34,366 nt of DNA. It comes from a virus. The translations under genes were made by a program, and so were the position numbers. Numbering within the stretch: the first letter of the stretch is position 1; every line of letters begins with the position of its first letter. Under the pieces are notes generated by a model, which searched no databases, was not told where the DNA came from, and saw only the letters and a program-made list of their open reading frames with translations. The stretch covers positions 1 to 34,366 of IMG/VR virus record IMGVR_UViG_3300042484_000604. One strand, given 5' to 3'. Shown piece after piece: positions 1 through 34,366 of this stretch.

Positions 1-992
1 GAAATATCCCAACAGCACTATCAGGCGTTACATCTGGACCAAATGCAGTTAACCCTTCAGGTGAGGCTGGATCAGGTATCCTACGCCCAGAGCAAGCACG
101 TCGTTTTATTGACTACGTGTGGGATGCAACCATTCTCGCCCAAGATGGCCGTCGCGTTACAATGAGAGCCAATACAATGGAACTCGAAAAGGTAAACGTC
201 GGAGAGCGTGTTATTCGTGCAGCAGCGCAAGCAGTTGGCGATTACACAAACGCAGGTGCAACATTCTCAAAGGTTGAATTGACTACAAAGAAGATTCGTC
301 TTGACTGGGAAGTATCTGCAGAAGCACTAGAAGATAACATCGAAGGTGCAGCACTAGAAGATCACATCGTACGTCTAATGACAAACGCTTTCGGTAATGA
401 TATCGAAGACCTTGCAATCAACGGAGATGGCGCAACAGGAAACTTCTTGTCAATCATGAACGGTTTCGTAAACCGTGTAAAGACTGACGGAGATGCTCAT
501 GAGTCAGTTGTAACAGTCGCTAATAACGCCTGGACAACAGATGTAATGCAGGACATCATTCTTGCAATGCCACGTAAGTATCGTGCTATCAAGTCTAACT
601 TGAAGTTCTATGCTGGTACAGATGCATTCCAGGGAATCGTTAAGAATAACGGTACCCTAGCAGACGCAGTTGCTGAAGCATTCGCTTCACGTGCTGGCGG
701 AACTCCAACTAATCGTCAGGCATACCTTGACGGTGGAGCACAGACATTCGGCGGAGCACGTACAACACGTGTTCTAGGAATTGACGTACAGGAAGTTCCT
801 TACTACCCTGCAGGATATGTCGACTTGACATTCCCACAGAACCGTGTATGGGGATTCCAGCGTGACATCACAGTAAACCGTGAATACAAGCCAAAGAAGG
901 ACACTGTAGAATATACAGTCTTCGTTCGCTTCGGTATTCAATGGGAAGAGCAGGATGCAATTGCATTCGCTGATGCTGCAGCAGATGCATAA
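1..992 (+). CDS. Major capsid protein, HK97-like fold (5' end outside window)
   Basis: The reading frame is open from base 3, so the gene begins upstream of the window; the GTG at 117 is an internal codon. About 329 residues are visible. The pattern is that of an HK97-fold major capsid protein: an acidic helix-rich stretch (residues reading ALEDNIEGAALEDHI), then a central block with NGDG, and a C-terminal beta-rich end (YTVFVRFGIQWEEQDAIAF). It forms the icosahedral shell in this family. Phe, Asn, Ile and Arg codons are mostly C-ending or CGY, unlike the downstream genes, which fits very high expression. A terminator and a capsid-associated gene follow. I infer the identity from sequence style and from its place before the neck genes; no protease or scaffold gene is visible here. 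Confidence 0.85.
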   Translation, partial: NIPTALSGVTSGPNAVNPSGEAGSGILRPEQARRFIDYVWDATILAQDGRRVTMRANTMELEKVNVGERVIRAAAQAVGDYTNAGATFSKVELTTKKIRLDWEVSAEALEDNIEGAALEDHIVRLMTNAFGNDIEDLAINGDGATGNFLSIMNGFVNRVKTDGDAHESVVTVANNAWTTDVMQDIILAMPRKYRAIKSNLKFYAGTDAFQGIVKNNGTLADAVAEAFASRAGGTPTNRQAYLDGGAQTFGGARTTRVLGIDVQEVPYYPAGYVDLTFPQNRVWGFQRDITVNREYKPKKDTVEYTVFVRFGIQWEEQDAIAFADAAADA

Positions 993-1012
993 TCTGTAAA
1001 CAGTACAATTTA

Positions 1013-1048
1013 GGGGGAGTAGGAGTTAACGCTCCTGCTCCCCTTATT
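1013..1048 (+). terminator. Rho-independent terminator after the capsid gene
   Basis: A 12-bp stem (1014-1025 pairing with 1032-1043, one G-U wobble) with a 6-base loop is followed by a short T-rich tail (TTATT). It lies 21 bases after the capsid stop codon. The T-tract is short, so termination may be partial and allow read-through into the neck genes. Confidence 0.75.
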
Positions 1049-1056
1049 ACTTATAA

Positions 1057-1065
1057 TGATATAAT
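1057..1065 (+). promoter_or_regulatory. Extended -10 promoter element before the capsid-associated gene
   Basis: The sequence reads TGATATAAT, a perfect extended -10. A second TATAAT overlaps just upstream at 1052-1057. No -35 box is visible; the bases there belong to the terminator stem. Transcription would begin near 1072, placing the ribosome site AAGGAGG (1072-1078) at the very 5' end of the message. The same element recurs at other gene boundaries in this window. Confidence 0.55.
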
Positions 1066-1082
1066 ACTAACAAGGAGGAATT

Positions 1083-1529
1083 ATGGAAAACATTAATGAA
1101 AATCCAATTGTAGAAGAAACAGTACATGAAGCACCAGTTTTTGAAGCACCAGTTGCAGAAGAGCCTGTTGTAGAGGCACCAGTTGTCGAGCATGTTGTAG
1201 AAACTCCAGTTGTAGAAGAAGTTCAGGCAGTTGTCGAAGCACCTGCATACCAGGCACCTGAAGAGGTTCAGGCACTTGGATCAGTAGCGGAAGGAGTCAT
1301 TGGAGCAACAACAGCACCAAAGGCACCTGAAAGAAAGAAGAAGGAAAAGGTTGCAGAAAAGAAAGATACTGTTGCCATTTATTCAACAAAGAATGTAACA
1401 TGGTCAGAGGTAGGCAAGGTCTACCGTGGCTATAACATTGTTGAAAAGGACGCTGCTGAAAAGTGGCTTACTCGTTCTCATATCCGCATAGCCACACCAG
1501 AAGAAGTTGCCAAGGAATTCGGTAAGTAA
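1083..1529 (+). CDS. Repetitive capsid-associated (decoration or head-fibre-like) protein
   Basis: The 148-residue product has two parts. Residues 1 to about 65 are low-complexity, built from short repeats of Glu, Ala, Pro and Val (for example EAPV, VVEAPVVE), predicted extended and highly acidic. A Lys-rich linker (about 78-93) leads to a compact C-terminal part with YSTKNVTWSEVGKVYRGYNI, TRSHIR and TPEEVAKEFG. AAGGAGG lies 4 bases before the ATG. Its place directly after the capsid gene with its own promoter suggests an abundant capsid-surface or head-assembly protein, with the C-terminal part as the folded domain. That role is inferred from position and composition; I do not recognise a named family. 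Confidence 0.6.
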   Translation: MENINENPIVEETVHEAPVFEAPVAEEPVVEAPVVEHVVETPVVEEVQAVVEAPAYQAPEEVQALGSVAEGVIGATTAPKAPERKKKEKVAEKKDTVAIYSTKNVTWSEVGKVYRGYNIVEKDAAEKWLTRSHIRIATPEEVAKEFGK

Positions 1530-1532
1530 AAT

Positions 1533-2447
1533 ATGGAGATATTGAGAGTTCCGCCATATGATGACATCATAGTAAACTTTGTTGTTCCTTCAGGATACAG
1601 CGATGCAGATATCTATGCAAGAGTAACAGATATGGCGGACCTTTCAGTACAGGTTTTAGAATTTTTAGAATGGTCTACAGGAGATAATATTAATATTCAA
1701 CTTCCTGGAAGATACGACAATAACTACAGAGTTGAAATTTTTACAATTGGCGAGGGTGAAGAATTAATTCACGAAGAATACTACGAACTAATCAGACCAT
1801 ATGTAAACCCAAACACATTAGGAACAACGGCATCAGAGATTGCCGAATACACAATATTAGAATTAGTTGCAAGGTCAATGATAGACACATTTGTACCAGA
1901 AGGATTTTATAATAAAAAGATAACAATAGTTGGAACTGGCAATGGCTCAGACTATTTTTCTTTATGGGAAAAGGTTTATAGAGTATTCAAGGTTTATGAA
2001 AACAATAAGTTAGTCTATGATAGATCAACACCAGACCTAAATGAGTATCAGTATATTATAACATCAGACAAAACCGCTATACAAAGAGTACAGGATGGTG
2101 AGTTAAATAGGTATGAATCAACAGCACAAAAACTTCCTTTTGCAAGCGGAGATCTTGGATATTATGGATATGAAGGAATAGCATTTCCATCAGGATACGA
2201 TTATACATTTGTTGTAGACTATGGTTATCTAACAGTACCTGATGATGTTGAGTATGCAGCAAAGTTATTAATTGAAGACCTTAAGTGTGGTAAGTTAGAC
2301 TACTACAAGAGATATGTTACATCATACAATACAGATCAGTTTAGAATTCAGTTTGATAAGGCAATGCTTGGCGGTACTGGTAACTTCTTAGTTGATAAGA
2401 TACTTGACAAATATGTTAAGACCATTGTCAAGCCAGGGATAATTTAA
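1533..2447 (+). CDS. Head-tail connector/adaptor-like protein
   Basis: 304 residues, starting three bases after the previous stop. The N-terminal roughly 95 residues look beta-rich. A helical block follows (ASEIAEYTILELVARSMIDTF), then a beta-rich region with many Tyr, and a C-terminal helical segment (DVEYAAKLLIEDLKCGKLDYYKRY). The C-terminal motif GGTGNFLVDKIL ends in a long helix. Alternating helices around an inserted beta region, just after the capsid gene, are what is expected of gp6/gp15-type connectors that extend the portal. The function is inferred mainly from gene order; the N-terminal beta domain is extra relative to a minimal adaptor. Confidence 0.55.
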   Translation: MEILRVPPYDDIIVNFVVPSGYSDADIYARVTDMADLSVQVLEFLEWSTGDNINIQLPGRYDNNYRVEIFTIGEGEELIHEEYYELIRPYVNPNTLGTTASEIAEYTILELVARSMIDTFVPEGFYNKKITIVGTGNGSDYFSLWEKVYRVFKVYENNKLVYDRSTPDLNEYQYIITSDKTAIQRVQDGELNRYESTAQKLPFASGDLGYYGYEGIAFPSGYDYTFVVDYGYLTVPDDVEYAAKLLIEDLKCGKLDYYKRYVTSYNTDQFRIQFDKAMLGGTGNFLVDKILDKYVKTIVKPGII

Positions 2448-2893
2448 TGATATGCGAAGAGCCAGATTTTATATTTCCAATGCAAGCAGATATTTATTAT
2501 CCGATTGTTGAGCAGGGAACTTATGGCAATGTTAAGAAAACTTGGATTCTAGATAAAACAATTGCAGGAAACTTTAACGCAGTTGGAAATGCTGGTAATG
2601 AAGAGGTCAGGCCAAACGTTAACATTACACAAAGAACAAGTTTAATTGGAAGAGTCAAAACAGACATTCGTATATCAAGTTTAGACTCTCCTCACTCAAT
2701 AACAAACATAATATTAACAAACATTCGTGACAAGAACTGTAATGAGATTTATATCGAAACATCTGGTCCAAGAAGTGGCAAGTCTACAATATTTGAAATA
2801 GCAACACAAGAACCATACGTTGGTCCATTTGGTGGGATAGAGTATTATAATCTGGTCATACGTAGGTCTGAGAATCAGGCGGTAGATGTATAA
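2447..2893 (+). CDS. Head-closure (stopper)-like neck protein
   Basis: 148 residues, predicted mostly beta. The ATG overlaps the preceding stop by one base (TAATG), so translation is probably coupled. The region near residues 15-45 and the end (YYNLVIRRSENQAVDV) resemble the small beta-barrel proteins that close the head after packaging, such as SPP1 gp16-like proteins. No catalytic motif is visible. It is followed, again through TAATG, by the next neck gene. The assignment rests on size, beta character and position, the second gene after the capsid-associated protein. Confidence 0.45.
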   Translation: MICEEPDFIFPMQADIYYPIVEQGTYGNVKKTWILDKTIAGNFNAVGNAGNEEVRPNVNITQRTSLIGRVKTDIRISSLDSPHSITNIILTNIRDKNCNEIYIETSGPRSGKSTIFEIATQEPYVGPFGGIEYYNLVIRRSENQAVDV

Positions 2894-3567
2894 TGCTTAG
2901 CGTAAGAATAGATAGTAGACAGTTTCAAAGAGAAATTAACAATATAATGAACTACTCTACTGGATTTTTAGAGGGAATTGAAAAAGGAAAGATAGAACTA
3001 TACGCATCCTTAGCCCCAAAGATATCAGAACTTGCAGCGCAGTTTATTGATGTAAATGCAAAAATGTCTCCAGAACTACTTCATCATATCTATGAGTGGG
3101 AAAAGGTCGGAAGCCCACAAGCAAGGCTATTTGATTTAGACTATAAGATTAGTAATATTGGAATAACATTTACTTCATCTTTAAAGCAATCAACATCAAT
3201 TAAAAATGGATCTAATGTTCCATTCTACGATAAAGCAAGAATTATGGAAGATGGCGTGTCTATTACTATTGAACCAAAGAAAGCAAATGTTTTAAGATTT
3301 GAAGTAGATGGTACAGAGGTCTATACATCATCACCAGTTACAGTAGATAATCCTGGAGGAAATACAAAAGGTCAGTTTGAAAATATTGTTGATAAGTTTT
3401 TTGGTGTATACTTTAGACAATCATTCTTAAGTTCCAGCGGACTACTTCAGTACTTCAAGACACCACAAATTTATAAAAAGAATTTAGTGTCTGCAAAAAG
3501 AGGCGGTAGGGCTTTAGGGCTTAAGACAGGCTATCGCTGGGTAGCAGATGCAGGAAAGGTCGGATAA
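2893..3567 (+). CDS. Neck/tail-completion protein (HK97 gp10-like position)
   Basis: 224 residues with an N-terminal helical region (about residues 1-70) and then beta strands. It contains HHIYEWEKVGSPQARLFDL, a Lys/Val-rich strand (ANVLRFEVDGTEVYTS) followed by NPGG, and a basic C-terminus (KRGGRALGLKTGYRW). A strand followed by a PG turn after a helical start resembles HK97 gp10/minor-capsid neck proteins. The start codon overlaps the previous stop (TAATG). It sits exactly where a neck protein is expected, between closure and tail terminator genes. Family membership is an inference from layout. Confidence 0.45.
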   Translation: MLSVRIDSRQFQREINNIMNYSTGFLEGIEKGKIELYASLAPKISELAAQFIDVNAKMSPELLHHIYEWEKVGSPQARLFDLDYKISNIGITFTSSLKQSTSIKNGSNVPFYDKARIMEDGVSITIEPKKANVLRFEVDGTEVYTSSPVTVDNPGGNTKGQFENIVDKFFGVYFRQSFLSSSGLLQYFKTPQIYKKNLVSAKRGGRALGLKTGYRWVADAGKVG

Positions 3568-4184
3568 TGGCAGAACCAACTTCAACATTCAATACTCCAG
3601 TGCTATGGATTAATACATACCTTCAAGAAAAACTTGCTACTTTAGTTAAAAAACAAACTCGTGGAGATAGTGTTACAGATTTAACAGCATCTATAGGAAT
3701 TGGTGTTCCATTTTTTCCATCCAGGCCCACATCTCTTGATGAGGTCACAGAGCAATGGGTTGTTTTAAGCACAGACGAGGCCGTTGGACCAACAAGGTAT
3801 CCTTATGCTGGAGTTATGGCAACTTGGGATAGGCTTGTTCGCATGCGTAGGTCTCCATTCCCACATATAAAACAAGAACAACTTTTATATTATTTTTATG
3901 CAACTGAACAGGGTGTTACAGAAACAATGGTTCAGGTTCAAGAAACAGTATTGCGCTTGATGGATGGTGAAGACGAAACAGCAGAAGATATTAATCGCTG
4001 GGCAGTAGGCAAAACTATTGACGGGATGACTAACAAATTCTATTTCCACAAATTTAAGGTATACCAACTAGAAGAAGTCAGAGATATAATAGATTTCGGA
4101 ACAGCCAGAACATATGGCGGAAATAAGATAATTATAGACTTTGAGTATCACCAAGACGAATCAATCGTAAAAAGATCAATCTAA
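3567..4184 (+). CDS. Tail terminator-like protein
   Basis: 205 residues, last gene before the tail tube gene, which is where siphoviruses usually encode the tail terminator (lambda gpU position). It has an N-terminal helix (PVLWINTYLQEKLATLV), a strand with TEQWVVLST, a segment rich in aromatic residues near 107-112, and a C-terminal strand (NKIIIDFEYHQDE). The ATG lies in TAATG overlapping the neck gene stop, so it is the last member of a tightly coupled four-gene set. Terminators form the ring that stops tube growth and joins the head. No decisive motif is visible; the call is positional. Confidence 0.45.
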   Translation: MAEPTSTFNTPVLWINTYLQEKLATLVKKQTRGDSVTDLTASIGIGVPFFPSRPTSLDEVTEQWVVLSTDEAVGPTRYPYAGVMATWDRLVRMRRSPFPHIKQEQLLYYFYATEQGVTETMVQVQETVLRLMDGEDETAEDINRWAVGKTIDGMTNKFYFHKFKVYQLEEVRDIIDFGTARTYGGNKIIIDFEYHQDESIVKRSI

Positions 4185-4190
4185 AAAGGG

Positions 4191-4199
4191 TGTTATAAT
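4191..4199 (+). promoter_or_regulatory. Extended -10 promoter element before the tail tube gene
   Basis: The sequence reads TGTTATAAT, a perfect extended -10, just after the stop of the tail terminator-like gene. No -35 is seen. Transcription would start near 4206, giving a leader of about 48 bases that carries AGAGGTG at 4241-4247 before the ATG at 4254. This gives the tail tube gene its own message, which would end at the terminator at 4891. Confidence 0.55.
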
Positions 4200-4253
4200 T
4201 AAGGTGAGGAAACAAGCCCTTTTAATCCAAAAGAAAAAAAAGAGGTGAAAAAT

Positions 4254-4874
4254 ATGGCATATACACGTGGTAGCAGCAACAATATTATTGTTGGAGCAGC
4301 AGCCCTCTTCACACATGAAGCAGGCGTACTCACAGACGTAGCACTTCCAGCATACGTAGCAGGAACATCATATAAGACAACTTTGTCAAATGATGCAGAT
4401 TTCCGCAATGTTGGATACACAATGAATGGTTTGGAAATTCAATTCCAGCCAGATTTCGGCGAAGTAGCAGTAGACCAGGTACTTGACGTTGCTAAGTTGT
4501 TCAAGCAAGGCATGCAGGTAAACCTAAATACTACATTCGCAGAATCAACACTAGAGAATCTTCTATTTGCACTAGCAGGTAAGGATGATGATCTATCAAC
4601 AGTATCAGGAAACCCAACACTCAATCTTTCAGCAGGAGACATTGGCGAATGCCCAGTCGAACGTGGTTTGGTTGCAGTTGGTCCAGGTACAGGAGAGTGT
4701 GCAGCATCAGACCAACTCGAAAGAGTTTATGTAGCATACCGTGCTCTTTCAATCGAGAGCGTAACAGTATCTGCAAAGAGAGATGAAGCGACAATGTTCG
4801 AAGTATCATTCCGTCTTCTTCCAAATGATGATGCATCATACGGTAAGATCGTAGATCGCACTATCCCAGCATAA
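4254..4874 (+). CDS. Major tail tube protein
   Basis: 206 residues. ATG 4254 is chosen over the in-frame GTG at 4245 because AGAGGTG (4241-4247) lies 6 bases upstream of the ATG and overlaps the GTG. The protein is predicted beta-rich with one central helix (VAVDQVLDVAKLFKQGMQVN) and ends in strands (ATMFEVSFRLLPNDDASYGKI), typical of the siphovirus tube fold. Hexameric rings of it stack to form the tail tube. The gene lies between its own promoter and a strong terminator and uses more C-ending codons than most of the window, as expected for one of the most abundant virion proteins. Confidence 0.8.
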   Translation: MAYTRGSSNNIIVGAAALFTHEAGVLTDVALPAYVAGTSYKTTLSNDADFRNVGYTMNGLEIQFQPDFGEVAVDQVLDVAKLFKQGMQVNLNTTFAESTLENLLFALAGKDDDLSTVSGNPTLNLSAGDIGECPVERGLVAVGPGTGECAASDQLERVYVAYRALSIESVTVSAKRDEATMFEVSFRLLPNDDASYGKIVDRTIPA

Positions 4875-4890
4875 TACAACTAAATATACG

Positions 4891-4925
4891 AGAGGCTCAA
4901 TCCTTCGGGGTTGGGCCTTTCTATT
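4891..4925 (+). terminator. Strong rho-independent terminator with UUCG tetraloop
   Basis: An 11-bp stem (4893-4903 with 4908-4918, two G-U wobbles) closes a TTCG tetraloop between C and G, the very stable cUUCGg form. It is followed by TTTCTATTT. It lies 18 bases after the tail tube stop codon and is the best terminator in the window. It should insulate tail tube mRNA from the chaperone genes. Confidence 0.9.
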
Positions 4926-4934
4926 TGGTATACT
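4926..4934 (+). promoter_or_regulatory. Extended -10 element giving a leaderless chaperone mRNA
   Basis: The sequence TGGTATACT lies directly after the terminator. The -10 hexamer ends 6 bases before the ATG at 4941, so transcription would begin at or next to the start codon. There is no ribosome binding site upstream of that ATG. Another TATAAT overlaps the start codon at 4937-4942. Confidence 0.5.
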
Positions 4935-4940
4935 TATATA

Positions 4941-5645
4941 ATGCCTACAGAAATATACAAAACCTCAATAATAGAACTGTTTGATGGCACAGAACTGTAC
5001 ATAACTCCATTAAAGATAAAATACTTAAAGTTGTTTTTAGATGAATTTGAGAATGTAAAGACATCAAAAAATGATGAGGAAGCGATGCACTATCTTTCTA
5101 AGTGTGCAACAATTACAATGAGGCAATACTGTCCAAAAATAAAAACTCAAGAACAACTAGAAGATAATATTGATATGCCAACAATTTATAAGTTATTAGA
5201 TTTTTCAGCAGGTATAAAAATAAATGAAAAATCTGAAGAGCCAGTAAAGTCTCAGGCAGCAGAAAGCGGATCTACATGGGATGAGTTAGATTTAGCAGAG
5301 TTGGAATCGGAAGTATTTTTGCTGGGGATTTGGAAAGACTATGACGAGTTAGAGTCATCTATGTCAATGCCAGAGATTATGGCAACACTTAAGGTAAAAA
5401 GAGATCTTGACTATTCTCAAAAAAAGTTTCTTGCTGCTATGCAAGGTGTTGACTTAGACAAGGCAAGCAATAAGAGCAATGCTTGGGAAGATATGAAAGC
5501 CAGGGTATTTAGTGGTGGTCAGGCATCAGACTCTAAAGACATTGTTGCACTTCAAGGAATTAATGCACAAAAAGCAGGGTTTGGAATTGGCATGGGCTTA
5601 GAGTATGAAAGATTAGACGAATCTGTGCCGTCCAGCGTGGTATAA
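4941..5645 (+). CDS. Tail assembly chaperone, long form (G-T type fused in frame)
   Basis: 234 residues from ATG 4941. An in-frame TTG at 4911 lies inside the terminator and is rejected. Residues 1 to about 90 form a G-type domain (FDGTELYITPLKIKYL, DMPTIYKLLDFSAGI) that is clearly paralogous to the next gene. After an acidic linker comes a T-type domain: ESEVFLLGIWKDYDELESS, then KRDLDYSQKKFLAAMQGVDLD, a signature of tail chaperone extensions in many siphoviruses. In lambda-like phages the T part is reached by a programmed -1 frameshift; here G and T are in one frame. The protein should bind the tape measure and recruit tube subunits. Its weak -10 (TATACT) and leaderless start may hold it at a low level. 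Confidence 0.75.
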   Translation: MPTEIYKTSIIELFDGTELYITPLKIKYLKLFLDEFENVKTSKNDEEAMHYLSKCATITMRQYCPKIKTQEQLEDNIDMPTIYKLLDFSAGIKINEKSEEPVKSQAAESGSTWDELDLAELESEVFLLGIWKDYDELESSMSMPEIMATLKVKRDLDYSQKKFLAAMQGVDLDKASNKSNAWEDMKARVFSGGQASDSKDIVALQGINAQKAGFGIGMGLEYERLDESVPSSVV

Positions 5646-5646
5646 T
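5638..5646 (+). promoter_or_regulatory. Extended -10 element overlapping the long chaperone stop codon
   Basis: The sequence reads TGGTATAAT, and the stop codon TAA of the preceding gene lies inside the hexamer. No -35 is visible. Transcription would start near 5653, leaving a leader of about 22 bases with AAGGAGGA at 5662-5669 before the ATG at 5675. Confidence 0.55.
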
Positions 5647-5674
5647 TAACTGTTAACCTATAAGGAGGAAGACT

Positions 5675-6016
5675 ATGGCTGACAAGCCTTCAACAACTAA
5701 AAATACAAACGGCAAGACAATTACACTAATTGACGGTACAGAAATTATAGCAAGACCACTCAAGTTATCACTTCTTAGACCATTTATGGCTAAGTTTTCA
5801 CTATTGGCAGATGCCTCAGAAGATAACGAAAAGTCAATGGACATTCTCCTTGACTGTGCACAAATAGCACTAAAGCAATTCAAGCCAGAGTTGGCAGAAA
5901 ACAAGGAGGAACTAGAAGAACTTCTAGACCTTCCAACTGTTTATCAAATCATCGATGTAGCATCAGGACTTCAAAACTCTGAGGCGTCAGCATTGATGAG
6001 TTCGCTAAACAAATAA
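5675..6016 (+). CDS. Tail assembly chaperone, short form (G type only)
   Basis: 113 residues with a strong ribosome site (AAGGAGGA). It aligns over nearly its whole length with the first 90 residues of the preceding gene. Shared landmarks are the DGTE and PLK motifs at the start, a central Cys-Ala-x-Ile segment, and an LPTVYQIIDVASG segment matching MPTIYKLLDFSAG. It has no T extension, and only 24 bases separate it from the tape measure gene, so no frameshifted extension can be encoded downstream. With a consensus promoter and ribosome site it probably supplies the abundant short chaperone, while the preceding gene supplies the rarer long form. That division of labour is an inference from the known G to GT ratio in lambda. 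Confidence 0.75.
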   Translation: MADKPSTTKNTNGKTITLIDGTEIIARPLKLSLLRPFMAKFSLLADASEDNEKSMDILLDCAQIALKQFKPELAENKEELEELLDLPTVYQIIDVASGLQNSEASALMSSLNK

Positions 6017-6040
6017 AAATAAAAAGAGGTGTATTGAGAA

Positions 6041-9000
6041 TTGGCAGATGTAAACTCTAATATAAATATTAATTTTGATACAACTGCCGCTCTTGCACAA
6101 CTACGTTCTTTACAGGCAGGCCTCAGCAGGTTTCATCAATCACTTGCTGAGGGTAACCTGGCTGCAGCAAATGCTCAAAAAGGTTTAAACGCTCAACTGC
6201 TTCAGTCTGTTGGGGCTACAGGAAAATTTTCTGCAAGTCAAGTTAAAGTTGCAGGAAGCACACTGGCCTTTACTTCTGCATTAGAAAAAAATAAACTATC
6301 ACTTCGTGAGTACTACAGATACACAATGGCAGCAGCAACTGCCAATACTCGTGTTATGGGAAAAGCCTTTGCACAAGAAAGAGAAATTATAAATCGTGCT
6401 CGCAGAGATAGAGTAAAAGCCTTACAAGCACAATACATCCAGATGAACAAATCTAATGCTGGATTTATGGATGCAATCAGGATTATGCCTAAAAGCCTAC
6501 AAATGGCTAGTGGAAAGTTCACTGAACTTGGAACAAGAATTCAGTATGCTGCTCAAAGACAGCAGTTTCTTAATCAACTCTTAAAGCAGGGATCTACACA
6601 ACTTCTTAACTTCGGTAAGAATACTCAGTGGGCAGGTCGTCAGTTAATGGTTGGTCTTACAATGCCACTTGCCCTGTTTGGTTCAGCAGCAGCAAAATCA
6701 TTTAGAGAATTAGAAACAGCAATTGTAAAGTTTAAGCGTGTTTATGGAAATGCTTTTACTAATGAATCAGAAGTAAATCTAGCAGTAGAAAATATCAGGG
6801 CCTTAGCAACTGAATATACTAAGTATGGTGTATCTGTAACTAAGACAATGGAAATGGCAGGCACCGCAGCAGCAGCAGGTTTTTCAGGTAGAGCATTAAC
6901 AGCACAAGTTGAAACAGCAACAAAGTTAGCAGTTCTTGGACAGATAGAGCAGCAGCAAGCACTTGAAACTACTATTTCTTTGCAAAATGCTTTTGGTTTG
7001 TCTAGTGAAGAACTTGCAAAGAAAATTGACTTTCTTAACGCAGTAGAAAACCAAACTGTTCTATCTATTGAAGACTTAACTATTGCAATTCCAAAAGCAG
7101 CACCAATTATAAAACAACTTGGCGGAAGTGTTGAAGACCTAGCCTTTTTCCTTACAGCAATGAAGGAAGGCGGAATTAACGCATCAGAAGGTGCGAACGC
7201 ATTAAAGTCTGGTCTTGCCTCTATGATCAACCCATCAAAGAAAGCAGCAGCATTTCTTGGAGACCTTGGAATAAATATAAAAGGTATTGTTGAGGCAAAT
7301 GCTGGAAATTTACAAAATACTATTATTGGTTTTGCACAGGCACTCGATACACTTGACCCACTTAATCGTGCAAGAGCAATTGAACAAATGTTTGGTAAGT
7401 TTCAATTTTCTCGTTTATCAACACTATTTCAAAATGTAACAAAAGATAGTTCACAAGCATCACGTGCTCTTAGTTTAGCAGGATCCTCAGTAGAAGAATT
7501 AGCAATCTTATCTGAGCGAGAAATGGGAAAAATTGAAGATTCTGTTGGAGTTAAGTTTCAGGCAGCAATAGAGCAGTTTAAACAAGACATCATGCCTTTA
7601 GGAAAAATATTCCTTGAAGCCTTAACTCCAGTAGTTAAGTTTTTTGGTGGACTATTTGAAAAGTTTAATGGTCTTGGAGATAGTACAAAGAAGGTTATTG
7701 CTGTAGTCGTTGCAGCAGTTGCAGGTCTTGGACCAATTGTATTGATGACATTTGGTCTTTTAATGAACGCAGTTGCAAATGCAATTAAGTTATTCTCAAT
7801 GCTTCGTGGTGGTATTGCCAAGTTAAACGGACAAACAAACATAATGGGTGCAGGATTTAACTACATGACACAAGAGCAGATTGAAAATGCTGCATCTTCT
7901 AACCAACTTCATCAAACACATTCAAGATTAGTAGAAGTGTTTAATGTTGAAAAAACATCTGTAAACGCTCTTGCTGCATCATACAACTCATTAAGTACTC
8001 AAATGAGAAGCATGGCATCGCAAAATCCAGCATTATTTGCTGGAGGAAGGGGAGGTGCAACTAGAGCAGTAAGCAAGTTACCTCCAACAAGAAAGTATAA
8101 GGATGGAATCCTTAGTGTTCCTGGACCAAAGGGTGCAGGAGATGTAGTACCAGCAATGCTTTCTCCAGGAGAAGCAGTCATCCCTACAGACACAACAAAT
8201 AAATATAGAGGTCTTATTAGTGCAATGTTTAAAGACAAGGTTCCAGGATTTATGGCTGGAAGACTTCCTGGTGGACCTGGAAGAGGAATCCCACTATCTC
8301 CAGGACCAAAAGCAGTAAGAGATGCACAGCAAGCAAGAAATAGGAAAAGAGATGATGCTCGTCAAGGATATAGCGAACCACATCCAGAAAAGAAAACTGG
8401 TCCAACCTTTATTGGTATGCCAAAGAGTTCTGCAGAAGCATCACAGTCTAGACAGATTTTAGATAAAATATCAAATCAAGTAAAACTTGGACAATTTGGA
8501 TCTGTTCCACCAACAAATTTTGGAACAATGCTTCAATCGTTTTCTGGAAGAAGTTTCCCTGCACGTGGTGTTGGCGGGGTATATAGAAAGCCTAATGGAC
8601 AAATTGTAGTAGTAAAACCAACAATAGATGAGAAGACTGCCTTAGCAGAAGTTCGTGCTACTCAAATTGCTAGAGAAGTTCATGGCCTTGTATCTCCAAA
8701 ACAAACTATCAAAACAATGATGGACCCAACAGATCCAACAGGACAAAGAAAGTTTATTGTTATTGAGTCTCCGTATGATCCTAGAATTGCTGCTATGAGT
8801 GGTAAGTTCTCAAAGTCTGAAATGGTTAAGCAGTTGGTTGCATCAACACTAAGAGGAGATAAGGATTTACAAAGACCAAACTTGTCTGGCAATGTTTTAG
8901 CAGATGTTGGAACTGCTGGAGTATTTGATAGAGCATCTGGGTTTAGAGATTTTGCTAAAGTTATGCCAAGTATGGAGCAACAGGCAGTTGTAAATCTTCT

Positions 9001-12000
9001 TGGAGTTAAGGGTGGAGCAAAGAAGTTCTTTGCACAGGAAACATCTGGAGTAGCAGCATCAATGTCTCCAAGAGATTATGATGCAGCGATAAAAACAGAA
9101 ATTGCTAAGTCAGTTCCAAGACTAGAAAAACTTCTTAAAACTTGGAACTTAAACCCAGAAGAAAAAATTGTTTATGGAAATATGCTCAAGAGGCTTAAAG
9201 ATGGAGCAAAGACAGATTGGGCAGCGCTTCACCCTATTCATGCTCGTGCAGGAGAAGGAGTTACTAAGTTAGAATTAGGAGACTTTGAAAAATTTAAAAA
9301 TGTTCCAGAGTCAAAGGCACAAATTGAAAAACTTGTAACAGGTTTATCAAACGATGCAGCAGGACAATTGGAAAGATTGCCCAAGGAGCAAAGAGACAGG
9401 GTACTTGCTGCACTAGGAAAAGAAAAACCAGCACCAACACATATGAGCCAAGGCAAACTAATGAAGTTTGTAAAAGAAAACATGATTTACAGAGACGGCC
9501 TATTTTATGATAAAAAATCTTTAGATGCTGGAAGAGACACTGCTGGAAAAACTTATGACCAAGTTATGAAAAAAGTTTTTTACCAGATGGGATTAGTAGA
9601 AAAAGATGGTGCATTTGTAAGCGATAAAAAAATAAATATGCCTTCAAGATTAAGAGATGCTATGAGTCCCGAAGGTAAAGCGGGAGGAGGCTGGAGAACA
9701 AACGTACCAAAGAGTTCATTACTTTGGAAAGCACTGGATGCAGAAGAACAAAATTTTAGAGCAGCAAATATGGTTGCAGGTAAAAATGATCCACTAAAGA
9801 ATGTAAGAGAAAAACTTAAGTCTTTGGGATATACTGAAAAACAAATTGCCACAGCCCTAAGATCTGAGTTATCACATGTAGAAAAAACTGGTGAGTCTGG
9901 AAGAGGTCCTGCAAAGTATTCAAAGGGATCAGCAATGTTCGACCTAAGATTATTAAACAACTACATGAATACAAAAAATAGACCTCAAAATATTTTAGAC
10001 TGGAATGCAAAAAATGGAAATCCTCTTGGATTAACACCAACACAAATTAAAGAGTTTGAAAAAGCAGCAAATTATATGAAGCCTGGGGCACACCCAACAA
10101 CATTAGACGATATAAAATTAGTTCAAAAATCTGCACAACTTGATGTTCTAGCAGATGAATATTTAAAACAACAAAAAGTAAAGCCAAAGGGCTTTCCAAA
10201 ACTAGGACAGGTTAATGCTTCCAAGGGTCTTCTAGCGCTTCTTGATGATAGAATTGGAACAGGATACTATGACTCTTCAAAGCCAGTTTTTAATCTATCA
10301 AGTGGTGTAGATCAAAGTCAAAAAGTTTTGGTAGATCCAAATAATGAATTCAAGGTTGACACTAAAACTGGCAAAGTAACAAAATTAACAAACGCCAACA
10401 CAGGAGCAAAGCCTGCTGGAGCAGTTGCCGATAGTGGAAGTTCAAGAGATAGAAGAACTACGACAGAAACACGAACACAAAGAGTTGCAACAAGAAGCCA
10501 ACTTGCAAGTTTCCGTAGAGGATTTGGAAAGATTCCTGGATTCTCTATGCCTGGAAAAATCAAGGGAGATCCAGGATTAAAAAATCCTACAGTAAAACAG
10601 GGACAACTAGCATTAGATTTACGTAGCAAAGGATTTAGTCAGGCTGAAATCGATAGAACTCTTAGAAGGTTTGCAGAAAACGAAATAAAAATTAAAGAGT
10701 CTCAAGTTAAGGCTGCTGAAAAAGATGCAAGAACTGAAGCAGCAAGACAAAAAGAAAAGGCAGCAATACAAAAACGACAAACTGTAGATGCAAGAAAGAG
10801 ATATGTAGAAGAACAGCGCCGTGCAGAACTTAATCGTCAGCAAGCATTGCACTATAATGCTGCAGTAAAAGAAAACCAAAGAAGAGACTTAAAGAATCAA
10901 AAGCAAACTGAAAAAGCAAATATTAAAAATCAAAGAATAGCACGTCAAGAAAAGATTGGTAGATTCTCTGGTGGAGCGTCAGCGGCTCTTGGAACTGCAG
11001 GCATGGGTCTTATGATGGCTGGAAATGAAAAGGGCGGAATGGCAATGATGGGCGCATCTGCTGTAGCAGGAATGGCCCCAATGCTTATGAATCCAGTAGG
11101 AGCCGTTGCTGCAGGACTTCTTGTAGCAGCAGGAGCAATTGTTGCATTTAATATGGCACTGAGCAAGGCCAAAAAAGAAGGTATTGCTTTAGGTAATGCC
11201 ATGTCTATGACTAAGGGCAAACTAATTGAATTATCAAAAATTACTAACTCTGTTTCAGCATCTGAATCAGCAGACAGAAAAAGAGCAGATCTACTTGTTG
11301 GAGCAAATGAAAAACAGCGCAAAGTTGGACAAACAATACTTGAGTCAGAATTTGGAAAATCATTACTTGCAGATATAGAAACACAAGTAAAGGCAGGATT
11401 CTCAAGTGCTGATATTGGAAAAAACATGGGAGTTCAACTATCTGCAGCAATGCTTAGCGGTGTCATAGACTCAGATCAAGCAAGAAGTTTGGCTATGGCA
11501 ATAGGTAATGAGTTAAAAGACTATCCTCTATCTGCAAATATTGCTGCGGAAATAATTCAAATTACTGGTCCTAACGGAGAAAATATTAAAAAGGATCCAC
11601 TCAAGGTTGCCTTAGACATTGACAAAAAAACATTCGAAACTTCTAACAAGATGATTGACTATGCATCAAAACAAAGTTTTTCTTATTTCAATGCATTAAG
11701 TTCTTATGGTGGAATTGCATCGACTGCTAATCAGTTGGGCCCAGTACTTGGCGGTGTACTTAGTAGAGTTAAGATATTTGACCGCAATGAGAACACATCA
11801 ACACTCATTGGCTCAGGTGGAACCATGGCATCTTCTGAATCAGCAAGAAGGGGAGAAAAGGGATTAAGCCACCGAATTCAGCAAGCAATAAACCCAGCAA
11901 TCTATCAAGACTGGTATGATCCCAAAAAGAGTGGACTAGATAAGGCACTGTCTGTCCTTACATTTGGTACAACATCAACATACTTCCAGGTAAGAGATGC

Positions 12001-15000
12001 AAAGGCAGCATCACTTAAAATTCAAACTGCTGGTGCACAGTTAATGGTTCAAGAATTAGCAAACAATCAGCAATTAATAGATTCATTAAACAAACAGTAT
12101 GACATTAGACTAAAAACTGCTAAAACTGAAAAAGAAAGAGCAAAAATTCAGGAAGAAAGAAGAGCAGCACTTGATGGTGTAAATGCACAAAATAAAAACC
12201 AAATTAATACAATCTTAGCATCTAAAGATAAAATTGGAGAAGATGCTTGGAATGCTGCCATTAAAGGCGCTGTAGATGAGTTATATCCAAAAGGACCACA
12301 AGCAGCACTTAAAGATGCAGCACTAACACAACTTGCTACTATGCCAGATAGTGCATTTAAAACAGAAATGCAGTTGCAGTTTGCAAGTAATCTAATCGAT
12401 CCAATGACTTTGATTGATTTACTTAGTAATGAACCATTCCAAAAAGAATATAATATTTTAGTTGATACTACTTTTAAAGGTGACGCTGCAGGCGCGTCTG
12501 TTTTTTCACAGTTAATGTCAAAGGCTGGACTTGGTACTGATCAAAAAACCAATGTTACAGCAATGATAAATGATACAACAACGTATGACGCTGCTATGAA
12601 AAACGCTACAACTGATGAACAAAGAGCAAAAGCCAGAGGGGATAGACAAGAACAGATAGATAGCATTAAAGAAGCAGTTGCTGCATTGTCTCAAATACAA
12701 GAAACCTATGGTATTAACTTAGATGTTAATGATAATAGTGTGGCAAAAGTTCAAAGAATTGCAGACATGGTAAAGGCATTAGGCGGGAAAAAAGGCGTAA
12801 CAAAGGCTGAATTAAAAATAATGGCAGACCCGAAATTAGGGGGAGATCCAAGATATCAATACATTTTCGATAATTGGGAAGCGCTTGTTGGAGATGGCCT
12901 TACAATGTCAGCAACAATGTTGCTCAATCTTGAAACAATGGTTACAGACGATATGATTCTGCAGGGTTATTTGCAGGCTGCTGGAACTAAAGACGAGATT
13001 CAAACAAATGAATTAATGCAAAAGGGAATGATTCCAAGTTGGGCTCAGGACAGAACTGCTAAAGAAAAGGCAGCCGCTTACTTTGCTGCAAATCCAGCCA
13101 AGTTTAAAGAAATCTTTGGTGTTGAGTATGAGGGTCAAGACCCTCCTGTAAAGGTGGCTGACCCACTTGAGTTCTTACAGCCATTGGCTATGCAATTGAA
13201 GCAGGTAAGAGACAATGCATTTAATGCTCTTACTCCAGTAAAGTCATTGCTTGAAGCATTTACAAACAAGCAAACACAAAAAGATGCTTTTAATTTATTT
13301 GATGGTATTCAAAATAGACTTTTAAAGATGGGCGTTGGAAAAGACTTTAGAGAAGCAATTGATTCTATGTCTGCAGAAGACTTTGCAAAGGTAGCAGCAT
13401 TAACAGGTGACAGAGCCCTCTTTACTTTTGAAAAAGGTAAGGCAAGATCAAAGGATACAATTAAGGGACTAACTGATACTGGCAAGGCTGTTGATCAAGG
13501 GTACCGTGAAAGAAACCTTGGTACCTTTAATCTTGCTAATGAAGAGACAATAAAAGATATACAAGATCAATCCAAGGCATACAACATTTTAATTGGAAAC
13601 GGATTAAGCGCAGCCCAGGCTTTAGAAGTTGTTGCTGATAAGGGTCAGGCTGCAGCCCTTGCTAGTGGAGCAATAAGTTCCTCTGATCCAGACTGGCAAA
13701 CTTATATTACAAATATTAGACTAGCAAACACCGCACTTGAGCGCCAAGCAACATTGAATAATGCAATTAAGGCAAATGAAGAATTTAGGTTGTATGCAGA
13801 TATGCCACTTCTTGTTTCTCAAATGAAAGAACTTGGATATAGCGTTAATCAAATTGATGCTGTTCTTGGAGATCCAAAATTAGCAAAGATGTTAGTAGAA
13901 AGTTTAAAGAATGGTGAATCAGCAGCCAAGGCTATTGCAGACTATATTGATAATATTGAAGCAAGAAAAATAATTGATATACAAGTTGCACTTAATAAAG
14001 GAGATCTAAAGGAAGCATCTCAAAATGGAAGACAACTTGTCGATGACCTGTTTGCAGCCCAAGAAGGTCTAATACTTTTTGGTGCTGATGCCAAGTTAAT
14101 TAGGGCAAATGAAAAAGAAATTGCAGATAAACAACTTCAGATCGCTGGGTTCCAACAAACAATTGAAAAACTTAATGATCAAATAGAAGATGGTCAAAGA
14201 AAAATTGAAGAGTCCTATACAAGACCAATTGAAGATTTAAATGAAGAAATTAATGATTTAAGTCGTGACCTAGAAACGAACCCACTCTTTGGTGATCGTG
14301 CTATTAAAAAGATTCAAGATGAAAGTAGTGTTCTTTCAAATGACTTAGAGATTATAAATCATGCAGCAGAGGAAGTAAATAAGAGATATGATGAGCAAGC
14401 AGATGCTCTTTCAGAGATTCAAAAGATTAATGAAAATATTGTAGAGCAACAAAGCAATCAACTTGATTTAGCAGATGCTCTTTCAAAGGGAGATATTTCT
14501 GCAGCAGCGCAGGCGGTGCAGGCAATGCGAGAAGCAAGTGCATCACAGTTTGAATCAGATCAATCAGATGCTTTAGAGCAAGCAAGACAAAATGAATTAA
14601 TGGGTCTTGTAGGTCCAAAGAGTGGATTAACAGCAGAACAAATAAATGAAAAACAATATTTAAATGCACAAAAAATTTATGATATGGAAAACGATCCAAC
14701 CAGACTTTCTATATTGGAAATGATTATTGGTAAGCAAGATCAGATATATAGTTACGAAGAAAGTCGTGAGTTGGCACTTCGTGGTATTAGAAAACTTGAA
14801 GATGCAATCTCTAAGATTGAAGAAGAATCTATTGAGCCACTTCAAGAAAGAATAGATGCACTTGTTTATCAGAATCAAGTAATACAAGCAAGAATTGATA
14901 AAGAGATAGCAGAACTCACAGTTCTTGGAAATACAAAAATAGCATGGGCGGCAATTAACGCACAATTAGATGCAGCAGGTGCTGCCTTTGCTGCTCTCAA

Positions 15001-18000
15001 TGGTTCAAAAGACCTTGCAGGCTTGCTTGCATCAGCACGAGAACTAGATCAAACCTGGGCAAATATAGTTAAAACATTATCTTTGTATGCGGGTGCAGCA
15101 CCAACTACTGGACCACTTCAAGATGCAATAAATGCAATTGGGGGTCCTGGAGCAAATGCATATGTACCACCAGTAAGTACTGCAGAAGATATTGCAGCAG
15201 CAGCAGAGTTTGATAGGGTGGTTGCAGAATTAGATAAGGCACAAGCCTATAGTGACTGGATTGCAGAAAATGGAAGATCTGAGGAACAGTTTAAATTAGC
15301 AGCAGCAAGACTTGCTGCAGCACAGGCTGCATATGATGCAACAATTCCTAAGTATGATGCAAACAATGTAGGCGGTGGCGGAGGCCTTAATTCTTTTAGA
15401 TTCATGGCTACTGGTGGAATGGTTAGACCAAAATATTTTAAAACAGGCGGAATAAACAAAGGAACAGACACAGTTCCTGCAATGCTTACACCTGGAGAGT
15501 TTGTAGTTAAAAGGTCTGCAGTAAAGAAGTACGGATCAAAATTCTTTAAAAACCTTAATGATAAAAAGTATTCAAAAAATAATAAAGCAATGACTCCAAA
15601 AGAAGTACTTGACATAGTTAGAAACCTTGGTTCTTCAATATCAGGTAAACCAAAGTCTGCCTACGATGCTAACAACCAGCCTACTGGAAGTCCAACTGGA
15701 AGATACTGGGGAGAATTAGAAAGACTATACGAAGGCTCTCCAATAGGGTTTGATAAAAATGGAAAGCCTATATTTAACACTACAGGAAAAGATCCATGGG
15801 GCGGAACAGAGATTCCAGGACTTCCATTTAGTGGCAAGGTAGCAAATTTCTCTGACTACTGGCATCAATTAGCAGAGCAGCCAAAGGCATCTAGCAGCCC
15901 TGGAATGGGTATTGATAAGACTCCAGACCGTTATGCAGGTTCTGGTGCTTCTATGGGCGGTATTGGTGGTGGTGTATACCGTGTTGGTGGCCTACAACTA
16001 TTCTCTAAAGGTGGAATGGTTCCACATTACTTAGGAATGTCATCAATGGGGAAGGGCAGTGGCAAAACATCTCAAAATAGTTTACTTCCAGGCGTACGTG
16101 AAAACAGATACCAGTATGGTCCTGGCAAAACCAGAGGTGGATTTGAACCAGGATTTAGAAAAGAGCAATTTGAACAAGTTGCCAACTTCTTTGGATTGCC
16201 ATCAATTGCTAAGACTGGCTACGATTTGGCAAAGTATGGCGGTATACCAGGAATGATTCAGGCTAAAATTGATGGTAAAGAAATGAGATCCAATGCTGGG
16301 GATAACTTAACGGCTGGACTATCTGTTATTCCTATTCCTTTGATGAAATTATTAAAGCCATTAGGAAGATTTGCCAGCAAGATAGTTCCTCAAGGTGTAA
16401 AAAACTTTATTTCAGATCCTGTTAAAGGCTTGGGTATTGACATGTTTAGTAAACTATCATCCAAGTTAAATCCATCAGCATCGACACCAACTGGAAGTTT
16501 AGTAGAGCAAGGCCTAACCCCTCCAACAAACCCACTACCCAAAGATCCAAACCTTTGGGATGATAATTATTTTTCAGAACCTTACTTCCCAACCAAGACT
16601 GAAAAAGTTCTTTCTTCTCTTGCAAATACAGGAAAAGTAGGATTAGAACTATCTAGTTTAATTTATAAAACAAAGTATGGGATAAAAGATTTTGTTGGTG
16701 GTGCCAAGAAACCAATAGAGAGCGCATGGAATTATCTTGACCCAAATAAACGATCAACATATCCACCTATAAAAGCATTTGGATCAGCACTTACAGCACC
16801 ACTTGCAAAACCTGTTGCTAAACTAGCAAAAGAGTTTAACCCTTACGCAATTAGTAACTTAGAGACAAACTATAAGGATCTGTCATATATACAAAGATCT
16901 ATGATTCCAAAAGGTGGAAGTAGATCTGAAGCCTCATACAGTACCATGTTTGAAAATATTACATCTGATATTGCAACCCCAATTAAAGCCAAGTTAACTG
17001 GTTATAAAGATTCAGTAAAATCAAAAGTAAACGAGAAATTTGGAGATACAGGTTTTCTATGGAACTTGAAACGTTCAGCAGAATCTGGCCTCACACCTGA
17101 AAGAAAAGCATACTATCAGAGGCAGGCATTTATAGAATCAGTTCCAGGACCACTAGGTGCATTACTACAAATGAAGTTGGGTGTTCATAGATCAGTGAAA
17201 GAAATTATGGATTTCCCATCTCCCTTAGAAAGAGAATTAACGGCAAGAGTTGATCCATATTCAAGACCTATGGCAGCCCACGGTCCAGGACTTTATAGTT
17301 CAACTAGCGCCGAAACATCAAAGATTTATAGGAATTTTGGGACTTTTGAATATGGCGTATCACTAACACCAAAGGCAATTCTTAAAGTATTAACAGGCAA
17401 AGGCATTCTGTCTACAAGGCAAGAGAAAAAGTTTGCACTAAAGTACCAGAAAAAAACTGGCTTGAAGTATACACCAACAATTGATAGTATGAATTCTGAC
17501 ATAACAGATCCATACATGCAGGCAATTCTTAAGGCTGGCTATATTGGGTACAGACCTGGAACTGAGTTTACAAACTGGGGAATAGGAAACATCCCTGGAA
17601 TGCATCTAAAACCTATAGCAACTCCAGACACCTTTATAAGAAAGGTTGGTGATGAATATGTTACATTGCCAGGATCAGCAATTACTAATCCTGCTAAACC
17701 AACCTTAAACTCAGTCTCAGAAATTGGAACTAGTAAAGCATCTGTTGCAACACTTGCTGGAACTGCTATTGGGGCTGCTGGATTAACTGGTCTTTCTTTA
17801 TATAATGCAATAAATGCTAATGCAGGCAACCCTACTTTAGAAGATATTGTTTCTAACAAAGTTAATAAAAATAGTGGTGGACTGGGAGGAAGGTTTGCAA
17901 TGCAGGCACTTTCATCAGGAGGGCTGGCAAGAGGAACTGACATCGTACCAGCAATGCTAACACCAGGAGAATTTGTAATGAGTAAGTATGCTGTTGAGTC

Positions 18001-18178
18001 TCACGGGGCAGACACTATGAAGGCTATAAATAATGGCTCAACTGTAGGGGACTCAGTGTATAATTATAGTATCAATGTAAATGTTAAATCTGATTCAAAC
18101 CCAGATGAAATTGCAAGAGCAGTAATGACTCAAATAAAGAGCGTTGATTCACAAAAAATTAGAGGAGTTAGAATTTAA
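6041..18178 (+). CDS. Giant tape measure protein (TP901 family) with possible enzymatic domains
   Basis: 4,045 residues. The start is TTG 6041, 9 bases after AGAGGTG; no in-frame ATG is nearby. Residues about 225-450 carry the TP901-type tape measure core (TMEMAGTAAAAGFSG, LSIEDLTIAIPKAAPIIKQLG, EGGINASEGANALKSGLASM). Hydrophobic segments lie near 547-588 and 1650-1705. Charged coiled-coil stretches lie near 1535-1640 and 2670-2970. The motif VPAML(T/S)PGE occurs at Asp701, Asp3143 and Asp3967. A kinase-like stretch (about 835-1075) and an ART-like stretch (about 3705-3865) are described separately. The C-terminus (YSINVNVKSDSNPDEIARAV) is typical of tape measures. The protein sets tail length and enters the cell with DNA in this class. 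At about 1.5 angstrom per residue it would span up to 600 nm, unless cargo domains are not part of the ruler. It ends in TAATG, coupled to the Dit-like gene. Confidence 0.92.
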   Translation: MADVNSNININFDTTAALAQLRSLQAGLSRFHQSLAEGNLAAANAQKGLNAQLLQSVGATGKFSASQVKVAGSTLAFTSALEKNKLSLREYYRYTMAAATANTRVMGKAFAQEREIINRARRDRVKALQAQYIQMNKSNAGFMDAIRIMPKSLQMASGKFTELGTRIQYAAQRQQFLNQLLKQGSTQLLNFGKNTQWAGRQLMVGLTMPLALFGSAAAKSFRELETAIVKFKRVYGNAFTNESEVNLAVENIRALATEYTKYGVSVTKTMEMAGTAAAAGFSGRALTAQVETATKLAVLGQIEQQQALETTISLQNAFGLSSEELAKKIDFLNAVENQTVLSIEDLTIAIPKAAPIIKQLGGSVEDLAFFLTAMKEGGINASEGANALKSGLASMINPSKKAAAFLGDLGINIKGIVEANAGNLQNTIIGFAQALDTLDPLNRARAIEQMFGKFQFSRLSTLFQNVTKDSSQASRALSLAGSSVEELAILSEREMGKIEDSVGVKFQAAIEQFKQDIMPLGKIFLEALTPVVKFFGGLFEKFNGLGDSTKKVIAVVVAAVAGLGPIVLMTFGLLMNAVANAIKLFSMLRGGIAKLNGQTNIMGAGFNYMTQEQIENAASSNQLHQTHSRLVEVFNVEKTSVNALAASYNSLSTQMRSMASQNPALFAGGRGGATRAVSKLPPTRKYKDGILSVPGPKGAGDVVPAMLSPGEAVIPTDTTNKYRGLISAMFKDKVPGFMAGRLPGGPGRGIPLSPGPKAVRDAQQARNRKRDDARQGYSEPHPEKKTGPTFIGMPKSSAEASQSRQILDKISNQVKLGQFGSVPPTNFGTMLQSFSGRSFPARGVGGVYRKPNGQIVVVKPTIDEKTALAEVRATQIAREVHGLVSPKQTIKTMMDPTDPTGQRKFIVIESPYDPRIAAMSGKFSKSEMVKQLVASTLRGDKDLQRPNLSGNVLADVGTAGVFDRASGFRDFAKVMPSMEQQAVVNLLGVKGGAKKFFAQETSGVAASMSPRDYDAAIKTEIAKSVPRLEKLLKTWNLNPEEKIVYGNMLKRLKDGAKTDWAALHPIHARAGEGVTKLELGDFEKFKNVPESKAQIEKLVTGLSNDAAGQLERLPKEQRDRVLAALGKEKPAPTHMSQGKLMKFVKENMIYRDGLFYDKKSLDAGRDTAGKTYDQVMKKVFYQMGLVEKDGAFVSDKKINMPSRLRDAMSPEGKAGGGWRTNVPKSSLLWKALDAEEQNFRAANMVAGKNDPLKNVREKLKSLGYTEKQIATALRSELSHVEKTGESGRGPAKYSKGSAMFDLRLLNNYMNTKNRPQNILDWNAKNGNPLGLTPTQIKEFEKAANYMKPGAHPTTLDDIKLVQKSAQLDVLADEYLKQQKVKPKGFPKLGQVNASKGLLALLDDRIGTGYYDSSKPVFNLSSGVDQSQKVLVDPNNEFKVDTKTGKVTKLTNANTGAKPAGAVADSGSSRDRRTTTETRTQRVATRSQLASFRRGFGKIPGFSMPGKIKGDPGLKNPTVKQGQLALDLRSKGFSQAEIDRTLRRFAENEIKIKESQVKAAEKDARTEAARQKEKAAIQKRQTVDARKRYVEEQRRAELNRQQALHYNAAVKENQRRDLKNQKQTEKANIKNQRIARQEKIGRFSGGASAALGTAGMGLMMAGNEKGGMAMMGASAVAGMAPMLMNPVGAVAAGLLVAAGAIVAFNMALSKAKKEGIALGNAMSMTKGKLIELSKITNSVSASESADRKRADLLVGANEKQRKVGQTILESEFGKSLLADIETQVKAGFSSADIGKNMGVQLSAAMLSGVIDSDQARSLAMAIGNELKDYPLSANIAAEIIQITGPNGENIKKDPLKVALDIDKKTFETSNKMIDYASKQSFSYFNALSSYGGIASTANQLGPVLGGVLSRVKIFDRNENTSTLIGSGGTMASSESARRGEKGLSHRIQQAINPAIYQDWYDPKKSGLDKALSVLTFGTTSTYFQVRDAKAASLKIQTAGAQLMVQELANNQQLIDSLNKQYDIRLKTAKTEKERAKIQEERRAALDGVNAQNKNQINTILASKDKIGEDAWNAAIKGAVDELYPKGPQAALKDAALTQLATMPDSAFKTEMQLQFASNLIDPMTLIDLLSNEPFQKEYNILVDTTFKGDAAGASVFSQLMSKAGLGTDQKTNVTAMINDTTTYDAAMKNATTDEQRAKARGDRQEQIDSIKEAVAALSQIQETYGINLDVNDNSVAKVQRIADMVKALGGKKGVTKAELKIMADPKLGGDPRYQYIFDNWEALVGDGLTMSATMLLNLETMVTDDMILQGYLQAAGTKDEIQTNELMQKGMIPSWAQDRTAKEKAAAYFAANPAKFKEIFGVEYEGQDPPVKVADPLEFLQPLAMQLKQVRDNAFNALTPVKSLLEAFTNKQTQKDAFNLFDGIQNRLLKMGVGKDFREAIDSMSAEDFAKVAALTGDRALFTFEKGKARSKDTIKGLTDTGKAVDQGYRERNLGTFNLANEETIKDIQDQSKAYNILIGNGLSAAQALEVVADKGQAAALASGAISSSDPDWQTYITNIRLANTALERQATLNNAIKANEEFRLYADMPLLVSQMKELGYSVNQIDAVLGDPKLAKMLVESLKNGESAAKAIADYIDNIEARKIIDIQVALNKGDLKEASQNGRQLVDDLFAAQEGLILFGADAKLIRANEKEIADKQLQIAGFQQTIEKLNDQIEDGQRKIEESYTRPIEDLNEEINDLSRDLETNPLFGDRAIKKIQDESSVLSNDLEIINHAAEEVNKRYDEQADALSEIQKINENIVEQQSNQLDLADALSKGDISAAAQAVQAMREASASQFESDQSDALEQARQNELMGLVGPKSGLTAEQINEKQYLNAQKIYDMENDPTRLSILEMIIGKQDQIYSYEESRELALRGIRKLEDAISKIEEESIEPLQERIDALVYQNQVIQARIDKEIAELTVLGNTKIAWAAINAQLDAAGAAFAALNGSKDLAGLLASARELDQTWANIVKTLSLYAGAAPTTGPLQDAINAIGGPGANAYVPPVSTAEDIAAAAEFDRVVAELDKAQAYSDWIAENGRSEEQFKLAAARLAAAQAAYDATIPKYDANNVGGGGGLNSFRFMATGGMVRPKYFKTGGINKGTDTVPAMLTPGEFVVKRSAVKKYGSKFFKNLNDKKYSKNNKAMTPKEVLDIVRNLGSSISGKPKSAYDANNQPTGSPTGRYWGELERLYEGSPIGFDKNGKPIFNTTGKDPWGGTEIPGLPFSGKVANFSDYWHQLAEQPKASSSPGMGIDKTPDRYAGSGASMGGIGGGVYRVGGLQLFSKGGMVPHYLGMSSMGKGSGKTSQNSLLPGVRENRYQYGPGKTRGGFEPGFRKEQFEQVANFFGLPSIAKTGYDLAKYGGIPGMIQAKIDGKEMRSNAGDNLTAGLSVIPIPLMKLLKPLGRFASKIVPQGVKNFISDPVKGLGIDMFSKLSSKLNPSASTPTGSLVEQGLTPPTNPLPKDPNLWDDNYFSEPYFPTKTEKVLSSLANTGKVGLELSSLIYKTKYGIKDFVGGAKKPIESAWNYLDPNKRSTYPPIKAFGSALTAPLAKPVAKLAKEFNPYAISNLETNYKDLSYIQRSMIPKGGSRSEASYSTMFENITSDIATPIKAKLTGYKDSVKSKVNEKFGDTGFLWNLKRSAESGLTPERKAYYQRQAFIESVPGPLGALLQMKLGVHRSVKEIMDFPSPLERELTARVDPYSRPMAAHGPGLYSSTSAETSKIYRNFGTFEYGVSLTPKAILKVLTGKGILSTRQEKKFALKYQKKTGLKYTPTIDSMNSDITDPYMQAILKAGYIGYRPGTEFTNWGIGNIPGMHLKPIATPDTFIRKVGDEYVTLPGSAITNPAKPTLNSVSEIGTSKASVATLAGTAIGAAGLTGLSLYNAINANAGNPTLEDIVSNKVNKNSGGLGGRFAMQALSSGGLARGTDIVPAMLTPGEFVMSKYAVESHGADTMKAINNGSTVGDSVYNYSINVNVKSDSNPDEIARAVMTQIKSVDSQKIRGVRI
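8540..9260 (+). other. Possible kinase/phosphotransferase-like domain inside the tape measure
   Basis: Residues about 835-1075 of the tape measure show a kinase-like order of elements. There is a glycine-rich turn (Gly843-Tyr848), a strand ending in Lys859 (IVVVKP) and a helix with Glu870 (ALAEVRATQ). A loop RGDKDLQRPNLSGN follows with Asp940, Asp942 and Asn951, and then a strand with Asp963 (AGVFDRASG) in the place of a metal-binding Asp. The order resembles HipA or PI3/4-kinase-like folds. It follows directly after the first PAML(T/S)PGE motif. This is a reading by eye; no fold search was possible. Confidence 0.35.
17150..17620 (+). other. Possible ADP-ribosyltransferase-like domain near the tape measure C-terminus
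   Basis: Residues about 3705-3860 carry GVHRS with Arg3717, then HGPGLYSSTSAETSKIY (His3747 to Tyr3763), a strand TFEYGVSLTPKAILKV, and later a GYIGYRPGTEF segment with Glu3842. The order resembles ART-type toxins, with an Arg or His in the first strand, a G-x-G-(L/I)-Y-x-(S/T) strand-helix, and a late G-Y-x-G segment. It lies between the second and third PAMLTPGEF motifs. Assignment to the ART superfamily is tentative. Confidence 0.4.
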
Positions 18179-18834
18179 TGACAAATAATCTATATATGTC
18201 TGGTCGCAAAAAATATCAAAGACCACAGGCAATGCTCTTTGCAGATAATCAGGGGACAAAGATCGATGGATTCCACATACCATCAGGAGACGAGATAGGG
18301 TCATTAAGCGCCTCTGCAGACGGATCTGGGGAGTTTCTGATACTCTCTGATGATAATAGGTCACCTATAGCATTTAGTACCACCAGAATAGAAAAAAGGG
18401 AGAGAATGATTAATGGCCGCATGAGGTCATATCATATTGCTGACAAATTACAGATAACAGTATCCTGGGATATGTTGCCTTCCAGATCCTATGATACATA
18501 TGCCAAGTTTGATTCTGATGGAAATCCTGACCTTGCCAAAACAGTAACAAGGCAAAATCCATTAGAGTTTACAACTGATGGTGGTGCAGGAGGCGTAGAG
18601 ATTCTTGATTGGTATAACAATCACAAAGGATCTTTTTGGGTCTACCTTGCTTATGATAAATATACAAATTTTGAAAACCTTGAGGGAACTGCAATAGACG
18701 AAAGATTTAATAATATAAACAAATATAACGAAGTGGTAGAAGTATTTTTTTCAGACTTTAACTATTCAGTTGTAAAGAGAAGTGGTTTAAACTTTGATTT
18801 TTGGAACGTGTCCTTAACGCTGGAAGAGGCATAA
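18178..18834 (+). CDS. Distal tail (Dit)-like minor tail protein
   Basis: 218 residues, directly after the tape measure and coupled to it by TAATG. GAGGAG lies 10 bases upstream. The protein is predicted beta-rich. Notable parts are KLQITVSWDMLPSRSYDTY, a segment GSFWVYLAYDKY, and the C-terminal strand pair EVVEVFFSDFNYSVVKRSG followed by FWNVSLTLEEA. The last pattern, a force-bearing strand pair ending with LTLEE, is typical of Dit-like proteins that form the hexameric ring between tube and tip. The gene after the tape measure encodes Dit in most siphoviruses, which supports the call. Confidence 0.6.
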   Translation: MTNNLYMSGRKKYQRPQAMLFADNQGTKIDGFHIPSGDEIGSLSASADGSGEFLILSDDNRSPIAFSTTRIEKRERMINGRMRSYHIADKLQITVSWDMLPSRSYDTYAKFDSDGNPDLAKTVTRQNPLEFTTDGGAGGVEILDWYNNHKGSFWVYLAYDKYTNFENLEGTAIDERFNNINKYNEVVEVFFSDFNYSVVKRSGLNFDFWNVSLTLEEA

Positions 18835-21800
18835 TGTTTCAAGACAAAGATTTATTAAGCCACATAGAAACAAGTTCATCCATTGAAACAAAGTCTTCTG
18901 TAATATTTGAATGGAACATGAACATTGCTACAAATATTTTAAAAATTGGAAATTATAGATATAGACCAAGCCAAGCCACATCACCATACAGAACAATTCC
19001 AAACACCTTTGACGCCAAAGATTTTGGAAACTACTATACTGGAGGAACAGATGCAGATGTAGTTATAGATGGAGGGTTTGATGATAATGGAGACCCTACT
19101 TTTATTTCTACTAATAAAGAAAAACTTAAGATGTTGTATTCTCTAGAAGACTGCCTAAAACCTTTTAGACCAAGATCTGGAATTAATAAGGCAACTTTTC
19201 TTAATGGTAAGTTTTTGCATAGCCCAAGTATGGATATGGCAAAAAGACCAAGGTACTACATGCCAGATAAAAAAGATCCATTTAAATACTGGACTTCTTT
19301 TAGAACAGAAAATAGTGTAGAATATGGAATTTCAAACAAAACTATAAATGATAGACATGTAATTGAAGATGCAGCGCCTTTTGTTGTTTACAAAAACAAA
19401 GTTCCAGCAAATAGGCTTGTTATAAAGATGCAGACCAATGTCGGAACATTTAGTTCTGGCTCATATACAAATCAAACAAATTTGTTTTTAGATCCTCATT
19501 TTGGAGAAACAAATCAAACAACTCCAGAAAACTGGAAGATACAGGTATTAAAAAATAATAGTTGGGTTGATGCAGTATCATTTTCAAGTCAGGATAAAAG
19601 AAAAGACAATACAAGTATTGTTGGTCCAGATGGATATGTTGAGTTATCTTATGGGTTAATTGTTCCAAAAGTATACTCAGATATATTTAATTACCGTGGA
19701 GAATTGCCATCAGCAACACTAATGCCAGAATCTGAAAATAAAAATGGTGATGCATTTTTAGTTATTGAAAACTCTGGAGATCTTGGTGTATATCATATAT
19801 GGCATATAGATCAATGGAAAACTTTTTTACCAGTCTATGGCTGGAAACTTGAAGATTCAGAAGTAAATAGTTTTACAAATTTTGTTACCGACTTAAGCAA
19901 TCCAAAATCTTATATGTTTAATGGCTCATTAAAATATAAAGAGTTTGAATATGTTTCTGGTATAAGAATTGTAGTTGATACTATGAAAAAGTTTGACTCT
20001 ACTTTTGATTTGATAGAGTTTTCTCCACGACTTGCAGCAGACTTGTCTGATAGACTAATCTCATTTTCTGTAAACAAGAGTGCTTCAGATCTTGGAGTTA
20101 GTGGTATGCCAGTTGGACAACTTCTTGCATCTACTGGAAACGTAGAACTCTTTGATTTTGATGATTCCTTTAATTCATTAAATACAAATAGTATTATTTC
20201 TTCATATACACTAAACAACATTCAAGTAAAAATATATGAAATACTGACAGATGGTTTAGGAGTAAAATATTATGTTCCTATTAAAACATTGTACTCTGAT
20301 GGATTTCCTAAAATAGACAATCAATCTAAAAATGTTTCTTTAACTTTAAGAGATTTGTACTTGTACTTTGAATCTCAGACTGCCCCAGAACTTCTGCTAA
20401 GCAATACATCCTTAAGTGTTGCTGTTTCTATTTTGCTAGACTCAATTGGTTTTTCTAATTATATTTTTAAAAGAGTTGATGGAGAGTCAGAAATGGTTAT
20501 TCCATATTTTTTTGTTCCTCCAGAAAAGAGTATTGCTCAAATACTGGAAGACTTGGCCCTGTCAACACAGACAGCAATGTTCTTTGACGAATATAATAAC
20601 TTTGTAATGATGAGCAAAGAATACATCATGCCAACAGAAACCCAAAGACCCACAGATCTGACGTTTTACGGTTCTTCAGATTCTGAATATGCAGGGGTAG
20701 TTAAAAATAAAAACACAAAAGATAAATTGTCAAATATTATAGAGATTAGCGAACAAAATAATAATGTATATAATGACGGTAAGATATCTTACACAACAAG
20801 GGGTCTACAAAGAAGTGTTGGAACTTACAGAGAAGCAGGACTACTTGATAACGAAAAGGTTTGGGGATATAAGCCAGTTCCTATTTGGGAAGTATCAGGA
20901 ACACAAAATACAAAATCTATTAACTCAGAAGTTAATGATATGTCAAGTTATGCCCTTGCTGCCATTCCTTTAAATTCAGATTTGACTGCTACCCCACCCA
21001 GTGTTTCTGGTGGCAGGGTAATTGACAATATAATCGATCTTGGAGAAGCAGTCTATTGGGTAACAAGATATAATGGATATTTTTATGCTAACGGAGAAAT
21101 AATCAAGTATGATGCTGTTGAATATAATGTATCAGGGTATAATGATGTTTGGATAAGTAGCGTTCAAGAATATGATAAGTATTTTTCATCACTACCATTT
21201 AATGGAAAGATTTATCCAACAGGACGTGTAAGAATTTATTCTGAGCCAAACTATGAAGATGTTGGCAGTCTAAGCAGATTAAAAAATGGAGCGGTAGCAA
21301 AACATGGAAGAGGTCAGTTTGGAACCACCATTACTGAACATCGAGCAGGAATAGATCCATATTGGTCAGACAACAACAATATTCGTGGATGTAATATGGA
21401 GTCCAAATACTTATTTAGAAAGAACCAAACCTTACCCACAACCTCTGTAGGGTCTGCTGGAATTAATATTGGTGAAACTTTATTGTCAAATACATTTGCT
21501 CAAAAATCATCACGAAACGGAATTATTAAAAACATGCTTTCATCAAAGTATGTTTCAGAGTCTAGCCTACAGGCAATGTCAACTACTAACCCTGGAACAA
21601 TTCAATCTTCAGCATTAGTGATGAATGGCCCAGGTTTTAAAACAACAGATCCTTCAGCAGATTTTATTTCTTATGTCTATAAACCATTATTAAATAATTT
21701 TAAACATTTTGGAACAAGAATTAGAATTGTTGGTAAAATTGAGAATGATCCAAACCGTGGACAAACTGCAATTGGAGCAACAGATCTCTTTATTGTTCCA

Positions 21801-23138
21801 GGAACAACTGCAGATAAAGATATTAAAATATCTGGTGGGTCTGGTGGTCTTGGAGTTATGGTCAATCCAGCAACAAACAATGGATACTATTTTGAAATAA
21901 TTGCTTTAGGAGCGACAAGTTTAAATTCTAAAGAAAGAGAAAATATTAATAACGTTATTTTTTATAAAATAGAGCAAGGACCATCAGGACCATTTGGTCC
22001 TACAGCAGTTCCAGTTACCTTGTATCAGGGTCTTGCAAATATCTTTGTAGATGACGGAAAGTTTACAGGGCAGTATAGAATGGCAGCAGAAAAAAATCCA
22101 ACTGTCTATGATCTATCTGTAGAGTATCAAGACATTGGGGCAAGAAGAAAATTCTTTTTATATATAAACAATAACCTAATTGCTACAGTTTTTGATGAAA
22201 AACCACTTCCAGTATACAATAATATGGCTCTATTTGTCAGAGGGTCTTCTAGAGTAATGTTTGAAAATATTTATGCTTTAGCAAATAATTACTCAGAAAA
22301 TACTTCATTTCAATTAAACACGCCAATATCAAGTGCCTTTGGCGATTCTACAATAAGCGCAAATGACTCATTAAGAAAATACGCAATGAGTGGAGCAGTT
22401 CAGTCATCATACCTATCAGGCATAAGTTCTTCTGAGCCAAACAAGTTTAGTATGTACTTTGATGAATTTGGAACAATCATGCGTGAGGCTGCCTCATTTA
22501 ATTTTAAATATGAGACTGCTTATCCAGCATTATATGCTCAACTCAGTCCAACTTTTAATGACATAAAAGGTTATGTTGTTTCTGGATTTAGAGGCGGATC
22601 GTACGGTGCGGAATTCTTAATCTTTAATGCCACAGACAGAGTACTTAATCTTGATTCAACTAGCGGAAACTACTTGAGAATTAGTGGTGTAACATTTACT
22701 GAACAAACAGAAAGTACATTTAGTGTTGATGATTATTTTTCAAAGAATAGCAATCTTTCAGATCCACAGTTTGACGATGATGGTTTAATAACATCTGTAA
22801 ACAAGACAACAAGAAATTATCAAGACATAAAAACAAGCAGAATGCTTTATGGTAAAAAAGATTTTTCATTAGATGTTCCATATATCCAGTCGCATGACGA
22901 TGCTGAAAATTTAATGTCTTGGCTAGTAAAAAAAATTACAAAGCCAAGAAAATCTATAGGAGTAAAAATATTTGCAAACCCTATGATTCAATTGGGAGAT
23001 ATAGTATCTATTGATTATGTTGAAAACAACCTTAATAAGGTTGCTCTTAATAATTCCAGGTTTGTTGTATACAATATAGAATATTCTAAAAGTATTGATG
23101 GACCAGAAATGTCTGTCTTTTTAAGTGAGGTACTATAA
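18834..23138 (+). CDS. Tail hub / tail-associated minor tail protein with lectin-like insertion
   Basis: 1,434 residues. ATG 18834 is taken because it overlaps the Dit stop (TAATG) and GAAGAGG lies 5 bases upstream; an in-frame GTG at 18801 is rejected. Residues about 400-600 look like a hub (gp27/Tal-type) domain: a strand with LISFSVNKSASDL, a helix LSVAVSILLDSIGF, and then KSIAQILEDLALSTQTAMFFDE. Residues about 955-1150 look like a concanavalin/LamG-type sandwich (GVMVNPATNNGYYFEII, FFLYINNNLIATVFDE). The C-terminus (GVKIFANPMIQLGDIVSIDY, GPEMSVFLSEVL) returns to the hub fold. It probably forms the tail tip that contacts the cell, and the lectin-like part may bind glycans. Domain names are by eye. 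Confidence 0.65.
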   Translation: MFQDKDLLSHIETSSSIETKSSVIFEWNMNIATNILKIGNYRYRPSQATSPYRTIPNTFDAKDFGNYYTGGTDADVVIDGGFDDNGDPTFISTNKEKLKMLYSLEDCLKPFRPRSGINKATFLNGKFLHSPSMDMAKRPRYYMPDKKDPFKYWTSFRTENSVEYGISNKTINDRHVIEDAAPFVVYKNKVPANRLVIKMQTNVGTFSSGSYTNQTNLFLDPHFGETNQTTPENWKIQVLKNNSWVDAVSFSSQDKRKDNTSIVGPDGYVELSYGLIVPKVYSDIFNYRGELPSATLMPESENKNGDAFLVIENSGDLGVYHIWHIDQWKTFLPVYGWKLEDSEVNSFTNFVTDLSNPKSYMFNGSLKYKEFEYVSGIRIVVDTMKKFDSTFDLIEFSPRLAADLSDRLISFSVNKSASDLGVSGMPVGQLLASTGNVELFDFDDSFNSLNTNSIISSYTLNNIQVKIYEILTDGLGVKYYVPIKTLYSDGFPKIDNQSKNVSLTLRDLYLYFESQTAPELLLSNTSLSVAVSILLDSIGFSNYIFKRVDGESEMVIPYFFVPPEKSIAQILEDLALSTQTAMFFDEYNNFVMMSKEYIMPTETQRPTDLTFYGSSDSEYAGVVKNKNTKDKLSNIIEISEQNNNVYNDGKISYTTRGLQRSVGTYREAGLLDNEKVWGYKPVPIWEVSGTQNTKSINSEVNDMSSYALAAIPLNSDLTATPPSVSGGRVIDNIIDLGEAVYWVTRYNGYFYANGEIIKYDAVEYNVSGYNDVWISSVQEYDKYFSSLPFNGKIYPTGRVRIYSEPNYEDVGSLSRLKNGAVAKHGRGQFGTTITEHRAGIDPYWSDNNNIRGCNMESKYLFRKNQTLPTTSVGSAGINIGETLLSNTFAQKSSRNGIIKNMLSSKYVSESSLQAMSTTNPGTIQSSALVMNGPGFKTTDPSADFISYVYKPLLNNFKHFGTRIRIVGKIENDPNRGQTAIGATDLFIVPGTTADKDIKISGGSGGLGVMVNPATNNGYYFEIIALGATSLNSKERENINNVIFYKIEQGPSGPFGPTAVPVTLYQGLANIFVDDGKFTGQYRMAAEKNPTVYDLSVEYQDIGARRKFFLYINNNLIATVFDEKPLPVYNNMALFVRGSSRVMFENIYALANNYSENTSFQLNTPISSAFGDSTISANDSLRKYAMSGAVQSSYLSGISSSEPNKFSMYFDEFGTIMREAASFNFKYETAYPALYAQLSPTFNDIKGYVVSGFRGGSYGAEFLIFNATDRVLNLDSTSGNYLRISGVTFTEQTESTFSVDDYFSKNSNLSDPQFDDDGLITSVNKTTRNYQDIKTSRMLYGKKDFSLDVPYIQSHDDAENLMSWLVKKITKPRKSIGVKIFANPMIQLGDIVSIDYVENNLNKVALNNSRFVVYNIEYSKSIDGPEMSVFLSEVL

Positions 23139-23632
23139 TGGCACTTGATTCAACAGCAAACCAAGCCACCTCAACTACAAAGTCTGATCCAAAAGATGCA
23201 ATAAAAATTGCAAGCCCAGCACTTTTAAGATTAACCAACCCTCAAGATGATCAAGCAGCACAAGACATAATGCTAGAGGTTCTTTTCCAAGACGTTGGCG
23301 GTCATGAACTAATAAATATATCCAGATCAGATGCTATAAATGGTCAAGACATAGTTTACAGTATTGTTAAAAACTTAAAAGAGGTGCAACTTGACTATAA
23401 CTCTAATAATATTATTAGACTTCAAGGTACAGCGGATACATATTTTAAAAATTTTTCAATAGGTATTGAAAAAAAGTTACCAGAAAAAGGCACGGGACCT
23501 AACGAAGAAATCGTATATATTGAGGCATTAACAGGTGACCTTATCGTAAATGTAATAAACCTTCAAGCCGACGAGCAAGTTGAGATAGAAATACTTAGCC
23601 AGGAAGAGACTTTTAATGATACAATTGTCTAG
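23138..23632 (+). CDS. Minor tail protein of unknown fold
   Basis: 164 residues, coupled to the hub gene by TAATG with GTGAGG about 8 bases upstream. The N-terminus is polar and low in complexity (about 25 residues with Ser, Thr, Ala, Lys). The rest is predicted beta-rich, with KNLKEVQLDYNSNNIIRLQGTAD, a Phe-rich strand, and an acidic C-terminus. I do not recognise a family. Its place between hub and fibre genes, in the same run of overlapping genes, suggests a small tail-tip or fibre-attachment protein. Confidence 0.5.
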   Translation: MALDSTANQATSTTKSDPKDAIKIASPALLRLTNPQDDQAAQDIMLEVLFQDVGGHELINISRSDAINGQDIVYSIVKNLKEVQLDYNSNNIIRLQGTADTYFKNFSIGIEKKLPEKGTGPNEEIVYIEALTGDLIVNVINLQADEQVEIEILSQEETFNDTIV

Positions 23633-23643
23633 TGAGGAAATAA

Positions 23644-24780
23644 ATGATAACTGATAAAGGTCAAGGAATTTTAGCAAAGTATCTTGTGGGTCAAGCACCC
23701 TCATATGCTTCTTACATTGCTATTGGTTGTGGAGCAAAGCCTGTTCCATTAAATCATGTTTTTTCTAACCAAGAAAATGATGCTATAAAAAACAAAGAGT
23801 CTTTAGATTTTGAGATGTTTCGTGTACCAATAACTTCAAGGGGCTATGTAAATGAAAACAATATTAATAAGATTGTTTTTACAGCAGAACTACCAACCTT
23901 AGAAAGATATGAAATAACAGAGGTAGGGGTTTTCTCGGCAGGGTCAAACCCTTCTGCAGGATCAAACGATAGTAGAACAATCTTTTCTTTTAGTTCTGAA
24001 GAAAACTGGCAGTATCATGGAGCAGAGCAAACAGTGGCTATCGAGTCCTATGAAGGTACTCTGGATACAGGGCTAAATAATATTATAAATAAGACAGATG
24101 TAGTGTTTCAAACAAATGCAGATAACCCAATCTTTACTACTCCAAAGCGTGAGGCAAGACGAGAAAGATGTAGATTTTTAAACAATATGGTGGCTTTACG
24201 TGGAGATCTTTCAACAATCAACATTCTTTCAACTGGAAAACTTGCGATAGCCTCTGGCAACCACATACACCTAACTGGTGCATCTTTGGATTTTGACAAG
24301 GCATCTCCAAAAGATGATTTGCGATTAGCCTTTTCTTTGATAAATAAAAATGGAGAGTCTGATGTTCAACCAGATGAAGTAAGAATTATGTTAGAGTTTG
24401 GACAAGGAGATGACCATGGTGTGGGGCAGTATGCAAGATTTGAAACTGTTATAAAAGAATCTGATTCTGGTGTAGACTTTGCGACAGGAAGATACTTTGT
24501 ATCTGTTAAAAAATTTGAAGAGTTAGTTAAGAGCACTGGTTTTACTTGGAACGTTGTTGATACTGTAAAGTTCTATGCTTCAGTAATAAAAAATGAAGTA
24601 GTTTCTGGTGATTACTATGTCTGCCTTGATGCATTAAGGCTAGAGAATACCACATCTTTAAATCCACTTTATGGATTAACTGGTTATTCAATTATAAAAA
24701 ATACAGGATCAAAACCAATTGCAAAACTTCCCAACACTACAAATCACATTGAATTTAGATTTGGTTTGGATGTTGTATAG
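23644..24780 (+). CDS. Tail fibre / minor tail protein with collar-fibre-like N-terminus
   Basis: 378 residues. GTGAGGAAATA precedes the ATG. Residues 1-110 read ITDKGQGILAKYLVGQAPSYASYIAIGCG and later YEITEVGVFSAG, a pattern seen in N-terminal domains of collar-type tail fibres. These residues resemble an attachment domain linking a fibre to the tail. The remainder is beta-rich with no enzymatic motif visible (GNHIHLTGASLDFD, DYYVCLDALRLENTTSLNP); the segment from about 170 to 335 could be a jelly-roll carbohydrate-binding domain, given the closing strand with YVCLDALRLE. This is inferred from sequence pattern and position only. Confidence 0.6.
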   Translation: MITDKGQGILAKYLVGQAPSYASYIAIGCGAKPVPLNHVFSNQENDAIKNKESLDFEMFRVPITSRGYVNENNINKIVFTAELPTLERYEITEVGVFSAGSNPSAGSNDSRTIFSFSSEENWQYHGAEQTVAIESYEGTLDTGLNNIINKTDVVFQTNADNPIFTTPKREARRERCRFLNNMVALRGDLSTINILSTGKLAIASGNHIHLTGASLDFDKASPKDDLRLAFSLINKNGESDVQPDEVRIMLEFGQGDDHGVGQYARFETVIKESDSGVDFATGRYFVSVKKFEELVKSTGFTWNVVDTVKFYASVIKNEVVSGDYYVCLDALRLENTTSLNPLYGLTGYSIIKNTGSKPIAKLPNTTNHIEFRFGLDVV

Positions 24781-25211
24781 TGGCTGATCAAGGAATAAAA
24801 AAAGCCACAGTTAAAAAGGCAGACCTTCCACCATTCAATGGAAAGACAAAAAGATATTCTGTAAGATATAGGATTGTTTCTGAAGATAAAAACAGATACT
24901 CTCAGTGGTCTCCATATTATTCTTTACCTGTTGAAACAACTACTCCAATAGAATGCTCTGTTTCTGTAACAAATAGAGTTGTAGATATGGTTTGGGCAAA
25001 TAAAGGAGATCAGATAATTGTGTCCTATGATATTTATTTTAAGTATGGAACTGAAGACTGGAAGTATATGGAAACTACATTGACTAATCAATATAAAACT
25101 ATTATCCCAGAATCAGTATCTACCCTATTAGTGTCCCTACACAGAAGCACATATCCAAAAGTTTATTCAGAGGACAATGACTATTTTACTTCGAATCCGA
25201 TATCGATTTAA
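24780..25211 (+). CDS. Fibronectin type III-like minor tail protein
   Basis: 143 residues. It starts with GTG that overlaps the preceding TAG stop by one base (TAGTG). The body shows a fibronectin type III pattern: KRYSVRYRIVSEDKNRYSQWS, then a strand VVDMVWAN and a DIYFKYGTEDWKYMET segment. Such Ig-like or FN3-like domains are common on phage tail tips and fibres, where they probably aid weak binding to surfaces. The gene ends just before a promoter element. There is no sign of a signal peptide or membrane segment. Confidence 0.6.
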   Translation: MADQGIKKATVKKADLPPFNGKTKRYSVRYRIVSEDKNRYSQWSPYYSLPVETTTPIECSVSVTNRVVDMVWANKGDQIIVSYDIYFKYGTEDWKYMETTLTNQYKTIIPESVSTLLVSLHRSTYPKVYSEDNDYFTSNPISI

Positions 25212-25220
25212 TGGTATAAT
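25212..25220 (+). promoter_or_regulatory. Extended -10 element giving a leaderless tail-knob mRNA
   Basis: TGGTATAAT begins one base after the preceding TAA stop. The hexamer ends 9 bases before ATG 25230, so transcription probably starts 2-3 bases before or at the start codon. There is no ribosome binding site in the 18-base gap. This is one of the clearest leaderless candidates in the window. Confidence 0.6.
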
Positions 25221-25229
25221 TGATACACT

Positions 25230-25676
25230 ATGGCAATAATTCCTTTACCTGAGCGTGGTCAACCACTAGATGTAGCATATATTTCTAAGTTGGCACAAGC
25301 AGTCAACGATCTGTCAAAAGAAACACAGTCATCAAGATATAACTATGTGTCTATTGCTACAGAAGATGCTGGACCACAAAATAAAAAAATAACAGATGTT
25401 AGAGTTGTAACTAAAATTGAAAAAGTTACAACTACTAGTCAAAATGTTACCGCTAATGATGAACTTAAGTTTGCTTCAACCTTTGCTGGTGAATTTAAGT
25501 TTCCTCCAGTAGTAACTGCTACAGTAGTAAATGTAGGAGGAACACCTGCTGGAGCAGATGTCTCTATAGTTTTAAATAAACCAACAACCTCTGGAGTAGA
25601 TGGGGTTGTAAAATTTAATCGTACTGGTTTGGTATCAACAAGTGTTAATCTTATTATAGTTGGCGTACCTAATTAA
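25230..25676 (+). CDS. Minor tail / fibre-tip knob-like protein
   Basis: 148 residues. The N-terminal part (residues 1-40) is a helix (DVAYISKLAQAVNDLSKE) that may trimerise or join another tail protein. The C-terminal roughly 85 residues are beta-rich with the pattern FASTFAGEFKFPPVVTATVVN and end in VNLIIVGVPN, typical of the small knob domains at phage fibre tips. Such a helix plus knob layout suits a receptor-binding spike tip. The start has no ribosome site and lies just after an extended -10, so the mRNA is predicted to be leaderless. A receptor-binding role is an inference. Confidence 0.55.
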   Translation: MAIIPLPERGQPLDVAYISKLAQAVNDLSKETQSSRYNYVSIATEDAGPQNKKITDVRVVTKIEKVTTTSQNVTANDELKFASTFAGEFKFPPVVTATVVNVGGTPAGADVSIVLNKPTTSGVDGVVKFNRTGLVSTSVNLIIVGVPN

Positions 25677-25867
25677 TGTTAAAGTGTAAAAAATGTAATG
25701 GAAGAATGTTTTTAGATAGGCAATACAGCACGGTAGGTCATCTTGAAACCTATTGCATTTCTTGTGGATCAAGAATTTTTTACAACCAACCAGAAAATTC
25801 TGCGGAGGGATCATGGCTACTAAAAAAGGAAGTATTGAGAGCGAAGGCTACAATGTCCTCCCTGTAA
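25676..25867 (+). CDS. Small zinc-ribbon protein
   Basis: 63 residues, starting in TAATG over the previous stop. Two CxxC knuckles are visible: Cys4-Cys7 and Cys27-Cys30, with 19 residues between, matching a zinc-ribbon fold. The C-terminus is a basic helix (LKKEVLRAKATM). The last 55 bases overlap the next gene in another frame. Small zinc-ribbon proteins in phages often bind DNA, RNA polymerase or another protein; the partner here is unknown. Conservation of the Cys pairs makes a real gene likely despite its length. Confidence 0.6.
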   Translation: MLKCKKCNGRMFLDRQYSTVGHLETYCISCGSRIFYNQPENSAEGSWLLKKEVLRAKATMSSL

Positions 25868-26355
25868 TTCCAGGGAACAAAAAAGTTTGGTTTTTAAATG
25901 GAGACTTGGTAAGAGTACATCACCTAAATAAGTCTAATGGCATTATGTCTGTATACAATATAACAAAAGATCAAATTGAAAGTTGTCTAATTTCTGATTT
26001 TAAAAAGAAACGTGAAAGAGCATATACAGTAAGAGAGACTGCTGATTTAGTTAATCGTCATAAAAAGTATATGCCATCACTAATGAAACGAGGAGTTATT
26101 CCATTTCCAATGGGATCTCAAAAGGGTGGTGCAAGAGGATTTCAAGTAAGATCATATTATTCAGAATCCCAAGTAAGAGAGATCCGTGATATACTTGCTA
26201 CACACCATATTGGCAGACCAAGAAAAGATAATTTAATTACAAATGATATTACGCCCAGCAAACAAGAGTTGACACGAAGAATGGGCGATGGTATACTTAC
26301 ATATACGAGAACTGAAGATGGTCGATTCATTCCAATCTGGTCTGAATCTATTTAA
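25813..26355 (+). CDS. Helix-turn-helix DNA-binding protein with AT-hook-like motif
   Basis: 180 residues. ATG 25813 is chosen because GGAGG (25804-25808) lies 4 bases upstream; the upstream in-frame ATG 25753 has none. Residues about 70-130 resemble a MerR/excisionase-type winged helix (YTVRETADLVNRHKKYMPSLMKRG, then FQVRSYYSESQVREIRDIL). GRPRK at residues 134-138 matches the core of an AT-hook. The N-terminal part (NKKVWFLNGDLVRVHHLNK) may be a small beta domain. It starts inside the zinc-ribbon gene, an overlap of 55 bases. Standing at the change from tail to replication genes, it is a likely transcription or replication regulator. Target sites are unknown. Confidence 0.6.
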   Translation: MATKKGSIESEGYNVLPVIPGNKKVWFLNGDLVRVHHLNKSNGIMSVYNITKDQIESCLISDFKKKRERAYTVRETADLVNRHKKYMPSLMKRGVIPFPMGSQKGGARGFQVRSYYSESQVREIRDILATHHIGRPRKDNLITNDITPSKQELTRRMGDGILTYTRTEDGRFIPIWSESI

Positions 26356-26369
26356 CGAAGGGTATGAAA

Positions 26370-26576
26370 ATGGAAAACGAAGACACAAAGGTATCTGTTA
26401 CATTAGGATACACGCTTAACCTTGGCAACTTTCAATCACTAAGACTTGATCTTGGTATTGTAGATTCAAGACGTAATGGAGAAACTCCAGATCAAGCATT
26501 TGAGCGAGTCTACAAGTTTGTTGAAGACAAGTTGACTGAAAAGATTAACGAAGCAAAGTCTGAAATTAACGAGTAA
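26370..26576 (+). CDS. Small conserved-looking protein of unknown function
   Basis: 68 residues from ATG 26370, with GAAGGG 7 bases upstream; the ATG at 26364 is too close to that site. The sequence has a beta-hairpin-like start (KVSVTLGYTLNLGNFQSLRLDLGI) and a C-terminal amphipathic helix (DQAFERVYKFVEDKLTEKI). There is no Cys or enzymatic motif. It is coupled to the next gene by TAATG and is followed by replication genes, so a supporting role in DNA metabolism is possible but not shown. Confidence 0.55.
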   Translation: MENEDTKVSVTLGYTLNLGNFQSLRLDLGIVDSRRNGETPDQAFERVYKFVEDKLTEKINEAKSEINE

Positions 26577-26884
26577 TGGCCGAACGCAAAGACCGTATGG
26601 CTTTGCTTTCAAGATACAGCAAGTATCATACCGCAAGGTACGAGTCAAAGCCATCACTTAATTTAAACGTAGAACAGTGGGCCTCAGATGGCCTTGTAGA
26701 ATCATACGGACTATCTGGCTGTTACGATATACTTGAGTATTACTTTTCAGTTGCAGAGAATCCATCTTGGAATTACTTTGCATACAATGCAGAAAAAATT
26801 TTACAGGCACAAAAAGATAAAAAACGGGATGATGAAGAGAGAGCAGAGCGTAGAAGAATGGCAAAGGAGTGGCTAAGTGAATAA
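26576..26884 (+). CDS. Small protein upstream of the helicase, possible loader or accessory
   Basis: 102 residues, starting in TAATG. Features are a Tyr-rich first half (LSRYSKYHTARYESK), a middle with YGLSGCYDILEYYFSVAENPSWNYFAYNAEK, and a strongly charged C-terminal helix (QKDKKRDDEERAERRRMAKEWL). Its last 8 bases overlap the helicase start, so the two are probably made together. In phages the gene next to a DnaB helicase is often a loader or replisome organiser; a helicase-loader role here is a guess from position. I recognise no family. Confidence 0.5.
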   Translation: MAERKDRMALLSRYSKYHTARYESKPSLNLNVEQWASDGLVESYGLSGCYDILEYYFSVAENPSWNYFAYNAEKILQAQKDKKRDDEERAERRRMAKEWLSE

Positions 26885-28097
26885 TACAGAGTCTAAACTA
26901 ATCACTGCAGTTCTTCAGGACAAGCAGATCCATGTGCTATTACAGGCAAACGTAGATAACCTTCTTAGAACTCATGGAGATATCTGGAACTTCATACGAC
27001 TCTACTTTGAAAATAACAAGTCACTTCCTCCTGCAGAACTGGTTACAGAAAAGTTTAGAGACTTCTCTCCAATTCCAAATGTTGGGGCAACAAAGCACCA
27101 CCTTGAAGAGTTGCAAGGCGAATACTTAAACGATAGCCTTAAAGATATCTTGAGGTCTGCAGCAACTAATGTTCAGAATAATCAGGGCAACGTTGCACTA
27201 AATGATTTAATTACACAGACATCAGAGTTAAAGAAAAATACTTCAGCGATTCGTGATATTGATGTAACTGATCTCGAGTCTGCAGTTGCATACTTTGAAA
27301 ATCTAAAGATTCAGCAAGCAGCAGGTCACGTTGGAATTAAAACCAATCTTCCAGGTTTTGATAACTATCTGCCTTCTGGAATTATGCCAGGGCAGTTAGG
27401 AGTCTTTTTAGCATATCCAGGTATAGGAAAGTCATGGATGGCACTATACTTTGCTGTACAGGCCTGGAAACAGGGTAAGACACCCCTTGTAATCTCACTT
27501 GAGATGTCAGAGACAGAAGTCCGTAACCGTGTATTTACAATCATGGGAGAAGGTCTTTGGTCACACAGAAAACTATCTAACGGAGATGTTGAGTTAGATA
27601 CACTTAAGGCTTGGCATGAAAGACATTTAAAGGGTAAGCCAGAGTTTCATATCATTTCAAATGATCAGGGTGGAGAAATTAATCCTTCAGTTCTTCGTGG
27701 AAAGATTGATCAGTACAAGCCAGACTTTGTAATCGTTGACTACCTTCAATTGATGGCTCCCAACCAGAAGTCAGATAATGAAACCGTACGAATGAAGAAC
27801 CTTTCACGTGAACTTAAACTAATGGCTATTGGTGAAGAAGTACCTATCATTGCTATCTCATCTGCCACCCCAGACGATGTAAATGATCTTAGCGGTGTTC
27901 CTACTTTGGGACAAACTGCTTGGTCAAGACAGATTGCCTACGATGCTGACTGGGTTATTGCTTTGGGTAGAGCATCAAACAGCGATATTATTGAGTGTGC
28001 CTTTAGAAAGAATCGTAATGGATTTATGGGAGATTTCCTTGTCCAAGTTGATTTTGACAAGGGATATTACAGATATAAAGATTATGAAGATAAGTAG
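26877..28097 (+). CDS. DnaB-type replicative DNA helicase
   Basis: 406 residues, starting at GTG 26877 with AAGGAG 7 bases upstream. It has the RecA-type core of DnaB. Walker A is AYPGIGKS at residues 179-186; Walker B is FVIVDYLQL with Asp288. There is also a LEMSETEVRNR segment and a C-terminal QTAWSRQIAYDADWVIAL. The first roughly 150 residues are helical (DNLLRTHGDIWNFI), matching a DnaB N-terminal domain. At 406 residues it is shorter than most bacterial DnaB (about 450-470). The protein should unwind DNA as a hexamer at the phage fork. The primase is encoded two genes later. It overlaps the preceding gene by 8 bases. Confidence 0.9.
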   Translation: MNNTESKLITAVLQDKQIHVLLQANVDNLLRTHGDIWNFIRLYFENNKSLPPAELVTEKFRDFSPIPNVGATKHHLEELQGEYLNDSLKDILRSAATNVQNNQGNVALNDLITQTSELKKNTSAIRDIDVTDLESAVAYFENLKIQQAAGHVGIKTNLPGFDNYLPSGIMPGQLGVFLAYPGIGKSWMALYFAVQAWKQGKTPLVISLEMSETEVRNRVFTIMGEGLWSHRKLSNGDVELDTLKAWHERHLKGKPEFHIISNDQGGEINPSVLRGKIDQYKPDFVIVDYLQLMAPNQKSDNETVRMKNLSRELKLMAIGEEVPIIAISSATPDDVNDLSGVPTLGQTAWSRQIAYDADWVIALGRASNSDIIECAFRKNRNGFMGDFLVQVDFDKGYYRYKDYEDK

Positions 28098-28098
28098 T

Positions 28099-28104
28099 TA
28101 TAAT
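28099..28104 (+). promoter_or_regulatory. -10 element giving a possible leaderless mRNA
   Basis: A perfect TATAAT ends 5 bases before ATG 28110, in the 12-base gap after the helicase stop. The preceding bases are AGT, not TG, so it lacks the extension seen elsewhere. No ribosome site precedes the ATG. The short distance predicts a message that begins at or very near the start codon. Confidence 0.4.
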
Positions 28105-28109
28105 ATGGT

Positions 28110-28463
28110 ATGTCTAAAAGTAAGGAAAATATTCCTCCTACCTTCTATCATCATAAACCTATCAAAAAGTTCTACCTTGATGGGGTTATACATGATGAGT
28201 CAGCCCTTGGCAGACTTAAAGAAGAGTACGTTAGACTACTTGAATCAGAAATGCGACTATCAGGTTACGTACCAAGACTTGACATATTGCCAGATTTTAC
28301 ATTAGACTATAATCATAAGAAAAAATATTTTGAATTTCAACTAACAGTACACGGGATATATACGGGGAGAAAACAAAGCGAATGGATAGCAGGAATAGAC
28401 GGAAGCACACCAATCTATACACAAAAGAACAAATCAAAAGAGTTCTCACAGGAACAGGTGTAA
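28110..28463 (+). CDS. Conserved-looking protein between helicase and primase
   Basis: 117 residues. It reads KKFYLDGVIHDESALGRLKEEYVRLLESEMRLSGYVPRLDILPDFTLDYN, then a strand KKYFEFQLTVHGIYTGRKQSEWIAGIDG. An N-terminal helix followed by a beta hairpin is predicted. It is translated without a visible ribosome site and its last 82 bases overlap the primase gene in another frame. I recognise no enzymatic motif. Its location between two core replisome genes suggests a replication accessory, perhaps joining helicase and primase, but that is inference. Confidence 0.55.
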   Translation: MSKSKENIPPTFYHHKPIKKFYLDGVIHDESALGRLKEEYVRLLESEMRLSGYVPRLDILPDFTLDYNHKKKYFEFQLTVHGIYTGRKQSEWIAGIDGSTPIYTQKNKSKEFSQEQV

Positions 28464-29326
28464 CCATTGAGTCTGAGGTAGACTCAGACTATATAATCTT
28501 TTGTCCATATCACAACAACAATCGAACTCCTGCAGGAGAAATAGATAAAAATAATGGAACATTTTTTTGTTTTGCTTGTCATCACGTAACTGGACTTACA
28601 GAGTTTGTAATGCATATGTCAAATAGGACTTACTTTGAGGCTGCAAGATTTATTAAGAGCAAAGAAGTTGAAACAAGTATCGAGACTGATATTGACAAGG
28701 CTCTTTATAAAAAACCAGAGTTTACAATGTTTGATGAATTAGTTCTTAAACGTTTGCACAATAATCTTTTAACATCTGATAGAGCAAAAGACTATTTTAG
28801 TTATAGAAAAATAACAAAGTCTTCTGCATCAAAGTTTGCTTTAGGGTATTCAGATAAGCAGGACATGGTGACAGTTCCAGTTCATAGTCCAGAAGGACTA
28901 CCAATTGGATTTGTTGGAAGATCAATTGAAGGAAAAGAATTTAAGAATACTCCAGGTTTGCCAAAATCAAAAACACTTTTTAATTTGCACAGGGTAAAAA
29001 GTTATGGCAAAGTTTACGTTGTAGAATCATCCTTTGATGCTATAAGGCTTGACCAGTGTGGATTTCCTGCAGTAGCAACACTTGGATCTAACGTATCAAA
29101 CATACAAATAGAATTGCTTCAGAAGTACTTTAATGATATAATTGTTATTGCAGACAACGATGAAGCAGGTGGAAATATGAAAACTAAGATAGTTGAAAAA
29201 CTTGGTTCTCGTGTATCTGTTATACAACTAAATAAACAATATAAAGATATAGGCGACATGGACGATAAGTCAATTCAAGAACTGGACTTCCAGTTTGACA
29301 AATCAATACAGTCTATGCTAAACTAA
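28382..29326 (+). CDS. DnaG-type DNA primase
   Basis: 314 residues. A CHC2-type zinc site lies at the start: Cys41-Pro-Tyr-His44 and Cys63-Phe-Ala-Cys66. A Toprim domain follows with Glu215 (VYVVESSFDAIRL) and Asp258-Asn-Asp260 (VIADNDEAGG), the acidic residues that bind metal. It makes RNA primers for the fork. At 314 residues it is much shorter than bacterial DnaG (about 580) and lacks room for the C-terminal helicase-binding domain. The ATG at 28382 is the only reasonable start; no GTG or TTG follows in frame before the zinc site. It therefore overlaps the preceding gene by 82 bases. Confidence 0.88.
   Translation: MDSRNRRKHTNLYTKEQIKRVLTGTGVTIESEVDSDYIIFCPYHNNNRTPAGEIDKNNGTFFCFACHHVTGLTEFVMHMSNRTYFEAARFIKSKEVETSIETDIDKALYKKPEFTMFDELVLKRLHNNLLTSDRAKDYFSYRKITKSSASKFALGYSDKQDMVTVPVHSPEGLPIGFVGRSIEGKEFKNTPGLPKSKTLFNLHRVKSYGKVYVVESSFDAIRLDQCGFPAVATLGSNVSNIQIELLQKYFNDIIVIADNDEAGGNMKTKIVEKLGSRVSVIQLNKQYKDIGDMDDKSIQELDFQFDKSIQSMLN
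29295..29324 (+). promoter_or_regulatory. Candidate promoter before the ssDNA-binding protein gene
   Basis: TTGACA at 29295-29300 is a perfect -35 and is followed after 18 bases by TGC-TAAACT, where the extended -10 covers 29316-29324. It is the only candidate in the window with a clear -35. It lies within the last codons of the primase gene. Transcription would start near 29331, followed by AAAGGAG at 29338-29344 and ATG 29352. Confidence 0.5.
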
Positions 29327-29351
29327 CATAACAACACAAAGGAGAAAACAC

Positions 29352-30005
29352 ATGGCAATACTAAGAGGAATAAAAGAAATGGGTCCAGTACTAGATGGCC
29401 CAAAGGGTGGCGATGGTCCAAAGGTTAAGTGGCTAAAACTTGCTGACGGACAATCAGTAAAGATTAGATTCTTAGAAGAACTAGATGAAGATTCAGCAAA
29501 CTATAACGCAGAGCGTGGACTAGCAATTGTTGTATCAGAACACACAAACCCAAAGGACTATAAGCGCAAGGCTGTAGACACAATGGATACAGAAGGTCGT
29601 GACTGGGCTGAAGAAATGCACCGCAAGGATCCAAAGGCTGGCTGGAGAGCACGTCTTCGTTTCTATTGCAACGTTCTTGTAGACGATGGCATTGAAGCAC
29701 CATATGTTGCAATCTGGTCAATGGGTATCAGCAAGCAATCATCATTCAACACAATTCGTGAGTATGCACTTGAAACAGGAAGCATCTCAAATGTACAGTG
29801 GAAGTTAAAGCGTAATGGTCAGGGAACTGAAACCAATTACACTCTTATTCCATCTGCACCAGACAAGGAACCATTTAACTGGGGAGACATTAAGCCTTAC
29901 CCACTAGAATCTGCACTACGCAAGGTTCCATACGCAGAACAAGAAGCGTTCTATTTGGGCTTTGATGGCCCATCTGCCACTTCAGCAACTAACGCTGATT
30001 GGTAA
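29352..30005 (+). CDS. Probable single-stranded DNA-binding protein
   Basis: 217 residues with AAAGGAG 7 bases upstream of the ATG. The order primase, this gene, DNA polymerase is where a phage ssDNA-binding protein is expected. The body is beta-rich (GQSVKIRFLEEL, WRARLRFYCNVLV, VAIWSMGISKQSSF), consistent with an OB fold, and there are many aromatic and basic residues. The C-terminus is short and ends NADW, an acidic tip with a terminal aromatic as in T7 gp2.5-like proteins. Codons are biased to CGY and TTC, as in the capsid gene, so expression is probably high. No named family is recognised; the role is inferred from position and composition. Confidence 0.6.
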   Translation: MAILRGIKEMGPVLDGPKGGDGPKVKWLKLADGQSVKIRFLEELDEDSANYNAERGLAIVVSEHTNPKDYKRKAVDTMDTEGRDWAEEMHRKDPKAGWRARLRFYCNVLVDDGIEAPYVAIWSMGISKQSSFNTIREYALETGSISNVQWKLKRNGQGTETNYTLIPSAPDKEPFNWGDIKPYPLESALRKVPYAEQEAFYLGFDGPSATSATNADW

Positions 30006-30006
30006 T

Positions 30007-33000
30007 ATGAACTACGTCGGCTTACATGTCCATACCCATTTTAGTTTATTTGATGGGATTGCTACTCCAGAAGAATACGTGAACCGTGCAGTTGAGTTAG
30101 GGATGCCTGCAATAGCCATCACTGACCACGGTACTTTATCTGGGCATAGGGAACTGCACCGTATTGCAAAAGCAAAGGGCATTAAGCCAATTCTAGGTCT
30201 AGAAGGATACATGTGTGCAGACATATCTGATACACGAGATAAGTCTGAAAGAGAAGGTCAACAAGATCTTGTCTACAATCACATTATCCTTCTAGCCAAG
30301 AATCAAATTGGTTTAGAAAACCTAAACAAGATCAGTGAACTATCTTGGACAGATGGTTTCTTTAAAAAGCCACGTTTTGATTTTAGTATATTAGAAAAGT
30401 ATAAAGAGGGAATTATTGTTTCTTCTGCTTGCCCAAGTAGCGTCTTAGTTAAAGCACTTGAAGAAGAAGAGTTTGCTCTTGCTAAAAAGTATCTATCCTG
30501 GTTTAAGGAACGCTTTGGAGATGATTACTATGTTGAAGTTATGCCTCACAATGAAGCACACATTAATAAGTATTTGATAGAACTTGCAGACGAGTTTGGT
30601 ATCAAAGTTATTGTCACACCAGACTGCCACCATGTTGATCCATCACAAAAAGAAGTTCAAGAGTTTAAGTTGCTTATGAACACACACGGCAAGTTTGTAA
30701 AAGATGCAACATATGAGAAGTCAAAGAAAAAAGGCAGCATGATGGAACGCCTTGACTACCTCTATGGCGAAGATCGTCAGATAACATTTAATAAGTTTGA
30801 TATTCACCTGCTCTCATATGAAGAGATTAAAGCAGCGATGGAATCGCAGGGTATTGATCGACCAGACATCTACTCAAATACAATCTTATTAGCAGATACA
30901 GTAGGAGACTATGGTATTCAAGAAGGACTAAACCTTCTACCAGTACAGTACAAGAGTCCTGACAAAGAACTTGCCAAGGTTGCATTAGAAGGTTTGGCAG
31001 AGCGTGGTTTGTCAGAAAACCAAGAATACCTTGACAGACTTGAAGAAGAGTTGCAAATTATTAAAGATAAAAAGTTTGCTCCGTACTTCCTTGTTGTAAG
31101 TAATATGATTAACTGGGCAAAAAAAGAAGAGATCATGGTTGGTCCAGGTCGTGGTTCATCTGCTGGCTCTCTTGTTTGCTATGCACTAAAGATTACAGAC
31201 ATTGATCCTATTGAGCATAATCTTTTGTTCTTCCGTTTTATTAACCCAGAGCGCAATGACTTTCCAGATATTGATACAGATATTCAAGATACTCGTCGTG
31301 AAGAAGTAAAAGATTATCTAGTTAGACAGTATCGACATGTTGCATCTATTGCTACCTTCCTTGAGTTTACTGGAAAAGGAATTGTTAGAGATGTGGCACG
31401 AGTATTAAACATTCCGCTATCAGATGTGAACAAGGTTCTAAAGACTGTAGACTCATGGGATGATTTTTGTAGTTCAAAATCTACCAGAGAGTTTCGTGAG
31501 AAGTATCCAGAGGTAGAGGTTTACGGAGAACAACTTCGTGGTCGAATCCGTGGAACAGGAATCCATGCTGCTGGTGTTGTAACTGCAAAAGAACCAATCT
31601 TTAGGTACGCACCACTAGAAACAAGATCATCCACAGGATCAGATGAAAGAATTCCTGTTGTTGGTGTTGACATGGAAGAGGCTGAAAGAATTGGTTTGAT
31701 TAAGATTGATGCTCTTGGTCTTAAGACTTTATCAGTTCTTAAGAATACAATCGATATAATTAAAGAGCGAGATGGAAAGAAGATTGACCTTCTTAAAATC
31801 AAGATGGACGATGCAAATGTTTATCAAATGTTATCAGATGGATACACAAAAGGTGTGTTCCAATGTGAAGCAGCACCATATACAAACCTTCTTGTTAAGA
31901 TGGGCGTTAAGAATTTAAATGAACTTGCAGCGTCTAATGCTCTTGTTCGTCCAGGTGCTATGAATACAATTGGAAAAGACTATGTTGAGCGCAAGCATGG
32001 TCGTCAAAATATTTCTTATACTCACCAAGTATTAAAACAATTTACGGAGGACACTTATGGCTGTATTCTTTACCAGGAACAAGTTATGCAAGCATGCGTA
32101 CACCTTGGCGGTATGTCCATGTCGGAAGCAGATAAAGTTAGAAAGATCATTGGCAAGAAAAAAGATGCTAAAGAGTTTGATCAGTTTAAAGAGAAGTTCG
32201 TAGAGGGTGCATCGAAGTTTATTGCTCCTAACCTTGCTCGTGACCTATGGCATGACTTTGAGGCTCACGCAGGGTACTCATTTAATAAGTCTCACGCAGT
32301 AGCATACTCAACGCTATCCTATTGGACAGCATGGCTAAAATATTATTACCCACTTGAGTTTATGTACTCAGTGCTAAAGAACGAAAAGGATAAAGATGCG
32401 AGAACTGAATATCTTATTGAAGCAAAAAGAATGGGCATTAGTGTTAAGTTACCTCACATTAACGATTCGGATATCGATTTTAAAATTGAGGGTAAGGGTA
32501 TTCGGTTTGGGCTCACTGCTATCAAGTACATATCTGACAAAATTGCAGAAAGATATATTGCAGCACGACCATTTAGTTCATATAAAGAACTTGAAGAGTT
32601 TACATTTACCAAGGGCAACGGAGTAAACTCCCGTGCACTACAAGCACTAAGAGTAATTGGTGCTGCAACCTTTAATGACAATGCTAGAAATGATCAGGAA
32701 ATTAAAGAGAACTTATATGAGTACTTAAACCTTCCAGAGTTTAATATTACAATACCTTCACATTACTATGCATTTATTCAGGATATTGTGGATTTTGAGG
32801 AAAAGGGATCATACATTTTTATGGGTATGGTAAAATCAATTAAGCGAGGAACAGGATGGTCACGAGTTGAAATTTTGGACAAAACTGGCAGTGTCGGTAT
32901 ATTTGATGATGAGAATACAACTATTGAGACGGGTCGCTCTTACTTGGTTCTTTGTAATGATAACAGGATTGTTTCTTTCATACCTTCAGATGAGATAAAA

Positions 33001-33282
33001 GAATCATCCCATGCTCTTGTGAAGTTCTTAAGTTATAAGCAACTTCCATATAAGGATGATGAAATGTTTGTAGTTTCTTTTAAACCAAGAATTACAAAGA
33101 CTGGAAAGAAAATGGCATCTCTTACACTTGCAGATACAAGTAGAGACCTACATTCTATTACGGTATTCCCTACATCTTTTGCAAAAGCGTATATGCATAT
33201 TGAAGAAGGAAAATCTTATAAGTTTGATTTTGGAAAGACTAAAGACGGAACCGTAACATTGGAGGATGTACATGTCAGTTAG
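30007..33282 (+). CDS. dnaE: DNA polymerase III alpha subunit, DnaE type
   Basis: 1,091 residues from ATG 30007, one base after the previous stop. A start at 29962 is rejected because it adds residues before the PHP start (YVGLHVHTHFS). The PHP domain looks intact: His7, His9, ITDHGTLSG, LEGYM and PDCHHV. Palm motifs follow: GPGRGSSAGS at residues 379-388, FPDIDTDI at 419-426 with catalytic Asp421 and Asp423, and IKIDALGL with Asp568. Further on come YQEQVMQAC, FNKSHAVAYS and a C-terminal OB domain (SYIFMGMVKSIKR). Family C polymerases copy the genome; an intact PHP metal site is known to proofread in mycobacterial DnaE1. A separate exonuclease is not seen here. The end is coupled to the RecA-like gene, overlapping by 11 bases. 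Confidence 0.92.
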   Translation: MNYVGLHVHTHFSLFDGIATPEEYVNRAVELGMPAIAITDHGTLSGHRELHRIAKAKGIKPILGLEGYMCADISDTRDKSEREGQQDLVYNHIILLAKNQIGLENLNKISELSWTDGFFKKPRFDFSILEKYKEGIIVSSACPSSVLVKALEEEEFALAKKYLSWFKERFGDDYYVEVMPHNEAHINKYLIELADEFGIKVIVTPDCHHVDPSQKEVQEFKLLMNTHGKFVKDATYEKSKKKGSMMERLDYLYGEDRQITFNKFDIHLLSYEEIKAAMESQGIDRPDIYSNTILLADTVGDYGIQEGLNLLPVQYKSPDKELAKVALEGLAERGLSENQEYLDRLEEELQIIKDKKFAPYFLVVSNMINWAKKEEIMVGPGRGSSAGSLVCYALKITDIDPIEHNLLFFRFINPERNDFPDIDTDIQDTRREEVKDYLVRQYRHVASIATFLEFTGKGIVRDVARVLNIPLSDVNKVLKTVDSWDDFCSSKSTREFREKYPEVEVYGEQLRGRIRGTGIHAAGVVTAKEPIFRYAPLETRSSTGSDERIPVVGVDMEEAERIGLIKIDALGLKTLSVLKNTIDIIKERDGKKIDLLKIKMDDANVYQMLSDGYTKGVFQCEAAPYTNLLVKMGVKNLNELAASNALVRPGAMNTIGKDYVERKHGRQNISYTHQVLKQFTEDTYGCILYQEQVMQACVHLGGMSMSEADKVRKIIGKKKDAKEFDQFKEKFVEGASKFIAPNLARDLWHDFEAHAGYSFNKSHAVAYSTLSYWTAWLKYYYPLEFMYSVLKNEKDKDARTEYLIEAKRMGISVKLPHINDSDIDFKIEGKGIRFGLTAIKYISDKIAERYIAARPFSSYKELEEFTFTKGNGVNSRALQALRVIGAATFNDNARNDQEIKENLYEYLNLPEFNITIPSHYYAFIQDIVDFEEKGSYIFMGMVKSIKRGTGWSRVEILDKTGSVGIFDDENTTIETGRSYLVLCNDNRIVSFIPSDEIKESSHALVKFLSYKQLPYKDDEMFVVSFKPRITKTGKKMASLTLADTSRDLHSITVFPTSFAKAYMHIEEGKSYKFDFGKTKDGTVTLEDVHVS

Positions 33283-34285
33283 TATAGAAGAAGCATTAGC
33301 ACAGTTAGACCCTAAGTTAAGAAAGAGATTAGGTAGCGGAGTAGGTGTTAACTATGAGTACCAACCCACTCCAAGTTTTGGCTTGAATCGTGCACTTGGA
33401 GGCGGTTTGCCTTATGGTAGACAGGTTCTTATCTGGGGATCAAAGTCTTCCGCAAAGTCTTCTATGTGCCTTCAGATGATTGCTCTTGCTCAGGCAGAGG
33501 GCAAGTTGTGTGCATGGATTGACTCAGAGATGTCATACTCAGAAGACTGGGCCAGAACTCTTGGGGTAGATCCAGAAAAACTAATCTACTCACAAGCAAG
33601 AACTATTAGCGACATGGTAGATGTAGGTGTTGGATTAATGAACGCTGGTGTTGACCTAATTGTGGTAGACTCTATTACATCAATGCTTCCAGCAATCTAT
33701 TTTGAAAAAGATACAGATGAAATGAAAGCATTAGAAAACACCAAACAGATTGGAGCCGAATCCCGTGACTTTAGTAACGCATGGAAAATGCTTAACTATG
33801 CAAACAATAAAGTTAAGCCAACTCTGCTTGTTCTTATTTCTCAGTCTCGTAACAATATCAATGCTATGTATACTAGCCAGCAGCCTTCTGGTGGTCAGGC
33901 TACTAAGTTTTATTCCTCATGTATTATTAAACTCTTTTCTTCAGAGTCAGACAATCAAGCACTTAAGGGAAAGATTAAAGTAGGAGATAAGTTAATTGAA
34001 GAAAAAATTGGTAGAAAGATTCGCTGGGAATTACAGTTCTCTAAAACCTCTCCAGGGTTCCAGAATGGTGAGTATGATTTTTATTTTAGAGGTGACGATA
34101 TTGGCATTGATGCCATTGGTGATCTGGTTGACACAGCAGAATCAGTAGGGCTAGTTAATCGTACTGGTGCTTGGTATCAACTTGATGATGGCACAAAGGT
34201 TCAAGGCAGAGAAGGTTTTATTAGTCGTGTTAAAGAAGATCTTGACTTACAAAAAAGTTTAAAGGACAAACTTGCCAATGGCTGA
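33272..34285 (+). CDS. RecA-like recombinase with altered Walker A
   Basis: 337 residues. ATG 33272 is chosen over 33266 because GGAGG (33261-33265) lies 6 bases before it. The RecA fold is clear: FGLNRALGGGLPYGRQVLIWG, Walker A GSKSSAKS at residues 56-63, a Walker B strand (VDLIVVDSITSML), and a loop with SQSRNNINAMY and QPSGGQATKFYSSC, like RecA's L2 and the strand after it. In Walker A the usual Gly before Lys is Ala (Ala61). The product should bind ssDNA and drive strand exchange or repair of phage genomes. It lies just after the polymerase and overlaps the next gene by 8 bases. Confidence 0.85.
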   Translation: MSVSIEEALAQLDPKLRKRLGSGVGVNYEYQPTPSFGLNRALGGGLPYGRQVLIWGSKSSAKSSMCLQMIALAQAEGKLCAWIDSEMSYSEDWARTLGVDPEKLIYSQARTISDMVDVGVGLMNAGVDLIVVDSITSMLPAIYFEKDTDEMKALENTKQIGAESRDFSNAWKMLNYANNKVKPTLLVLISQSRNNINAMYTSQQPSGGQATKFYSSCIIKLFSSESDNQALKGKIKVGDKLIEEKIGRKIRWELQFSKTSPGFQNGEYDFYFRGDDIGIDAIGDLVDTAESVGLVNRTGAWYQLDDGTKVQGREGFISRVKEDLDLQKSLKDKLANG

Positions 34286-34366
34286 AACAAATTTTAAAGT
34301 TTTTACTGGTGAGTTTATTTGTCAAAAATGTAAGTTGCCTGTTACATCTTTAAGACTTTGGACAGA
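34278..34366 (+). CDS. Partial zinc-ribbon-type protein (3' end outside window)
   Basis: An ATG at 34278 overlaps the RecA-like stop by 8 bases (different frame) and stays open to the window end. The visible 29 residues read MAETNFKVFTGEFICQKCKLP and then VTSLRLWT. The CxxC (Cys15, Cys18) suggests one knuckle of a zinc ribbon, whose partner Cys pair would lie beyond the end. A weak AAAGG lies 12 bases upstream. No function can be assigned from this fragment. Confidence 0.5.
   Translation, partial: MAETNFKVFTGEFICQKCKLPVTSLRLWT

Follow-up and report, generated by a model that had tools for sequence, protein, structure and literature searches.

Paralogous long and short chaperone genes appear to replace a programmed frameshift in the tail locus of a clade of phages related to Stanwilliamsviridae

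Organisation and identity of the locus

The window analysed here is the whole of a 34 kb virus record (34,366 nucleotides, 37% G+C), in which two open reading frames (ORFs), termed here GT and G2, sit between the major tail protein and tape measure genes. Both ORFs are present where the original prediction placed them, at 4941–5645 (234 aa from the ATG at 4941) and 5675–6016 (113 aa). The following features were assigned:

4254–4874, plus strand: major tail protein (Ig-domain) gene, matching PHROG 2175 'protein with Ig domain' (E=8e-32)
4890–4921, plus strand: intrinsic-terminator-like hairpin of 14 pairs at the boundary between the major tail protein gene and GT
4926–4934, plus strand: predicted extended -10 promoter of GT, TGGTATACT, from comparison across representatives
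4941–5645, plus strand: GT, encoding the long tail assembly chaperone (234 aa), in which G and T share a frame, matching PHROG 10504 and PHROG 10474
4971–5222, plus strand: G domain of GT, residues ~11–94, from BLASTP to G2 and AlphaFold elements
5275–5612, plus strand: T domain of GT, residues ~112–224, homologous to the -1-frame ORF of Stanwilliamsviridae by tblastn and alignment
5638–5646, plus strand: predicted extended -10 promoter of G2, TGGTATAAT, overlapping the GT stop codon, from comparison
5662–5669, plus strand: Shine-Dalgarno sequence of G2, AAGGAGGA, from its match to AGGAGG
5675–6016, plus strand: G2, short G-only tail assembly chaperone paralogue, 113 aa, from PHROG 10504, BLASTP, and HMM matches
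6041–18178, plus strand: tape measure protein gene, 4045 aa, from its ORF and the same position as the annotated Stanwilliamsviridae tape measure gene

The major tail protein ORF as listed starts at GTG 4245, and the position of the gene matches that of the annotated major tail protein in Streptomyces phages (synteny). The closest named relatives are the Streptomyces phages of Stanwilliamsviridae, with Rhodococcus phage NiceHouse more distant, and the gene order of the window (major tail protein, tail assembly chaperone, tape measure) is that of these named relatives. Searches with tblastn returned 34–43% identity to genes annotated as tail assembly chaperone, with the T domain showing 40–48% identity to the T frame of Circinus, Braelyn, and Coruscant. 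As compared at the chaperone locus and by synteny on this 34 kb fragment, the locus is probably the tail assembly chaperone of an actinobacterial phage related to Stanwilliamsviridae, and a chaperone role in this phage is suggested. The actinophage marker WhiB (PMC10202952) is present in 13 of 13 long records examined, making Actinobacteria the likely hosts of the clade. No provirus or host copy was found, with a scan of 84,980 prokaryote species genomes returning zero relatives; a Pfam search gave no significant family, and PDB sequence and fold searches gave no usable match. Within the tape measure protein (window 6041–18178), two embedded enzyme-like stretches, one kinase-like and one ADP-ribosyltransferase-like, were picked out by eye and are candidates only.

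Paralogy of GT and G2

The G domain of GT aligns with G2 in a two-sequence BLASTP comparison (GT residues 11–98 with G2 residues 16–105; 31% identity, 63% positives, E=6e-14), with the motifs DGTE, PLK, and PT[IV]Yxx[LI]D common to both. Both proteins match PHROG 10504 (1.3e-18 and 3e-17). The C-terminal half of GT falls in another family, PHROG 10474 (3.5e-16), a result that would be expected if the phages from which that family was built encode T in a reading frame of its own. The order of elements is the same in the AlphaFold models of both G domains, two strands followed by helices (in GT, strands 9–12 and 18–21, and helices 26–40, 45–63, 70–76, and 79–90). The GT model has a mean pLDDT of 72; viral predicted structures matched by it include proteins named tail assembly chaperone, and its match to N15 GT is of weak significance. 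Chance similarity between GT and G2 was considered and rejected. Both genes are under purifying selection relative to near relatives, with dN/dS values of 0.06–0.09 for GT and 0.14–0.21 for G2.

No long alternative frame is open at the end of G2, the stop codon of which (6014–6016) lies 24 nt from the tape measure start at 6041, leaving no room for a frameshift product after G2. The same 24 nt gap, together with in-frame stops, likewise rules out that ribosomes shift frame at the end of G2 and read on into the tape measure gene. Short and long isoforms with a common N-terminal domain are thus encoded here as separate paralogous genes. The original prediction had claimed that the G domain of the first gene aligns with the second gene, that T is fused in frame in the first and missing from the second, and that there is no space for a frameshift product beyond the second; the BLASTP alignment and shared motifs, the ORFs and PHROG matches, and the 24 nt gap, respectively, bear out all three.

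Fused and split loci among relatives

Three IMG/VR scans, with loci sorted by G and T HMMs on stop-to-stop ORFs, recovered at least 253 loci, at least 205 of which carry a fused GT followed by G2 and at least 42 of which are split with one G (at least 136 and at least 36 distinct sequences, respectively). The split set comprises the Streptomyces phages of Stanwilliamsviridae and environmental contigs, and the other six loci are five contig-end truncations and NiceHouse, the G of which is too distant for the model. By HMM classification, no fused locus without G2 and no split locus with G2 was found among the complete loci listed, and GT is a fused ORF in all complete fused-clade loci among those listed. 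Exactly two G matches were found in each of nine long fused records (behind L039, L047, L067, L077, L055, L190, L200, L156, and L135), and one in every split record searched. The second gene, which might have proved unrelated to G in relatives, is a G homologue in all of the at least 136 distinct complete fused loci, and across these loci the comparison shows strict co-occurrence, G2 always accompanying the fusion. Sequencing error as the source of a false fusion was ruled out by the same frame recurring in at least 136 distinct sequences. In three split loci (L181, L182, and L185) the match of the G protein to the G model is broken into two parts by an insertion inside G.

In every named relative inspected, the frame of T is -1 with respect to that of G, with the slippery heptamers C_CCA_AAT (Loccivirinae), C_CCG_GAA (Boydwoodruffvirinae), and G_GGA_AAA (NiceHouse) all at the expected position, and in Yaboi and NiceHouse the chaperone is annotated as a joined gene. 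In the environmental split loci the heptamer is CCCAAAC, CCCAAAT, CCCGGAA, or GGGAAAC, in the -1 register throughout, such that a slippery heptamer occurs at the same position in every split locus inspected. Those nearest the fused clade (L186, L199, and L217) carry GGGAAAC instead of CCCAAA[TC]. In GT of the window, by contrast with programmed -1 frameshift chaperones, T has no separate frame and is read in frame with G. The slippery site of the split relatives is replaced at the G/T junction of fused genes by an in-frame linker, conserved as GIKINEKSEEPVKxQA..SGSTW in the window's part of the clade. No shared slippery site was found in the fused genes, with a maximum of 8 of 53 representatives sharing an in-frame XXXYYYZ heptamer at any codon column. 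Alignment of fused and split loci therefore shows the slippery site to have been lost in the fused clade; a functional site of this kind would have spoken against the original prediction.

Start signals of GT and G2

In the window, the last base of the GT promoter is 6 nt from the GT ATG, a gap conserved in 46 of 52 fused representatives, and TGn precedes GT in 51 of 52. No Shine-Dalgarno sequence was found before GT, the match to AGGAGG being at most 4/6 across the 52 representatives and at most 3/6 in 51 of them. The GT promoter pattern is present in at least 114 of at least 121 distinct GT upstream regions. In the nine long fused records TGNTATAMT-N6-RTG has 88 matches, compared with 3 for the reversed pattern, and one copy falls exactly at the GT start in all nine. 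These counts may indicate that leaderless starts are a general feature of the fused clade. A further copy of the G2 promoter sequence at 25212–25230 of the window ends 9 nt before the ATG of an ORF at 25230, a candidate leaderless or near-leaderless gene. A hairpin stem of at least 6 pairs lies between the major tail protein gene and GT in 43 of 52 fused representatives, compared with 4.5% of random windows.

In Actinobacteria, where more than 20% of genes are reported to be leaderless, a TANNNT box ~12 bp upstream of the start codon marks such genes (PMC3160421). As the extended -10 site ends ~6 nt before the start and no Shine-Dalgarno sequence is present, GT is predicted to be leaderless, with transcription starting at or next to the ATG. 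A leaderless start need not mean weak expression, since in M. tuberculosis leaderless genes do not differ overall in mRNA:protein ratio (PMC3898074).

Before G2, TGnTATAAT is present in 52 of 52 fused representatives, usually ending 24–29 nt upstream of the start, and the match of its Shine-Dalgarno sequence to AGGAGG is at least 5/6 in 50 of 52. The start of the split relatives is G2-like, with a promoter mostly 22–33 nt upstream and a Shine-Dalgarno sequence, and therefore the short-form gene appears to have kept the ancestral type of start and the fused gene to have a new one. The GT and G2 promoters, extended -10 sites without a clear -35, were detected by comparison; a sigma-70 two-hexamer scan flagged neither. 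No terminator was found between GT and G2 on this strand, and G2 may therefore also be read from the GT transcript. Comparison across representatives shows the signals before GT and G2 to be conserved clade-wide, and these conserved, distinct signals before each gene lend support to the proposal that two promoters and start signals are at work. Elsewhere in the window, at 1057–1083 and 4191–4254, further extended -10 sites with Shine-Dalgarno sequences precede structural genes, including that of the major tail protein, and may belong to a set of late promoters.

Phylogeny of the T and G domains

In the T tree rooted on NiceHouse, the fused genes form a clade (95/93) nested in the frameshifting lineages, with the split loci L199 and L217 nearest to it (87/88), and in a larger tree a single change suffices for the fused form. 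The trees show a single origin of the fusion within frameshifting lineages, a placement that favours the original prediction that duplication replaced recoding. In the G tree, the G domains of the fused genes (G1) form one clade (100/99) and G2 nearly one, with the very long branch L186, the placement of which is unsure, falling into G2. In the best topology, G1 and G2 are not sisters, and G2 lies near the split G of L199 and L217.

Discussion

The locus suggests that an ancestral -1 frameshift was lost in this clade, with GT made from one gene and G from a paralogous gene, and with the ratio of the two set by two promoters and modes of initiation (probability roughly 0.86). The GT gene would encode the long form directly, G and T sharing a frame, and the G2 gene would supply the short form. 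By analogy with phage lambda, G would coat the tape measure protein, and the scarcer GT would link the tape measure to the major tail protein. The G:GT ratio would then be set by two promoters and two initiation modes instead of by slip frequency. GT would be made from its own transcript starting at or next to the start codon, with the terminator hairpin as an insulator and no Shine-Dalgarno sequence, and G2 from its own TGnTATAAT promoter and strong Shine-Dalgarno sequence, with additional translation from the GT transcript. More G2 than GT would be expected, since translation of G2 may draw on the GT transcript as well as on that from its own promoter, and GT would be read mainly from the leaderless transcript. 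That the clade replaced frameshifting once, by duplication and frame fusion, with a leaderless transcript for scarce GT and a Shine-Dalgarno start for abundant G, is a fairly probable extension of this reading.

Two alternatives bear on whether GT and G2 form such a pair at all. Frameshifting may persist in the fused gene near the G/T junction, making extra G, with G2 a specialised extra chaperone. The window's GT does contain in-frame A-rich heptamers at 5066 (AAAAAAT) and 5420 (AAAAAAG), and its alternative frames close quickly; however, the latter heptamer (A_AAA_AAG) lies inside T and occurs in 4 of 53 representatives, no heptamer is common to more than 8 of the 53, the junction carries the linker in place of the split relatives' site, and G2 alone would supply G, making this alternative very improbable. 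Slips in fused GT at unusual sequences, or by transcriptional slippage, are possible. Alternatively, G2 may no longer form a G/GT pair with GT and may instead serve another function, for example as a chaperone specific to one tape-measure segment or as a regulator, as might be suggested by the divergence of G1 and G2 to 31–46% identity. This too we consider improbable: the presence of G2 coincides exactly with the loss of the split frame, its gene is immediately followed by that of the tape measure protein, purifying selection acts on it, the secondary structure of G is kept, and in trees it falls near the single-copy split G.

A third alternative concerns only the origin of G2, and is compatible with the two-gene mechanism favoured above: G2 may have come from a related phage by recombination, at the time of the frame fusion or later, instead of arising by tandem duplication. 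The grouping of G2 near the split G of L199 and L217, away from the G1 of its own genome, is consistent with such an event. However, an AU test does not reject trees in which G1 and G2 are forced together (p-AU 0.33), and so a single tandem duplication is plausible; furthermore, the branch leading to the fused genes' G1 is long, which can shift the position of G1 in the tree, and G1 and G2 occur together at one locus in every genome. Acquisition by recombination is therefore doubtful, though credible.

The two-gene reading can be set against several known systems. In the Stanwilliamsviridae phages Yaboi, Circinus, and Coruscant, the G and T domains are homologous to those of the window and the gene order is the same; however, these phages have a single G followed by a -1-frame T, with CCCAAAT or CCCGGAA as the slippery site, whereas in the window G and T are read in one frame, a second G gene is present, and no slippery site is shared among the fused genes. 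In lambda, G is present in excess over GT (~30:1) and coats the tape measure protein, which GT connects to the tail tube protein (PMC5009743). Both lambda and the window place a short and a long chaperone between the tail tube and tape measure genes, with the ~30:1 ratio produced by a -1 slip in lambda and two genes present in the window. T4-like phages have one short chaperone gene and one fused long gene (Vladimirov et al. 2022, as reported in PMC10885494), and, on that secondary account, separate short and fused short-plus-long genes replace frameshifting there as in the window. The likeness is one of arrangement, and the T4-like phages are an apparently unrelated myovirus lineage; a marginal structural match of the GT model (E 1.4) to a T4-like baseplate hub assembly protein gives a faint hint of homology. 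GT resembles actinobacterial leaderless genes in its -10 box ~10–12 bp upstream of the start and in having no Shine-Dalgarno sequence (PMC3160421, PMC3898074), but differs from such genes generally in that, of the pair, only the long-form gene carries the leaderless signal, and in the conservation of that signal throughout a phage clade.

As it has been reported for T4-like phages, the two-gene principle is not new. The apparent novelty lies in the lineage itself, in sister lineages that keep the frameshift and can be compared with it directly, and in the division between leaderless and Shine-Dalgarno starts, a division not found described for T4-like phages in the literature read. No description of the chaperone locus of this clade was found in the open-licence papers searched.

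Tail chaperone frameshifting has been called widely conserved among long-tailed phages (PMC5009743). The locus described here would be a clear instance in nature of frameshifting giving way to gene duplication, in a large group of uncultured actinobacterial viruses, and a phage case in which leaderless and Shine-Dalgarno initiation are predicted to divide two forms of one protein. Annotation rules that expect a slippery site will misread the fused GT/G2 locus. A large lineage without the frameshift, alongside near relatives with it, also makes it possible to ask whether selection acts to keep the G:GT ratio fixed or to keep the two products coupled. If this reading is true, the old and new solutions would be directly comparable, as the sister lineages still slip.
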